From an uncultured Burkholderiales bacterium (GTDB taxonomy: Bacteria > Pseudomonadota > Gammaproteobacteria > Burkholderiales > Burkholderiaceae_C): a stretch of DNA of 64,000 bases. Location of the stretch: contig CAIZIT010000063.1 of assembly GCA_903933115.1 (NCBI GenBank), positions 1 to 64,000 on the forward strand, in the 5' to 3' direction. Both the position numbers and the translations under genes were made by a program. Position 1 is the stretch's first letter, and each line of letters begins with the position of its first letter. The notes below the pieces were generated by a model. The model had not been told where the DNA came from. It was given only the letters and a program-made list of their open reading frames with translations, and did not search any database. Shown one piece after another: positions 1 through 64,000 of the stretch.

Positions 1-2
1 AT

Positions 3-1736
3 TTAAAGATCACCAAGCCCCCTGGAGGGGTTGGTAAAAAGGGATCCCTCAAGTCTCTAAGCAAATCCCAAGTCGAGGATCTTGGCCCTGATCCAATGCG
101 AGCCCAAACGCTCCTCGGCGAGGGGGCCAAAGACCCGTTGCAAGACCCTCTTGCGCCAGACAAGGCCGAGATCATGCCCACGGGGACGCCTACGCCTGCA
201 TCTACGCCTGCTCCTAGGCCTCATCCCCCAGCACAAGAGATCTCTAGAGTGGTCTACTACCGAGGTGCCGTCGACGCCAAGCACGAGTACTTTGGACCTT
301 ACCCCAGCGTTTGGGCTGTCAGGGAAGCCATTTGGCTCATGCAAAAGGTGTTTCGCCTGAGAACCTGCGAGGACAGTGTCTTCAATCACCGCAACAGGCC
401 TTGCTTGCTTTATCAAATCAAACGATGCTCAGCGCCGTGTGTGGGTTTGATCAGTGTGGACAAGTACAACGAAGATGTGAAGAATGCGAGCGCTCTTCTT
501 CGGGGAGAGGCGCAGCAAGTCATCCAAGACCTTGAGTCCCAAATGCTCGCTCACGCAGAGAAACTAGAGTTTGAGATGGCCGCTGAACTCAGAAACCAAA
601 TCAGCGCTTTGTCCAAAGTCTTGCACCAACAAGCTGTGGAGACGGTGGGAGATCAAGATGTGGACATTTTGTCGGTGCAGCTCCAAGGCGGCAAGGCTTG
701 TGTGAATTTGGCCATGGTCAGGGGCGGTCGACACCTGGGCGATCGACCCTACTTTCCGATGCATGTGGAAGAGGCGACGCCCACCGAAGTGTTGGAAGCG
801 TTTTTGACGCAGCACTACCTCGACATCAAAGCGCCCCCCACCTTGATCGCCAGCCACAAAGTGTCCCAAGAGCTGATCAAAGCCTTGAGTCTTCAGTGCG
901 GTGTGAAGCTGCAGTTCATCTCCCAACCCCAAGGTCAGCGTCGCGTGTGGTTGGAGATGGCCGTTCAAAATGCGCAAATCCAATTGACCCGTTTACTGGC
1001 CGAAGAGGGTTCACAAAAGGCCAGGACTCGGGCCTTGATCGATGCGCTCGATTTGGCGGTGGAGGATGTGGAGGCGTTTCGAATGGAGTGCTTTGACATC
1101 TCCCACACATCGGGCGAGGCCACTCAGGCCTCATGCGTGGTGTTTCACCATCACAAAATGCAAGGTGCCGAGTACAGGCGCTACAACATTGAAGGCATCA
1201 AAGGCGGAGACGACTACGCAGCCATGCGCCAAGTCTTGGAGCGCAGGTACAGCAAAGTGGCGGAGAGTGTTCGTCTAGGGGAGGGCAAAATGCCCGACTT
1301 GGTGTTGATCGACGGAGGAAAAGGTCAAATCGGTGTGGCCAAAGAGGTCTTTGAAGTTTTGGGCTTGGACATCTCAAGACTGGTGGGGGTGGAAAAAGGC
1401 GAGGGCCGAAAGGTGGGACTCGAGGAGTTGGTCTTTGCCGATGGGCGTGAGAAGGTGTCATTGCCAGCAGACTCTGCGGCATTGATGTTGGTGGCACAAA
1501 TACGCGATGAGGCGCATCGCTTTGCCATCACAGGCATGAGAGCGCAAAGGGCGCGTGTGCGTGTGGGTGCTTCTAAGATTGAGGACATCCCTGGGGTGGG
1601 ACCTAAAAAAAGAGCCAAGCTCTTACAGCGCTTTGGCGGCGTGAAAGGGGTGGCTCAGGCGAGTGTTCAGGACTTGTTGACCGTTGACGGTATTTCAGAG
1701 GATCTGGCCGAGTCGATTTACAAAGCCTTGCGATAA
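3..1736 (+). CDS. uvrC: UvrC, excinuclease ABC subunit C (N-terminal part atypical or cut by the window edge)
   Basis: UvrC makes both incisions around bulky DNA lesions with UvrA and UvrB in nucleotide excision repair. Numbering from the ATG at 96, clear UvrC sequence begins near residue 54 ([17 protein letters not shown]). A UVR domain lies at about 156-172 ([13 protein letters not shown]). The RNase H-like nuclease shows [10 protein letters not shown] (about 332), [10 protein letters not shown] (about 402) and RDEAHRF (about 470), and HhH motif [18 protein letters not shown] starts near 498. The frame is open to the window's left edge, so 96 is only a possible start. The roughly 80 codons before YYRGAVD do not resemble a GIY-YIG domain or the usual LLENNLIK and RDDKSYPY motifs. 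They are Pro/Thr/Ala-rich ([16 protein letters not shown]) and partly hexamer-repetitive (187-222). The true N-terminus may be outside the window, with this stretch an insertion, or the gene may be rearranged. Confidence 0.85.
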
Positions 1737-1810
1737 AAAGTCTCGTTGAGCGACACGTTGAAGGGTGTCAAAGAGCAAACAAAAACATCCGCACAAGTCG
1801 TTACCTATCG

Positions 1811-1840
1811 GCACTCATCCGGACTCATCCGGACTCATCC
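1811..1840. repeat. 10-bp tandem repeat, three copies
   Basis: Three consecutive 10-mers (gcactcatcc, then ggactcatcc twice) lie in the short gap between uvrC and the end of serB. A small duplication of attcaagtcc/attcaagttg follows at about 1861-1880. No function is evident; it is one of several short tandem repeats in this window. Confidence 0.8.
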
Positions 1841-1933
1841 GATCCATGGCGCTCAAATTCATTCAAGTCCATTCAAGTTGTGTTGGCGCATGGGACCCAA
1901 GAGCATTGTAAAAATCGCCGGGGCGCGCTGCAC

Positions 1934-2665
1934 CTATTGCGCTTTGACCACGCGCAGCAGCCGATCGAGCCCACCTTCTTCAATGGAGACCATGGCCTGA
2001 GCGCGAACAGCGGGTTTGGCATGGTAGGCGACGCTGAGGCCCCCAGCTTCTTGACATGCGCTCATCATGGGCAAGTCATTGGCCCCGTCTCCCATGGCAA
2101 TGGCCTGTTTGGGGGAGATGCCCAAGTGTTCACAAGTCTCGAGGAGCATCTTTCTCTTTTCTTGACCGTCACAAATATCCCCCCAGTCTTGATCAACCAA
2201 TTGTCCTGTGAGAACGCCGTTTTGGATGTCCAAAATGTTGCTTCTCGTGAAGTCGATCTTGAGCATGTCTTGGACCGCATGCGCAAAGAATGTAAAGCCA
2301 CCACTCACGAGCAACACTTTGAGACCCTGGGCCTTACAGGTGCTGACCAATGTGGAGGCTCCAGGGTTGAGCTTCAATGCGTTTTGGAGGACTTGGTGCA
2401 GCGCGCTCTCAGGGGTGCCCTTCAAGAGGGCCACACGCCTTTTGAGGCTGTCCTTGAAGTCCTTGATTTCTCCGCGCATCGCGGCTTCGGTGATTTTGGC
2501 AACCTCCTCACCTTTACCGGCGAATTTGGCTACCTCATCAATGCATTCGATGTTGATCAAGGTGGAGTCCATGTCGAAGGCGATCAAACCAAAGTCGCTC
2601 AGGGACAAGACGGGTTCGAAGCCCTGGACCATCAGTCCAGGCTCAAAGGCATAGGGAGAGCTCAT
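1934..2665 (-). CDS. serB: Phosphoserine phosphatase SerB
   Basis: It dephosphorylates L-3-phosphoserine to L-serine, the last step of serine synthesis, in the cytoplasm. The 243-residue protein carries the HAD-family motifs: DMDST (Asp31 and Asp33, nucleophile and acid/base), VSGGF near 120, and GDGANDLPMM near 195. It is the short form without the long N-terminal ACT-like extension of the E. coli enzyme, as expected in Burkholderiales. Its ATG overlaps the mfd stop codon by four bases, so the two minus-strand genes are probably translationally coupled. The stop faces the end of uvrC. Confidence 0.93.
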   Translation of the reverse strand: MSSPYAFEPGLMVQGFEPVLSLSDFGLIAFDMDSTLINIECIDEVAKFAGKGEEVAKITEAAMRGEIKDFKDSLKRRVALLKGTPESALHQVLQNALKLNPGASTLVSTCKAQGLKVLLVSGGFTFFAHAVQDMLKIDFTRSNILDIQNGVLTGQLVDQDWGDICDGQEKRKMLLETCEHLGISPKQAIAMGDGANDLPMMSACQEAGGLSVAYHAKPAVRAQAMVSIEEGGLDRLLRVVKAQ

Positions 2666-5600
2666 GATATTTTTTGAGTGCTTTTAGGAGAGGCGATGTT
2701 GTTGAGGATGTCTCGAATGAGGTGTGTTCTTTGTTTGACTTCGGGCAAATTGCGCTCGATTCTAATTTTGTCGTTGCCAGCCAATCGAATGTGCTTGTTC
2801 TTTTGAACGAGCTCAATGATCTTACTCGCTTCAATGGGCGCGTTGGGCTTGAAGGTGATGTGGGTAACGCCGGGGGCTGCATCGACTTTGGCCACACCAT
2901 AGGACTTGGCTAAAATTCTCAGCCGGTGCACCTCCACCAAGGTCTGCACTTGAGCGGGGGGTTTACCAAAGCGGTCCACAATTTCTTCTTGCAAACGATC
3001 GACTTGATCGAAATTCTTGGCTGTTGCGAGTTTTTTGTAAAAGGACAACCTCAAGTGCACATCCCCACAGTAGTCGTTGGGCAGCAAGGCAGGGGAGTGG
3101 AGGTTGATCTCCGTCGTGGCCTGCAAGGGGCTCAAGAGATCGGGCTCTTCGCCGTTTTTGAGCGCTCTGACCGCCTCCGAGAGCATTTCGTTGTAGAGCT
3201 GAAAGCCCACCTCCATCATGTTGCCACTCTGGTTCTCTCCAAGGATTTCTCCCGAGCCCCGAATCTCCAAGTCATGCATGGCCAAGTAAAAGCCCGAGCC
3301 GAGCTCCTCCATTTGTTGGATGGCTTCCAGGCGTTGCCCCGCCTGTTTGGTGAGCCCCTCAATGTCAGGAACCATCAAATAGGCGTAGGCTTGGTGATGG
3401 CTCCTGCCCACTCGTCCCCTCAGTTGATGCAACTGGGCCAGGCCAAACTTATCGGCTCGGCTGATCAAAATGGTGTTGGCACTGGGCACATCAATACCGG
3501 TCTCGATAATGGTCGAGCAAAGCAAGACGTTAAAGCGCTGCGCCACAAAGTCACGCATCACCCGCTCGAGATCCCTCTCACCCATTTGTCCATGGGCGAT
3601 CTCAATTCGGGCCTCAGGCAGCAATTCGCGCAGTTGATGCAAGCGGTTCTCAATGGTGCTCACTTCATTGTGCAAGAAGTAGCATTGGCCCCCGCGCTTG
3701 ATTTCTCTCAACACCGCCTCTCGAATCACGCCTGAGCCCTCACGCCTTAAAAAGGTTTTGATGGCCAAGCGGCGTTGTGGGGCAGTGGCAATCACACTCA
3801 AGTCCCTCAGACCCTCAAGGGCCATCCCAAGCGTTCTGGGGATGGGCGTGGCGGTCAGGGTGAGCACATCCACCTCTGAGCGCATCGCTTTCATGGCCTC
3901 TTTGTGGCGCACACCAAAGCGGTGTTCCTCATCAATGATCATGAGTCCGAGTTGTTTGAATTGAACACTTTGGCTCAAGAGCTTGTGGGTGCCCACAACG
4001 ATATCAACCGTTCCTGCCTTGATGCCCTCAATGGCCTGGTTGATCTCTTTGGTGGTCTTGAAGCGAGACATCTCCGCGATTTTGACAGGCCACTTGGAAA
4101 ATCGGTCGACGAGGGTTTGGTAATGCTGTTCAGCCAAGAGGGTGGTGGGGGCCAAAATGGCCACTTGCTTGCCGCCGGTCACGGCGATGAATGCCGCTCG
4201 GATGGCCACCTCTGTTTTACCAAAGCCCACATCCCCACAAATCAATCGATCCATGGGTTTGGGGCTGATCATGTCTTGGATCACGGCGTGGATGGCTGCC
4301 TTTTGGTCGCCCGTTTCCTCAAAGCCAAAGGCGTTGGCAAAGGTCTCGTAGTCGCCGGGAGAGAATCTGAAGGCAAAGCCCGATTGAGCAGCGCGTCTTG
4401 CGTAGAGATTCAAAAGCTCCGCCGCTGCGTCTCGAATTTGTTCTGCTGCGCGCCTCTTGGCTTTGTCCCATTGGGCGGAGCCTAGGCGGTGAAGGGGTGC
4501 CTCGTCTGCACTGACACCGGTGTAGCGCGACACCAGATGCAACTGGCTGACAGGAACATAAAGGACGGCATCGTCGGCGTAGACCAAGTGGAGGAACTCT
4601 TGAGTGGCGGGTAAGCCGTCGGCATCCACCCCCACCCCCAAGTCCAAATTGACCAGGCCCTTGTAGCGACCAATGCCGTGCGAGTTGTGGACCACGGGAT
4701 CTCCAATTTGCAACTCGGAGAGGTCTTTGATCAAAGAGTCCAGGTCGCTCACCTGCTCTTGTTTTTTGCGTTTTCTGGAAAAGCTGTTGGTCGCAAAGAG
4801 CTCGGTCTCGGTCACAAAGTCAATGCCTTGCTCCAAGTCGCTGAATCCATTGGCCAAAGAGCCCAAGCAAATGCCAAGGCGAGAGTCGCTGGCGATGAAG
4901 TCCTCCAGGGACTCAAAAATAGGGGGATCAAATTGACTGGCTCGAAGGAAGTCCAAAAGACTTTGCCGACGACCCTCGGTCTCAGCAAGGATCAAGATCT
5001 TTTGTGCGCTGCTCAGGGCATGTGTTTTTAAGCGCTGCAGGGGGTCATCGTGGCCTCTCTCGACTTTCAGCTCCAAGAGGGGCGCACACCAAGGGGTATC
5101 TTCTTTGGTTTTTGCCGTCTTGGGGCTGGCTTCTTCAATGCTGGCTTCATTCAAGAGGGGCGACCTGATGGCCAATTGCGCATAAACATTGCACTTGCTG
5201 TAGAACTCTTCAGCGTTCAAGAACAGGGCGCTGGGTGCCAAAACCGGGCGCTCAGGATCGCCTTGATTGAGTCGGTACCTCTCTTGGGTGTCGAGCCAAA
5301 AATGCTGGAATGCGTTTTCAAGCTCCCCGTGGGTGACGATGATCGCCTCCTCGCCCAAGTAATCGAAAACGGTTGCCGTTTCATCAAAGAACAAAGGCAA
5401 GTAGTATTCAATGCCTGCTGTCGCGATCGATTGTCCAATGTCTTTATAGAGGCGACTCCTGGTGGGGTCACCCTCCAAGAGCTCACGCCAGCGAGAGCGA
5501 AATTTTGCACGCGCGGCGTCATCCATGGGAAACTCTCGTCCGGGCAAGAGCCGCACCTCGGGCACGGGGTACAAGCTTCTTTGGGAGTCGGGGTCAAAGG

Positions 5601-6177
5601 TGCGGATGGAGTCGATTTGTTGATCAAACAGGTCCACCCGGTAGGGCACCAGTGAGCCCATGGGAAAGAGATCGATCAGGCCACCTCGAACCGCATATTC
5701 TCCAGGGCTCACGACTTGGCTCACATGTTGATAGCCTGCAAGCGTCAGTTGAGACTTCAGTTGCGACTCATCGAGTTGCTGATTCACTTTAAAGTGAAAG
5801 GTGTAGGCTGCCAGGAAGGAAGGGGGGGCAAGGCGGTAAAGTGCCGTTGAGGCGGGAATGACAATGAGGTCGGCCTCGCCTTTTGAGATTTGCCACAAGG
5901 TGGCCAGTCGCTCACTGATCAGGTCTTGGTGGGGAGAGAAGGTGTCATAGGGCAGGGTTTCCCAGTCGGGAAAGAGCACGCATTTGACATCGGGCGCAAA
6001 AAAAACAATCTCCTCCAAAAGCCTCTGGGCGTCCAGTGCGAATTCGGTGACCAAAGCAATGCGCCTGCCCGCTTTCTTCTCCCTGCTCGCCAATTGAGCA
6101 ATGTACAGTGCATCCGATGAGCCATGGGTTCTTTTGGTGATGAATCTTTTGCCCTTGACGAGTGATGGGAGTTGCAT
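2662..6177 (-). CDS. mfd: Transcription-repair coupling factor Mfd
   Basis: Mfd removes RNA polymerase stalled at DNA lesions and recruits UvrA. At 1171 residues it is of normal length. In order: an N-terminal UvrB-like module; an RNA-polymerase-interacting (CarD-like) domain starting near 491 (IGDPVVHNSHGIGRYKG); a helicase core with Walker A GDVGFGKTE near 645, DEEH box near 745 and motif VI RGRVGRS near 920; and a C-terminal TRCF domain. It lies upstream of serB in an overlapping pair, and divergent from ispD. With uvrC nearby, two excision-repair genes fall in the first 6 kb, although they are on opposite strands and separated by serB. Confidence 0.96.
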   Translation of the reverse strand: MQLPSLVKGKRFITKRTHGSSDALYIAQLASREKKAGRRIALVTEFALDAQRLLEEIVFFAPDVKCVLFPDWETLPYDTFSPHQDLISERLATLWQISKGEADLIVIPASTALYRLAPPSFLAAYTFHFKVNQQLDESQLKSQLTLAGYQHVSQVVSPGEYAVRGGLIDLFPMGSLVPYRVDLFDQQIDSIRTFDPDSQRSLYPVPEVRLLPGREFPMDDAARAKFRSRWRELLEGDPTRSRLYKDIGQSIATAGIEYYLPLFFDETATVFDYLGEEAIIVTHGELENAFQHFWLDTQERYRLNQGDPERPVLAPSALFLNAEEFYSKCNVYAQLAIRSPLLNEASIEEASPKTAKTKEDTPWCAPLLELKVERGHDDPLQRLKTHALSSAQKILILAETEGRRQSLLDFLRASQFDPPIFESLEDFIASDSRLGICLGSLANGFSDLEQGIDFVTETELFATNSFSRKRKKQEQVSDLDSLIKDLSELQIGDPVVHNSHGIGRYKGLVNLDLGVGVDADGLPATQEFLHLVYADDAVLYVPVSQLHLVSRYTGVSADEAPLHRLGSAQWDKAKRRAAEQIRDAAAELLNLYARRAAQSGFAFRFSPGDYETFANAFGFEETGDQKAAIHAVIQDMISPKPMDRLICGDVGFGKTEVAIRAAFIAVTGGKQVAILAPTTLLAEQHYQTLVDRFSKWPVKIAEMSRFKTTKEINQAIEGIKAGTVDIVVGTHKLLSQSVQFKQLGLMIIDEEHRFGVRHKEAMKAMRSEVDVLTLTATPIPRTLGMALEGLRDLSVIATAPQRRLAIKTFLRREGSGVIREAVLREIKRGGQCYFLHNEVSTIENRLHQLRELLPEARIEIAHGQMGERDLERVMRDFVAQRFNVLLCSTIIETGIDVPSANTILISRADKFGLAQLHQLRGRVGRSHHQAYAYLMVPDIEGLTKQAGQRLEAIQQMEELGSGFYLAMHDLEIRGSGEILGENQSGNMMEVGFQLYNEMLSEAVRALKNGEEPDLLSPLQATTEINLHSPALLPNDYCGDVHLRLSFYKKLATAKNFDQVDRLQEEIVDRFGKPPAQVQTLVEVHRLRILAKSYGVAKVDAAPGVTHITFKPNAPIEASKIIELVQKNKHIRLAGNDKIRIERNLPEVKQRTHLIRDILNNIASPKSTQKIS

Positions 6178-6316
6178 TGCAGCTTTCAGAGAGAAAATAT
6201 CGGTGTCTTGAGTAAGATCGGGGGGGGGTGCCAGGGCTCAACGAATGGTGAGCATGCCCTTCACACCGCAGCGCTCATTTTAAGAGCTTGTTGAAAACCT
6301 GTTGGATAATAAGGTC

Positions 6317-7108
6317 GTGAACAAAATATACATCGTCATCCCATGTGCTGGTTCTGGCTCTCGAGCTGGTGGGGACAAGGCCAAACAATACCAAGAGGTG
6401 CGGGGCCTGCCCATGATCATGCACACCCTTGCGGCCGTTATGGATGTGCCGTCCGTTGAGCATTGCTTGCTGGTCGTGGCCCCTCATGATGAAGAAATGA
6501 AAGGACTCCTTGACAATCCCCCGCTCCATTTTAAGAGATCAGAGCGTGTGTCTGTTGAGTATATTGGTGGCCAAACCCGTGCGCAGTCTGTTTTAGCGGG
6601 TCTAAGGGCGTTGCGCCAAAGAGGCGCCGGGCCCGAAGACTGGGTCTTGGTCCATGACGCAGCGAGGTGCTTGGTCAAAGCACAGTGGATTGAACAACTC
6701 ATCGATGCGTGTGGGGCAGATGATGTTGGGGGCATTTTGGCTTGGCCCTTGTCGGATACTTTGAAGCAAAGCCAACAAGAACTTCAAAACGAAACACAAG
6801 GTCACATGCAAAAAGGCAGCACGACCCCAAGCATTGATCGCACGCTCGATAGAGCTCACAAGTGGCTCGCTCAAACGCCTCAAATGTTCAAATTGGGTCC
6901 CCTCACGCAGGCGATCGAGTCCAGCTCGGACTTGATGACCGATGAGTCCTCGGCCATGGAAGCTCAGGGACTCCATCCCAAGTTGGTCGCCGCAAGTGCC
7001 TTGAACATCAAGGTGACTTACCCTGAGGATTTTTTATTGGCCGATGCGGTTTTGGCTGCCAGAGAGCCCCACTCAGCATCAACTCTTCATCAAATGAAAA
7101 CATTATGA
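6317..7108 (+). CDS. ispD: IspD, 2-C-methyl-D-erythritol 4-phosphate cytidylyltransferase
   Basis: This enzyme transfers CMP from CTP to methylerythritol phosphate in the MEP isoprenoid pathway. The CTP-binding signature reads [18 protein letters not shown] (families usually have PAAGSGSRMG...KQY). HDAAR and QTPQMF motifs follow. I chose GTG 6317, because homologues begin just before this signature; an in-frame TTG at 6302 would add five residues and neither has a strong Shine-Dalgarno. The protein is about 263 residues against a usual 230-240. The excess is a loop of about 20 hydrophilic residues between SDTLKQ and IDRTLDRAH. It overlaps ispF by an ATGA, so the two consecutive-pathway enzymes are coupled. 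Confidence 0.92.
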
Positions 7109-7596
7109 ATTTATTGAACTTAAGGGTTGGCGAGGGCTTTGATGTGCACGCTTTGGTGCCATCACGCCCTTTGATCATCGGTGGTGTCAAGATACCTCAT
7201 CATCAAGGCCTTTTGGGGCATTCTGATGCCGATGTGCTCCTCCATGCCATCACCGATGCCCTCTTGGGTGCGGCGGCCTTGGGGGACATTGGGCGGCATT
7301 TCCCTGACACGGACCCCAAGTTCAAAGGGGCGGACTCCAAGCAACTGTTGACGCATGTGGCGTCATTGCTGAAGTCCTTGCACATCACGCTGATCAATGT
7401 GGACTGTACCGTGATTGCTCAAGCGCCCAAGCTCATGCCCCATATTGAGGCCATGAGAGAACAAATCGCGCGTTGTTTGAGTCTGCGAGTGGATCAAATC
7501 AATGTGAAGGCCAAGACGGCTGAAAAATTGGGACCCGTGGGCTTGGAGCAAAGCATTGAGGCGAGGGCCGTCGTCTTGGTTTATAAGGGCGACTGA
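7105..7596 (+). CDS. ispF: IspF, 2-C-methyl-D-erythritol 2,4-cyclodiphosphate synthase
   Basis: IspF cyclises the CDP-methylerythritol phosphate intermediate, releasing CMP, in the MEP pathway. Its 163 residues match family size. The N-terminal zinc-binding segment reads GEGFDVH, followed by the HSDADV motif holding the second metal/substrate contact, and [12 protein letters not shown] near the C-terminus. The start ATG overlaps the ispD stop. The next pathway gene visible in the window is dxr at 23.4 kb, so the MEP genes are split. The 133 bases to the end of bdhA hold nothing recognisable. Confidence 0.95.
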
Positions 7597-7729
7597 GGGC
7601 ATCCTATGTCTTTGCCAGAAGTGTCGACGCCCATGATGTAAGGTGCCCAGGCGCATAGATGCCCCTTGGATCAAAGGCTCACCAGCATTGAAATCTGAGG
7701 CCTTTGCGCGAATAGGGACTTGGAAGCTC

Positions 7730-8509
7730 TTATTGCGCCGTCCAGCCCCCATCCATCGCCCACGCCACACCTCGAACATTGTTGGCGGGTTTGGAGCATA
7801 AAAAGACAGCCAACTCACCAATTTCCTCTGGGGTGGTGAACTGCATAGAGGGCTCCTTCTCGCCCAGCAAAAGCTCAGTGGCTTTTTCATTGCTGATGCC
7901 CAAAGCCTTGGCCTTGTCGTCCAACTGCTTTTGCACCAAGGGGGTCAAAACCCAGCCCGGGCAAATGGCGTTGCAAGTGATGCCAGAAGTGGCATTCTCA
8001 AGAGCCGTCACTTTGGTGAGTCCCACAATGCCGTGCTTGGCGGCCACATAGGCGGCTTTTTGAGCCGAAGCCACCAAGCCGTGTGCTGAGGCGATGTTGA
8101 TGATTCGGCCCCAATTTTGTTTCTTCATGTGGGGCAACGCCAGTCTAGAGGTGTGAAAGGCGCTCGATAAATTGATGGCGATGATGGCGTCCCATCTCTC
8201 GACTGGAAACTCCTCAACGTTGGCCACATACTGGATGCCTGCGTTGTTGACCAAAATGTCAACGGGCGCATGCTGGTGATCGCAGTAAGCAAACAAGTCC
8301 TCGATCTCTTGGGATTTGCTCATGTCGGCTCCGTGGTAGAGCACCTTGACCCCTAAGTTTTCAATTTGCGCTTTGGCGCCCAAGTGATCTCCAAAACCAT
8401 TCATGATGATGTTGGCCCCTTGCTTGGCCAAACCCAAAGCAATGCCCAGACCAATGCCGCTTGTTGAACCCGTGACCAAAGCGGTTTTACCATTCAGAGC
8501 TTGAACCAT
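7730..8509 (-). CDS. bdhA: D-3-hydroxybutyrate dehydrogenase (SDR family)
   Basis: It oxidises D-3-hydroxybutyrate to acetoacetate with NAD+, the step that feeds polyhydroxybutyrate breakdown products into central metabolism. It is a classical short-chain dehydrogenase: TGSTSGIG cofactor loop at 13-20, NNAG, a catalytic Ser in NIASAHG near 141, and YVAAK with Tyr and Lys near 154-158. The C-terminal GVAWAMDGGWTAQ is typical of BdhA. ATG 8509 is preferred over the ATG at 8524, because GGGAGAG stands a proper distance before it. It is transcribed divergently from relA. The PHB repressor phaR is 4 kb away, but no PHA synthase gene is in the window. Confidence 0.88.
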   Translation of the reverse strand: MVQALNGKTALVTGSTSGIGLGIALGLAKQGANIIMNGFGDHLGAKAQIENLGVKVLYHGADMSKSQEIEDLFAYCDHQHAPVDILVNNAGIQYVANVEEFPVERWDAIIAINLSSAFHTSRLALPHMKKQNWGRIINIASAHGLVASAQKAAYVAAKHGIVGLTKVTALENATSGITCNAICPGWVLTPLVQKQLDDKAKALGISNEKATELLLGEKEPSMQFTTPEEIGELAVFLCSKPANNVRGVAWAMDGGWTAQ

Positions 8510-8665
8510 TGAGAACTCTCCCATTGAAAAAGTAATGATGGCTTGATCTTAAGTCAAGTTGGGGATTGAGATTCGATGTTTTTATGGATTTTGATGCACA
8601 TTTTTGCTTGAGTTTTGAGGGGGCGTTGAAATTCTTTGAGCCATTCGGCTAGACTGGTAGCCATC

Positions 8666-10894
8666 ATGAAAACGATTTCAAATGAAGCGATTTCTCCCAC
8701 CGACGGGGGGTCGCTAGAGGATGCCGCACTTTTGGAGCGGGCCAAGGCCTTTGCGGAACCCTTACTGGTGGGCGAACACCTCTCAACGGGTGAGAGCACT
8801 TGGTCACACGCACAATCCGTTGCGGAGCTGATCGGCACCTTGGGAGGTGCCGTGTCCCTTCAGGCGGCCTCTTATTTGGTCTACGCCTGTGAGCATTTAA
8901 GCAAGCCCCATGAAGTCCTCACCAAAGCCTTTGGTGAACCCTATGCGGTGTTGGCCATCGAGACCACCAAATTGGTGCAACTGCAAAAGGTGGCTCGAGC
9001 TCAAGCCATGGGCAACGCCAGTCCATCGGCTTTTGCAAGTTTAAATACCACGCTCAATCAAACTGAGGCCGTCAGAAGGATGCTGATGGCCTTCTCCAAA
9101 GACTTGAGGGTGGTGCTTTTGCGACTCTCCTCCAGGCTCCAGACGCTTAGATACTGCGCGGCCACCACCAAGACCTGTCCTGCTGATTTGGCGCAAGAAA
9201 CGCTGCAGGTATTTGCGCCTTTGGCCAATCGCCTGGGCATTTGGCAAATCAAGTGGGAGTTGGAGGATTTGTCGTTTCGCTTCTTGGAGCCCACGACCTA
9301 TCATGAGGTCGCTAAGCTGTTGGATGAAAAAAGGGTTGAGCGCGAATCGTACCTAGAGCGGTTGAAGGCTCAAATCTTTGACGAATTGAAGCTCCAAGGG
9401 ATCAAGGCCGTGGTTGAGGGGCGTCCCAAGCACATCTACAGCATTGTCAAAAAGATGCGTGGCAAGTCGCTCAAGTTCGATCGCATTTTTGACATTCGTG
9501 CTTTGAGAATTGTAGTTCCCGCGATCAACGATTGCTATGCCGCACTCAGTTGGGTCCATCACCACTTTGAACCCATTCAAGAAGAGTTTGACGACTACAT
9601 TGCCAAACCCAAGACCAATGGCTACCAGTCTTTGCACACGGTGGTGAGAGATGAGTCGGGTCGGCCCATTGAGATTCAAATTCGCACGCAAGCCATGCAC
9701 GAGCATGCTGAATTCGGTGTCGCAGCCCATTGGGCTTACAAGGAAGCTGGGGTCAAGGGGTATCAAGGGGTAAGTGCCAACTCTTCCTATGATGCAAAGA
9801 TCGCGGTCTTGAGGCAACTGCTTGCTTGGGAGCGAGAGTTGGTGAGTCCTACGGCACAGCCCGACGTGACCGAAACCAACACCAAAGAGCTCGACGACCG
9901 GATCTATGTGTTGTCTCCAGCCGCAGAAATCGTGGAGTTGCCAAAAGCGAGTACGGCTGTCGATTTTGCCTATGCCGTGCACACCAACCTGGGCCACCGC
10001 TGTCGAGGCGCCAAAGTGGATGGTGTTTTGGTGCCTTTGAACACGGCGCTCAAAAGCGGTCAAACTGTGGAGGTTGTGGCTGCAAAGGAGGGCGGGCCCT
10101 CAAGGGATTGGCTCAACGCTGAGCTTGGATTTTTGGCCAGCCCAAGAGCTAAATCAAAAGTGCGTGCTTGGTTCAATGCGCAAATTGCTCAAGAGACCAT
10201 CAACAAGGGTCGAGAGGCGGTTGAAAAAATCTTACAGCGTGAAGGCAAGACCTCCCTCAATTTAGAGGACTTGGCCTCCGGTTTAGGCTTTAAGTCCTCC
10301 CAGGACCTTTTTGAAGTTGTGGGCAAAGATGAGTTTTCTTTGCGAAACATTGAGCAGTGGATTCATCCCCCTGAGCAGACTTCCCAGGTTGACGATCTCA
10401 CCGCTTTGGTCACCAAAAAATCCAAAGTCAATGAGTCGAGCAAGAAGGGAGCGGTTTTGGTTGTAGGGCTAGATTCATTGATGACTCAACTGGCCAGATG
10501 CTGTAAACCAGCTCCTCCCGATTTGATCAAAGGATTTGTGACCAGAGGCAAGGGGGTGAGCATTCACCGTCAAAATTGTTCCAATTTCAAGCAATTGGAA
10601 GCCAAGGAGCCTGACCGTGTGATTGCGGTGGCATGGGGTTCACCCAACACCCAAACGCCCATCTACTACCCTGTGGACGTGGCACTGGAGGCCAACGACC
10701 GACAAGGACTGCTCAGAGATGTCTCAGAGATCTTTGCCAAAGAGAGGATGAATGTTGTCGGAGTACAAACTCAATCGATCAAAGGCGTGGCCTGGATGAC
10801 CTTCACCGTGGAGATCAACGACGCATTGCGACTCGAGAAGGTCTTGGGTTTGGTCAAAGAGGTCAAGGGTGTCAGGGCCGTTAGGCGCCGCTGA
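8666..10894 (+). CDS. relA: RelA-type (p)ppGpp synthetase
   Basis: It makes the stringent-response alarmone by transferring pyrophosphate from ATP to GTP or GDP on stalled ribosomes. The HD hydrolase region is degenerate: where active SpoT proteins have the HD dyad this one reads VYACEHL, so hydrolase activity is unlikely. The synthetase domain begins near residue 251 (RPKHIYSIVKKM). It holds the EFDD form of the EXDD motif (typical of RelA, not SpoT) and KPKTNGYQSLHT. A TGS domain starts near 411, a Cys-rich RCCKPAPPD segment near 610, and a C-terminal ACT domain from about 668. I chose ATG 8666; an upstream TTG at 8636 lacks a ribosome site. No SpoT partner is in the window. Confidence 0.92.
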   Translation: MKTISNEAISPTDGGSLEDAALLERAKAFAEPLLVGEHLSTGESTWSHAQSVAELIGTLGGAVSLQAASYLVYACEHLSKPHEVLTKAFGEPYAVLAIETTKLVQLQKVARAQAMGNASPSAFASLNTTLNQTEAVRRMLMAFSKDLRVVLLRLSSRLQTLRYCAATTKTCPADLAQETLQVFAPLANRLGIWQIKWELEDLSFRFLEPTTYHEVAKLLDEKRVERESYLERLKAQIFDELKLQGIKAVVEGRPKHIYSIVKKMRGKSLKFDRIFDIRALRIVVPAINDCYAALSWVHHHFEPIQEEFDDYIAKPKTNGYQSLHTVVRDESGRPIEIQIRTQAMHEHAEFGVAAHWAYKEAGVKGYQGVSANSSYDAKIAVLRQLLAWERELVSPTAQPDVTETNTKELDDRIYVLSPAAEIVELPKASTAVDFAYAVHTNLGHRCRGAKVDGVLVPLNTALKSGQTVEVVAAKEGGPSRDWLNAELGFLASPRAKSKVRAWFNAQIAQETINKGREAVEKILQREGKTSLNLEDLASGLGFKSSQDLFEVVGKDEFSLRNIEQWIHPPEQTSQVDDLTALVTKKSKVNESSKKGAVLVVGLDSLMTQLARCCKPAPPDLIKGFVTRGKGVSIHRQNCSNFKQLEAKEPDRVIAVAWGSPNTQTPIYYPVDVALEANDRQGLLRDVSEIFAKERMNVVGVQTQSIKGVAWMTFTVEINDALRLEKVLGLVKEVKGVRAVRRR

Positions 10895-10958
10895 AACTTG
10901 AAGTCTTCCACTTCAGTCCATTTGAACGGCTGCAACTGCGCTCAGGAACTAGGGGTAT

Positions 10959-10978
10959 GCGTTTTGTCGAACGCTTTT
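10959..10978 (+). terminator. Possible weak relA terminator
   Basis: GCGTT-TTGTCG-AACGC followed by TTTT lies about 65 bases after the relA stop. The stem is only five pairs, so this is tentative. A second small hairpin, TGAAGT-CTTCC-ACTTCA, lies at 10899-10915. Confidence 0.35.
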
Positions 10979-11083
10979 CATCAAAGTTTCTTTTGAATCA
11001 ACCGCTTACAGTTGTCTTTACAAGAAAAGCAAGGCCTGAATCGCCACTTTTGAGCAGGCCAAGGCGTATTGCCAGGAACTCTC

Positions 11084-11112
11084 TTCACGTTCATTGACTT
11101 ATGGGTTATAAT
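11084..11112 (+). promoter_or_regulatory. Probable sigma-70 promoter of tRNA-Val
   Basis: A perfect TATAAT at 11107-11112 lies 33 bases before the tRNA. With 17-bp spacing the -35 would be TTCACG (11084-11089), a weak match. A better-looking TTGACT at 11094 is only seven bases from the -10 and cannot pair with it. A GGGTTT/AAACCC stem (11122-11140) lies in the leader just before the mature tRNA. Confidence 0.55.
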
Positions 11113-11145
11113 TTCAAGCTCGGGTTTATTCAACAAACCCATTAG

Positions 11146-11222
11146 AGGCGATTAGCTCAGTTGGTTAGAGCGCTTCCTTGACATGGAAGAGGTCGTTGGT
11201 TCGAATCCAATATCGCCTACCA
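11146..11222 (+). tRNA. tRNA-Val (GAC)
   Basis: The cloverleaf folds fully: acceptor AGGCGAT/ATCGCCT, D arm GCTC...GAGC, anticodon stem CTTCC/GGAAG around loop TTGACAT (anticodon GAC, valine), T arm GTTGG-TTCGAAT-CCAAT. The discriminator A and the CCA end are encoded. I saw no repeat of the 3' end downstream that would mark an integrated element. Confidence 0.96.
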
Positions 11223-11471
11223 ATCAAACTCCAAGGGTTTTAGAAATCAACACAATTCTCTCCTACAAAGGGATTGATGGGACCGATTTCAAAATCGTTG
11301 AAAATCCCTGACGCATCTTGTAACGACTTTGAAGTCATTTGAACTTCAAGGGTCAGGCTCTACCCAATCATCCGGTCGAGCTTTTAGCTTCTACCGTCTA
11401 CGTGGACTGCATTTTGTATTGGATTGTTTTTTTTTACATCCACTTTCCTTAAACTGATCGCAGTTTGACAT

Positions 11472-12446
11472 TTAATGTTTTGCAGCTGCTTTGAGTGAAC
11501 CCTTTCTAAGCCGAAGCTCTAAATCTTCAAAGGATTCAGATTGATCAACAAGGGGAAAAATTTCTGGGGTGAGGGCTTGATAGGTTTGAAGGCCTTGTTG
11601 ATTTTTTTTCACTGAAAAAACTCTTTGTAGCGGTTGATTTCGAAATGTTGCTTTGATCAAAATTTGCGGATAGGTTTTGTTTTTTTCTGATTGGATCACC
11701 AAAACACCAGGAAGCTCCTCAGTGAAATGCTCTCTGGTGCCGTCTTGGTGCCACTCGCCGGCATAAACGCCAAAGTAGCCAATGTTTGCTCGTAAGACCT
11801 CTCGAATCGAGGGGTCGCGGAGGGAAAAAAGCCTTATTTGCTCGTTCGAGCATAGGCTCCCACCAGCACCGCAAGAATTTACGGACGTTCTCACGCCGAT
11901 TGCTCTGCCCATGGTGCCCAAATCGTAATTGGCGAAATCGAAGCTCGCCAACTCTGTGCTCTCGCCCATATCGAAGTTGATGATGGGCTTTAAATTTTTC
12001 TTCAGATCAAAGGCATCAAATTGATTTTTAACAAAAATACCCAAGGACAACTGGGGGTTCAAGATGATCCCCAACCCATGCTTGTTGAGTTGTCCTCTGT
12101 CTGGGGTGCTTTCCCAATAGACCCATCCTAAATACTCTGTTTTTGAGTAGGGCAAAGCAAGCAATCCCACGTGAATGGTATTGGGCGACTGGGATCTGCT
12201 TTTGGAGTTGCTCAAATGGTAGAAAAGTGTGTAAAGGTTGGGGTGGTCGTATCCCAATTGGCCCAAATTTTTCCAATAATTGGACATCTCCCCATTCATT
12301 TGCTCTCTAAAGTAGGCCTGGTTGGTGTTGTGGATAATGGCGCTGGGCGTGGCGTTCAAGTCATTGGCTTTCTTTTCGCTGGATGCAAAAGAAGTCAAAT
12401 TGAACATCAATATCAAAGTGAGAGCTGTTAAGTATCGATGGATCAT
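11472..12446 (-). CDS. Unrecognised secreted protein
   Basis: I do not recognise the family. The 324-residue product starts with a clear signal peptide (MIHRYLTALTLILMFNLTSFA, probable cleavage after the Ala/Ser stretch). It has no further membrane segment and is therefore probably periplasmic. It contains two Cys in a GAGGSLCSNE context (about residues 195-205) and is rich in Asn, Gln, Lys, Tyr and Phe, with many A/T-ending codons unlike neighbouring genes. It stands alone on the minus strand between tRNA-Val and phaR. This position and composition suggest acquired DNA, but no mobility gene is present. A perfect AAACTG-ATCG-CAGTTT hairpin (11451-11466) follows its stop codon but lacks a U-run. 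The 249 bases between the tRNA and this gene hold no other gene that I can see. Confidence 0.7.
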   Translation of the reverse strand: MIHRYLTALTLILMFNLTSFASSEKKANDLNATPSAIIHNTNQAYFREQMNGEMSNYWKNLGQLGYDHPNLYTLFYHLSNSKSRSQSPNTIHVGLLALPYSKTEYLGWVYWESTPDRGQLNKHGLGIILNPQLSLGIFVKNQFDAFDLKKNLKPIINFDMGESTELASFDFANYDLGTMGRAIGVRTSVNSCGAGGSLCSNEQIRLFSLRDPSIREVLRANIGYFGVYAGEWHQDGTREHFTEELPGVLVIQSEKNKTYPQILIKATFRNQPLQRVFSVKKNQQGLQTYQALTPEIFPLVDQSESFEDLELRLRKGSLKAAAKH

Positions 12447-12465
12447 GGATTGGGGTGAAGCTGAT

Positions 12466-12489
12466 GTTGACGTTGACGTTGACGTTGAC
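12466..12489. repeat. Hexamer tandem repeat (GTTGAC)x4
   Basis: Four perfect GTTGAC units follow a partial gat and are followed by gtc. They lie in the divergent gap between the secreted-protein gene and phaR, about 180 bases before the phaR start. Confidence 0.9.
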
Positions 12490-12666
12490 GTCTATTATCC
12501 GTTCCTAGGTTCAAACGGCAAAGTCACGATGCGCTATCTTGGCTTGGCTTGGGTTACACCAATGAGGCCTGAAAATCGCCCAGGATACGGGTTAATATTG
12601 ATATCGACTCCCTGAGATGCGCTTGACAATGTCTCATCAAACCTTGTGAACACGACTGGAGTTAGA

Positions 12667-13227
12667 GTGGCAACCAAGAAAACCCATCCTGCGTCTTCTG
12701 TCAAAGATGGCAAACGAATCATCAAAAAATACCCCAATCGTCGTTTGTATGACACATCGACCTCCAGTTACATCACCATCACGGAAGTCAAACAATTGGT
12801 CATGGAGCAAGTCGCGCTAAAGGTGATCGATGCCAAATCCAATGAGGACCTGACACGATCCATCCTTTTGCAAATCATCTTGGACCAAGAAAGCGCTGGT
12901 GTACCCATGTTCACAGAGGCGGTGCTCGAGAACATCATCCGCTTTTATGGGCACACGATGCAGCCCTTGATGGGCTCCTATTTGGAAAAAAATGTCCAAG
13001 CGCTCACGCAATTTCAATCCAAAATGACAGAGAGCTCCAAACAAGTGAGCCCCGAGCTTTGGCAGCAATTGCTTCCCCTTCAAGCCCCTGTGTTGCAAGG
13101 CATGATGGGGCAATACGCGGAGCAATCCAACGCCTTGTTCCTCCAAATGCAAGAGCAAGTTCAAGACCAACTTCAAAAACAAACCGAAACCCTCTTGGGT
13201 GCTTTGGGTGTCAAGACCACCTTTTAG
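12667..13227 (+). CDS. phaR: PhaR, polyhydroxyalkanoate synthesis repressor
   Basis: PhaR represses phasin and PHB-synthesis genes and senses PHB granules. The N-terminal PHB_acc_N domain is unmistakable (RIIKKYPNRRLYDTSTSSYI), followed by the second PHB accumulation domain (VPMFTEAVLENIIRFYG) and a Gln-rich coiled C-terminal tail. GTG 12667 is chosen over GTG 12646 because GGAG stands five bases before it; this gives 186 residues starting MATKKTH. It faces no PHA synthase here, but bdhA, which degrades PHB monomers, is 4 kb upstream. Together they show a PHB-storing organism. Confidence 0.93.
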   Translation: MATKKTHPASSVKDGKRIIKKYPNRRLYDTSTSSYITITEVKQLVMEQVALKVIDAKSNEDLTRSILLQIILDQESAGVPMFTEAVLENIIRFYGHTMQPLMGSYLEKNVQALTQFQSKMTESSKQVSPELWQQLLPLQAPVLQGMMGQYAEQSNALFLQMQEQVQDQLQKQTETLLGALGVKTTF

Positions 13228-13378
13228 ACCGCTGTTTAGACTGGCGTTGATTGCTGTGTACAGACCTCCCATGTCGAGGGGGCGATTTTTGACTTTTTCC
13301 CCTCAATTGTCCCAACTGTTCACGCGTATCGGGCCATGATCTTGAGCAACCGATCCCGTTTCAAGCGACAATAGAGGG

Positions 13379-14773
13379 ATGAGTCAAGAAACACACACCC
13401 TCCAAACGCCTAAGAAAGTCGGATTCGTGAGCCTGGGATGCCCCAAAGCTTTGACCGATTCTGAGTTGATCCTCACCCGTTTAAGTGCAGAAGGTTATCA
13501 AACCAGCAAAACCTTTGAGGGCGCGGACTTGGTGATCATCAACACCTGTGGTTTTATCGATGAGGCGGTCAAGGAGAGTCTGGACACCATCTCAGAGGCT
13601 TTGAACGAAAACGGCAGAGTGATCGTGACCGGTTGCCTTGGTGCACGTGTGGACGATGGTGGGGACAATCTCATCAAATCGATTCATCCCAAGGTGTTGG
13701 CCGTTACGGGCCCTCATGCAACCGATGAGGTGATGCAAAAGGTGCATGAACACTTACCTGTACCTGCGCAGCCCTTTGTCGATTTGATCCCACAAGCGAG
13801 CACTTTGGCCGGCATCAAGTTGACGCCCAAGCATTACGCTTATTTGAAAATCTCTGAAGGTTGCAACCACCGTTGCACCTTTTGCATCATCCCCTCCATG
13901 CGAGGAGATTTGGTCTCCCGTCCCATTGGCGATGTCTTGAGTGAGGCCAGAGCTCTCTTTGAAGGAGGTGTGAAGGAGTTGCTGGTGATCAGCCAAGACA
14001 CCTCGGCCTATGGCGTTGATGTCAAGTACCAAACTGGATTTTGGGACGGCAAGCCCATCAAAACCAGAACCCTCGAGTTGGTTGATCAATTGGCCCATTT
14101 GGCGGAGCCTTATGGCGCATGGGTAAGACTTCACTATGTTTATCCCTACCCGACTGTCGATCATTTGATACCCTTGATGGCCCAAGGCCGTGTCTTGCCC
14201 TATTTGGACATCCCTTTTCAGCACAGTCACCCCGACGTCTTGGCCCGCATGAAGCGCCCAGCGAGTGGTGAGAAGAATTTGGACCGCATCCAGGCCTGGC
14301 GCGAACAGTGTCCGGATTTGGTCATTCGAAGCACTTTCATTGCAGGTTTCCCGGGTGAGACGGAGGCTGAGTTTGAGCATTTGCTCGACTTTGTTCGAGA
14401 AGCCCAAATCGACAGAGCGGGCTGCTTTGCTTACAGTCCCGTCAAAGGTGCCTTGGCCAATGAGATTCCTGGCATGTTGCCCGAAGCCTTGCGTCAAGAA
14501 AGACAGGCTCGTTTCATGAAGGTTCAAGAAGAGGTCTCAATTGCCAAGCTCAGAGGACGGGTGGGTCAAACCATGCAAGTTTTGATCGACCAAGTCTCCT
14601 CAGGCGGCAAACAAGGTGCTCAAGGGCGCTCTTATGCAGATGCTCCAGAGATTGACGGTGTGGTGAGGCTCTTGCCCCCACAAAAAGTCAGTCAACGATT
14701 GAAAGTGGGTGCTTTTGTCAAGGCGCGCATATTGGACACCGACGGGCACGACTTGATCGCCCAACCCCTTTGA
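13379..14773 (+). CDS. rimO: RimO, ribosomal protein S12 methylthiotransferase
   Basis: RimO adds a methylthio group to the conserved Asp of ribosomal protein S12, using radical SAM chemistry and two iron-sulfur clusters. N-terminal UPF0004 cysteines are Cys21 (LGCPKA), Cys57 (INTCGF) and one in TGCLGAR near 86. The radical SAM triad is Cys162-x3-Cys166-x2-Cys169 (GCNHRCTFC). A C-terminal TRAM domain follows (about 390-464). [11 protein letters not shown] separates it from MiaB. The GAGGG ribosome site directly abuts the ATG, an unusually short spacing, but there is no alternative start before the first cysteine motif. Confidence 0.95.
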
Positions 14774-14883
14774 TGACTCCCCTCAGTCACTTCTTTGTCA
14801 CAAGGGAGAGGCAAATTTTGTTATAGTTAATGACAACGTAGGGTGGTTAAGAATTCCTCTCAACCACAGACCTTCGTGTCGTT

Positions 14884-14968
<85 letters not shown>

Positions 14969-15019
14969 AAAACTGACATAGGCTATCTTATCAAAAAAAT
15001 CTCACATTCCACAACTTCG

Positions 15020-17404
15020 ATGGAAGAGTTCATCGGAAGTGTTTTAGGCCATCGTGATGGGCACGGTTTTGTCCAAAGGGACAACGGTGCACCTGACATC
15101 TATTTGCCGCACAACGAAATGCGTGCGGTTTTGCACAAGGACCGGGTCAGGGTCAAGATCTCCAGGCTGGATGCCAAAGGCCGTCCTGAGGGTAAGGTGG
15201 TGGAGATTTTGGAGAGGCCGTCTTACGCCATCATTGGTCGACTGCTTCAAGAAGGGGGCGTTTGGTTGGTGGCACCCGAGGACAAGCGCTATGGTCAAGA
15301 CATTTTGATCCCCAAGGGCGCCACCGGTGCGGCCAAAGTGGGTCAAGTGGTGGTGGTCGAGTTGACCGAGCCTCCCAGTTTATTCGGGCAACCCGTGGGT
15401 CGCATCAAGGAAGTCCTTGGAGAGGTGGACGACCCCGGCATGGAAATTGAAATTGCCGTTAGGAAATATGCAGTTCCCCATGAGTTCTCAGCCGAGTGTT
15501 TGAAACTGGCCAAAGCCTTGCCTGAAAAGGTCAGGCCCCAAGACGCTGAAGGTCGGGTGGACTTGACCGATGTGCCCTTCGTCACGATTGATGGTGAGGA
15601 TGCGAGAGACTTTGATGATGCTGTTTACTGCGAGCCCGCCAAGGTGGGGCGCAGAAAAGGCTGGAGGCTCTTGGTTGCGATTGCCGATGTCAGTCACTAT
15701 GTGCAAACGGGAAGTGCGATCGATATCGATGCGTACGACCGCGCCACCAGTGTTTATTTTCCCCGGCGCGTGATCCCCATGTTGCCTGAAAAGCTCTCCA
15801 ATGGGCTTTGTTCCTTGAACCCCCATGTGGATCGCTTGTGCATGGTCTGCGACATGTTGATCACCCAAGAGGGAGAGATCTACGCCTACCAGTTCTACAG
15901 TGCCGTGATGCACTCCAAAGCGCGTCTGACCTACACCACCGTGGCGGCCATTTTGTCCAACACCAGAGGCCCTCAAGCGCTGGCCAATGGGGAGGTGGTC
16001 GAGCACTTGATGAATTTGCACGATGTTTATTTAGCGCTTTTAAAGACCCGCCAAGAACGGGGTGCCATGGACTTTGAGACCACGGAGACGCAGATCGTCT
16101 GCGACGAGAATGGTCGCATCGAGAAGATCATCCCCCGTGTTCGCAATGAGGCGCACCGATTGATTGAAGAGGCCATGTTGGCTGCCAATTTTTGCAGTGC
16201 AGAGTTCATTTTGGGCTCCAAGCAGCCAGGGCTCTTTCGTGTGCATGAAGGGCCCACACCGGAGAAGGTGGAGCTGCTCAGAAGTTATTTGAAAGCGGTG
16301 GGCATCTCTCAAAGCATCAGCGATGAGCCCAAGCCCTCAGAGTACCAAGCCATTGCCAAAGCCACCCAAGAGCGTCCTGATGTGCAGCAAATCCACAGCA
16401 TGCTTTTGCGCTCCATGCAGCAAGCCATCTACACGCCCATCAACAGTGGCCACTTTGGCCTCGCTTACGAGGCATACACCCACTTCACCAGTCCCATTCG
16501 TCGCTATCCCGATTTGTTGGTGCACCGCGTGATCAAGGCCATTTTGGCCAAGCAAAAATACCAACTCCCAGCGCTACCGACACCCGGCGAATCGCACGCC
16601 CGTTTGGCCCGACGTTTGGCCTCCAAAGCCCGGGGTCGGGAGGAGGGGGAAGTCTCGAGTCCAAAGAAACATGTGGACCAAACTGCTTGGGAGGCTGCGG
16701 GTCTTCACTGTTCGGCCAACGAAAGAAGAGCCGATGAGGCGTCTAGAGATGTGGAGGCTTGGCTCAAATGCAAATTCATGCGCGAGCACTTGGGCGAGGA
16801 GTACAGCGGCGTGGTCACCGCGGCAACAGGCTTTGGCATTTTTGTGACCTTGGATGCTTTGTATGTCGAGGGGCTCGTGCACATCACCGAGCTCGGAGGC
16901 GAGTACTTCAGATTTGACGAAGCACGTCAAGAGCTCAGAGGTGAGAGAACAGGGATTCGCTACGCCATTGGAACCAAAGTCTTGGTCCAAGTCAGTAGAG
17001 TGGACTTGGATGGTCGAAAAATTGATTTTCGACTGGTCAAAGACAACTTGGAGCGCAGTTTGATCGGCACCAAGGATGTCACGGGTTTGAACTTGGGTGA
17101 GAGCAAGTTGGGCAAGAAGCAAAAGGGTTTTGTCAAACGCAGCAGCAACAAAAGAGGCGGGGCTGAGGTGTTGTCGCCGACAGCCGGATCCTCCTTCTCA
17201 CCCGGAGCGACTCTCTCGCCAAGGGCGGGCAAAAAGGGGGCTGCGGCCAAAACTGCTGGTGCTCAAAGCGTGCGAGGGGTCTCCCCCGTGGTGCCTGCTG
17301 CTTTTGCGAAAACGGCTGGATTTGCCAAGTCTCCATTGGACGTGATCAAGGGCAATTTGAAGCGGGGCGCATCCGCCAAGAAGTCCAAAAAGTCCAAGAG
17401 ATGA
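15020..17404 (+). CDS. rnr: Ribonuclease R
   Basis: RNase R is a processive 3'-5' exoribonuclease that degrades structured RNA. It starts at once with the cold-shock domain (FIGSVLGHRDGHGFVQ). The RNB catalytic domain carries the metal-binding Asp cluster DGEDARDFDD near 191, and the S1 domain begins near 594 (YSGVVTAATGFGIFVTL). The tail from about 700 is Lys/Ala/Ser-rich. The usual N-terminal helix-turn-helix (about 80 residues) is missing, and a tRNA gene occupies the space where it would be encoded. I recall similar short N-termini in Comamonadaceae. A hydrophilic insert (about 520-560) splits the end of RNB. The ATG has no good Shine-Dalgarno. Confidence 0.93.
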   Translation: MEEFIGSVLGHRDGHGFVQRDNGAPDIYLPHNEMRAVLHKDRVRVKISRLDAKGRPEGKVVEILERPSYAIIGRLLQEGGVWLVAPEDKRYGQDILIPKGATGAAKVGQVVVVELTEPPSLFGQPVGRIKEVLGEVDDPGMEIEIAVRKYAVPHEFSAECLKLAKALPEKVRPQDAEGRVDLTDVPFVTIDGEDARDFDDAVYCEPAKVGRRKGWRLLVAIADVSHYVQTGSAIDIDAYDRATSVYFPRRVIPMLPEKLSNGLCSLNPHVDRLCMVCDMLITQEGEIYAYQFYSAVMHSKARLTYTTVAAILSNTRGPQALANGEVVEHLMNLHDVYLALLKTRQERGAMDFETTETQIVCDENGRIEKIIPRVRNEAHRLIEEAMLAANFCSAEFILGSKQPGLFRVHEGPTPEKVELLRSYLKAVGISQSISDEPKPSEYQAIAKATQERPDVQQIHSMLLRSMQQAIYTPINSGHFGLAYEAYTHFTSPIRRYPDLLVHRVIKAILAKQKYQLPALPTPGESHARLARRLASKARGREEGEVSSPKKHVDQTAWEAAGLHCSANERRADEASRDVEAWLKCKFMREHLGEEYSGVVTAATGFGIFVTLDALYVEGLVHITELGGEYFRFDEARQELRGERTGIRYAIGTKVLVQVSRVDLDGRKIDFRLVKDNLERSLIGTKDVTGLNLGESKLGKKQKGFVKRSSNKRGGAEVLSPTAGSSFSPGATLSPRAGKKGAAAKTAGAQSVRGVSPVVPAAFAKTAGFAKSPLDVIKGNLKRGASAKKSKKSKR

Positions 17405-17512
17405 TGGGCCAGCCCTTGGATCAAAAAAGCGGGGCTGACAATCAACTGGGTTGAGCAGCAGGGGACATGCTCATCCGTCGCCTAAAGCGCAAACGCCCCA
17501 AGTCGTGTGCGC

Positions 17513-18754
17513 TTAAGTCAGTGCCAACTCACTCCACTCAGAACTGGAGATTTCATGGCTCATGAGACCTGCCAAGACCTGAGCGCTACCGCAAGAGGTC
17601 GCCCAACCGCTGGAGCCGTGCCCTAGGTTGAGCCAAAGGCCCGAGTGGGGTGTTGCCCCAATGATGGGCGAACCTTTAGGCAGCATGGCTCTGGCGCCTT
17701 TCCAAACCTGGATTTGCTGGCCCATGTCGGTGGCCTTTGGGAACCAATCCTCCAGCACCTTGTAGAGCGTTTTGATGGCTTTGGGGTTGTGGGTCTTGGG
17801 GTCTCCACCGAACTCCATGATGCCCCCAATGCGCACCCGGTTGCCCTGGCGCACGATGGTCACTTTGTATTTTTCATCCATGATGCCGCATTTGGGTGCG
17901 TCCAAGGGTTCTTTGATGATGGCGGTCATGGAGTAACCGTAAACCGCTGTCATCGGCAGGTTCAAAGCAAGAGGCTTCAAAAGAGGCAGGCTCCCCATTC
18001 CTGCGCAAACCACCACATGATCAAAAAATTGGGGCTTCCCATTCACCACCAACCTCAGCGGGTTGTCCGGGCTCAGGGCATCGATCACGGATTTGAACTC
18101 AAAGTGCACACCAATCTTCTCAGCTTCATCCCTAAGCGACAAAGCAAACTGTCTGCAGTTGATCACTTGGTCATCAGGCAGATGGATGGCTCCGACCATT
18201 GGCGTTTGACTCTCAAGAGCTGGCTCCTTCGTTAAAAGCGCCTCTTGGTCCATGATCTGAAAGGCAACGCCCAAGTCGCTCAAATAGGGCAGTGCGGATT
18301 TGGCCCATTCAAAGTGGCGCTCACTTCTATAGATGATGTTGAAGCCTTGAGACTGTTCCAAATCGAGTCCCAGCGATTGGGTCAATTCTTTAAGACGGGT
18401 TTGTGTCATCAAGGCCAGTTTTTGCAAGACTTGGCGATGGCGCCAATAGCGCTCGGACTTGGAGGCTTTGATGCTTTGACTCAACCACCTCAGGGTTTCA
18501 AAATGGGGTGCGCGCAGCAAAATGCTCGCGTGTTTGGAGAACTGCTCTTTGAGGAGTCGCTTGAAAATCGAGGGGCTCGCCCAAGGTGTGATGTAGCCCG
18601 GTGAGATGACCCCTCCGTTGGCGAAGCTCGATTCTTCCGAGCAGGTCTGATTCTTATCAAAAACGGTGACGTCAAACCCCTTTTGTGCGAGTTCGTATGC
18701 CGTGGTGACGCCAATGATGCCTGCGCCAATGATGGCGACTCTTTTCTTGTTCAT
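17513..18754 (-). CDS. dadA: D-amino-acid dehydrogenase DadA-like FAD oxidoreductase
   Basis: It probably oxidises D-amino acids such as D-alanine to keto acids, passing electrons to the respiratory chain. The N-terminal Rossmann motif is IIGAGIIGVTTAYELA, followed by a DAO-fold protein with SSFANGGVISPGYITPW, MPKGSP-type residues (MLPKGSPIIGATP) and a C-terminal GHGSSGWATSCGSAQ flavin contact. ATG 18754 is chosen because the Rossmann fold follows directly; an upstream GTG at 18790 would add 12 residues. No alanine racemase (dadX) or lrp gene adjoins. It ends facing rnr; the 108 bases between hold nothing clear. Confidence 0.82.
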   Translation of the reverse strand: MNKKRVAIIGAGIIGVTTAYELAQKGFDVTVFDKNQTCSEESSFANGGVISPGYITPWASPSIFKRLLKEQFSKHASILLRAPHFETLRWLSQSIKASKSERYWRHRQVLQKLALMTQTRLKELTQSLGLDLEQSQGFNIIYRSERHFEWAKSALPYLSDLGVAFQIMDQEALLTKEPALESQTPMVGAIHLPDDQVINCRQFALSLRDEAEKIGVHFEFKSVIDALSPDNPLRLVVNGKPQFFDHVVVCAGMGSLPLLKPLALNLPMTAVYGYSMTAIIKEPLDAPKCGIMDEKYKVTIVRQGNRVRIGGIMEFGGDPKTHNPKAIKTLYKVLEDWFPKATDMGQQIQVWKGARAMLPKGSPIIGATPHSGLWLNLGHGSSGWATSCGSAQVLAGLMSHEISSSEWSELALT

Positions 18755-18840
18755 GTCGAGTATGTTAACTTCTTGGAGCACCAAATTCACTTTAATTTAA
18801 GCGCTTTGACCTGATCGTGTTTTTATGGGGATGGGCATGG

Positions 18841-19014
18841 TGGATGAAAGCACTCACATGTGCTACAATTAGCGGGCTTTGCTGGGTGAAAATCTCGCAA
18901 AGTCAATCGCAAACCATCTCATTACGGGTGTCGATGCTGATAGTTATTAATTTTTAATACTTAAGCATTGATTTCGAGGTGGATTTAAGAATCAACCTTT
19001 AAGGAAATTAAATC
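18841..19014 (+). promoter_or_regulatory. rpsB promoter and leader
   Basis: TACAAT at 18864-18869 with a weak -35 (TGGATG, 18841-18846, 17-bp spacing) is the likely promoter. The leader of about 140 nt contains a CTTTGC/GCAAAG stem (18877-18902). In E. coli the rpsB-tsf leader is bound by S2 for autoregulation; whether this leader works likewise is inference. AAGGAAA precedes the rpsB ATG. Confidence 0.5.
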
Positions 19015-19770
19015 ATGTCAGTCTCTATGCGCGAAATGCTGGAAGCCGGTGTTCACTTTGGACATCAAACACGCTTTTGGAACCCCAAAATGGCCCCCTT
19101 CATTTTTGGCCATCGCAACAAAATTCACATCATCAATTTGGAAAAAACACAGCCCATGTTCGAAGAGGCTGTGAAGTTTGCACGTCAATTGTCTGCAAAT
19201 CGTGGAACCATTTTGATGGTAGGCACCAAGCGTCAAGCTCGCGAAATCGTGGCCACAGAAGCCAAGAGAGCTGGCGTACCATTCGTTGAGCAAAGATGGC
19301 TCGGCGGCATGTTGACCAACTTCAAAACGGTCAAATCTTCCATCAAGCGCTTGAAAGAGATGAAAGTTCAGCTCGAAGGCGGCTTGGATGCCATGTCTAA
19401 AAAAGAGCAGCTCACTTTCACCAGAGAGCTCGACAAGTTGGAAAAAGACATCGGCGGTATTCAAGACATGGCGACACTGCCTGATGCGATCTTCATCATT
19501 GACGTGGGTTACCACAAAATTGCAGTGTTGGAAGCCAAGAAATTGGGCATTCCATTGATCGGTGTTGTGGATTCCAATCACTCACCCGAAGGCATTGATT
19601 TTGTGATTCCTGGTAATGACGACTCCTCCAAAGCCGTGACACTCTACGCTCGCGCAATTGCTGATGCGATCCTTGAGGGTCGTGCCAATGCAGCGCAAGA
19701 CGTGATCAAAGCCATTGCCGAAGACAAAGAAGAAGACTTTGCTGAGGCGGACGGCGAACACAGCGCCTGA
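19015..19770 (+). CDS. rpsB: 30S ribosomal protein S2
   Basis: S2 is a structural protein of the small subunit needed for S1 binding and initiation. The 251 residues match the family throughout: [22 protein letters not shown] at the start (shown by its conserved [15 protein letters not shown] segment), then [16 protein letters not shown], and DPNHSPEG-like [12 protein letters not shown]. The acidic C-terminal tail ([16 protein letters not shown]) is common in betaproteobacteria. It is followed by tsf after an intercistronic terminator, the standard rpsB-tsf arrangement. Confidence 0.98.
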
Positions 19771-19797
19771 TAGTTCTCTTTTAGAGCCAACGGTCAA

Positions 19798-19820
19798 GGG
19801 GCTTCATGAAGCCCCTTTTT
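19798..19820 (+). terminator. rpsB-tsf intercistronic terminator
   Basis: A perfect GGGGCTTCA/TGAAGCCCC palindrome is followed by TTTTT. Such a partial terminator between rpsB and tsf is known from other bacteria and would lower tsf expression relative to rpsB. Confidence 0.85.
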
Positions 19821-19884
19821 AGCGACTAAAAAGTTAAATCAGAAATTTTTTTATTGAACTTGAACTGAATTCGGAGAAACACAA

Positions 19885-20778
19885 ATGGCAGCAATTACAG
19901 CAAGCATGGTGGCAGAATTAAGAGCCAAAACCGACGCTCCTATGATGGAGTGCAAGAAGGCGTTGACCGAGTCCGAAGGCGACATGGTCAAAGCTGAGGA
20001 AATTCTTCGTGTGAAGTTGGGCAGCAAAGCCGGTAAGGCCGCTTCCCGAGTCACGGCTGAGGGTGTCGTGTTTGCAAGCATTGAAGGCCACACTGGCGCA
20101 TTGCTTGAAATCAATTGTGAAACCGATTTCGTGACCAAAAATGACAGCTTTTTGGCCATGGCCAAGGCGGCCGCTGATTTGTTGGTCAAGCACCAACCCA
20201 AAGATCTCGAAGCCTTGGGCGCTTTGAGCTACTCGCAAGACGGTTTCGGCCCCACTTTGGAAGAGGTGAGAAAGGGCTTGATTGGTAAAATTGGCGAAAA
20301 CATGAGCTTTAGACGCTTTCAGCTCTTCACGGGCTCGAACGCTTTGACCAGTTACTTGCACGGCACTCGCATTGGCGTGATGGTGGAGTATGTGGGCCAA
20401 GAGAGTGCAGCCAGAGATGTGGCCATGCACGTGGCCGCGATGAAGCCTGTGGCTTTGACCAGTGCTGATGTGCCTGCTGAGTTGATCGAGCGTGAGCGCT
20501 CTGTCGCAACGGCGAAAGCGGCCGAGTCAGGCAAGCCCGCAGAGATTGCACAAAAGATGATCGAAGGTTCTGTTCAAAAGTATTTGAAGGAAGTGTCCTT
20601 GTTTGATCAGACTTTTGTCAAAAACGACAAGCAAACGGTCGAGCAAATGCTCAAAGCCACCAACACTCAAGTTAAATCTTTCACCATGTACGTGGTGGGC
20701 GAGGGGATTGAGAAAAAGGTGGACGACTTTGCCGCAGAGGTTGCAGCTCAAGTCGCTGCCGCCAAGCAGCAAAGCTGA
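19885..20778 (+). CDS. tsf: Elongation factor Ts
   Basis: EF-Ts exchanges GDP for GTP on EF-Tu. The N-terminal UBA-like domain reads [18 protein letters not shown], and the core contains the TDFV motif ([11 protein letters not shown]) that contacts the EF-Tu nucleotide pocket. At 297 residues it has standard length. It sits between a terminator after rpsB and a strong terminator before pyrH. Confidence 0.98.
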
Positions 20779-20783
20779 TGGTC

Positions 20784-20811
20784 AAAAAAAGGGACTTCGG
20801 TCCCTTTTTTT
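20784..20811 (+). terminator. Strong terminator after tsf
   Basis: AAAAAAAGGGAC pairs perfectly with GTCCCTTTTTTT around a TTCG tetraloop, followed by a further T. It is symmetric, so it could act in both directions. Confidence 0.93.
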
Positions 20812-20863
20812 TGAGCCCTAGATTGAGCTAAACTTTATCAACACCCCATTAGGAGAAAACGAC

Positions 20864-21586
20864 ATGACTCAACCCGCGCCCGCACACAAGCGTATTTTGC
20901 TGAAACTCTCTGGTGAAGCGCTGATGGGGGAGGATGCATTTGGGATCAATCGGGCCACGATTGTGAGAATCGTGGAGGAAATTGCGGAAATCACCCGCTT
21001 GGGGGTTGAAGTGGCCGTGGTGATTGGTGGGGGCAACATCTTCAGGGGTGTGGCTGGTGGATCGGTCGGTATGGACCGCGCTACAGCTGACTACATGGGC
21101 ATGCTGGCAACGGTCATGAATGCGTTGGCATTGGCAGACACGATGAACAAAGCGGGTTTGACCGCTCGGGTGATGTCGGCCATTGGCATTGAGCAAGTGG
21201 TTGAGCCTTACGTGCGACCCAAGGCCTTGCAGTATTTGGAAGAGGGCAAAGTGGTGGTCTTTGCTGCGGGTACGGGCAACCCATTTTTCACGACCGACAC
21301 TGCTGCCGCTCTGAGGGGTGCAGAAATTGGTGCAGAATTGGTCCTGAAGGCCACCAAAGTGGACGGTGTCTACACCGCGGATCCCAAAAAGGACCCCTCC
21401 GCCACGCGTTACAGCAAGATCAGTTTTGATGATGCCATTCAGCAAAACTTGGGCATTATGGATGCCACAGCGTTTGCGCTGTGCAGGGATCAAAAACTGC
21501 CCGTGAAGGTCTTTTCTATTTTTAAAAATGGAGCCTTAAAGCGAGTGGTCATGGGCGAGGACGAGGGCACATTGGTCTATGCTTAA
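20864..21586 (+). CDS. pyrH: Uridylate kinase PyrH
   Basis: It phosphorylates UMP to UDP with ATP in pyrimidine metabolism and belongs to the amino-acid-kinase fold. The 240-residue product shows [13 protein letters not shown] (ATP site), [13 protein letters not shown] (substrate loop) and [14 protein letters not shown]-like residues ([16 protein letters not shown]). AGGAG precedes the ATG. It stands between tsf and frr as in nearly all proteobacteria. Confidence 0.98.
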
Positions 21587-21609
21587 AAGACAAGACCGTT
21601 GCATGGGGT

Positions 21610-21662
21610 GGGCTTGAGGAGCTTGAGAGCTCAGCCACTGAGCAGCCCTTGAATATTTTTTT
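21610..21662 (+). terminator. Possible terminator between pyrH and frr
   Basis: An outer GGGCT/AGCCC pair (21610-21614, 21644-21648) encloses a GAGCT-TGAG-AGCTC hairpin, followed after seven bases by ATTTTTTT. The fold is interrupted, so it may be only partly effective. Confidence 0.35.
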
Positions 21663-21759
21663 ACAACGCATCCCCCCCTTAGAGGGCCTTGAACATTGAA
21701 TTCAAGAACGCTGGGCGGCAAAGGGGTGTATGGGCAAGAATTGAAATTGAGGAGTAGAC

Positions 21760-22320
21760 ATGAGCATTGCAGAGATCAAACAAACCACAGAAACAAAAAT
21801 GACTCAATCGATTGCGGCCTTGAACGCAGCTTTGAGTAAAGTCCGCACAGGTCGTGCCAATCCAGGGCTTTTGGACTCGGTGATGGTGGACTATTACGGC
21901 AACCCCACACCCATTGGACAAGTGGCCAACGTGTCCTTGCTTGATGCCAGAACCATCAGTGTTCAGCCTTGGGAAAAGGGCATGGGTGCCAAAATTGAAA
22001 AAGCCATCAGGGACAGTGACTTGGGTTTGAACCCCTCAGCCATGGGGGACTTGATTCGAGTGCCCATGCCTGCGATGACCGAAGAAAGACGCAAGGAGCT
22101 CACCAAGGTCGTTCGTAACGATGGCGAGGGCACGAAGGTGGCGGTTCGCAATTTAAGGCGAGACGCCAATGAAGGGGTTAAAAAATTGGTCAAAGACAAA
22201 GAAGCGAGTGAAGACGATCAAAAAAGAGCGGAGGCCGATATTCAAAAAATGACCGACAAGTTCATCGCCGAAGTGGACAAAGTGGTTGCCGCGAAAGAGG
22301 CAGAAATTTTGGCGGTTTGA
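21760..22320 (+). CDS. frr: Ribosome recycling factor
   Basis: RRF splits post-termination ribosomes together with EF-G. The 186 residues match the family end to end: [21 protein letters not shown] and [17 protein letters not shown] are hallmark segments, the second continuing into the helical bundle that mimics tRNA. GAGGAG stands before the ATG. In most betaproteobacteria uppS follows directly; here it does not. Confidence 0.98.
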
Positions 22321-22353
22321 GCGCCAACGATCGATGAAGTCTCGCTTGAGCAT

Positions 22354-22394
22354 TTGCCCTTGCCCTTACCCTTACCCTTGCTCTTGCTCTTGCG
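22354..22394. repeat. Degenerate hexamer tandem repeat, nearly seven units
   Basis: Consecutive hexamers TTGCCC (twice), TTACCC (twice), TTGCTC (twice) and a partial TTGCG fill the gap between frr and cdsA. Variants occur in adjacent pairs, which suggests stepwise duplication. It lies where uppS normally is. Confidence 0.9.
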
Positions 22395-22455
22395 ACCCCT
22401 TTGGGGAGGACATGCTCCTCAAAGGCACCTTAAACTCTATGAAGGAGTGAACGAC

Positions 22456-23295
22456 TTGCTCAAGCAACGTGTCATCACCGCTTTGGTCTTGCTCTTGATT
22501 TGTTTGCCTGCTCTTACAACGCAATCCGCATGGCCCTTTTTGGCCTTGACTTGGATCATGAGCACCTTGGCCGCTTGGGAGTGGGCGAGGATGAACACGA
22601 GCACATTTTTGAAGCCTCCACTTTTTGCGCTGTTGACACTGGCCTTGTGCGCCCTCGATGGTTTTTTTGCCTGGTCTGGTTTTCATGCTGAATTTCAAGC
22701 GCTGGGTTTGATCTTGGTCTGGCTGGTGTTTTTTGCCATGGTCCTCAAGTGGGGCATTGAGGGCTGGAGTGCGGTATCAGGGGGCTGGCGGCAGTTGATG
22801 GGCCTGATCATGCTCTTGGGCGCTTGGGCCAGTTTTAACGCTGCCAAAGTTGAGGGCACGCATTTCTTGATCTCGGTTTTGGTCTTGGTGTGGACGGCAG
22901 ACATTGGCGCCTATTTTGTGGGTAAAGCTTTTGGTAAAACCAAGTTGGCACCCATTGTGAGTCCTGGCAAAAGCCGAGAGGGTGCCTTGGGGGGCTTGGT
23001 TTTGGTGTTGTTGTTGGGGCTCATTTGGGCGCAGATTGAGAGTCTCTCGAGCCCCGAGTCGCAGAGCATTTACGCTTTTTTGTGGCACAAGGGGCCTGTG
23101 CACTTTGTGCTGGGGCTATCCGCCTTGGTGGCTTGTAGCGTCTTGGGGGACTTGTTTGAGTCCTTGGTCAAGCGCTCGGCCGGGTTCAAGGACAGCAGCC
23201 AACTTTTGCCCGGTCATGGGGGCGTTTTGGACAGAATCGATGCGTTGCTGCCCACGGTGCCTTTGGCTTTGCTTTTGGTGCATGGGGTGCTTTGA
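22456..23295 (+). CDS. cdsA: Phosphatidate cytidylyltransferase CdsA
   Basis: It makes CDP-diacylglycerol from phosphatidic acid and CTP in the inner membrane, the branch point for all phospholipids. Several hydrophobic helices are visible, and the family signature spans SLVKRSAGFKDSS and LLPGHGGVLDRIDA near the C-terminus. The TTG at 22456 is chosen because AAGGAG stands eight bases before it and the product then starts MLKQRVITAL, as in homologues. Earlier in-frame starts would translate the upstream hexamer repeat. Dxr follows, as usual. Confidence 0.95.
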   Translation: MLKQRVITALVLLLICLPALTTQSAWPFLALTWIMSTLAAWEWARMNTSTFLKPPLFALLTLALCALDGFFAWSGFHAEFQALGLILVWLVFFAMVLKWGIEGWSAVSGGWRQLMGLIMLLGAWASFNAAKVEGTHFLISVLVLVWTADIGAYFVGKAFGKTKLAPIVSPGKSREGALGGLVLVLLLGLIWAQIESLSSPESQSIYAFLWHKGPVHFVLGLSALVACSVLGDLFESLVKRSAGFKDSSQLLPGHGGVLDRIDALLPTVPLALLLVHGVL

Positions 23296-23307
23296 TGCGA
23301 GGGCGTG

Positions 23308-23337
23308 CCCCAGCCCCACCAGCCCTAGCCCCAGCCC
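23308..23337. repeat. Hexamer-like CCAGCC repeat
   Basis: CCAGCC, CCAGCC, CTAGCC and CCAGCC units, with a CCA between the first two, lie just after the cdsA stop. It is another short repeat confined to an intergenic gap. Confidence 0.7.
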
Positions 23338-23428
23338 ATTGGAGCTCGTCTGAACAGACCTTTTCATCGTTGTGCAACTGCGCTGAGCCCTCAGCGCCAG
23401 TCTTGTTTTCACCTGAGGGCATCAAGCC

Positions 23429-24616
23429 ATGAAAAAACGAATCAGCATCCTGGGCTCAACAGGCTCCATTGGCACCAACACCTTGGATGTGTTGGCCCAA
23501 CACCCTGATGCTTTTGAAGTCTTCGCTCTGAGTGCGCATGTGCAAGTGGATTTGATGCTCAAACAATGCCAGAGCGTGAAGCCTCAATTTGCGGTGATGG
23601 TGGACCCTCTTGCGGCCCGCACGCTGGAGGAGAAGTTGAAAACCTCGGGCCTGTCCACTCGCGTCTTGAGTGGAGCCGAGGCCTTGGACACCATCGCCTC
23701 CCACCCCGATGTGGATGTGGTGATGGCGGCGATTGTGGGCGCTGCGGGCTTGTCGTCTTGTTTGGCCGCAGCCAGAACGGGCAAAAGACTTTTATTGGCC
23801 AACAAAGAGGCTTTGGTGGTGGGGGCGGAAGTTTTCACCTCCACCTTGAAGTCCTCGGGTGCAACGCTCTTGCCCATCGACAGTGAGCATTCAGCCATTT
23901 TTCAATCGCTGCCAGATGACCCCAGCTTGTGGCGCTCCACCATCTCCAAAATCATCCTGACCGCCTCAGGTGGGCCTTTCAGGACCATGGATCCGGACCA
24001 ATTGAAGAGCGTGAGTGTGGAGCAAGCCTGTGCGCATCCAACATGGGTGATGGGGCGAAAAATCTCTGTGGACTCGGCCACCATGATGAACAAAGCGCTC
24101 GAGGTCATTGAGGCCTTTTATCTCTTTGGTGTTGAGCCCGAGCAGTTGGAGGTGGTCATTCATCCCCAAAGTGTGATCCATTCGATGGTGGAGTATTTGG
24201 ACGCCTCTGTGGTGGCTCAATTGGGCACGCCCGACATGAGGGTGCCCATTGCCTATGGACTCAGTTGGCCCCAACGCATGGCCTCAGGTGCCAAAGCCAT
24301 CGACTTCTCTCGTGTGTCGGCCATGACCTTTGAGTCCTTTGAGGATCCCGCTCACAAGCGTCGCTACCCTGGTTTGCAACTGGCTTGGCAAGTGCTCAAA
24401 GCCCCCAAAGGCAGCACTGCTGTCTTGAATGCGGCCAATGAAGTGGGGGTCCATGCTTTTTTAGAGCGGCGCATCCGATTTGACCAAATTCACGCCCTGA
24501 ATGTGGAGACCTTGTCGAGCTATTTGCCTCAGGCGCCAGGTGCACTGGAGGACTTGCTGGCGATCGATCAAGAGTCGCGCAAAGTGGCTCAAAGCTTGAT
24601 CGCCAAACTCCATTGA
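23429..24616 (+). CDS. dxr: 1-deoxy-D-xylulose 5-phosphate reductoisomerase
   Basis: Dxr converts deoxyxylulose phosphate to methylerythritol phosphate with NADPH, the first committed MEP-pathway step. The NADPH site reads ILGSTGSIGTNTLDV. LLANKEALVVGAE and LPIDSEHSAIFQSL hold the metal and substrate residues, and the GRKISVDSATMMNKALEVIEA segment is present (GRKISVDSATMMNK). The 395 residues match the family. It sits between cdsA and rseP in the conserved envelope cluster. Confidence 0.97.
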   Translation: MKKRISILGSTGSIGTNTLDVLAQHPDAFEVFALSAHVQVDLMLKQCQSVKPQFAVMVDPLAARTLEEKLKTSGLSTRVLSGAEALDTIASHPDVDVVMAAIVGAAGLSSCLAAARTGKRLLLANKEALVVGAEVFTSTLKSSGATLLPIDSEHSAIFQSLPDDPSLWRSTISKIILTASGGPFRTMDPDQLKSVSVEQACAHPTWVMGRKISVDSATMMNKALEVIEAFYLFGVEPEQLEVVIHPQSVIHSMVEYLDASVVAQLGTPDMRVPIAYGLSWPQRMASGAKAIDFSRVSAMTFESFEDPAHKRRYPGLQLAWQVLKAPKGSTAVLNAANEVGVHAFLERRIRFDQIHALNVETLSSYLPQAPGALEDLLAIDQESRKVAQSLIAKLH

Positions 24617-24709
24617 CAGGTGATGAAAGCGCCATCCTCTTCAAGGGCCTTCAGCCCTGGGGATGGAGCTCGCTGTTGAAATTGACGAATTATTTTTTAA
24701 AGTGAAGAC

Positions 24710-26389
24710 ATGACCTCATTGTGGGCTTTTTTATTGGCCATTGCCATTTTGGTGGGTGTTCACGAGTATGGACACTACAAGGTGGCGGTGCTCCTGGGGG
24801 TGAAGGTGTTGAGGTTCTCCCTGGGCTTTGGCCCAGTGATTTATCGCTCCACCATGGGTCAACCCATCATGGACGCTCGCGGTCAAGTCAAGGGTGAGAC
24901 CGAGTTTGTGGTCTCCTTGATCCCGCTTGGGGGTTATGTGAGCTTTTTGGATGAAAACAGCGATCCATCCTTGAATGAGGATTGGTCTCGGGCCTTTCAT
25001 CGCCAAAGCTTATGGAGGAGAAGTTTGATTGTGCTTGCCGGGCCAATGGCCAATTTTGCGTTGGCCTTGACGCTGCTGTGGGCCATGAATTGGATCGGCT
25101 TTGAGAGCGCCTCTGCCGTCTTGTCCACGCCGGTGAAGGGCAGTTTGGCCGAGAGGGCCTCGATCCCCTCCGCTGCCAGAGTCATGAAGCTTGGGCTCAA
25201 GGGTCAAGAGCTCCAAGACATTCACACCTACTTGGAGTTTGAGCGGGAGGTGTTGGGGGCGTTGTCCGAGCACGCTGTGCTGGAGTTGGAGCTTGAAGTC
25301 AAGGCGCCAAGGTCGGCGTCCTTAGCTGTCGCTGGGGATGAGCGCTCAAGGTCTAGGCCGAGTTCGGGTTCTGAGCCAGACGCTTTGCCAGGGCCAGAGT
25401 CGGGGTCGGGGTCTTTATTCCCTTCAGCTCCTGGTGCTCAAGCTGTGCCTGAAGATCCTTCAGGGTCCGCATCCCTTGGCAAGTCGGCCTACGCTTTCGT
25501 TCAAATGCGGCACCTGGAGCTCGATTTGTCTCAATTTGAAATGCCCCTCAGCCGTACGAGCGCTGAGGAGGATGAGCTCACATCAAAGACCGGCCCTCGC
25601 AGGGCCACCGAACTCCAAAAAGCGATTGATGAAGACCCCAAAGCCGTCATGGCCCTTTTGGGCTTTGTGGGTCCATGGACACCAGCGGTGTTGGGTCGAG
25701 TGAACCCTGGTGGGGCTGCCGCTCGCGCGGGGCTTCAAGAGGGGGATCAAATCTTGGCGATCAACCACATGCCTGTGGCCGACGCCTATGACTTGAGAAT
25801 GCGCATCGCCAGCAGTGCAGAGCTCGATCCCATGCAAGTCCAAAGTTGGACCGTTCATCGACCAGGCACATCCATGGACATGGACATGCAAGTTGAGCCA
25901 GAAATCAAAATGCAAGGCGGCAAGAAGGTCGGTCGAATCGAAGCCTATGTAGGCAGTCCGCCTGAGAGTGTTTGGTTCAGCCAAGGGCCTTGGGGGGCCT
26001 TGCAAACGGGCAGTTGGACCCTCTTTCAGTGGACCCATCGAACCGTGTCCTCGATCTACCAATTGTTCTCGGGTCAAGCCCCATTGGCCCAGATCGGTGG
26101 GCCCATTGCTTTGGCGCAATATGCGGGTGAGTCGGTGCACATGGGTTTAGCTGCATTTTTGAGTTATTTGGCTTTGGTGAGCATCAATTTGGGTGTTTTC
26201 AATTTGCTGCCTTTGCCGCCCCTTGATGGAGGACATTTGTTGACTTACGCATGGCAAGGCCTTCGTGGTCGAGCCCTCTCTGAGCGGTTCAGTCAGGGCT
26301 TTCAAAAAGTGGGTCTTTTTTTGATCTTGGCGCTGAGCGTTTTTGCGCTGAGAAATGACTTGTTGCGACTTTTGGGCATGGTGCCTTGA
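24710..26389 (+). CDS. rseP: RseP, site-2 intramembrane zinc protease, with low-complexity insertion
   Basis: RseP cleaves anti-sigma factors such as RseA inside the inner membrane during envelope stress. The zinc motif is HEYGHY near residue 19 (usually HEFGHY), and the second metal ligand motif is PPLDGGH near 503. Membrane segments lie at both ends, with a PDZ domain (VLGRVNPGGAAARAGLQEGD) near 327. It is 559 residues against a usual 450-460. The extra length is mostly a Ser/Gly/Pro/Glu-rich stretch at about 197-262 (SGSEPDALPGPESGSGS), in the periplasmic region before the PDZ domain that normally reads the substrate. A small ATGGAC duplication encodes MDMDM near 388. It lies just upstream of bamA, as usual. 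Confidence 0.95.
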   Translation: MTSLWAFLLAIAILVGVHEYGHYKVAVLLGVKVLRFSLGFGPVIYRSTMGQPIMDARGQVKGETEFVVSLIPLGGYVSFLDENSDPSLNEDWSRAFHRQSLWRRSLIVLAGPMANFALALTLLWAMNWIGFESASAVLSTPVKGSLAERASIPSAARVMKLGLKGQELQDIHTYLEFEREVLGALSEHAVLELELEVKAPRSASLAVAGDERSRSRPSSGSEPDALPGPESGSGSLFPSAPGAQAVPEDPSGSASLGKSAYAFVQMRHLELDLSQFEMPLSRTSAEEDELTSKTGPRRATELQKAIDEDPKAVMALLGFVGPWTPAVLGRVNPGGAAARAGLQEGDQILAINHMPVADAYDLRMRIASSAELDPMQVQSWTVHRPGTSMDMDMQVEPEIKMQGGKKVGRIEAYVGSPPESVWFSQGPWGALQTGSWTLFQWTHRTVSSIYQLFSGQAPLAQIGGPIALAQYAGESVHMGLAAFLSYLALVSINLGVFNLLPLPPLDGGHLLTYAWQGLRGRALSERFSQGFQKVGLFLILALSVFALRNDLLRLLGMVP

Positions 26390-26514
26390 CGGAAGGGGGT
26401 GCTTTTTAAATTGCAAATCAGCCCTTTTATTGGCAAAGCTGGTTATTTTGTGCTTGAAGTGATCGATAATCAGCCAACGAAATTTTGTGTCCCCACCCTA
26501 GAGTGAATTTGACA

Positions 26515-28809
26515 ATGCACGTATTTTTCAATCGAATTTTTAGCATCCTTTTGTTGGCATTGAGCGCTTTGACTTGGAACGCCAATGCGTGGGCAGGCGA
26601 GCCTTTTGTCATGAGCGATATTCGTCTTGAGGGCTTGCAACGTGTTGAGCCTGGTACTGTGTTTGCCTCCTTGCCCTTTAAAGTGGGGGAGACCTATTCT
26701 GATGAGCAAGGCACTGCAGCCATTCGGGCCTTGTTTGGTCTAGGGCTCTTCAAGGATGTTCGCATCGAGACCCGTCAAGGGGTGGTGATCGTGATTGTTG
26801 AGGAGCGTCCCATCATCTCCAGTGTGGACTTCGTGGGGACCAAAGAGTTCGACAAAGACACCTTGAAGAAAGCCCTCAGAGACATTGGCTTGGCCGATGG
26901 AAGGCCTTTTGACAAAGCTTTGGCCGATCGGGCCGAGCAAGAGCTCAAGCGTCAATACATCAACCGCTCTTTGTACGGTGCGGAGATCACCACCACCATC
27001 ACCCCTATTGAGAGAAATCGCGTCAACCTCACCTTCAGCGTGGTCGAAGGCGATGTGGCCAAGATCAAAGAGATCAAGCTCGTAGGAAACCACTTCTTTA
27101 GCCAGTCCGAGCTTCGCAACCAGTGGGACTTGAACACGGGCAATTGGCTCAGTTGGTACACCAAGTCAGACCGTTATTCCCGTGCGAAACTCAATGCCGA
27201 TTTGGAGTCCTTGAAATCTTTTTACCTCTCCAGAGGCTTTTTGGAGTTCAGGGTGGACTCTACCCAAGTGGCCATTTCTGCCGACCGACAAGATATTGTG
27301 ATCACCGTCAACATCTTTGAAGGTGAGCGCTTTGTGGTCTCGGGTATACAACTGGAGGGCTATTTCCTAGGCCGTGAGGACGAGTTCAAGGCCCTGATTG
27401 GGGTCAAAGTGGGCCAAACGTACAACGCCAATGACGTTGCACAAACCGTCAAAGCGTTCACCGATTATTTCGGTAATTTTGGATTTGCATTTGCTCGGGT
27501 GGAGCCCCGAACAGAGGTGGACCATCAAACGAATTTGGTCAATTTGGTGCTCCAAGCGGACCCCTCAAGGCGTGCATACGTGAGAAGGATCAACTTGGCG
27601 GGCAATACCCGAACGAGAGATGAGATCATTCGTCGCGAATTCAGGCAAATGGAGTCTGCTTGGTACGATGGGGACCGCATTCGCTTGTCCAGGGACCGCG
27701 TCGAGAGACTGGGCTACTTCAAGGACGTGTCCATTGAGACCCAAGACGTGCCTGGAAGCTTGGATCAAGTCGATTTGACCGTGACTGTTTCTGAAAAGCC
27801 CACGGGCTCCTTGCAGTTGGGCGCAGGTTTTTCTTCCTACGAAAAGCTCTTTTTGACTTTTGGCATTCAGCAAGACAACATCTTTGGTACCGGCAACTTC
27901 TTGGGCACCCAAATCAGCACCAGCAAGTACAACCAAGTCTTCACCTTGAACACCACCAACCCCTATTTCACGGAAGACGGGATTTCAAGAACTTTTGACT
28001 TCACACACCGCTCCATGCGGCCTTACAACGACCAAGCGGGCAATTACAGATTGGTCTCTTCGGGCTTGGGGATGCGCTTTGGGATTCCCATCACCGAGAT
28101 CGACCGCATCTCGATGGGTTTGTCCTTGGAGCAAACGACCATCGTTTTGGGGACCAGCATTCCGGCTTCTTACTTGGACTACGCTGAGAAGTTTGGTTAC
28201 ACCAGCACCTCCTTGCCCCTCAATTTGGGCTGGGTGAGGGACTCCAGGGACTCCGTCATGGCGCCGACCCGAGGTGTGTTCTCCAGAGCTTACACAGATT
28301 ACTCCGCCGCAGGCGTTGCCCATTACGTGCGAACAGGTGCGCAGTACCAATACTACTACCCCATATCCAAGCAATACAGTTTGGCACTCAACAGTGAAAT
28401 CGGTTTGGGCCGAGGTCTGAACGGTCAGCCTTACCCCATCTTCAAGAGCTTCTTTGTGGGAGGACTGGGTTCTGTCAGGGGCTTTGATCAAGGCTCCTTG
28501 GGTCCTCGAGACATCACAGGCTTGGTGATTGGTGGGGCCAAGAAATTGGTCATGAATGCAGAATTCTTCATCCCCTTCCCAGGTGCGGGCAACGACAAGT
28601 CTTTGAGACTTTACGGGTTTTACGATATGGGTAACGTTTTTGGGGAAAATGAAGCCATTCGATTGGCCCAGTTGAGAAGCTCCTACGGCATGGGCATCAG
28701 TTGGGTTTCTCCCATGGGGCCTTTAAGATTTGCGATTGCAAATCCCATAAAGCACCTTGAAGGCGATAGAATCCAGAAATTACAATTTCAAATTGGGACC
28801 TCATTTTGA
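26515..28809 (+). CDS. bamA: BamA, outer-membrane protein assembly factor
   Basis: BamA is the core of the BAM complex that folds beta-barrels into the outer membrane. ATG 26515 starts a signal peptide (VFFNRIFSILLLALSALTWNANAWA); a GTG at 26485 would extend it without a ribosome site. Five POTRA domains follow (from about 28 to 420), then the Omp85 barrel with VRGF motif (LGSVRGFDQGSLGPRD), ending in the typical C-terminal Phe (QIGTSF). The stop overlaps the skp start by one base. Confidence 0.97.
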   Translation: MHVFFNRIFSILLLALSALTWNANAWAGEPFVMSDIRLEGLQRVEPGTVFASLPFKVGETYSDEQGTAAIRALFGLGLFKDVRIETRQGVVIVIVEERPIISSVDFVGTKEFDKDTLKKALRDIGLADGRPFDKALADRAEQELKRQYINRSLYGAEITTTITPIERNRVNLTFSVVEGDVAKIKEIKLVGNHFFSQSELRNQWDLNTGNWLSWYTKSDRYSRAKLNADLESLKSFYLSRGFLEFRVDSTQVAISADRQDIVITVNIFEGERFVVSGIQLEGYFLGREDEFKALIGVKVGQTYNANDVAQTVKAFTDYFGNFGFAFARVEPRTEVDHQTNLVNLVLQADPSRRAYVRRINLAGNTRTRDEIIRREFRQMESAWYDGDRIRLSRDRVERLGYFKDVSIETQDVPGSLDQVDLTVTVSEKPTGSLQLGAGFSSYEKLFLTFGIQQDNIFGTGNFLGTQISTSKYNQVFTLNTTNPYFTEDGISRTFDFTHRSMRPYNDQAGNYRLVSSGLGMRFGIPITEIDRISMGLSLEQTTIVLGTSIPASYLDYAEKFGYTSTSLPLNLGWVRDSRDSVMAPTRGVFSRAYTDYSAAGVAHYVRTGAQYQYYYPISKQYSLALNSEIGLGRGLNGQPYPIFKSFFVGGLGSVRGFDQGSLGPRDITGLVIGGAKKLVMNAEFFIPFPGAGNDKSLRLYGFYDMGNVFGENEAIRLAQLRSSYGMGISWVSPMGPLRFAIANPIKHLEGDRIQKLQFQIGTSF

Positions 28810-29351
28810 TGAAAAATATTCTTCGCAGTTCTTTGTTGATCGGCCTGCTGGGTGCATCGGCCTTGATGGTTCATGCACAAGAGTTCAGGGTCGGTTTTGT
28901 CAACACCGACCGTATCTTTCGCGAGGCCAATACGGCCAAAGCCGCTCAAGCCAAATTGGAGCAAGAGTTCTCCAAGCGTGAGCGGGAGTTGGTGGACATT
29001 GGAAATGGATTGAAGACCGCATCAGAAAAACTCGAACGCGATGCGCCCACTTTGTCCGAGTCTCAAAGAATCTCTCGTCAAAAGTCCTTGGTCGATCAAG
29101 ACCGTGACTTTCAGAGAAAGCGCCGTGAGTTTCAAGAAGACTTGAATGCGCGCAAAAACGAAGAGTTCCAACAAGTGTTGGAAAAGGCCAATCGCGTGGT
29201 GAGACAAGTTGCCGAGGCGGAGAAGTATGACTTGGTCTTGCAAGAGGCGGTCTACATCAACCCCAAGCACGACATCACCGATAAAGTCATCAAGACCATC
29301 AACGCCAACAGCTCAGCAGCCCCCGCCAGCGGCTCGACCAGCTCCAAATAA
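28809..29351 (+). CDS. skp: Skp/OmpH periplasmic chaperone
   Basis: Skp is a trimeric chaperone that keeps outer-membrane proteins unfolded during transfer to BAM. A signal peptide ([24 protein letters not shown]) precedes [22 protein letters not shown] (beta strand then the first helix) and a long charged coiled region, which is the jellyfish-tentacle pattern. The C-terminal tail is Ser/Ala-rich. It is 180 residues. The ATG overlaps the bamA stop; lpxD follows after seven bases. Confidence 0.93.
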
Positions 29352-29358
29352 GGCGCTC

Positions 29359-30384
29359 GTGTTGCAGCGATTGGGAGACATCGTTGAGGCCCTGGGTGGA
29401 ACCCTGGTGGGCTCTGCCGATACACAGGTCTCTCGCTTGTCTTCGCTGAATGTGGCCCAAATTGGGTCGCTCAGTTTTTTAAGCCACCCCAAATACGCCT
29501 CTGAACTGAAGACCACCGCTGCATCTGTGGTGATCGTGTCTGAAGAGGGGCGGGTTCATGCAAGAGATGAGCAAGCGCTCATCATCACCCCTCAGCCTTA
29601 TTTGTACTTTGCTCGCCTCACCCAGTGGTGGCGGCGTCAATGGAGGCTCGATCAGGGGTCAGTTGCAGAGCCGCTCATTCACCCCAGTGCTGTGGTGCAT
29701 CCCGAGGCCCGTGTTCACTCGAGCGCTAAGGTAGGGCCTTTTTGTGTGATCGAGAGAGGGGCCACTTTGGGGGAGGGGTCTTGGCTCAAGTCAAGAGTGA
29801 CTTTGTCTGAGGATTGTCATGTGGGGCGTGCTTGTACGCTGCATTCGGGTGTGGTGGTCGGAGCCGATGGATTTGGTTTTGCCAAGGACCCGTCCTTCGA
29901 TACGGGCCTCGCCATGTCGCCAGAGCAAGAGGGTGCTCTTTGGGTGAAGATTGAACAGTTGGGGGGCGTGCGCATTGGTGATGAGGTGGAAATTGGAGCC
30001 AACACCTGCATTGACCGTGGTGCCCTAGAGGACACGGTCATTGGTCACGGGGTCAAATTGGACAACTTGATTCAAATTGCACACAATGTGCAGATCGGGG
30101 ACCACACCGCCATGGCCGCATGTGTGGGGGTGGCTGGAAGCGCCAAAATTGGACGCTTTTGTACCGTGGGGGGCGGCGCCATTGTGCTGGGTCATTTGGA
30201 GCTCGTGGACCATGTGCACATCTCTGCTGCGAGTGTGGTCACCCGCTCCATCTCCAAGCCCGGTCATTACAGCGGCATTTACCCTTTGCAAGACAATGCG
30301 CTGTGGGAAAAAAATGCCGTCACTCTAAAGCAAGCCTTTAAATTAAGAGAGAGAATCATGGCTCTCGAGAAAAATCGTTCATAA
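29359..30384 (+). CDS. lpxD: LpxD, UDP-3-O-(3-hydroxyacyl)glucosamine N-acyltransferase
   Basis: LpxD adds the second hydroxyacyl chain to the UDP-glucosamine precursor of lipid A. The N-terminal uridine-binding domain ([23 protein letters not shown]) is followed by left-handed beta-helix hexapeptide repeats ([19 protein letters not shown] and so on) with the catalytic His in [18 protein letters not shown] 29359 is chosen because TAAGG, which includes the skp stop, stands five bases before it and the product then begins like homologues (341 residues). Confidence 0.94.
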
Positions 30385-30401
30385 GTTATTTTGGAAGACC
30401 A

Positions 30402-30842
30402 ATGGATATCCACCAAATATTAAAGCAGTTGCCCCATCGTTACCCCATTTTGTTGGTGGACCGTGTCTTGGAAATCGAGAAAGGGGTGCGCATCAAGGCC
30501 ATCAAAAACGTCTCGATCAATGAGCCTCACTTTGTGGGCCACTTTCCTCACCACCCCGTGATGCCAGGGGTGTTGATCTTGGAAGCCTTGGCGCAAGCGG
30601 CTGCGTTGCTCGCTTTTGATGCCTTGGGCAGCGCACCCGATGACCAATCCGTTTACTATTTCGCTGGCATCGATGGTGCCCGTTTCAAGAGACCCGTTGA
30701 GCCAGGCGATCAGTTGATTTTGGATGTGGAGCTTGACCGCATGCGTGCTGGGGTCTTCAAGTTCAACGCCAAGGCGTTTGTGGGCGATGAGTTGGCCACT
30801 GAAGCACAATTGATGTGCACGGTCAAAGCGATTTCAAAGTAA
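30402..30842 (+). CDS. fabZ: FabZ, 3-hydroxyacyl-ACP dehydratase
   Basis: FabZ dehydrates 3-hydroxyacyl-ACP in fatty acid elongation and competes with LpxA and LpxD for hydroxyacyl-ACP. The 146-residue hotdog-fold protein shows [13 protein letters not shown] and the catalytic segment [19 protein letters not shown], with the active His and Glu. It sits between lpxD and lpxA as in most proteobacteria. Confidence 0.97.
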
Positions 30843-30909
30843 AAACCAACGCGTTGCTGCGTGCATTGACCTCTTTATCCCTCCTCCCCTCTCTCTTAGA
30901 TCACCGCCC

Positions 30910-31704
30910 ATGAGTCTCATTCACCCCACTGCATTGATTGATCCCAAGGCCGAGCTCGACAGCAGCGTCAGTGTGGGAGCCTATACGTGCATTGGCCCCC
31001 ATGTCAAAATCGATCGAGACACACAAATCGGACCTCATTGTGTGATCGAGGGGCACACCCGCATTGGCGAGAAAAATCAAATCTTTCAATTCAATTCTTT
31101 GGGCGCTGTGCCCCAGGATAAAAAATACGCGGGTGAGCCCACCCGTTTGGAGATTGGTTCGAGAAACACGATTCGTGAATTCTGTACATTCAACATCGGC
31201 ACGGCCAATGACCGTGGTGTCACGAGCATTGGCGACGACAATTGGATCATGGCCTACGTTCACTTGGCCCATGATTGTCAAGTGGGCAACCAAACCATCT
31301 TTGCCAACAACACCCAACTCGCAGGCCATGTTGTGGTTGAGGACTGGGTGATTTTGGGAGGCTTTACGGTGGTGCATCAATTTTGCCGAATCGGCAAGCA
31401 CAGCTTCACGGCCATGAATGCGCTCCTCTTTGCCGATTTGCCTCCTTTCGTGATGGCTCAAGGTCAACCCGCGAGTGCGAGATCCATGAATTTTGAGGGC
31501 TTGAAGCGAAGAGGCTTTGAGGAGAGAAGAATCCATGCGGTCAAGATGATGCACAAATACTTGTACCGAGAGCAGTTGAGTTTGAGCGACGCCATCACAC
31601 AAATTGAGGGTCTCAAGGTGACGCATCCCGAGGCGCTTCAGGATGTGGAGGACATGCTGAACTTCTTAAAGCTCACGCCCCCAAAGCGTGGCATCGTGCG
31701 TTGA
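30910..31704 (+). CDS. lpxA: LpxA, acyl-ACP:UDP-GlcNAc O-acyltransferase
   Basis: LpxA makes the first lipid A step, adding a 3-hydroxyacyl chain to UDP-GlcNAc. It opens with hexapeptide repeats ([20 protein letters not shown]), contains the catalytic-His segment [12 protein letters not shown], and ends in the alpha-helical C-terminal domain with the FEGLKRRGF segment. The length of 264 is normal. It is followed by lpxB, which is frameshifted here. Confidence 0.97.
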
Positions 31705-31819
31705 GCGTTCACTTGGCTGCATTGTTTTTGCTTCTGATTGCTCGAGTCTTGAGGCTGCTTTTTTTAAAAATGGAGCCTTTCTCTCCATTCCCATCACCCT
31801 TGTCCATCACCAGTCCAAG

Positions 31820-33006
31820 ATGCCCATGAAGGATTTGAACTTTGCCATGGTCGCGGGAGAAGTCTCGGGCGACTTGTTGGCCTCTTTGATGATGCGAGGA
31901 CTTCAAGCGCGCTTTGAGCGTGCGAGGTTTTACGGCATCGGGGGCCTCAGATGGACGCGTTGGGCTTTGAGTCTCAGTGGTCTTTTAAAAAGTTGGCCGT
32001 ACGGGGTTATTTTGAAGTGCTCAAACATTACCGCGAAATCGTGGGCATTCGAGAGTCGTTCTTTCAAAATGCACAAAGCGCATTGCCCGATGTCTTCATA
32101 GGTGTGGATGCGCCCGACTTCAATTTGGCGCTGGCCCAACGCTTTAGAGAAAAGGGTGTCTTGAGTGTGCAGTTTGTCTGCCCCTCCATTTGGGCTTGGA
32201 GAGCCCAGCGGGTTTTAAAAATTGCCCAAAGTGTAGACCACGTCCTTTGTCTCTTTCCCTTTGAGCCCGCACTCCTAGAGCGCCACAGCATCTCGGCCAC
32301 CTTTGTCGGGCATCCCTTGGCCCAAGTCATCCCTTTTGAGATCGATGCTCTCAAGGCCAAAAAATCATTGGGCTTGCCCTGCGATGTGCCCTTGGTGGCG
32401 TTGCTGCCTGGCAGTCGTCAAAGCGAGGTGGAGCACATGGCGCGTCGGTTTTTAAGGGCGGCCCAAGAGATGCTCACAGTCAAGCCTGAGGTGCGATTTG
32501 TGTTGCCTACACCCAGTGCCTCTGTCAACCTCATTCAGGGCTTGTTGCGTCAAATGAACATGAGTGCGTACTGCACTCTTTTGGTGGGCCGCTCGCATGA
32601 GTGTTTGGCCGCTTGTGATGTGGCCATGGTGGCCAGTGGAACGGCCACCCTTGAGGCCGCTCTTTTTAAAAAACCCATGGTGATTGCTTACCACATGAAT
32701 GTCTTTTCTTGGCAAATCATCAAACGCCAAAGGCTGCAGCCCTGGGTGGGATTGCCCAATATTTTGTGTGAGGATTTTGTGGTGCCTGAGTTGCTCCAAG
32801 CACATTGCTCGCCAGAGAGTTTGGCCCACGAAACGCTCAAATGGTTCAATCAGCCCCAGCGTGTGCTGCAATTGGTCGAGCGTTTCAAAGCTTTGCACCT
32901 GACCCTGCGCCAAGACACGACCGCTTTGTGTGCCGATGCGATTGAACAATTGCTAGCCCAGAGAATGGATCCAAAAAAGACCGCTCTTCGAGTGGACCCC
33001 TCATGA
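31820..33006 (+). pseudogene. lpxB: lpxB (lipid A disaccharide synthase), split by a one-base frameshift
   Basis: LpxB joins UDP-diacylglucosamine and lipid X into the lipid A disaccharide. The N-terminal 40 residues (MPMKDLNFAMVAGEVSGDLLA... to FYGIGG) are read in the frame of ATG 31820/31826. The rest, MDALGFESQWSFKKLAVRGYFEVLKH-type sequence to the end, continues in the frame starting at 31951. The family reads GIGGPQM across this point. The sequence has ggcatcgggggcctcagatgg, and one extra C after the G run (31940-31946) would restore GIGG-P-QMDALGFES. So this is one missing base in a G5C2 run: a real mutation, slippage, or a sequencing error. Since all other parts are intact and the gene is normally essential for lipid A, a sequence error or a functional slip is plausible. 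The stop overlaps rnhB (ATGA). Confidence 0.88.
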
Positions 33007-33659
33007 AGCACCCATCCGCAGCGCGAACTGCTTGTGCACTTGGAGAGCATGAGCTCCAAGCCCTTTTGGCCAGTGAGATGATCATCGCCGGCGTTGATGA
33101 AGCGGGGCGTGGCCCTTGGGTGGGGCCTGTCGTGGCCGCTGCGGTCATATTGGATCCGTCTTGGCCCATTCACGGTTTGGCCGACTCGAAAAAATTGTCT
33201 GAAAAAAAACGCGAACAATTGGAGTTGGAGATCAAAGCCCATGCATGGTCCTATTGCGTGCAAGAGGCGACGATTGAAGAAATCGATGAGCTCAATATTT
33301 TGAACGCCACGCTTTTGGCCATGCGCCGTGCCGTTTTGGGGCTCTCACGAACCCCTGAAGTCGTTTTGGTCGATGGCAACCGCCCACCGCAGTTGCCCTG
33401 CCGTGTGCACACCTTGGTGGGGGGGGACGATTACGTGCCCTCCATTCAAGCGGCATCGATTTTGGCCAAAGTGCACCGTGACCGTTGGTGCAAAGAGATC
33501 GATCAAGCCTTCCCTGGTTACGGTTTTGCTGCTCACAAAGGCTACGGTACGGCCCAGCATCAACGCGCATTGATCGATTTGGGCGTGACCCCTTGGCACA
33601 GGAAAACTTTCGCACCGGTGGCCAAAATCTTGGGCCAAGTCCCAACGGGGGATGTATGA
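33003..33659 (+). CDS. rnhB: Ribonuclease HII
   Basis: RNase HII nicks DNA 5' of misinserted ribonucleotides and degrades RNA:DNA hybrids. The signature [16 protein letters not shown] carries the first acidic pair and the GRG loop. LVDGNRPPQ and [12 protein letters not shown] supply the remaining motifs. It has 218 residues, with an N-terminal extension of about 26. It overlaps lpxB upstream and the methyltransferase gene downstream by ATGA, so the three are coupled. Confidence 0.96.
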
Positions 33660-34465
33660 GCTTTGACTCAACCCGTGACGAGCCCACTTGGATCACCTCC
33701 AAGGACAACGCCACCCTCAAAGCGCTGAGGAGAGTGTCCCAAGAGAGCACCCACTACCGACAAACCCAAACGTTTTGGATTGAAGGCGAGCACTTGTGTC
33801 AAGCGGCCTTGGAGAAAGGCGTCAAGGTCAAACGGGCTTTTTTCTCCGCGTCCATTTGGCCAGATGTGGGGGCAAGCTTCAAAGCGGTGGCTGAGCACAA
33901 TTTATGCCTGTCGGATGCTCTGTTTGAGTCCATCAGTGCGCTGGGCTCTGCTGGGTTGATGGGGTTTGAGTGTGAGATGCCTGCCTCAGAGGGGATTGAT
34001 CCCCAGAGCATGACGCTCGTCTTGGACCGACTTCAAGATGCGGGCAATGTGGGGGCGATTCTCAGAACCGCAGCGGCCATGGGTTGCTCGCAAGTCTTGG
34101 CCATCAAGGGCACGGCGGCACTCTGGAGTGGCAAGGTGCTCAGAGCGGGCATGGGCGCACATTTCTCCCTTCGCTTGATCGAAGGTTTACAAGAGTCAGA
34201 TCTGGAGCGGTTGAGGCTGCCCCTTTTGGCCACCAGTTCTCACCAAGGGGCGTATTTGCACGATTTGCTGGCCAAGGGTCAATTGCCGAACCCTTGCGCA
34301 TGGTTGATGGGGCATGAGGGGCAGGGCTTGAGTGCGAGTTTGCTCGCGCGAGCCGATCAACACGTTCGAATCCTTCAAACCCATGGCCAAGAGTCCTTGA
34401 ACGTTGCAGTGGCCGCCTCCATTTGTGTGTACAGCAGCGCTGTCATGGGTCAATTGAACCTGTAG
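33656..34465 (+). CDS. TrmH/SpoU-family RNA 2'-O-methyltransferase
   Basis: It probably methylates a ribose in rRNA or tRNA with SAM. The SPOUT-fold motifs are present: motif 1 [19 protein letters not shown], motif 2 [11 protein letters not shown], motif 3 [13 protein letters not shown]. An N-terminal substrate-binding domain ([13 protein letters not shown]...FWIEGEHL) resembles RlmB/TsnR-like proteins, but the exact target cannot be read from sequence. ATG 33656 overlaps the rnhB stop. It ends the long rpsB-to-rnhB gene run and is followed by a terminator. Confidence 0.9.
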
Positions 34466-34581
34466 AGCTCTTGAGGTTCATATTGGGGCTTGAGGCGAGC
34501 ACACCGACCAGGCGTCTGAGGGGGGAGGGCTTGGGCTGGAGGGGTTCATAGGAGGCTGAATGAGGCCGAACTGGACCAAAC

Positions 34582-34612
34582 TGGGTCCCATAGGGCCCAA
34601 TTTTGCTTTTTC
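34582..34612 (+). terminator. Terminator after the rnhB-methyltransferase unit
   Basis: Stem TGGGTCC/GGGCCCA (one G-T pair) closes on CATA and is followed by ATTTTGCTTTTT. Confidence 0.6.
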
Positions 34613-34747
34613 GTGTAAAACTCCCCCCCCTCAGTCGGAGTTCCAACGCCAGGTGGGTTCAAACAACGGGGTTTCATGTCTGGGGTGAGAGAACTTCAGC
34701 CCAGAAATATAGCTCCACCAGACCCCCAACCCTTGACTCGAGTGCAC

Positions 34748-34753
34748 TATAAT
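34748..34753 (+). promoter_or_regulatory. carA -10 element (TATAAT)
   Basis: A perfect TATAAT lies about 160 bases before carA. A TTGACT only nine bases upstream is too close to be its -35; no canonical -35 is found at 16-18 bp, so the promoter may need an activator or be extended-type. Confidence 0.45.
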
Positions 34754-34913
34754 GGGAGGCTTTTTTAAGCAATCATTACATTACTGTACGCCCCCAAGCT
34801 CAAACAAGTTTAGCCTTCACCAAAGCCAAAAGCACAAGCTTCTAGCACGCATTTGCGAGAGGAAGACCCTTTGTGTGCGCTAAGGGCGTCACCGAACACA
34901 TACGGAGAACCCA

Positions 34914-36086
34914 GTGCTTTTGTCTCTTCAGGGTAAAACCCCACCAGCCATTTTGGCGTTAGCAGACGGCACAGTCTTTGAAGGTCATAGTCTTGGCGCT
35001 TCAGGTCAAACTGTCGGAGAAGTTGTCTTCAACACCTCCATGACCGGCTATCAAGAAATTTTGACCGACCCCAGTTATGCGCACCAATTGGTCACTTTGA
35101 CCTATCCACACATTGGCAACTACGGCATCAACCCTGAAGACTGTGAATCCGACCGCATTCATGCCCAAGGCCTGATCATCAAGGATTTGCCCCAGGAGCC
35201 CTCCAATTTCAGAAGTGCGCAGTCTTTGTCCACTTACCTCAAAAGCGAGGGTAAGCTGGGCATTTGCGGACTCGACACCCGTGCCTTGACCCGAGTTTTG
35301 AGGACCAAGGGTGCTCAAAATGGCGCCATTGTTGCTCTGGAGTTGGGTCAAACCATCACGGCTGAGATCACCCAACGCGCCATCGCCTTGGCCCAGTCGG
35401 CCAAAAGCATGGCAGGGCTCGATTTGGCCCAAGAGGTCACCACCTCCAAGTCCTACACCTTTGAAGAAGGGGAGTGGCAACTCGGACACGGTTACACCAA
35501 GCCCCAAGGTGCCAAGCACAAAGTCGTGGCCTTTGATTTTGGCGTGAAGAAAAACATCCTCAGAATGCTGGTCGAGCGCGGTTGTGAAGTGACCGTGGTG
35601 CCAGCCAAAACACCCCTCCAAGAGGTCTTGGCTTTGAGGCCCGATGGGGTCTTTCTCTCCAACGGCCCCGGCGACCCCGAGCCCTGTGACTACGCCATCG
35701 ACGCGGCCAAAGCCTTGATCGAAATGGGCATCCCCACCTTTGGCATTTGTCTGGGCCACCAAATCATGGCTTTGGCCAGTGGGGCCAAGACCTACAAAAT
35801 GAAATTTGGTCACCATGGTGCGAACCATCCTGTGAAGGACTTGGTGAGTGGTCGGGTTTGCATCACTTCGCAAAACCATGGCTTTGCGGTGGACGCCAAG
35901 GATTTGCCGGCCCATTTGAGGGTGACCCACGTCTCCCTTTTTGACGGTTCACTCCAAGGTTTAGAGAGAACCGATCGCCCCGCATTTTGTTTCCAGGGTC
36001 ATCCCGAGGCCTCCCCTGGACCTCACGACATCGCCTACCTGTTTGATCGCTTCATCCATTTGATGGAGACCACTACCCATGCCTAA
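34914..36086 (+). CDS. carA: Carbamoyl-phosphate synthase small subunit
   Basis: CarA hydrolyses glutamine and channels ammonia to CarB to form carbamoyl phosphate for pyrimidines and arginine. The N-terminal CPSase domain ([18 protein letters not shown]) precedes a class I amidotransferase with the nucleophile Cys in [10 protein letters not shown] and His/Glu in [12 protein letters not shown]. The start is GTG, with GGAG six bases before it. It overlaps carB by eight bases. Confidence 0.97.
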
Positions 36087-39000
36087 AAGACAAGACCTTA
36101 AGAGTATTTTGATCATCGGGGCAGGCCCCATCATTATTGGACAGGCGTGTGAGTTTGATTACTCCGGTGTTCAAGCCTGTAAGGCTTTGAGAGAGGAGGG
36201 CTACAAGGTCATTTTGATCAACAGCAATCCCGCCACCATCATGACGGACCCCGCAACGGCCGATGTCACCTACATTGAACCCATCACTTGGCAAACGGTT
36301 GAGAAGATCATTGCCAAAGAAAAGCCCGATGCGATTTTGCCCACCATGGGTGGGCAAACAGCGCTCAACTGCGCATTGGATTTGTGGCATCACGGCATTT
36401 TGGAAAAATACAATGTCGAGTTGATTGGTGCAACGCCTGAGGCGATTGACAAGGCCGAAGACCGATTGAAGTTCAAAGATGCGATGAGCAAAATTGGATT
36501 GGGTTCTGCAAGATCTGGCATTGCCCACTCGTTGGAAGAGGCTTGGGGCGTGCAAAAGACCGTGGGCTTTCCCGTCGTCATTCGACCCAGTTTCACATTG
36601 GGCGGCACGGGCGGAGGAATTGCTTACAACGCTGAGGAGTTTGAGACCATTTGCAAGCGAGGTCTGGAGGCTTCTCCCACCCGTGAGCTCTTGATTGAAG
36701 AGTCTCTTGTGGGTTGGAAGGAGTTTGAGATGGAGGTGGTTCGCGACAAGGCGGACAACTGCATCATCGTGTGCTCCATTGAGAACTTGGACCCCATGGG
36801 GGTGCATACGGGAGACTCCATCACGGTTGCTCCTGCTCAAACGCTCACCGACAAAGAGTACCAAATCCTCAGAAACGCCTCTTTGGCCGTGTTGAGGGAA
36901 ATTGGGGTCGATACCGGGGGCTCCAATGTACAGTTCTCTATCAACCCCGTTGATGGACGCATGGTGGTCATTGAGATGAACCCCAGGGTGTCTCGCTCCT
37001 CCGCTTTGGCCTCCAAGGCGACGGGTTTTCCGATTGCCAAAGTGGCTGCCAAATTGGCTGTGGGATACACACTCGATGAGTTGAAGAACGACATCACGGG
37101 CGGTCAAACACCGGCCAGCTTTGAGCCAAGCATTGACTATGTGGTCACCAAGATCCCGCGATTCGCTTTTGAGAAGTTCCCTCAAGCCGATTCGCGCTTG
37201 ACCACGCAAATGAAATCTGTGGGCGAAGTCATGGCCATGGGCAGAACCTTCCAAGAGTCCTTCCAAAAGGCCTTGCGTGGGCTCGAAGTGGGTGCAGACG
37301 GCATGAACGAAAAGACCCAAGACCGTGAGGTTTTGGAAAAAGAACTGGGCGCACCCGGACCCGAGAGAATTTGGTATGTGGGGGATGCATTTGCCCTTGG
37401 CATGTCCGTTCAAGAGGTGTTTGACCTCACCAAAATTGATCCTTGGTTCTTGAGACAAATTGAAGACATTGTCAAAATTGAATTGGAACTCGAGCGCTCA
37501 ACGCTTTCTCAAGTCTCAGCACTTGAGTTGAGACAACTCAAGCAAAAGGGTTTTTCTGATCGCCGATTGGCCAAGTTGCTCAAGACCACTGAAGCCCAAG
37601 TGCGCCAAGAGCGTCACATCAAAGGCATTCGACCCGTCTACAAACGGGTCGACACCTGTGCCGCCGAGTTTGAGACCAAGACCGCTTACATGTACTCCAC
37701 CTACGATCAAGAGTGTGAGGCCGCGCCCACCAATGCCAAAAAGGTGATGGTGCTTGGAGGAGGTCCGAATCGAATTGGTCAAGGTATTGAGTTCGATTAC
37801 TGCTGTGTCCATGCGGCCATGGCGCTCAGAGAAGATGGCTACGAGACCATCATGGTCAACTGCAACCCCGAGACCGTCTCGACCGATTACGACACCAGCG
37901 ATCGCTTGTACTTTGAGCCCTTGACGCTTGAGGATGTGCTGGAGATTGTGGACAAAGAAAAGCCCTTTGGCGTGATTGTTCAGTACGGTGGACAAACGCC
38001 CTTGAAGTTGGCCCTGGGTCTAGAGGCGGCCGGAGTGCCCATCATTGGCACCAGCCCCGATATGATCGATGCGGCTGAGGACCGAGAGAGATTCCAAAAA
38101 CTCCTGCAAGAGCTCGGCTTGAGGCAGCCGCCCAACGCCACCGCCAGGACCGAGGCCGAGGCTTTGGAGAGGGCGGAAATATTGGGCTACCCCTTGGTGG
38201 TTCGTCCGAGCTACGTGTTGGGTGGACGTGCCATGGAGATCGTGCACGAGCAGCGAGACCTTGAGCGCTACATGCGTGAGGCGGTGAAGGTGAGCCACGA
38301 CTCGCCCGTGCTCTTGGATCGTTTTTTGAACGATGCGATTGAATGCGATGTGGATTGTTTGAGCGATGGCCAAGTCACCTTCATTGGTGGCGTGATGGAG
38401 CACATCGAGCAAGCCGGCGTTCATAGTGGTGACTCCGCTTGCTCCTTGCCCCCTTACTCCTTGTCTCAAGCCACCATTGACGAGCTCAAGCGCCAAACCA
38501 GTGCCATGGCTCGGGCCTTGAACGTGGTGGGTTTGATGAATGTGCAGTTCGCCATTCAAAAACAAAACGATCAAGATGTGATCTATGTTTTGGAGGTCAA
38601 CCCCAGGGCCTCTAGAACCGTGCCCTATGTCTCAAAAGCCACGGGCATTCAATTGGCCAAGGTGGCCGCTCGTTGCATGGCGGGTCAGAGCTTGGCCTCA
38701 CAAGGTATTTTGAGCGAGGTCAATCCTCCTTACTTCAGCGTCAAAGAGGCGGTCTTTCCCTTTGTCAAGTTCCCAGGTGTGGACACCATTTTGGGCCCAG
38801 AGATGAAGTCAACAGGCGAAGTCATGGGGGTCGGCAAGACCTTTGGTGAGGCGTTTGTGAAGAGTCAAATTGCGGCGGGCACCAAGTTGCCTTCTCCAAA
38901 AGATGCGGTGAAGAAGGTGTTCTTGACGGTTAAAAATGCGGACAAACCTCGTGCGGTGCTGATTGCCAAAGAGTTGGTGGCGATGGGCTTTGAGTTGGTG

Positions 39001-39309
39001 GCCACCAAGGGCACCGCTCAGGCGATCAAAGAGGCGGGTATTGCCGTCACGCTTGTGAACAAGGTCACGGAGGGTCGCCCCCATGTGGTGGACATGATCA
39101 AGAACAACGAAGTGGCACTGGTCATCAACACGGTGGAGGAGAGAAGAAACGCCATAGCCGATTCCAGGCAAATTCGCACGTCAGCGCTTTTGGCCAGAGT
39201 GACCACCTTCACCACGATCGCGGGTGCTCAAGCGGCCGTGCAGGGGATGAAGTACATGGAGAACTTGGATGTTTACTCCATCCAAGAGCTGCACGCTCAG
39301 TTGAGCTGA
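36079..39309 (+). CDS. carB: Carbamoyl-phosphate synthase large subunit
   Basis: CarB carries both ATP-dependent phosphorylation steps and the ammonia tunnel. The 1076 residues contain two homologous ATP-grasp halves, starting with [21 protein letters not shown] and [20 protein letters not shown], and a C-terminal MGS-like allosteric domain from about 945 ([21 protein letters not shown]) that binds UMP and ornithine in other species. Length and motifs are normal. The ATG lies inside the end of carA. Confidence 0.98.
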
Positions 39310-39505
39310 AGGGGTTCTAAAAGCGTGTCAACTTTGGAGAGGCCCATGAGGGTCTCCTCCCAAGATGAGGGGCTTTTTGGTTCATAATAGGTGCTGACCA
39401 ATGTGGCTGAGGGGGGCTGGATTCATCCGCCCCACAGCTTGCTCCTCAATGGCCCTCATCGCCCCCTAAGGCTGGATGGGATTTGAAGAGATCGATTGTT
39501 TTGAT

Positions 39506-39538
39506 ACCGCTGGAAACACCATTTCTCGGCGGTTTTTT
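39506..39538 (+). terminator. Terminator-like hairpin in the greA leader
   Basis: ACCGC (39506-39510) can pair with GCGGT (39529-39533), followed by a run of six T. It ends 18 bases before the greA ATG, downstream of a likely -10 (CATAAT, 39383-39388). It therefore sits inside the leader and could attenuate greA. The stem is only five pairs. Confidence 0.45.
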
Positions 39539-39556
39539 CTTTAGGATTTGAAGACC

Positions 39557-40033
39557 ATGGCGACGATTCCCATTACCAAAAAGGGAGCAGAAAAGCTCAA
39601 AGAAGAACTCCATCGTTTGAAGACCATTGAGCGTCCTTCTGTGATCAACGCCATTGCGGAGGCAAGGGCACAGGGCGACTTGAGCGAGAACGCTGAATAC
39701 GATGCAGCCAAAGATCGGCAAGGTTTCATCGAAGGCCGAATCCAAGAAATTGAGAGCAAGCTCTCGATGGCTCAAATCATCGACCCTTCAACTGTCGATG
39801 CAGACGGCAAGGTGGTCTTCGGTGCAACCGTGTTGCTCGAAGAGGAGAGCACCTCTGAGGAAGTGAAGTATCAAATTGTGGGTGAAGATGAGGCCGATTT
39901 GAAATTGGGCTTGATCAACATCTCCAGTCCCATCGCAAGAGCGCTGATTGGCAAAGAGGAGGGTGACTTGGCCATTGTCCAAGCGCCTGGTGGCGAGAAG
40001 CGTTATGAAATCGTATCGGTCTCCTACATCTGA
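39557..40033 (+). CDS. greA: Transcription elongation factor GreA
   Basis: GreA enters the secondary channel of backtracked RNA polymerase and stimulates transcript cleavage. The 158 residues begin [18 protein letters not shown]. The coiled-coil tip acidic residues are in [14 protein letters not shown], and the C-terminal FKBP-like domain ends IVSVSYI. ATG 39557 gives the family N-terminus; AGGA lies 10 bases upstream. It follows carB at 247 bases. Confidence 0.97.
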
Positions 40034-40135
40034 TCCTTTCTTGTCCCATCCACAGGCCCCAAGCCTTGAGCGTTTTTGGGTTCGTGGGGCTTTTGGTCTT
40101 TTGGGCTTGAGCCCTTCTCAGAAAATGCCTTACTC

Positions 40136-40666
40136 GTGTTGAGCTTACTGCGCCTCAAGTTTTACCCCGCCTTGTCCAAGGCTCGATTTTTGTTGTTTGC
40201 CTTTTGGTGGGGAGCATTGGGTGCAGTGGGGGTCGAGGTCGTGCCTCTTCTCTTCAAGTCCCTCGAGTCCAAAGCTCAGGCAGGTCAAATCGCAGCGCAA
40301 TTGTTCGTTTGGACGAGTCGGTTGACAGCACTTTGTGGCTTGATCGCTTTGATTTGTCTCTTGTTCAAAATGTTTTGGGCGAGGCGTCGCCCTCAGCCGT
40401 CTCAATGGGGCTTAGAGGGTGAGGAGAAAGTGCAGTCGACAAGCATTGTCCCATCACGATCACGAAGCGATTGGCTCTTGAGTCTTATGGCTTTGGGGCT
40501 CAGTTGGGGGATGCTCGAGTGGGTGATACCTGGCATCCTGTTGGGCGAGCGTCGAGCCTTTTGGCACGCCATGGGCAGCGGCGTTTACCTGCTTGAGTGG
40601 GGGGTGTCTGGCGCAGTTTTGATGCGAGAGGCCCAGAGGTGCTTTGGGGTCAAGGGTTCGAATTAA
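40136..40666 (+). CDS. DUF4149-like inner-membrane protein
   Basis: This is a small hydrophobic protein of unknown function. From GTG 40136 it has about 176 residues with four probable membrane helices (FLLFAFWWGALGAVGVEVV; TALCGLIALICLLFKMFW; LLSLMALGLSWGMLEWVI; GVYLLEWGVSGAVLM). A charged loop of about 35 residues, Arg/Ser/Glu-rich, joins the second and third. DUF4149 genes beside greA, yhbY and rlmE are usual in Burkholderiales, which supports the call more than the sequence does. The start is uncertain: the frame is open up to 40076 and no good ribosome site is visible. Confidence 0.65.
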   Translation: MLSLLRLKFYPALSKARFLLFAFWWGALGAVGVEVVPLLFKSLESKAQAGQIAAQLFVWTSRLTALCGLIALICLLFKMFWARRRPQPSQWGLEGEEKVQSTSIVPSRSRSDWLLSLMALGLSWGMLEWVIPGILLGERRAFWHAMGSGVYLLEWGVSGAVLMREAQRCFGVKGSN

Positions 40667-40683
40667 AAGATGTGAAGAGGCAA

Positions 40684-40704
40684 GAAGCGAGAAGCGAGAA
40701 GCGC
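40684..40704. repeat. 7-bp tandem repeat (GAAGCGA)x3
   Basis: Three GAAGCGA units, the last ending in C, lie in the gap between the DUF4149 gene and the end of yhbY. Confidence 0.8.
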
Positions 40705-40763
40705 AAGGCTAGGGGTGAAAGGTGATGTGCTCAAGCGAAACGGCCCGAGCACCCTCAAAACCC

Positions 40764-41237
40764 TCAACCCAAAGAAGATTTTTTAACCGATTTTTGTTTC
40801 GGTTTGGCTCTCTTGACCTGACCTCCAGGCGTCAAACGCTGGTTGCCAAGGACTCTGAGTGTTCGAACCTCGGGACGCTGGCCTCCACGGCTGGAGTATT
40901 TCAAGACTTTAAAGTCTCTTGGGCCGGGTTTACGGTCCTCATCGATCACATGTTCTTTGGGGGGCTGGTAGCGCCAGAGCACAAAGAGTTTACCAATGTG
41001 CTGAATGGGTGCTGCGTTCAATTGGTCGGCCAATGCCAGGTACATCTCTTCTCGTGCCTTGCGGTCGTCGCCGTGAACGCGAACTTTGATCAGCCCATGG
41101 GCGCTCAGGGCATGGTCCACCTCCTTGATCACAGCAGGGGTGAGTCCATCAGATCCGATCATCACAACAGGATCCAAGTGGTGGGCGAGCGCACGGCGCT
41201 CGCGTCTAAGGGCAGGGGTAAGAATAATTGCAGTCAT
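40764..41237 (-). CDS. yhbY: YhbY-family RNA-binding protein (CRM domain)
   Basis: YhbY associates with the pre-50S ribosomal subunit. The CRM domain spans the first 95 residues (RRERRALAHHLDPVVMIG; HGLIKVRVHGDDRKARE; GKLFVLWRYQPP, ending the conserved core). Unlike the 97-residue E. coli protein, this one has a basic C-terminal extension of about 60 residues (KRAKPKQKSVKKS), likely unstructured and RNA-contacting. It diverges from rlmE with only 37 bases between the two starts, so both ribosome-biogenesis genes share a promoter region. Confidence 0.9.
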   Translation of the reverse strand: MTAIILTPALRRERRALAHHLDPVVMIGSDGLTPAVIKEVDHALSAHGLIKVRVHGDDRKAREEMYLALADQLNAAPIQHIGKLFVLWRYQPPKEHVIDEDRKPGPRDFKVLKYSSRGGQRPEVRTLRVLGNQRLTPGGQVKRAKPKQKSVKKSSLG

Positions 41238-41274
41238 ATACGGTATTATCCACCGTTAAAGGGAAGTCACTTCA

Positions 41275-41964
41275 TTGAAGATCAATACTAAAAGCAAAAA
41301 AGTCAATAAAGCGTGGTTAAACGATCATGTGAACGACACATATGTCAAGTTGGCCAAGAAAGAGGGCTACCGCGCACGTGCAGCATACAAACTCAAAGAA
41401 ATCGATGAGCAACTCAAACTGATCAAGCCAGGCGACTTGGTGGTGGATTTGGGAAGCGCGCCGGGTGCTTGGAGTCAATATTTGAGGCGAAAACTTTCTC
41501 CCGAGGGTGCAGCGGTGGGCGCTCTGAATGGCACCATCTTGGCACTCGATTTGCTCCCCATGGAGCCTGTGGAAGGGGTTGAGTTTTTGCAAGGCGACTT
41601 CAGGGAGCCTGAGGTGTCCGCGGCCCTAGAGGACGCCTTAAAGGGCAGAATGGCCGATGTGGTGGTGTCGGACATGGCGCCCAATTTGTCGGGCATCGAG
41701 TCCTCCGACGCTGCAAAAATTGAGCACTTGGTTGAACTCGCTCTTGAGTTTTGCATGGGGCACATGAAACCCGAGGGTGCTTTGGTCGTCAAAGTGTTTC
41801 ATGGCAGTGGCTACAGCCAATTGGTCAAGCTCTTCAAGGACCACTTTTTGAAAGTCAAGCCCATCAAACCCAAGGCCTCAAGGGACAAGTCTTCGGAGAC
41901 GTTTTTGGTCGGTATGGGCTTAAAGGCAGGCAAGACTCGAGCTGGAGATGAGGATTTGGCGTGA
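41275..41964 (+). CDS. rlmE: RlmE (FtsJ/RrmJ), 23S rRNA U2552 2'-O-methyltransferase
   Basis: RlmE methylates U2552 in the A loop of 23S rRNA on the 50S subunit. The SAM site reads [15 protein letters not shown], the catalytic Asp is in [11 protein letters not shown], the Lys in [10 protein letters not shown], and [10 protein letters not shown] closes the K-D-K-E set. The start is TTG 41275, with GGAAG eight bases before it, giving 229 residues beginning [17 protein letters not shown]. FtsH follows 322 bases later, the classic rlmE-ftsH pairing. Confidence 0.96.
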
Positions 41965-42286
41965 AGCAGTGGCCCGAGAGGCGCAAAAGACTATGACGCT
42001 CGCATGGGCATAGGCATAGGCATAGGCATAGGCATGAACATGTCCATGCTCACCTCATCGAACATCGGTCTTCGCCTGCCAATGAGGCCCATGGGGACAA
42101 GGGCTCCAAGCTCTTTAGGCCTACCAGAGCTTGCTAAAAACGCGAGTGCGTCGTGAATTAGTCTCAGTCCACCTCCAAAAAGGGGGTATATTGTTGGAAA
42201 ATAGACCTCCCACCCCTTGAAATGCCTAAAATGGGGTGCATATGTTTGTAATTCGTTTGTGTTTTTAATTCCGATTGGAGCCTTCA
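41965..42286. other. Non-coding gap between rlmE and ftsH
   Basis: These 322 bases contain the GGCATA hexamer array at 42007-42035 followed by related cat/atg words. I see no gene and no clear terminator. The last 80 bases are A/T-rich and probably contain the ftsH promoter, but I cannot place it firmly. Confidence 0.55.
42007..42035. repeat. Hexamer tandem repeat (GGCATA)x4 plus partial
   Basis: Four perfect GGCATA units and a fifth partial GGCAT lie 43 bases after the rlmE stop. Confidence 0.92.
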
Positions 42287-44203
42287 TTGAACAATCAATG
42301 GTTCTCAAAAGTTGCCGTATGGCTCGTCATCGCTTTGGTGTTGTTCACGGTTTTCAAGCAGTTCGATAAAAACGCTGCTGGTAGCGCCAGTTACATGGGT
42401 TACTCCGATTTCTTAGAAGAGGTCAAAAGCAAGCGCATCAAAACCGCCACCATCCAAGAAGGTCAAGGCGGCACAGAGATCATTGCTGTCACGAACGACG
42501 AAAGAAAAGTTCGCACCAATGCCACTTATTTAGACCGTGGTCTCGTGGGCGACTTGATTGCCAATGGTGTGAAGTTTGATGTCAAACCCCGAGAGGAAGG
42601 CTCTCTCATCATGACCTTGTTGGTCAGTTGGGGGCCGATGCTGCTGTTGATTGGCGTGTGGGTGTACTTCATGCGTCAAATGCAAGGGGGAGGCAAAGGT
42701 GGCGCTTTCAGTTTTGGCAAAAGCAAAGCCCGTATGCTTGATGAAAACAACAACTCGGTGACCTTTGCCGATGTCGCCGGTTGCGACGAGGCCAAAGAAG
42801 AGGTCAAGGAGGTTGTGGATTTTTTGAAAGATCCCCAAAAGTTTCAAAAACTCGGCGGACGCATTCCCAGAGGTTTGTTGCTCGTGGGTCCTCCAGGTAC
42901 CGGAAAGACCTTGCTTGCCAAGGGCATCGCGGGTGAGGCCAAGGTGCCGTTTTTCAGCATCTTCGGTTCTGACTTCGTCGAGATGTTTGTGGGCGTGGGT
43001 GCTGCCCGTGTTCGAGACATGTTTGAAAACGCCAAAAAGAACGCGCCTTGCATCATCTTCATCGACGAGATCGATGCAGTGGGTCGCCAGCGCGGAGCGG
43101 GCCTGGGCGGGGGCAATGACGAGCGCGAGCAGACCTTGAATCAAATGCTGGTGGAGATGGATGGTTTTGAGACCAATTTGGGCGTGATTGTGGTGGCTGC
43201 CACCAACCGACCCGACATCTTGGATGCGGCGCTTTTAAGACCCGGTCGCTTTGACCGCCAAGTTTATGTGACGCTGCCCGATATCAGAGGGCGTGAGCAA
43301 ATTTTGAACGTGCACATGCGAAAAGTGCCCATCGGTCAAGATGTCCAGCCCGGCGTGATCGCCAGAGGCACGCCCGGCATGAGCGGTGCAGATTTGGCCA
43401 ATCTTTGCAACGAAGCCGCTTTGATGGCAGCTCGCCGAAATGCGCGAGTCGTTGAGATGGTGGACTTTGAGAAGGCCAAGGACAAAATTTTGATGGGTCC
43501 TGAGAGAAAGAGCATGGTCATGCCCGAGGAGGAGAGGACCAACACGGCCTACCACGAGTCGGGTCATGCTTTGATTGGAAAACTGCTTCCCAAATGCGAC
43601 CCAGTGCACAAGGTCACCATCATCCCTAGAGGGCGAGCCTTGGGGGTCACGATGAGTTTGCCCGAGAAGGATCGCTACAGTTATGACCGTGAGTACATGC
43701 TCAACCAAATCAGCATGCTCTTTGGGGGTCGAATTGCGGAGGAGGTGTTCATGAATCAAATGACCACCGGCGCGAGCAACGACTTTGAGCGAGCCACGCA
43801 AATTGCCCGTGACATGGTCATGCGCTACGGCATGACCGAGGCTTTGGGCCCCATGGTCTATGCGGAAAATGAGGGTGAGGTGTTCTTGGGCCGATCGGTC
43901 ACCAAAACAACCAACATGAGCGAATCCACCATGCAAAAGGTGGATCAAGAGGTGAGAAAAATCATCGACAACCAATACGCCTTGGCTCGCCGATTGATTG
44001 AAGAGCATTCGGATCACATGCACGCCATGGCCAAAGCCCTCTTGGAATGGGAGACGATTGACACCGAACAACTCGATGACATCATGGCGGGTCGCCCTCC
44101 ACGTCCTCCCAAGGACTGGACCCCTAGGGTCCCCCCTTCCGGCGACGGCAGCGGTGGCGGAACCCCCACGGTTCACCCAACGCCTGCAACCCATCCCGTT
44201 TGA
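42287..44203 (+). CDS. ftsH: FtsH, membrane AAA+ zinc protease
   Basis: FtsH degrades misassembled membrane proteins and regulators, including LpxC and sigma-32 in E. coli. An N-terminal helix ([15 protein letters not shown]) and a second near 110-125 ([18 protein letters not shown]) flank a periplasmic domain. AAA+ motifs are GPPGTGKT (201-208), IIFIDEID (about 255) and the SRH. The zinc motif HESGH begins at His423. TTG 42287 is chosen because GGAG stands six bases before it and homologues begin MNN..FSK. The 638-residue protein ends in a Pro/Gly/Thr-rich tail. Confidence 0.97.
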
Positions 44204-44231
44204 GAAAACCCTTGCGGTTTTTACCGAACAC

Positions 44232-44270
44232 CAAGCCCCCAACTCTTAGGATTTAGGGGCTTGTTTTTTT
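44232..44270 (+). terminator. Terminator after ftsH
   Basis: CAAGCCCC (44232-44239) pairs with GGGGCTTG (44256-44263), followed by seven T. It ends only 15 bases before the folP start, so folP may have reduced read-through expression or its own signal. Confidence 0.85.
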
Positions 44271-44285
44271 AGCGACACCCAACCT

Positions 44286-45227
44286 TTGAATGCTTTGTCC
44301 TCAGCCCCCAACCCCACTGTGAGCCCTGAGTCTGCCCCCATCTGGAAGACCTCACGCTTTGAGATCGATCTCTCCAGACCTCAGGTCATGGCGATCGTCA
44401 ATGTAACCCCCGATTCCTTTGCGACACACACCCTCCATGAGGTCTTGACCTCAGTGGCCTCTACTGGAGGTTCAGAGGGTGTTTGGGTCAAGAGGAGCAT
44501 CGAGCACGCAGCCTCTCAACTCCAAGCCGGCGCTCACCTCTTAGACATTGGCGCCGAGTCCACAAGACCAGGCGCCGCGCCCGTGCCCTTGGAGGAGGAG
44601 TGGGCAAGGTTGAGGCCTGTTTTGGAGGAGTTGGTGACTTGGGGGGTACCGATTTCAGTGGACACCTATAAGCCCGAAATCATGCAGCGCTCCCTCGATC
44701 TGGGGGTGGACATCATCAATGACATTTGGGCACTTCGTCAAAGCAACGCCATGGAGGTGGTGAGCGCCTATGGTTGCGGTGTGTGTTTGATGCACATGCA
44801 CGCTGACCCTCAAACCATGCAAGTCTCCCCCATGGTTGGACAAGCTTTGCCCCAAGTGTGTGAGTTTTTGAGCGAACGCGTGAGCGCGGCCATCGCTCAT
44901 GGGATTGATGCGAGTCGCTTGGTCTTGGATCCCGGTATTGGATTTGGCAAAACAGTGGACCAAAATTTTGAGCTCCATAAGTCCCAAGGTACTTTGAATT
45001 TGAAATTCCAGCCCTTGCCCTTTTTGGTCGGTTGGTCCCGAAAGTCCTCCTTGGGGGCCGTCACCGGTCTCGGTGTAGAGGAGCGGGTGGGTGCAAGCGT
45101 GGTGGCGGCCGTCTTGGCCATGGAGCGCGGCGCAAAGGTGGTCCGCGTGCACGATGTGGCCCCTACAATGGAAGGTCTAAAAGTTTGGCTTCATGCCAGT
45201 GGCTGGGCTCATCAAGTTCAGTCTTGA
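44286..45227 (+). CDS. folP: Dihydropteroate synthase
   Basis: FolP condenses p-aminobenzoate with dihydropterin pyrophosphate in folate synthesis; it is the sulfonamide target. Motifs: MAIVNVTPDSF (pterin loop 1), GAHLLDIGAESTRPGA, INDIWA, DPGIGFGKT and VGWSRKSSLG. Loop 1 after TPDSF is atypical: the usual SDGG is replaced by a longer ATHTLHEVLTSVASTGGSEG stretch. The start is assigned to TTG 44286, but no ribosome site is visible and GTG 44319 is possible. FolP-glmM following ftsH is the common order. Confidence 0.92.
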   Translation: MNALSSAPNPTVSPESAPIWKTSRFEIDLSRPQVMAIVNVTPDSFATHTLHEVLTSVASTGGSEGVWVKRSIEHAASQLQAGAHLLDIGAESTRPGAAPVPLEEEWARLRPVLEELVTWGVPISVDTYKPEIMQRSLDLGVDIINDIWALRQSNAMEVVSAYGCGVCLMHMHADPQTMQVSPMVGQALPQVCEFLSERVSAAIAHGIDASRLVLDPGIGFGKTVDQNFELHKSQGTLNLKFQPLPFLVGWSRKSSLGAVTGLGVEERVGASVVAAVLAMERGAKVVRVHDVAPTMEGLKVWLHASGWAHQVQS

Positions 45228-45299
45228 GGGGCACAGACAGCATCGTTTTGCAGCTCTCTAATAAAAACCGAATTCTTCTAACCTTTTAAAGCATCGAGC

Positions 45300-46643
45300 A
45301 TGAGCAGAAAATACTTTGGAACCGATGGCATTCGTGGTCACGTGGGACGTGCGCCCATCACGCCAGACTTTATTTTGAAGTTGGCGCACTGTGTGGGTCG
45401 GGTCTTGAAAAAAACAGAAGACAAGCCTGTGGTGCTGATTGGCAAAGACACCCGCATATCGGGCTACATGCTCGAATCTGCATTGGAGTCGGGCTTTAAC
45501 TCGGCAGGTGTGGATGTGATCCTCTTGGGGCCTTTGCCCACACCAGGCGTGGCCTATCTCACCAGAGCTCAGCGAGCAAGTCTTGGGGTGGTCATCAGCG
45601 CCAGCCACAATCCCTTTCATGACAATGGGATCAAGTTTTTTTCCTCCAAAGGCAGCAAATTGAGCGACCAGTGGGAGCGCGAGGTGGAGCTCTTGATGGA
45701 GCAAGACCCCGTTTGGGTTGAGTCCTCCGATTTGGGTAAAACCAAACGTTTGAATGACGCTGCGGGTCGTTACATCGAGTTTTGCAAATCCACTTTTGAT
45801 GGCGATTTAACGCTCAAAGGTCTGCGCTTGGTGGTGGATGCGGCCAATGGCGCGGCCTATCAAATCGCACCGGCCGTGTTCCATGAGTTGGGGGCTGAGG
45901 TGCACACCATGGGTTGCACGCCCAATGGCATGAACATCAATGACCAAGTGGGCGCGACTCACCCTGAGGCCCTCATTGCCATGGTCAAAGAAAAGGGGGC
46001 TGACTTTGGGGTGGCCTTGGATGGGGATGCGGATCGATTGCAGTTTGTGGATCGACAGGGCAGGCTGTTCAATGGAGACGAGTTGCTCTACTTGATGGCC
46101 CATGAACGTGTGAGCAAAGGAGAGGCGCTAGGCGGCGTGGTGGGCACCTTGATGACCAACAAGGGCGTTGAAAATGCCCTTCTTCAATTGGGCCTTCAAT
46201 TCGTTCGTGCAAAAGTGGGTGATCGCTATGTGCTTGAAGAGCTCGAGCGCCATCAATGGGTCTTGGGGGGTGAGGGTTCAGGCCATTTGTTGGCCCTTGA
46301 CAAGCACTCGACAGGGGATGGTCTGATCAGTGCACTTCAGGTGCTCCAAACGTGCTTGCGTGCCAAAAAGGATCCCGGTGAGTTGTTGAAAGAGGTCGTG
46401 CTCTTTCCACAAGTCCTGTTGAATGTGCCTTTGATCTCGCCAACGAAATCGTCAAGCCCTGCACCTTGGCAAGCCAGTGAAGAGCTCCTCACCTTGGTCA
46501 AGCACCATGAGGATGCTTTGGGACAAGAGGGGCGCATTTTGATTCGAAAAAGCGGCACTGAGCCCTTGGTGCGTGTGATGGTGGAGGCCACGCGTCTAGA
46601 CAGAGCACAAGAGGTGGCTCAAGCTTTGGCAGCCCTCATTTAA
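45300..46643 (+). CDS. glmM: Phosphoglucosamine mutase GlmM
   Basis: GlmM converts glucosamine-6-phosphate to glucosamine-1-phosphate for UDP-GlcNAc, peptidoglycan and lipid A. It opens [14 protein letters not shown]. The phosphoserine is in [17 protein letters not shown] (about residue 102), the metal loop is DGDADR (about 241), and the C-terminal phosphate loop is [12 protein letters not shown]. Its length of 447 is normal. Its stop codon lies inside the loop of its own terminator. Confidence 0.97.
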
Positions 46644-46655
46644 AGGGCTCTTTTT
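46631..46655 (+). terminator. glmM terminator overlapping the stop codon
   Basis: AGCCC (46631-46635) and GGGCT (46645-46649) enclose the TAA stop, followed by CTTTTT. It separates glmM from the lipid-remodelling operon. Confidence 0.6.
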
Positions 46656-46680
46656 CATGAGCTGGTCATGAAAAAGTCAT
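46650..46680. repeat. Perfect 11-bp inverted repeat with a twin GTCAT
   Basis: CTTTTTCATGA (46650-46660) and TCATGAAAAAG (46666-46676) form a perfect inverted repeat with a five-base centre. Its right side also holds GTCAT at 46665 and again at 46676, exactly 11 bases apart, which is the PhoB half-site spacing. It may be a second Pho site or only a hairpin. Confidence 0.55.
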
Positions 46681-46715
46681 CCAAGCAACTCCCCTCGACA
46701 CGAAAACGTCTTGGA

Positions 46716-46755
46716 ATGTCAAAAATGTTTCACATGGAAGACATGATCGTGTCAT
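46716..46755 (+). promoter_or_regulatory. Pho box, four half-sites at 11-bp spacing, upstream of the olsB-plcP-agt genes
   Basis: Compared with the PhoB half-site CTGTCA(C/T), this region has ATGTCAA at 46716 (5 of 7), GTTTCAC at 46727 (5 of 7), AAGACAT at 46738 (4 of 7) and GTGTCAT at 46749 (6 of 7). The starts are exactly 11 bases apart. It ends 43 bases before the olsB-like ATG. Individual matches are imperfect, but the unbroken phase across four units argues against chance. A clear -10 could not be placed. Confidence 0.68.
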
Positions 46756-46798
46756 AGAAGTTGATCACACTTCATGAAAACATAAATCAGGAGTTTTC

Positions 46799-47641
46799 AT
46801 GAAGGAATTGCCAACACCTACGATCGATTTGTCACCCATTGCCTTACCTCGGGGGTTACTTCATCCAAGCCAAAATGAATCCCATTCTGGTACTGAAGCC
46901 AAAACTCCTGAGCGTGGCAGCATTTCTGTTTCGTGGGCGCAGCACCAAGATGAGGTGAGAGCAGCACAGCGACTTCGCTACGACATCTTTGCTGGAGAGA
47001 TGGGCGCCAGAATCAACAGCTCCATCCCCAAGCACGACATCGATTTGTTTGATGACTATTGCGAGCACTTGATCGTGAGAGATCAATTTACGCAAGAGGT
47101 GGTTGGAACTTACCGAGTCTTGACTCCCGCTCAAGCCAAGCGCTTGGGTGGCAACTACACCGATACAGAGTTCGATTTGACACGCCTGAGGGGCTTGAGA
47201 GAGCGCATGGTGGAGTTGGGTAGAAGTTGTGTGCACCAGGATTACAGGCAAGGTGCGGTCATCATGGCCCTTTGGGGGGCTTTGGCCGAATTCATGGTCA
47301 GAAACAATTTGGACACCATGATCGGATGCGCCAGCATTCCCATGATGCACAACGGTGTGGTGAGTGGTGAGGCCGCAGCGAGCATTTGGTCCCAGTTGAA
47401 GCAAACCCATCTCGCACCCATTGAGCTCCAAGTTTGGCCTCGTTTGGCCTTGCCCGTAGAGCAGTTTGACTCACAAGTGAAGGTCGAACCTCCAGCGCTC
47501 ATCAAGGGCTACTTGAGACTGGGTGCGAAGATTTTGGGCGCTCCCGCTTGGGACCCCGATTTCAATACGGCTGACTTGCCCATGTTGATGCGCATTGCAG
47601 ATTTGCCGAGCCGTTACAGAAAGCATTTCTTGGGTGCTTGA
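46799..47641 (+). CDS. OlsB-like N-acyltransferase (GNAT/hemolysin-type family)
   Basis: Members of this family (COG3176 type) include OlsB, which attaches a 3-hydroxyacyl chain from ACP to ornithine to form lyso-ornithine lipid. The GNAT fold starts with VRAAQRLRYDIFAGEMGA and continues with DDYCEHLIVRD, VVGTYRVL, ERMVELGRSCVH and IGCASIPM, all family landmarks. At 280 residues it is close to OlsB size. CAGGAG stands five bases before the ATG. No OlsA (second acyltransferase) adjoins, so it could make a lyso-lipid finished elsewhere or a different N-acyl amino acid. It is the first gene after the Pho box and its stop overlaps the next gene by one base. The function is inferred from family and context. 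Confidence 0.75.
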   Translation: MKELPTPTIDLSPIALPRGLLHPSQNESHSGTEAKTPERGSISVSWAQHQDEVRAAQRLRYDIFAGEMGARINSSIPKHDIDLFDDYCEHLIVRDQFTQEVVGTYRVLTPAQAKRLGGNYTDTEFDLTRLRGLRERMVELGRSCVHQDYRQGAVIMALWGALAEFMVRNNLDTMIGCASIPMMHNGVVSGEAAASIWSQLKQTHLAPIELQVWPRLALPVEQFDSQVKVEPPALIKGYLRLGAKILGAPAWDPDFNTADLPMLMRIADLPSRYRKHFLGA

Positions 47642-48408
47642 TGCATTATCGTTCGATCTTCATTTCTGATTTGCACCTGGGTACACCAGGTTGTCAGGCG
47701 GAGGCGCTGCTCAGTTTTTTAAAGCACAACAGCAGCGATTATCTTTATCTGGTGGGTGACATCGTTGACGGGTGGCAACTCAAGCGCCGTTGGCACTGGC
47801 CGCAAGCCCACAACGATGTGATTCAAAAACTCCTTCGTCGAGCACGAAAAGGCACCCGAGTGGTCTATGTGCCGGGTAACCACGATGAGTTTGCACGTCA
47901 ATTTGTCAATCACCAGTTTGGTGGGGTGGAGTTGCTCGAAGAGGCCGAGCACACCTTGGCCGATGGAAGACGTTTGTGGCTCACCCACGGAGACTACTTC
48001 GATGCGGTGGTTCAATACGCCAAATGGTTGGCCCATGTGGGTGACAATCTCTATGAGCTCACGTTGAAGCTCAATCGCTATGTGGCCAAATTCAGAGCTT
48101 ACCTGGGCTTGCCGTATTGGTCCTTATCGGCTTATTTGAAGCACAAAGTCAAATCCGCTTTGAACTATGTGAGCGCTTTTGAAGACGCCTTGGCGCAAGA
48201 GGCCAAAAGAAGGGGCTTTCAAGGGGTGGTGTGTGGCCATATCCACCGTGCACAAATTCGAGAGATTGACGGCATTTTGTACTGCAACGATGGTGACTGG
48301 GTGGAGAGTCGCTCAGCCATGGTGGAGCATTTAGACGGCTCACTTGATCTCTTGTTTTGGGATCCTTTGACCATGGAGGACCCCGCCCATGAACTCCCAG
48401 ATGCTTAA
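47641..48408 (+). CDS. plcP: PlcP-type metallophosphoesterase (phospholipase C-like)
   Basis: PlcP of rhizobia degrades phosphatidylcholine and related phospholipids to diacylglycerol under phosphate starvation. The dimetal phosphoesterase motifs are SDLHLG, GDIVDGW, PGNHDEF, THGDYFD and CGHIHRA. The segment GDIVDGWQLKRRWHWPQAHN followed by DVIQKLLRRARKG matches PlcP proteins as I remember them and differs from LpxH (GDLFEAWIGDD). Automatic annotation often calls this family UDP-2,3-diacylglucosamine diphosphatase. ATG 47641 overlaps the preceding stop by one base, and a glycosyltransferase follows after 12 bases, the plcP-agt pairing known from phosphate-starved bacteria. LpxH activity cannot be ruled out. 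Confidence 0.78.
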   Translation: MHYRSIFISDLHLGTPGCQAEALLSFLKHNSSDYLYLVGDIVDGWQLKRRWHWPQAHNDVIQKLLRRARKGTRVVYVPGNHDEFARQFVNHQFGGVELLEEAEHTLADGRRLWLTHGDYFDAVVQYAKWLAHVGDNLYELTLKLNRYVAKFRAYLGLPYWSLSAYLKHKVKSALNYVSAFEDALAQEAKRRGFQGVVCGHIHRAQIREIDGILYCNDGDWVESRSAMVEHLDGSLDLLFWDPLTMEDPAHELPDA

Positions 48409-48420
48409 AGGCGCCAACCC

Positions 48421-49449
48421 ATGAAAATTGCTTTGGTGAGCGATGCTTGGTCTCCACAAGTCAATGGCGTGGTGACCACGCTCATTGAATTGGTCGATCG
48501 GCTGAGGCAAGCTGGCCACGAGGTCTTGGTCATTCATCCCTATTTGTTTGAGCACAAGCCATGCCCTGGCTACCAAGGCATTGATTTGGCAGTGAGACCT
48601 TACAAGAGGATGGTGGACCTTCTTCTTGACTTCAAGCCCGAGGCCCTGCATTTGGCAACAGAAGGCCCCTTGGGTTGGGCGGCCAGGAAAGCGGCCAAGA
48701 AGCACCATTGGTCCTACACCACCGCTTTTCACACCAAGTTTCCAGAGATCTTGAAAGCGGCCTTGAGGGTGCCTTTGTTCATGGGTTACGCTTTGATGCG
48801 ACACTTTCATCGTCACTCCAAAGGTGTGATGGTGCCCACTCTTGGGGTGCTCAAGATGCTCGAAGACCGAGGCTTCAACAACCTCAGAGCGTGGACCCAC
48901 GGGGTGGACACCGCTCTCTTTGAGTTTCAAGAAATCCCCAAAGACCTCCCCCAATTGAAAGATCTTCAAAGGCCCATTTATTTGTACGTGGGCCGGGTGT
49001 CTTATGAAAAAAACATCAAAGCCTTTTTAAATCTGAATTTAGAGGGCAGCAAGGTCGTGTGCGGTGTGGGTCCGGTTCTGCAAGAGCTCAAGTCGAGCTA
49101 TGACAACGTCTGTTGGCTGGGCGTCTTGGACCGCCCCACCTTGGCCCAGGTGTATGGCGCAGGCGATGTGTTCGTGTTTCCCAGTCTCAATGAAACGTTT
49201 GGTTTGGTGATGCTTGAAGCCATGAGCACGGGCACACCTGTTGCTGCGTTTCCTGTGGACGGTCCCTTACAAGTGCTTGAGAAAAAAGATGCACAGCAAA
49301 AGTCTTTGGGTGGTGTGATGCACCATCAACTGGAGACCGCTGTTCAAGAGGCGCTCAAAATCAGCCGGCATGAGGCTCGCCAAAGGGCCTTGGACTTTGA
49401 TTGGCAAGAGGCCAGTGATTTGTTCTTGTCATATTTGGTGAAAGCTTGA
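48421..49449 (+). CDS. GT4-family glycosyltransferase, Agt-like
   Basis: This probably uses a nucleotide sugar to glycosylate diacylglycerol released by PlcP, giving glycolipids that replace phospholipids. It opens MKIALVSDAWSPQVNGVV with the typical GT4 N-terminal donor/acceptor domain, and the C-terminal GT-B half has YLYVGRVSYEKNI, the EX7E-type FPSLNETFGLVMLEAMSTGTP and AFPVDGP. AAAGG stands nine bases before the ATG. The sugar (glucuronic acid, glucose or other) cannot be told from the sequence. It is coupled by position to plcP and the OlsB-like gene. After it, 229 bases without a gene lead to ppk1. Confidence 0.75.
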   Translation: MKIALVSDAWSPQVNGVVTTLIELVDRLRQAGHEVLVIHPYLFEHKPCPGYQGIDLAVRPYKRMVDLLLDFKPEALHLATEGPLGWAARKAAKKHHWSYTTAFHTKFPEILKAALRVPLFMGYALMRHFHRHSKGVMVPTLGVLKMLEDRGFNNLRAWTHGVDTALFEFQEIPKDLPQLKDLQRPIYLYVGRVSYEKNIKAFLNLNLEGSKVVCGVGPVLQELKSSYDNVCWLGVLDRPTLAQVYGAGDVFVFPSLNETFGLVMLEAMSTGTPVAAFPVDGPLQVLEKKDAQQKSLGGVMHHQLETAVQEALKISRHEARQRALDFDWQEASDLFLSYLVKA

Positions 49450-49678
49450 TCAGCGCGGTGATCAAAGCGAAATCTGCAATCAATTGAGCCCATAAGGGGC
49501 GTTGACTCAGCTCCAGGCCCAAATCACTGATATGGAGCCCATGGCAAAGGCGAAGCTTGGAGCTCACGGGGTTTACGCCTATCGCTTTTTCATTCGGCGA
49601 CCGATGTACACGCACACCCCATCAATTGCCTTAAAATGGCCCCATCTTTGACGATTTGAGCCATAAGGAAAAATTGAT

Positions 49679-51736
49679 TTGAGCACCCCTAAAGACCATG
49701 AATTTCTACCCCGAGATGAAAGTTTCTTGGCTTTTAATCAGCGTGTGCTTGATTGGGCCAAAAGAACGGATGTTCCTCTTTTGGAGAGGCTGCGTTATTT
49801 GTGCATCGTGTCCTCCAACTTGGATGAGTTCTTTGAAGTCAGAATGGCGCTTCATTTGCGAGCTGTTCATCACCACGACAACAAAGCGCTTTACAGCAGC
49901 CATTCCTTCTTAAAGCTCTCTGAGTTGGCGCACCGATTGGTCGATGAGCAGTATGCCTTATACAACGAGCATTTGCTGGCAGACTTTGCCAGGGCGGGCA
50001 TCAAGTTGCTCTCTCACGGTGAGCGCACCCTTGTGCAAAGAAGGTGGGTTAAACAGTACTTTGACCAGGAAGTCAAACCCCTCTTGGTGCCTGTGGGCTT
50101 GGATCCAGCGCACCCCTTTCCAACCGTTGCGAACAAGTCGCTCAACTTCATCGTGAGACTTTCAGGTCAAGATGCGTTTGGGCGAGAAAACGAGATCGCG
50201 ATCGTGAAGGTCCCGCGCGTTCTTCCTCGCATCATCAAGATGCCCGAGAGAGTGGTGGGCAAGAAGAACTATTTTGTGGCCCTCAGCAGTGTCATCCGAG
50301 CTCACTTGAGCGATCTGTTTCCTGGTCGCCAAGTGGGTCAGTTCTCTCAATTTCGGGTGACCCGCGACTCAGAGTTGGCCGTCGATGAAGAGGACGTACA
50401 AAATCTCAGAACCGCCCTCAGACAGGGCTTGGAGCAACGACAGTTTGGACAAGCCGTGAGACTAGAAGTGTCCTCTGGTTGCTCTCAAGATTTGTACCAT
50501 TTCTTGTTGAAGCAGTTCCAGTTGCCCGAGACCGCTTTGTACCGCGTGCATGGACCGGTGAACTTGGTGCGACTCAATCAAATGATTGACTTGGTGGATG
50601 AGCCCTCCCTTTTGTTCAAGCCCTACAAAGCCTCTTTTCCTAAAACTTACACGAGTGTTGAACCGATCTTCAACCAGTTGAAGAAAAGAGATATTCTGAT
50701 ACATCAACCCTACGAAAGCTTCTCCGCTGTTTTGGCATTCCTCAGAGAAGCGGTCAACGACCCCGATGTCCTCGCCATCAAACAAACCATTTACAGAACA
50801 GGCTCTGACTCCGAGTTGATGGATTTGCTCAGAGAGGCCGTTCGCCGAGGCAAGGAGGTCACGGCTGTGGTTGAATTGAAGGCCAGGTTTGACGAAGAGG
50901 CCAACATCAATTGGTCCGAGAGGCTCGAGTCGATTGGTGCACAAGTGGTCTATGGTGTGGTGGGCTTGAAAACCCATGCCAAAATGCTCTTGATCACCAA
51001 AAAAGAAGGCAAGAAGTTGGTGCGTTATGCCCATTTGTCAACGGGTAACTACAACTCAAGAACAGCCAAGCTCTACACCGATATCAGCATGTTGACAGCC
51101 GATGTCAAGATCACCTCCGACATTGAACAAGTGTTTGTTCACTTGGCGGGTCAAAGCCCCTTGCCCAAGTTGAACCACTTGCTCGTTGCACCTTTTCATT
51201 TGCACGACCAATTGATCAAGTTCATCAAAACGGTGGCCACCAATGCCCAGAGGGGCAAAAGAGGGCGCATTGTGCTCAAGATGAACTCATTGACCGACGA
51301 AAAACTGGTGAGGGCTTTGATGGATGCCAGTCGCTGCGGCGTACTGATTGATGTGATTGTTCGCGGCGCATGCATCTTGTCAGCACAAGTGCCAGGACAA
51401 TCAGAGAACATCAAAGTTCGCTCCATCATTGGACGTTTTTTGGAGCACTCTAGAGTTTTTTACTTTGCAAGCGGAGAGGAGGAGAGTTTGTACCTCTCCA
51501 GTGCCGACTGGATGAACCGAAACATGTTGAGGCGTGTAGAGGTGGCGTGGCCAGTCTTGGATCCTGAGCTCAGGCAAAGGCTGATCGATGAATGCTTGTT
51601 GGCCTATCTTGGAGACACCAAGGATGCGTGGAGTTTGCAGGCCAATGGCATTTACGAAAAGCCTGAGATCCGCCCAGGCAAGGTGGCCCATAGCGCTCAG
51701 GATGCGTTGATGCGGCGTTACGAGGCCAAAAAGTAG
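49679..51736 (+). CDS. ppk1: Polyphosphate kinase Ppk1
   Basis: Ppk1 reversibly polymerises the gamma phosphate of ATP into polyphosphate at the membrane. The 685 residues show the N domain (RDESFLAFNQRVLDWAKR), head domain, and two PLD-like C domains. The autophosphorylated His lies in YAHLSTGNYNSR near residue 451, with LKTHAKMLLI just before it. TTG 49679 is chosen because AAGGAA stands eight bases before it. I saw no PhoB half-site series upstream. With ppx and sixA it forms a polyphosphate group beside the pst operon. Confidence 0.97.
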   Translation: MSTPKDHEFLPRDESFLAFNQRVLDWAKRTDVPLLERLRYLCIVSSNLDEFFEVRMALHLRAVHHHDNKALYSSHSFLKLSELAHRLVDEQYALYNEHLLADFARAGIKLLSHGERTLVQRRWVKQYFDQEVKPLLVPVGLDPAHPFPTVANKSLNFIVRLSGQDAFGRENEIAIVKVPRVLPRIIKMPERVVGKKNYFVALSSVIRAHLSDLFPGRQVGQFSQFRVTRDSELAVDEEDVQNLRTALRQGLEQRQFGQAVRLEVSSGCSQDLYHFLLKQFQLPETALYRVHGPVNLVRLNQMIDLVDEPSLLFKPYKASFPKTYTSVEPIFNQLKKRDILIHQPYESFSAVLAFLREAVNDPDVLAIKQTIYRTGSDSELMDLLREAVRRGKEVTAVVELKARFDEEANINWSERLESIGAQVVYGVVGLKTHAKMLLITKKEGKKLVRYAHLSTGNYNSRTAKLYTDISMLTADVKITSDIEQVFVHLAGQSPLPKLNHLLVAPFHLHDQLIKFIKTVATNAQRGKRGRIVLKMNSLTDEKLVRALMDASRCGVLIDVIVRGACILSAQVPGQSENIKVRSIIGRFLEHSRVFYFASGEEESLYLSSADWMNRNMLRRVEVAWPVLDPELRQRLIDECLLAYLGDTKDAWSLQANGIYEKPEIRPGKVAHSAQDALMRRYEAKK

Positions 51737-51802
51737 AGCGACCCATTGACTCATCATTGGGTAAGATGAGAGGATGATAGGCTCAAACTTCGGGAGTGCT
51801 TG

Positions 51803-52264
51803 ATGGATTTGATTTTATGGAGACATGCTGAGGCCATTGAGTTGCCCGAGGACGGTAACGACATGGATCGTTACTTGACAGCCAAAGGTGAGAGGCAGGC
51901 CACTCGCATGTCCGCATGGCTCGATCGCGTGCTTCCACAAGGCACGCGCATCTTCAGCAGCCCCGCAACGCGTTGCGAACAAACGGTCTTGGCTTTGGGG
52001 CGGCGCTATAAATTAAGGGAAGAACTCTCGCCCAATGGGCATCCTGATGAAGTGCTGAGTTTGGCCCAATGGCCCTTGGCCAAAAGTGCAGTGCTGGTGG
52101 TGGGTCACCAACCCTATTTGGGCCAAGTGGTGGCGAAGTTGTTTGAGATGAAGTCCGAGGAGTGCTCCATCAAAAAGGGCTCCGTTTGGTGGATCAAGGC
52201 CAGAGTGAGAAACGACCAAACCCAAACGACCCTGCATGCGGTGCAAACTGCAGAGTTGCTTTGA
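51803..52264 (+). CDS. sixA: SixA-type phosphohistidine phosphatase
   Basis: SixA-family enzymes remove phosphate from phosphohistidine in proteins; E. coli SixA acts on the nitrogen phosphotransferase system. The catalytic RHAEA motif is at the N-terminus (LILWRHAEAIELPEDG), with SSPATRCEQT and VVGHQPYL completing the histidine-phosphatase fold. Its 153 residues match SixA. ATG 51803 has GGGAG six bases before it. It lies 66 bases after ppk1, whose mechanism uses a phosphohistidine, and converges on ppx. Confidence 0.88.
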   Translation: MDLILWRHAEAIELPEDGNDMDRYLTAKGERQATRMSAWLDRVLPQGTRIFSSPATRCEQTVLALGRRYKLREELSPNGHPDEVLSLAQWPLAKSAVLVVGHQPYLGQVVAKLFEMKSEECSIKKGSVWWIKARVRNDQTQTTLHAVQTAELL

Positions 52265-52287
52265 TCACAGGGCATCTTGCCCACTTG

Positions 52288-53790
52288 TCAAGCGGCAATG
52301 ACTTTGAGATCCCAGCTGGTTTTGAGCCAAGACTGCGTCTCTATGAAGAGCAGGTGATAGGACTGTGGGTAGGCCTCGATCCAGTCTTGAGAGATTTCCA
52401 AATCGACCGTTTTAGGGCTCTTTTTAGATGCCTTGATCCTCAAGCTCTTGTACTCAGGCTCACGTCTTGCATGACACAAAATGACGGCCAGTCTCAAGCA
52501 CATCAATTGTTGGCAAAAACCTTCGTCATCAAAGTTGATGTTGAGTTTTCTCAATTTTCCTCGGTGACCTAAAACCAATAGACCCAAACGATGAAGCTCA
52601 GGAACGGTGAAGCCTGGGGTGTCACTTTGGTCCAAGATGTAGGCGCCGTGCTTGTGGTAGTCGCTGTGGGAAATCACCATACCGATTTCATGCAGGTCTG
52701 ACGCCCAAGAGAGTTTTTTCTTGAGTCGACTTTGATCGGATGGATCGCTGGATTTGGTGCTCAATTGATCAAACAAATGATTGGCCACCAAGTTCACGCG
52801 TTGGGACTGCTGCACATCCACACCAAAGACTTTTTGGAGCCTGGTGATGGTGATGCTTCGCACGTCGTAGTTCTCGTCTTGGCGGTCGATCAAATCGTAG
52901 ATCACCCCATGGCGAAGCGCGCCGTGTGCATAATGCATGGTGTCGATCTCAAGGATGTCAAAGACCGCCTTCAAGACAGAGATGCCACCACCAATCACGG
53001 CTTTTCTGTCCTCTTTCAAACCCTCTAATCGCAAACTGCTCGAGTCACCTGCACGAATCAGTGACTTTTTAAGCCATGCCAATCCAGATCGAGTGATTTC
53101 ATCAGGGTTCCACCCATTGGCCCAAAGCACATCGCACACGGCGCCAATGGTGCCTGATGATCCATAGGCTTGGTCCCAGCTTTCTTTGGGGTAGAGGGTT
53201 CCCGCTTCATCCAATACGGCCTTGGCCGCAATTTCGGCTTTTTCGAAGGCGGCCGCACTGAAGACATCGTCCTTGAAATACTTCATGCTCCAAGCCACGC
53301 TTCCTGTGCGGTAGGACTCCATGATTTGGGGATTCAAATTTTGCCCGGAGATGATCTCGGTGGATCTCCCCCCAATGTCCACCACCAGACGTTTTTCCTT
53401 TGACTGAGGCAAGAGGTGTGAGACGCCTTGATAAATGAGCCTGGCCTCTTCTCTTCCAGAGATGACTTCAATCGGAAAGCCAAGGATGGCGCTGGCTTTT
53501 TCTAAGAAGAAGTCTCGGTTCTTGGCCTCTCTAAGGGTTTGGGTCGCGACCGCACGAACATTTTTTTTATCCAAACCGGACATTCGTTCTGCAAATCGCG
53601 CCAAGCAGTCCCAACCCCTTTGCATGGCTTCAGGCGATAAATTCCTGTTTTCGTCCAAACCGTTGCCTTGACGGATGGTTTCTTTGATGTACTCGGTGCG
53701 GTGAACATGTCCATGTTCGAGCCTGCCAATTTCTAACCTGTAACTGTTGGATCCCAAGTCGACAGCGGCTAAGAGTGCGCCATTTTGCAT
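52288..53790 (-). CDS. ppx: Exopolyphosphatase, Ppx/GppA family
   Basis: Ppx releases phosphate from polyphosphate ends; some members also hydrolyse pppGpp. The actin-like fold begins LAAVDLGSNSYRLEIGR, with a phosphate-binding VVDIGGRSTEII segment and YGSSGTIGAV. The C-terminal HD-type region begins near 310. It has 500 residues. It lies opposite ppk1-sixA and diverges from pstS across a region with Pho boxes on both sides, so it is likely induced by phosphate starvation. Confidence 0.92.
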   Translation of the reverse strand: MQNGALLAAVDLGSNSYRLEIGRLEHGHVHRTEYIKETIRQGNGLDENRNLSPEAMQRGWDCLARFAERMSGLDKKNVRAVATQTLREAKNRDFFLEKASAILGFPIEVISGREEARLIYQGVSHLLPQSKEKRLVVDIGGRSTEIISGQNLNPQIMESYRTGSVAWSMKYFKDDVFSAAAFEKAEIAAKAVLDEAGTLYPKESWDQAYGSSGTIGAVCDVLWANGWNPDEITRSGLAWLKKSLIRAGDSSSLRLEGLKEDRKAVIGGGISVLKAVFDILEIDTMHYAHGALRHGVIYDLIDRQDENYDVRSITITRLQKVFGVDVQQSQRVNLVANHLFDQLSTKSSDPSDQSRLKKKLSWASDLHEIGMVISHSDYHKHGAYILDQSDTPGFTVPELHRLGLLVLGHRGKLRKLNINFDDEGFCQQLMCLRLAVILCHARREPEYKSLRIKASKKSPKTVDLEISQDWIEAYPQSYHLLFIETQSWLKTSWDLKVIAA

Positions 53791-53845
53791 TGTGAAATTT
53801 TTTGAAGTGTGGACAATATGCTTATTTTAAGCTTCCAGCTATCAT

Positions 53846-53874
53846 ATGTCTGATTTATGAAAGTAAAGTGACAG
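53846..53874 (-). promoter_or_regulatory. Pho box for ppx, three half-sites on the minus strand
   Basis: Read toward ppx the half-sites are CTGTCAC (7 of 7 to CTGTCA[C/T]), CTTTCAT (6 of 7) and CAGACAT (5 of 7), separated by four-base spacers TTTA and AAAT. The last unit ends 55 bases before the ppx ATG. The spacing of exactly 11 and the A/T-rich spacers match the PhoB consensus. Confidence 0.8.
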
Positions 53875-53917
53875 TGGTGTGAGATTTATTGATATTAATG
53901 CTGCGATAGATGATGCT

Positions 53918-53935
53918 TAGTCATATTTCTGTCAT
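53918..53935 (+). promoter_or_regulatory. Pho box for the pstSCAB-phoU-phoB operon
   Basis: TAGTCAT (5 of 7), spacer ATTT, then a perfect CTGTCAT. It lies 51 bases before the pstS ATG and is followed by A/T-rich sequence (TATAAA at 53935) that may serve as the -10. This is the expected place for PhoB activation. Confidence 0.82.
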
Positions 53936-53986
53936 ATAAAAGGAATAAAGTCAGCAAGCTTTCATTAACTTATGAGGAAACTATAC

Positions 53987-55015
53987 ATGATCAAGCGTAT
54001 TACTTTGGTTGCAGCCTTAATGGCCACTTTTGGTGTAGGTGCGGCTTTGGCCGATGACATCACTGGCGCTGGTGCTTCATTCCCAGCCCCTTTGTACAGC
54101 AAGTGGGCAGCTGATTACAACAAGGCCACTTCTGTCAAGGTGAACTATCAGTCCGTGGGTTCAGGTGCTGGTATTAAACAAATCGACGCCAAGACCGTCG
54201 ACTTTGGTGCCTCAGACATGCCTTTGACCGATGAAGAGTTGAGCAAAAAAGGTCAAGTTCAGTTCCCAACAGTCATTGGTGGCGTGATCCCCGTGGTGAA
54301 CATTGCTGGCATCGCTCCTGGTAAATTGCTTTTAACGGGTGAAGTTTTGGCCGACATCTATTTGGGCAAAATTGCCAAATGGGACGATGCAGCCATCAAG
54401 GCTTTGAACCCAACACTGAGCTTGCCTGATGCTTTGATCGCACCTGTGAGACGTTCTGATGGATCAGGTACCTCCTTCATCTTTACGAACTACTTGAGCA
54501 AAGTCAGCGCCGAGTGGAAGACCAAGGTTGGTGAGAGCACAGCACCCAACTGGCCTGTGGGCTTGGGCGGTAAGGGCAATGAAGGCGTTTCCGCATTCGT
54601 GACTCGTATTCCCAACTCCATTGGTTACGTCGAGTACTCCTACGTCAAGCAAAACAAAATGACCTATGCCAAGTTGAAAAACAGCGCTGGTTCTTTTGTT
54701 GATCCCGATGACACCGCTTTCAAGGCCGCTGCAGCAGGTGCTGAGTGGAACAAGAGCTTTTATCAAATTTTGACGAACCAGCCTGGCAAGGATTCTTGGC
54801 CCATCACTGGTGCAACATTCATTTTGATGCACAAAGTTCAAGACAAGCCCGCCAACGCCTCTTCTTCATTGAAGTTCTTTGACTGGGCTTATAAAAATGG
54901 TGACAAAACTGCTGACGACTTGGACTACGTTCCTATGCCTGCTTCAGTGAAAGACATCATCCGCAAGTCTTGGTCACAAATCAAGGATGCGTCTGGTAAA
55001 GCCATCGCGTTTTAA
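53987..55015 (+). CDS. pstS: PstS, periplasmic phosphate-binding protein
   Basis: PstS captures phosphate for the high-affinity Pst ABC importer. ATG 53987 (GAGGA eight bases before) starts a signal peptide IKRITLVAALMATFGVGAALA. The mature protein opens DITGAGASFPAPLYSKW, and the phosphate site residues are in VRRSDGSGTSFIFTNYLS and NEGVSAFVTRIPNSIGYVEY. An ATG at 53972 is in frame but has no ribosome site. It has 342 residues. It is the first gene of pstSCAB-phoU-phoB, behind a Pho box. Confidence 0.96.
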   Translation: MIKRITLVAALMATFGVGAALADDITGAGASFPAPLYSKWAADYNKATSVKVNYQSVGSGAGIKQIDAKTVDFGASDMPLTDEELSKKGQVQFPTVIGGVIPVVNIAGIAPGKLLLTGEVLADIYLGKIAKWDDAAIKALNPTLSLPDALIAPVRRSDGSGTSFIFTNYLSKVSAEWKTKVGESTAPNWPVGLGGKGNEGVSAFVTRIPNSIGYVEYSYVKQNKMTYAKLKNSAGSFVDPDDTAFKAAAAGAEWNKSFYQILTNQPGKDSWPITGATFILMHKVQDKPANASSSLKFFDWAYKNGDKTADDLDYVPMPASVKDIIRKSWSQIKDASGKAIAF

Positions 55016-55045
55016 TTGACCACACCTTAAAGATTCAGGGGCTCC

Positions 55046-56083
55046 ATGAGTTATCTACCTTCCCGTGAAGATGGAGTTCCTGAATCGAGCTCCTCAAGTT
55101 CTACCTCTCATTCTCGAATGAATACTTCTGCAAATATACCCAGTCAAAATCTCAATGCCTTGGTCGATCGGTTGTTCGGTTGGGCTGCATTGGGCGCGGC
55201 TTGTTTGACACTCGCAATGCTTTTGGGCATTTTGCTTTCATTGGTGAATGGTGCATGGCCAGCCATCCATGAATACGGACTTGGATTCCTGACCCGCAGC
55301 GTTTGGGATCCAGCACAAAGTGAATTTGGCGGCTTGGTGATGATTTATGGCACATTGGCCACCTCCATCATTGCTCTGGCCATTGCAGTTCCCGTGAGCT
55401 TTGGAATTGCATTGTTTTTGACAGAACTCTCTCCCGCTTGGCTCAAAAGACCCCTTGGTACAGCCATTGAGCTTTTGGCCGCAATTCCCTCTATTGTTTA
55501 CGGCATGTGGGGCCTATTGGTGTTTGGTCCCATTTTGTCAACTTACGTTCAAATTCCATTGCAAAAGCTTTTGGGTACAGTTCCTGTTCTCGGTGCGTTG
55601 GTTGGGGGGCCCCCCGTTGGTATTGGAATTTTGTCCGCCGGCATCATTTTGGCGATCATGATCATTCCTTTCATTGCATCTGTGATGAGAGATGTCTTTG
55701 AGGTCACGCCCCCTCTCTTGAAAGAGTCCGCTTATGGTTTGGGTTCCACCACTTGGGAAGTTGTCTCCAAAGTGGTTTTGCCTTACACCAAGGCCGGTGT
55801 CATTGGTGGCATCATGCTCGGCCTAGGCCGAGCATTGGGTGAGACGATGGCTGTGACCTTCGTCATCGGGAATATGAATCAACTCAATTCCATCAGTTTC
55901 TTTGAGCCTGCCAACTCCATCACGTCTGCGTTGGCCAATGAGTTTGCTGAGGCCTCGACGGGTCTTCATCAAGCGTCTTTGATTTATTTGGGCCTAGTGT
56001 TGTTCTTCATCACCTTTGTGGTGCTGACGTTTTCAAAATTGTTGTTGGCAAGAATGCGTAAAAATGAAGGGACATCTTCATGA
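55046..56083 (+). CDS. pstC: PstC, phosphate ABC transporter permease
   Basis: PstC is one of the two membrane channel subunits of the Pst importer. About six membrane helices follow a Ser-rich cytoplasmic N-terminal stretch of roughly 45 residues ([17 protein letters not shown]), which is longer than usual. The permease EAA-type loop reads [28 protein letters not shown] precedes ATG 55046; an internal ATG at 55118 would give a shorter tail. It overlaps pstA by ATGA. Confidence 0.95.
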
Positions 56084-56928
56084 GTCAAGATAGAGTCGCC
56101 AAGTTCCAAGCCAGGAACAGAACCAACCGTATTGCTATTTTCATGTCCATGGCCGCCATGGCTTTTGGTTTGATTTGGCTCATTTGGATTTTGTGGCAAA
56201 CCATATTTTTAGGTTTGCATGGATTGAATGTGGCCACCATCACCGAGATGACACCCGCGCCTAACGATCCAGGTGGTATCGCCAATGCGATCTATGGCTC
56301 CTTTGTCATGGTGATGCTCGCCACCTTTGTGGGAACACCCATTGGCGTGATGGCAGGTATTTACTTGGCGGAGTACAACCCCAAAGGGCAACTCTCCAAC
56401 GTGACAAGATTTGTCAATGAGATTTTGCTTTCTGCACCATCGATTGTGATCGGCTTATTTGTCTATACCTTGGTCGTAGCAAGGTTCAACACGTTCTCAG
56501 GCTGGGCGGGCATTTTGGCTTTGGCTTTGATTGTGATTCCAGTGGTCATCAGAACCACTGAGAACATGCTGCTCTTGGTGCCCCCGGGTCTAAGGGAAGC
56601 CGCGTATGCTCTGGGCGCGCCCAAGTGGAAGGTGATCATGGGCATCACCTTAAAGGCAGCACGTTCAGGTGTGGTGACCGGTATTTTGTTGGCCGTGGCT
56701 CGCATCTCTGGTGAGACAGCACCGCTCTTGTTCACGTCTTTGAACAACCAATTTTGGACCTCCAGTTTGAACGGCCCTGTGGCAAGTTTGCCTGTGACGA
56801 TTTTCAAATTTGCGATGAGTCCCTATCAAAACTGGCAAGAATTGGCATGGGCTGGAGTGTTTTTAATCACTTTGGCTGTTTTAGGTTTGAATATTTTGGC
56901 TCGAGTCGTGACTCGACAAAAGTCTTAA
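56080..56928 (+). CDS. pstA: PstA, phosphate ABC transporter permease
   Basis: PstA pairs with PstC to form the phosphate channel. The 282 residues hold six predicted helices, with the coupling loop [21 protein letters not shown] that contacts PstB, and [11 protein letters not shown] in a conserved membrane segment. The ATG overlaps the pstC stop. Confidence 0.96.
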
Positions 56929-56944
56929 TCATTGAATGGAACGC

Positions 56945-57721
56945 ATGATGCAATCACAAACAATCACTCAATCCAAAATATCAGTTCAAAATTTAAACTT
57001 TTATTATGGAAAATTTCACGCTCTCAAAGGCATCAATTTAGAAATTCCAGAAAACAAAGTCACCGCTTTCATTGGACCATCTGGCTGTGGAAAGTCCACT
57101 TTGCTCAGAACCTTCAACCGCATGTATGAACTCTACCCCGAGCAACGCGCAGAGGGTGCCATCATGCTTGATGGTGAGAACTTGCTGACCTCTAAAGAAG
57201 ACGTGGCCTTGATCAGAGCCAAGGTGGGCATGGTCTTTCAAAAGCCAACACCATTTCCCATGTCCATCTTTGACAACATTGCTTTTGGTGTGAAGTTGTT
57301 TGAGAACTTGTCCAAAAGCGATATGGAAGACCGCGTAGAGTGGGCGCTTAGAAAAGCGGCACTTTGGGGTGAGGTCAAAGACAAGTTGCAGCAAAGCGGA
57401 TCGGGCCTCTCAGGGGGACAACAGCAACGACTATGCATTGCAAGGGGTATCGCCATCAAGCCAGAAGTTTTGTTGCTCGATGAGCCTTGCTCGGCGCTCG
57501 ATCCCATCTCGACCGCAAAAGTCGAGGAATTGATCATTGAATTGAAGCAAGATTACACAGTCGTGATCGTCACGCACAACATGCAACAAGCTGCCCGTTG
57601 TAGCGACTTCACGGCCTATATGTATTTGGGTGACTTGGTGGAATTTGGACCCACTGAGCAAATGTTCTTCAAGCCACAGAGAAAAGAGACTGAGGACTAC
57701 ATCACAGGGCGTTTTGGTTGA
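56945..57721 (+). CDS. pstB: PstB, phosphate ABC transporter ATPase
   Basis: PstB drives phosphate import and relays phosphate status to PhoU and PhoR. Walker [10 protein letters not shown] is near residue 45, the signature is [14 protein letters not shown], and Walker B is [13 protein letters not shown], with the switch His in [13 protein letters not shown]. Three close ATGs (56936, 56945, 56948) are possible; GGAA supports one of the later two. About 258 residues. Confidence 0.96.
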
Positions 57722-57801
57722 TACCAAGCCCCAATATCCTTTCTAGAAGATGAATTTTAAAGATCAAGACTTCAAGATCAAAAAATCAACAGGACATCAC
57801 C

Positions 57802-58503
57802 ATGGCAGACAAACATCTATCCACACAATTTGATTCCGAGCTCAACAGCGTATCCTCAAGAGTCATGGAACTCGGGGGGTTGGTCGAATCGCAAATCAGA
57901 CAAGCTGTTTACGCACTCTCACAATTCAGCGCTGAAGTTGCAGACCATGTGATTGAAAATGAATCTCGGGTCAATGCATTGGAGGTTGAAATTGATCGCG
58001 ACTTGACCTCCATCATTGGAAGAAGACAGCCCACAGCGGTTGATCTGAGGTTGTTGATGGCCATCTCCAAAACCACGGCCAACTTGGAGCGTGCTGGGGA
58101 TGAGGCAGAAAAAATTGCCCGCATGGTGAAATCTATCATTCAAAGTGGCAACAGCCGTGCGCTACCCGCATCCGAGCTTCGTGTGGCTTCTGAAATGGCC
58201 AGCTCCATTCTCAGGAAAGCGCTCGATGCATTCGCACGTTTGGATACGAAAACCGCCTTGGCCATTTTGAAAGAAGACAATTTGATCGACGCGGAGTTTG
58301 ATGGCTTTTTGAGAATTCTCATCACCTACATGATGGAAGATGCGAGAACCATCTCTGCCAGTTTGGATTTGCTCTTTATTGCAAAAGCCATAGAGCGCAT
58401 TGGAGACCACGCAAAGAACATTGCGGAGCTGATCATCTACATTGTCAACGGTGCCGATGTCAGACACACCTCTATTGAGCAAATTGAATCTACTCTTCAA
58501 TAA
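57802..58503 (+). CDS. phoU: PhoU, phosphate signalling regulator
   Basis: PhoU links the Pst transporter to the PhoR kinase and keeps the Pho response off when phosphate is plentiful. The 233-residue all-helical protein has two PhoU repeats with the metal-binding-type motifs (TTANLERAGDEAEKIA and AIERIGDHAKNIAE). AGGA lies before the ATG. It is cotranscribed between pstB and phoB. Confidence 0.96.
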   Translation: MADKHLSTQFDSELNSVSSRVMELGGLVESQIRQAVYALSQFSAEVADHVIENESRVNALEVEIDRDLTSIIGRRQPTAVDLRLLMAISKTTANLERAGDEAEKIARMVKSIIQSGNSRALPASELRVASEMASSILRKALDAFARLDTKTALAILKEDNLIDAEFDGFLRILITYMMEDARTISASLDLLFIAKAIERIGDHAKNIAELIIYIVNGADVRHTSIEQIESTLQ

Positions 58504-58520
58504 GAAAGCCAAAAGCTGAC

Positions 58521-59228
58521 ATGAGACATCCCCCTAGAGTTTTAATCGTTGAAGATGAGTCCTCTATTGCTGAGTTGATTGCAGTCAATCTTCGTCACAA
58601 TGGACTCACCCCCATTTGGGCAGAAGACGGTGAGTCGGCGCAAAGAGAGATCGATACCATCTTACCCGATGTGATTTTGCTCGACTGGATGCTCCCAGGT
58701 CAAAGTGGCGTGACTTTGGCCAAAAGATGGAGAGCCGACCCCAGGGTCAAAAGCGTACCGATTGTCATGTTGACCGCTCGCAGCGACGAGAGCGACAAAG
58801 TCTCTGGTCTGGACGCTGGAGCAGACGATTACATCACCAAGCCTTTTTCAACCCAGGAACTTTTAGCCCGTATTCGTGCAGTCCTCAGGCGGCGTGCTCC
58901 TGAGCAGGCCGTGGACACGGTGACGGTGGGGGATTTGACGCTTGATGGCGCAACTTACAGGGTCAATTTCAGAGGTTCGCCTTTGAAAATTGGGCCCACC
59001 GAGTTCAAGCTGCTGAACTATTTGATGCGCCATGCCGAGCGAGTTCACTCACGCTCGCAGCTTTTGGACAAGATCTGGGGGGATCATGTGTTCATTGAGG
59101 AGCGGACGGTGGACGTTCATGTCAAGCGACTCCGAGAGTCTTTGGGTGCAGCGGGCCCCATGATTGAGACCGTAAGGGGTGCAGGTTATCGATTCACGGC
59201 TCAGGTGCAGATTGCTGACGCGGCCTGA
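58521..59228 (+). CDS. phoB: PhoB, phosphate regulon response regulator
   Basis: PhoB binds Pho boxes when phosphorylated. The receiver domain has VEDESSI acidic residues, phospho-acceptor Asp55 (ILLDWMLPG) and the conserved Lys in ITKPFS. The OmpR-type winged helix spans about 135-230 (FKLLNYLMRHAERVHSRSQL; ERTVDVHVKRLRESLG). It lies 17 bases after phoU. The cognate kinase phoR, normally next, is absent: only 135 bases separate phoB from an unrelated gene. Confidence 0.95.
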   Translation: MRHPPRVLIVEDESSIAELIAVNLRHNGLTPIWAEDGESAQREIDTILPDVILLDWMLPGQSGVTLAKRWRADPRVKSVPIVMLTARSDESDKVSGLDAGADDYITKPFSTQELLARIRAVLRRRAPEQAVDTVTVGDLTLDGATYRVNFRGSPLKIGPTEFKLLNYLMRHAERVHSRSQLLDKIWGDHVFIEERTVDVHVKRLRESLGAAGPMIETVRGAGYRFTAQVQIADAA

Positions 59229-59243
59229 CACCATAAAACACTC

Positions 59244-59299
59244 GGCACTGCAACTGATTCATCCCTTTTCACGCTTCTCGCGAAACTCAGTGCAGTGCC
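59244..59299. repeat. Inverted repeat after phoB
   Basis: GGCACTGCA (59244-59252) and TGCAGTGCC (59291-59299) are perfect 9-bp arms with a 38-base centre. It lies between phoB and the deacylase gene. There is no U-run, so it is not a clear intrinsic terminator. Confidence 0.6.
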
Positions 59300-59363
59300 C
59301 ACTGGTGAAAACACCCAGTCGATAAGAGGCGATCTTTCGGAGCGCTTGGCTTAAAATAGATCG

Positions 59364-60854
59364 ATGACAGACGCTCTCCCAAGTTCTGCAGATCTATTGA
59401 TTTTGAATGCATCCATCATCGATGGCACGGGTGCGCCTCGATTCAACGGTGCACTTGCCGTGACTTTGGACAAAATCTCAGGCGTTTTCGATGAAAAACA
59501 ACCGGATTTCAACCTTGTTGTTGACCAGTTGAGCCATTACTCCAAAGTGGTCTACGACGCTCAAGGACAAATTCTCTCGCCTGGCTTTATCGACGCTCAC
59601 ACTCACGACGATCGCTTGCTGTTGTCCCATCCTCAAATGACACCTAAAGTCAGTCAAGGTGTGACCACCGTGGTGGCCGGCAATTGTGGAATATCGCTAG
59701 CGCCCATGGGTAAAAAACTCCAAGAAAGCGTCACGCCTCCCTTGAATTTGCTTGATGAGTCAGGCGAATGGTTTCGGTTCCAAAATTTCGCCTCTTATGT
59801 TCAAGCCTTGAGAGAACATCCCCCGAGCATCAATTGCGCCTTGCTCTTGGGACACACGACCCTCCGAGTTGCGCATGTTCATGACCTCAGTTTCCCCGCC
59901 ACACCCTCCGAGGTGAGTCTGATGCAAGAGCGTGTGGTGGAAGCTTTAGAGGCAGGCGCCATTGGGCTCTCAACGGGTTTATTTTATGAACCTGCCTTTG
60001 GAGCGAGCTCACAAGAAGTGATCGAGGTGGCTCGCCCTTTGGCCAAGTACAAAGGTCTTTATTGCACGCACATGAGAGATGAGGGGGACGGAATTTTAGA
60101 AGGGCTGGATGAGAGTTTTTTGATTGCCAAAGAGGTCAATGTGCCTTTGATCATTTCGCATTTGAAGGTCGTGGGGATGAACAACTACGGCAAATCTTCA
60201 ACAGCGCTGTCCCATATTAAGGCGCGTCAAAAGCACCAAGAAATCTGCTTTGACTGCTATCCTTACCCCGCAAGTTCAACCATCTTGAGTATGGATCGAG
60301 CTGTGACCGCCTCCAGAGTCATCGTGACCTGGTCCAAGACGATGCCTCAGATGGCGGGCCAAGATTTATCGCAAATCGCTGCCAAGCTCAGGTTGTCCAT
60401 TCAAGAGACGATCGACCAGCTCCACCCCGCTGGAGCCATCTATTTTCGAATGGATGAGGGGGATGTGCAAAATATTTTGTCTCACCCCGATGTCATGATT
60501 GGCTCAGATGGTTTGCCGCATGATGAATTTCCTCACCCTAGGCTTTGGGGAACTTTTACCAAAGTGTTGGGCCACTACAGCCGAGATTTAGGTCTCTTTC
60601 CTCTTGAGAGTGCAATTCGTAAAATGACTTCATCAACTGCCAAAAACTTTCGTCTTGAAGGGCGAGGAGAGTTGAGGGTAGGTCATTTTGCAGATCTCAC
60701 GCTCTTTGATCCCGTGATTGTCAATGCGCAGTCGAGCTACGAATCACCTCTTGTCCCCTCATGTGGGATCTTGGCCGTTTGGGTCAATGGTGTCATGGTG
60801 TTTGAGGGGGGAGTGGCCACTCATAAGCCAGCAGGTCGAGTCCTCACACATTGA
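59364..60854 (+). CDS. N-acyl-D-amino-acid deacylase (D-aminoacylase)
   Basis: It probably releases a fatty or acetyl group from N-acyl-D-amino acids in the cytoplasm. The amidohydrolase fold begins with a small beta domain (LLILNASIIDGTGAP). The metal site GFIDAHTHDD is near residues 76-85, GNCGISLAP holds the conserved Cys of D-aminoacylases, and LKVVGMNNYGKS, IGSDGLPHDEFPHPRLWGTF and LRVGHFADLTLFDP are family hallmarks. At 496 residues the length is normal. It may share substrates with the DadA-like oxidase at 17.5 kb, but this is inference. The actual acyl group is unknown. Confidence 0.85.
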   Translation: MTDALPSSADLLILNASIIDGTGAPRFNGALAVTLDKISGVFDEKQPDFNLVVDQLSHYSKVVYDAQGQILSPGFIDAHTHDDRLLLSHPQMTPKVSQGVTTVVAGNCGISLAPMGKKLQESVTPPLNLLDESGEWFRFQNFASYVQALREHPPSINCALLLGHTTLRVAHVHDLSFPATPSEVSLMQERVVEALEAGAIGLSTGLFYEPAFGASSQEVIEVARPLAKYKGLYCTHMRDEGDGILEGLDESFLIAKEVNVPLIISHLKVVGMNNYGKSSTALSHIKARQKHQEICFDCYPYPASSTILSMDRAVTASRVIVTWSKTMPQMAGQDLSQIAAKLRLSIQETIDQLHPAGAIYFRMDEGDVQNILSHPDVMIGSDGLPHDEFPHPRLWGTFTKVLGHYSRDLGLFPLESAIRKMTSSTAKNFRLEGRGELRVGHFADLTLFDPVIVNAQSSYESPLVPSCGILAVWVNGVMVFEGGVATHKPAGRVLTH

Positions 60855-60952
60855 ATTCACGTGTCCTCATCGAAAGCCCTATTTCATTTGCAGATCGATC
60901 CATCCATGGGGAGGGTTGATCTCGATTCAACGTTCATTTTTTCTATTTCAAC

Positions 60953-62575
60953 ATGATCTCATCCGTCCTTCCCCCAACCCTCTCACACATCAACTGGTCT
61001 GAGAGTCTTCATCAGTTGGCTCAAAAATTTGGCTCACGCCCATTTGCTAGTAATGGTGCTGAGGATTCTCTGTCCTATGCAGAACTCAATGCTTATGCCC
61101 ACGCCGTGGCAAAGGCTTTGATTCAAAAGGGTGTTCAAAGTGCTGAGCCTGTCGCCAGTTTGCTCGACAACCAATTGGCCTCCATTTGGGTCACTTATGG
61201 CATCAAACTCAATGGTGCAGCTGAGGTGCCCTTGAATTTCAACAGCACAAAAGATGAAGTTCTTTGGTGCGCAGACGTGGCAAAGTTCAAGTGGATCATC
61301 ACCTATGAGAAAAAGGCTGCTGAATTGTCTGCCCTTGGCTTTCATGTTCTGAGCATTGAGTCTTTGGTGGCTTTGATTCAGCAATCCAACCCTTTGGAAG
61401 ATTTTGGACAAGAAATTTTGCCAAGCGTTTCATCCAGCGACTGGGGAAGAATATTGTTCACCTCTGGGACAACCGGAAAACCCAAGGGCGTTGTCTACAC
61501 CCACCAAAGGCGATGGATTGCTGAACAAATGCTCAAAGCTTCCATGCCATTCATTCCTCAAAAGGGATCCAAGCTCTTGTTGATGACCCCTTTTGTTCAT
61601 GGCGCATCGCTCATGACCTTTGCTTGGGCTGATTTTGGTGCCGAAGTGGTGCTGTTGAATGGGGTGGATTTGCCCAAAATCACGCCCCTTTTAGAGTCAG
61701 AGCAATTGCAATACATTTTTGCACCGCCCACTGTTCTGGGTAAATTGATACAAGGCCACGAGGGTCGGAGCTTTAGGGGCGTCAAATGCATCTTCACGGG
61801 CACTCAGCCCTTGTCCAAGGGGCTGTATGACAAAGCGCTCCAAATGTTTGGTCCCGTTGTACGCGTGACCTACGGTAAATCAGAATGTATCAATCCGATC
61901 ACGGTCTTGAGTCCTGAGCAAACGCATGAGTTTTATCAAACAACACCCTTACCGGCAGGCGCTTGTGTGGGATGGCCCCAAGCGGGTGTTGAGATGAAAA
62001 TCGTTGCGCAAGACGATGTCGAGAACGAGCAAGAGGAGGAGGAGCTTGTTGCGGAGAGCAGTGGCGGCTTCAAGGCCTTGCAAGGTGAGATTTATTTGCG
62101 CGCACCTCAAATGTCTGTCTTTTTGATCAATCCTGAGGGGCGCATTGAGCACGAGGAAGGCGGTTGGCATTCAACAGGTGACCTTGGCTATTTCGACCAC
62201 AAGGGGCGGCTCATGCTCACAGGTCGTATTGCCGATGTCATCAAAACGGGTGGCTACCGAGTCAACCCCGATGAGATTGAATTGTTGCTTGTCGGCTCGA
62301 CTGCTTGGGATTACGTCTGCATCACCTCCTTGCCCTCAGAGTATTGGGGAGAGGTGATCATTGCGGTGGTTGAAGGCCCCAAGGAGGGGTACTCAGAGGA
62401 GATGCAACAAAGGCTCAAAGCCTTGTCCAAATACAAGCAACCTCGAATCACTGTCAGTTTTAAAGCCTTACCCCGAAACCCGCAGGGAAAAATTAGCCGC
62501 AAAAAAGTTCGCGAGCTTGTGCTCTCTCAGTATCAATTTATGGATGGACCTTACCCAAAGCTCGAGCCCATTTGA
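60953..62575 (+). CDS. Acyl-CoA synthetase (AMP-forming, ANL superfamily)
   Basis: It activates a carboxylic acid as acyl-AMP and then acyl-CoA. The P-loop-like motif is ILFTSGTTGKPKGVVYTH, the adenylate motif is GGWHSTGDLGYFD, the hinge is LTGRIADVIKTGGYRVNPDEIE, and the C-terminal Lys is in NPQGKISRKKVREL. The substrate cannot be predicted. An acidic low-complexity stretch (residues about 352-365, VENEQEEEELVAES) interrupts the region before the GEIYLRAP segment and is unlike close families. It lies 98 bases after the deacylase and ends eight bases from the convergent Bug gene. Confidence 0.85.
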   Translation: MISSVLPPTLSHINWSESLHQLAQKFGSRPFASNGAEDSLSYAELNAYAHAVAKALIQKGVQSAEPVASLLDNQLASIWVTYGIKLNGAAEVPLNFNSTKDEVLWCADVAKFKWIITYEKKAAELSALGFHVLSIESLVALIQQSNPLEDFGQEILPSVSSSDWGRILFTSGTTGKPKGVVYTHQRRWIAEQMLKASMPFIPQKGSKLLLMTPFVHGASLMTFAWADFGAEVVLLNGVDLPKITPLLESEQLQYIFAPPTVLGKLIQGHEGRSFRGVKCIFTGTQPLSKGLYDKALQMFGPVVRVTYGKSECINPITVLSPEQTHEFYQTTPLPAGACVGWPQAGVEMKIVAQDDVENEQEEEELVAESSGGFKALQGEIYLRAPQMSVFLINPEGRIEHEEGGWHSTGDLGYFDHKGRLMLTGRIADVIKTGGYRVNPDEIELLLVGSTAWDYVCITSLPSEYWGEVIIAVVEGPKEGYSEEMQQRLKALSKYKQPRITVSFKALPRNPQGKISRKKVRELVLSQYQFMDGPYPKLEPI

Positions 62576-62583
62576 ATGGATGC

Positions 62584-63642
62584 TCAGGTGTCCAATTTGA
62601 TGCTGTTTTTCTTGATCACATCAGCAAATGCAGTTTTGATGTTTTTCAAGTACTTGATGAACTCATCGCTTCTTCTGTAATCAATCTCCAAAGCGATGGT
62701 GTTGAAGGCTTGCTTGACCTCGTTAGAGGACATGGCTTTTTCTGTGGCAATGGCTATTTTTTCGATCACTTCCTTGGGTGTTCCGGTGGGCACCATCAGA
62801 CCCAACCACGCGCCCATGTCAAATCCAGGCAAGTCCAGACTGCTTGCCATGGCCACAATACCAGGGGCAACAGAGCTGCCCTTTTCAAGAGAGACGCCGT
62901 AAGCTTTGAGTTTTCCAGCTCGTATCAATGGCATCACCGATGCTGCCGTTTCGATGCAGTAGTGAACTTGTCCGCTCACCACATCGGTGAGAGCGGGAAT
63001 GGAGCCCTTGTAGGGGATGTGAACGCCTTGTATGCCCAAGGCTGCGTTGAAGGCCTCCGTGATCAAATGTGCAGTTGCACCAGTGCCTGAAGTGGCAAAG
63101 GTGTACTTTCCTGGATTGGCTTTGAACAGTTCCACCAGTTCTTTGATGTCTTTGGCAGGGAAATTCATGGCGGTGACCAATACGTAGGGCGATAAGCCCA
63201 GCATGGCCACTGGGATCAATTCTCGCTCAACATCGTAGGGCGTCTTTTGCAGCAACGGACTGACGGTCACTGGACCACTCGATCCTGCCAAAATGGTGTA
63301 GCCATCGGGTGGGGACTTGGCCACAGCATCGGTTCCGATGCCTCCCCCTGCACCAGCCTTGTTATCGATGATGATTTGGGTGCCAATCAACTTGGACATC
63401 TCTTGGCTCAACACCCTTGCCGCCAAATCGGTGGCTTGGCCGGGAGGCCAGGGTACGATCATTTTGATCGGTCTGGTGGGATAGCTGACTTTACTTGTTT
63501 CGGCTGCAAGACTCAGGCCTGAGGAGAGCGCACCCGTGCTGGCCAAGGCCAAGGCAAGGTGAGTTTTAAGGTGAAGTCTTCTGTGCTCGTTCACAGACAG
63601 TTTTTCAATCGGGGCCTGGCTATTGGGGTGGTGCTTGGGCAT
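62584..63642 (-). CDS. Bug/TctC-type periplasmic solute-binding protein
   Basis: This is the extracytoplasmic receptor family expanded in Burkholderiales that binds small carboxylates, often with tripartite TctAB transporters. An N-terminal signal with a twin-Arg-like HRRLHLK then LALALASTGALSSGLSLAA precedes YPTRPIKMIVPWPPGQATDLAARVL, NKAGAGGGIGTDAVAKSPPDGYTI and IPYKGSIPALTDVVSGQV, all family hallmarks. It has 352 residues with an unusually long tail before the signal; GTG 63594 is a shorter alternative start. No membrane components adjoin. Being next to the ligase and deacylase suggests acid uptake and activation, as inference. Confidence 0.88.
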   Translation of the reverse strand: MPKHHPNSQAPIEKLSVNEHRRLHLKTHLALALASTGALSSGLSLAAETSKVSYPTRPIKMIVPWPPGQATDLAARVLSQEMSKLIGTQIIIDNKAGAGGGIGTDAVAKSPPDGYTILAGSSGPVTVSPLLQKTPYDVERELIPVAMLGLSPYVLVTAMNFPAKDIKELVELFKANPGKYTFATSGTGATAHLITEAFNAALGIQGVHIPYKGSIPALTDVVSGQVHYCIETAASVMPLIRAGKLKAYGVSLEKGSSVAPGIVAMASSLDLPGFDMGAWLGLMVPTGTPKEVIEKIAIATEKAMSSNEVKQAFNTIALEIDYRRSDEFIKYLKNIKTAFADVIKKNSIKLDT

Positions 63643-64000
63643 GATGTTGAAGAGGAAGGATTATGAAAAGAAGAGCAATGAAGCAACTGGTTAAATCTTG
63701 ATTCAAAAAGTACAAGAACTGGCCCCTTTTTCCTAGAGATGGTGGCTTCACCAAGGACTGCAAAGCCACCAAAAGGGGGGGAGCGGATATTCAAGGATTA
63801 GATCATTGAGATCGGAATTTTTGCTGAGTACAAAACCCATTGACACAGGTTTGAAGCTCCCTAGAATGAGTTGCTTGTTTTAAAAAACACCCTTCAAAGC
63901 CTGACTTGAAGTGAATCAGATCTTGATTTTCGGTATTTCCAGTTCAAGCCATCCACCCTCTTTGCGCTTGTCTTCTCAATAGCCCCATGACACCACGCCC
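63643..64000. other. Non-coding right end of the window
   Basis: The 358 bases after the Bug start codon contain no convincing gene. The only structure I see is the compound palindrome at 63723-63778. The promoter of the Bug gene is probably here but cannot be placed confidently. Confidence 0.5.
63723..63778. repeat. Compound palindrome upstream of the Bug gene
   Basis: Outer arms CCCCTTTT (63723-63730) and AAAAGGGG (63771-63778) enclose inner arms GGTGGCTT (63741-63748) and AAGCCACC (63763-63770). All 16 pairs are perfect, with a one-sided 10-base bulge and a 14-base loop. There is no U-run on either strand. Confidence 0.75.

Follow-up and report, generated by a model that had tools for sequence, protein, structure and literature searches.

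A one-base frame break in lpxB of an uncultured Burkholderiales bacterium most likely reflects a sequence or assembly error

The gene for lipid-A-disaccharide synthase, lpxB, is normally essential, and in this draft genome (2.82 Mb in 119 contigs, 99.3% complete) its coding sequence is split between two reading frames. Does the break exist in living cells, or only in the assembled sequence? If real, it would mean either that an essential gene is rescued by recoding or that lipid A is lost, and both would be notable; as an artefact it is an annotation issue only, in which gene callers would shorten lpxB and wrongly make lipid A synthesis look incomplete. Its contig number and its relatives suggest that the genome is metagenome-assembled. 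The locus lies on contig C63 (182.6 kb), in the gene order fabZ–lpxA–lpxB–rnhB, within a window of 64,000 nucleotides, the whole stretch of DNA analysed. The features around the break are:

30910–31704, plus strand: lpxA, the upstream neighbour, a single open frame
31826–31945, plus strand: N-terminal part of lpxB, 40 residues including the GEVSGD stretch, in its own frame
31880–31945, plus strand: putative hairpin extending to the run, folding strongly as RNA and unremarkably as DNA
31938–31948, plus strand: G/C run, the site of the frame change, one base short compared with relatives
31946–32101, plus strand: out-of-frame tail of the upstream frame, ending at a stop codon
31951–33006, plus strand: C-terminal part of lpxB, 351 residues, in a frame one step off that of the N-terminal part
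33003–33659, plus strand: rnhB (ribonuclease HII), the downstream neighbour, a single open frame that overlaps the lpxB stop

Scanned separately, the two halves of the gene matched adjoining positions of the same family models. In Pfam LpxB (PF02684), 31826–31945 aligned to positions 2–35 with 21.7 bits, slightly below the family cut-off of 22.6 bits, and 31951–33003 aligned to positions 38–345 of 374 with 255.7 bits; NCBIfam TIGR00215 placed the halves at 8–43 and 46–371 of its 382 positions. Together the two frames match most of either model, confirming the claim of an earlier note on this DNA that conserved LpxB halves lie in different frames. The locus differs from other LpxB family members in that its frame is interrupted after residue 40, so that no single frame spans the model. 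Starting at ATG 31826, the upstream frame runs past residue 40 out of sense to the stop at 32101, and from about 31945 the frames diverge, the downstream part being displaced by one step toward −1. We placed the change in the G/C run at about 31938–31948, where the earlier note had also put it: compared with the closest intact sequences the run is one base short, and the sequence alone does not identify the missing base. The surroundings are those of the family, with fabZ, lpxA and rnhB adjoining the gene, and the same neighbours were found in five relative loci of approximately 7 kb. The lpxA–lpxB gap (31705–31825) measures 121 nucleotides, compared with about 38–53 nucleotides, counted by eye, in four close relatives. 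Elsewhere in the window, tRNA genes lie at 11146–11219 (plus strand) and 14887–14968 (minus strand).

We compared the site across 96 relative loci (L002–L031 and L032–L097, a set in which some records occur twice). A tblastn search with both halves returned matches in one frame at 70 loci and in different frames at none; the N-terminal query is short, and it gave no match at the remaining 26. Motifs on either side of the site were found in one open frame in 91 of the 96 loci (88 when counted by the sequence around the site), and the other five matched along the gene in a single frame by tblastn. The site is thus uninterrupted in all 96 relative loci, and the break here is therefore more than chance. 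A run of at least five Gs occupies the site in 7 of the 91 motif-found loci, two of which are one record, and all seven are uninterrupted. Among them is G018 (the same record as L035), the nearest in DNA sequence around the site, which carries an identical run of five Gs within an open frame. The earlier note had held that intact related strains would point to a plain sequence error; this relative supplies the intact run, but as a different species, whose LpxB shares about 76% identity in its C-terminal part, rather than as a strain.

The gene itself shows no sign of accumulated decay or relaxed selection, although a very recent loss would look alike. Identity of the C-terminal part to five outgroup loci was 62.4, 61.8, 60.7, 58.0 and 57.4% in this genome and 60.3, 60.3, 56.6, 56.4 and 57.9% in the sister species G066, indicating that the part behind the break is no more diverged from the outgroups than its counterpart in a sister. 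Compared with four relatives, dN/dS was about 0.08–0.27 in the N-terminal part, which comprises 40 codons only, and 0.11–0.14 in the C-terminal part. Outgroup similarity and low dN/dS both support the earlier note's description of the rest of the gene as undecayed. The genome contains one lpxB match, leading us to reject a second copy elsewhere, and viral contigs gave no LpxB match. The genes lpxC, lpxK, waaA/kdtA and lptD were each found once and without stops, lpxA and fabZ adjoin lpxB, lpxA as a single open frame, and a putative lpxD beside them, named from its position, is about 80% identical to three relatives. The lipid A pathway therefore seems kept; general loss of lipid A synthesis is not supported, lpxC, lpxK, waaA/kdtA and lptD being open.

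A poor assembly could carry such breaks in many genes. We compared the stop-to-stop frames of four relatives with the contig; with overlaps removed, this left 91 matching frames, which cover 93 kb of C63, 44 of them inside the window. One broken gene, lpxB, was found among these 91 gene-like frames. The scan yielded 26 colinear pairs in different frames, four of which are lpxB itself, one per relative, and we judged the other 22 not to be gene-internal breaks, a short match at 79085–79186 aside. In ten of the 22 the main match lay outside the chosen frames, being antisense or in frames better matched by another relative; one of these ten, the pair 77386–79186, has that short minor match, at its N-terminal end. 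In six the minor match sat under another chosen frame, and the last six fell at four places: at 42208–42264, 79475–79537 and 81680–81757 the minor match was upstream of the protein's apparent start, and 86519–86804 overlaps a small signal recognition particle RNA. The small signal recognition particle RNA lies at 2518–2614 on the minus strand of L130. Run in the opposite direction, under thresholds a little stricter than those of the forward scan, the comparison covered 218 gene matches across the four relatives (62 + 28 + 79 + 49) and gave no break candidate.

We also scanned C63 ab initio, together with 312 kb from other contigs (494 kb in all), and found no other convincing break, at a sensitivity of about a third (109 of 300 trials mid-gene and 90 of 300 near one match end). 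The scan returned seven candidates on C63, two of them lpxB, and 11 on 20 other stretches. The others were set aside for a start codon near the stop or for one very short segment. In the candidate at 19866–21583 the first frame reaches its own stop and is followed by an ordinary gap; in that on L165, checked by reading and against NCBIfam, the first frame matches ElyC and the second, which has no NCBIfam match, begins behind the stop of the first. L163 was read by eye. The contig contains 143 runs of exactly five Gs, and a break was found at one. The break looks isolated. With no second one seen in those 91 frames, indels are not widespread in the assembly, and the idea of a genome with many such errors was dropped. 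Isolation argues against a generally poor consensus; what remains is one error or one mutation.

Could the two frames nonetheless be joined during expression? We regard it as very improbable that both frames feed into a single LpxB, whether through a ribosome shifting by −1 or through RNA polymerase slipping on the run, perhaps aided by a hairpin just upstream. Both halves look constrained, and a 66-nucleotide RNA hairpin (31880–31945; −30.3 kcal/mol, z −3.4) extends to the G run. Of 7,302 equally long windows on the contig's plus strand, 13 reach that stability. This was, however, the only strong result among three segments tried, it lies within coding sequence, and the same segment gives a less stable fold in four sister species, at −16.8 to −22.4 kcal/mol. 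The hairpin is the one oddity here, a candidate element without a known role. As DNA the segment folds in an ordinary way (z −0.5 and 0.0), and we rejected a DNA hairpin as the cause of an error. Downstream of the break the RNA folds no better than shuffled sequences (z +0.5 and +0.6, in a fold model without pseudoknots), and reading the run by eye revealed no in-frame X XXY YYZ slippery heptamer. Because none of the 96 relative loci is broken at the site, it is not a conserved recoding site. The locus therefore lacks the slippery heptamer, the downstream structure and the conserved break that mark programmed −1 ribosomal frameshifting. A run of five Gs is also short for polymerase slippage. 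Compensation of indels by frameshifting or transcriptional slippage is described in an excerpt of one review (PMC5009743); relative to what that excerpt covers, the locus is alike in having two frames that jointly make one protein, with a G run at their junction, and differs in that no conservation, standard slippery site or downstream stimulator was found. More doubtful still is the specific proposal that the break is real and that RNA polymerase, slipping on the five Gs under the influence of the nascent-RNA hairpin at 31880–31945, restores full-length LpxB; were it true, an essential housekeeping gene would be kept alive by recoding, which would hence be a brake on lipid A synthesis. We give least credence of all to a gene in two pieces, with the C-terminal part starting at ATG 31951, the GGGGG before it serving as a weak ribosome site, and the product acting alone or with the N-terminal fragment. 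The ATG does stand directly behind the break and in the downstream frame, but it is no new start, because the intact gene of at least 73 of the 91 relatives in the motif list has an internal methionine at this very position, and the C-terminal piece would be without the GEVSGD stretch.

An error thus ranks first, a recent real mutation second, and recoding is unlikely. We consider it probable that the break in this otherwise ordinary lpxB is an isolated base-level error of the reads or the assembly, a reading favoured because the 96 relative loci are intact, the gene is undecayed and the tested lipid A genes are kept. The assembled sequence would then be short of one base in the G/C run of an otherwise normal gene, the base presumably being present in cells and absent only from the assembly, and living cells would most likely carry an uninterrupted lpxB and make ordinary lipid-A-disaccharide synthase. 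What counts against an error is that the genome otherwise looks clean, with a single break on a contig so rich in five-G runs. A real, recent loss of one base by replication slippage in the run, in all cells or in a subpopulation, leaving lpxB null or nearly so, appears unlikely. Mutations commonly arise in short G/C runs, the contig otherwise looks clean, and absence of decay is expected if the mutation is recent; yet the break affects the sole lpxB match in the genome, in a gene that is normally essential, the other tested lipid A genes have no stops, and a majority consensus should not hold a lethal allele. A late block should also be harmful, because lpxA and lpxC are still present. In Acinetobacter baumannii the early genes lpxA, lpxC and lpxD are dispensable whereas lpxH is still needed, which the title of the report attributes to accumulating intermediates (PMC4985137). 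We infer that cells truly without LpxB function but retaining the early genes would be sickly or inviable. The earlier note had left error, mutation and slippage open; the data now favour error, and slippage finds no positive support beyond a possible contribution of the upstream hairpin. The break is most likely not new biology.

A further point weighs against an error. According to an excerpt of one study, Illumina per-read deletions are low, about 5 × 10−6 per base in one data set, and indel motifs may merely mirror motif abundance (PMC4787001); with indel rates this low, a consensus error would need thin coverage or mixed strains. The break resembles the sporadic frame breaks of draft assemblies in occurring in a single assembly, at a G/C run and in a gene that is otherwise intact, and differs in that no second break accompanies it among the 91 gene-like frames compared. 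It also resembles them in that three other assemblies carry lpxB breaks of their own. We surveyed 84 genomes of the genus, including this one, taking an open frame of 381 or more amino acids as a proxy for an unbroken lpxB. Of the 78 with a match, 71 had such a frame; this genome, with 362 amino acids, is one of the seven below the threshold. In four of the seven (G001, G050, G064 and G054) the contig stops within the gene; the gene is open as far as the contig end in G054, and the cut in G064 was judged from coordinates. The other two have frame changes away from this site: near residues 86–98 in G067 (L154, G067:C126), and at another place in G004 (L153, G004:C335), where lpxB is also short of about 60 residues. 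Breaks elsewhere in the gene thus occur in 2 of 77 other genus genomes and 1 of 96 relative loci, each at a different place. The last of these, L096, is a metagenome-assembled genome recorded as a complete chromosome, and its lpxB (2881–4009) contains two frame changes, at yet other places, which are probably sequence errors.
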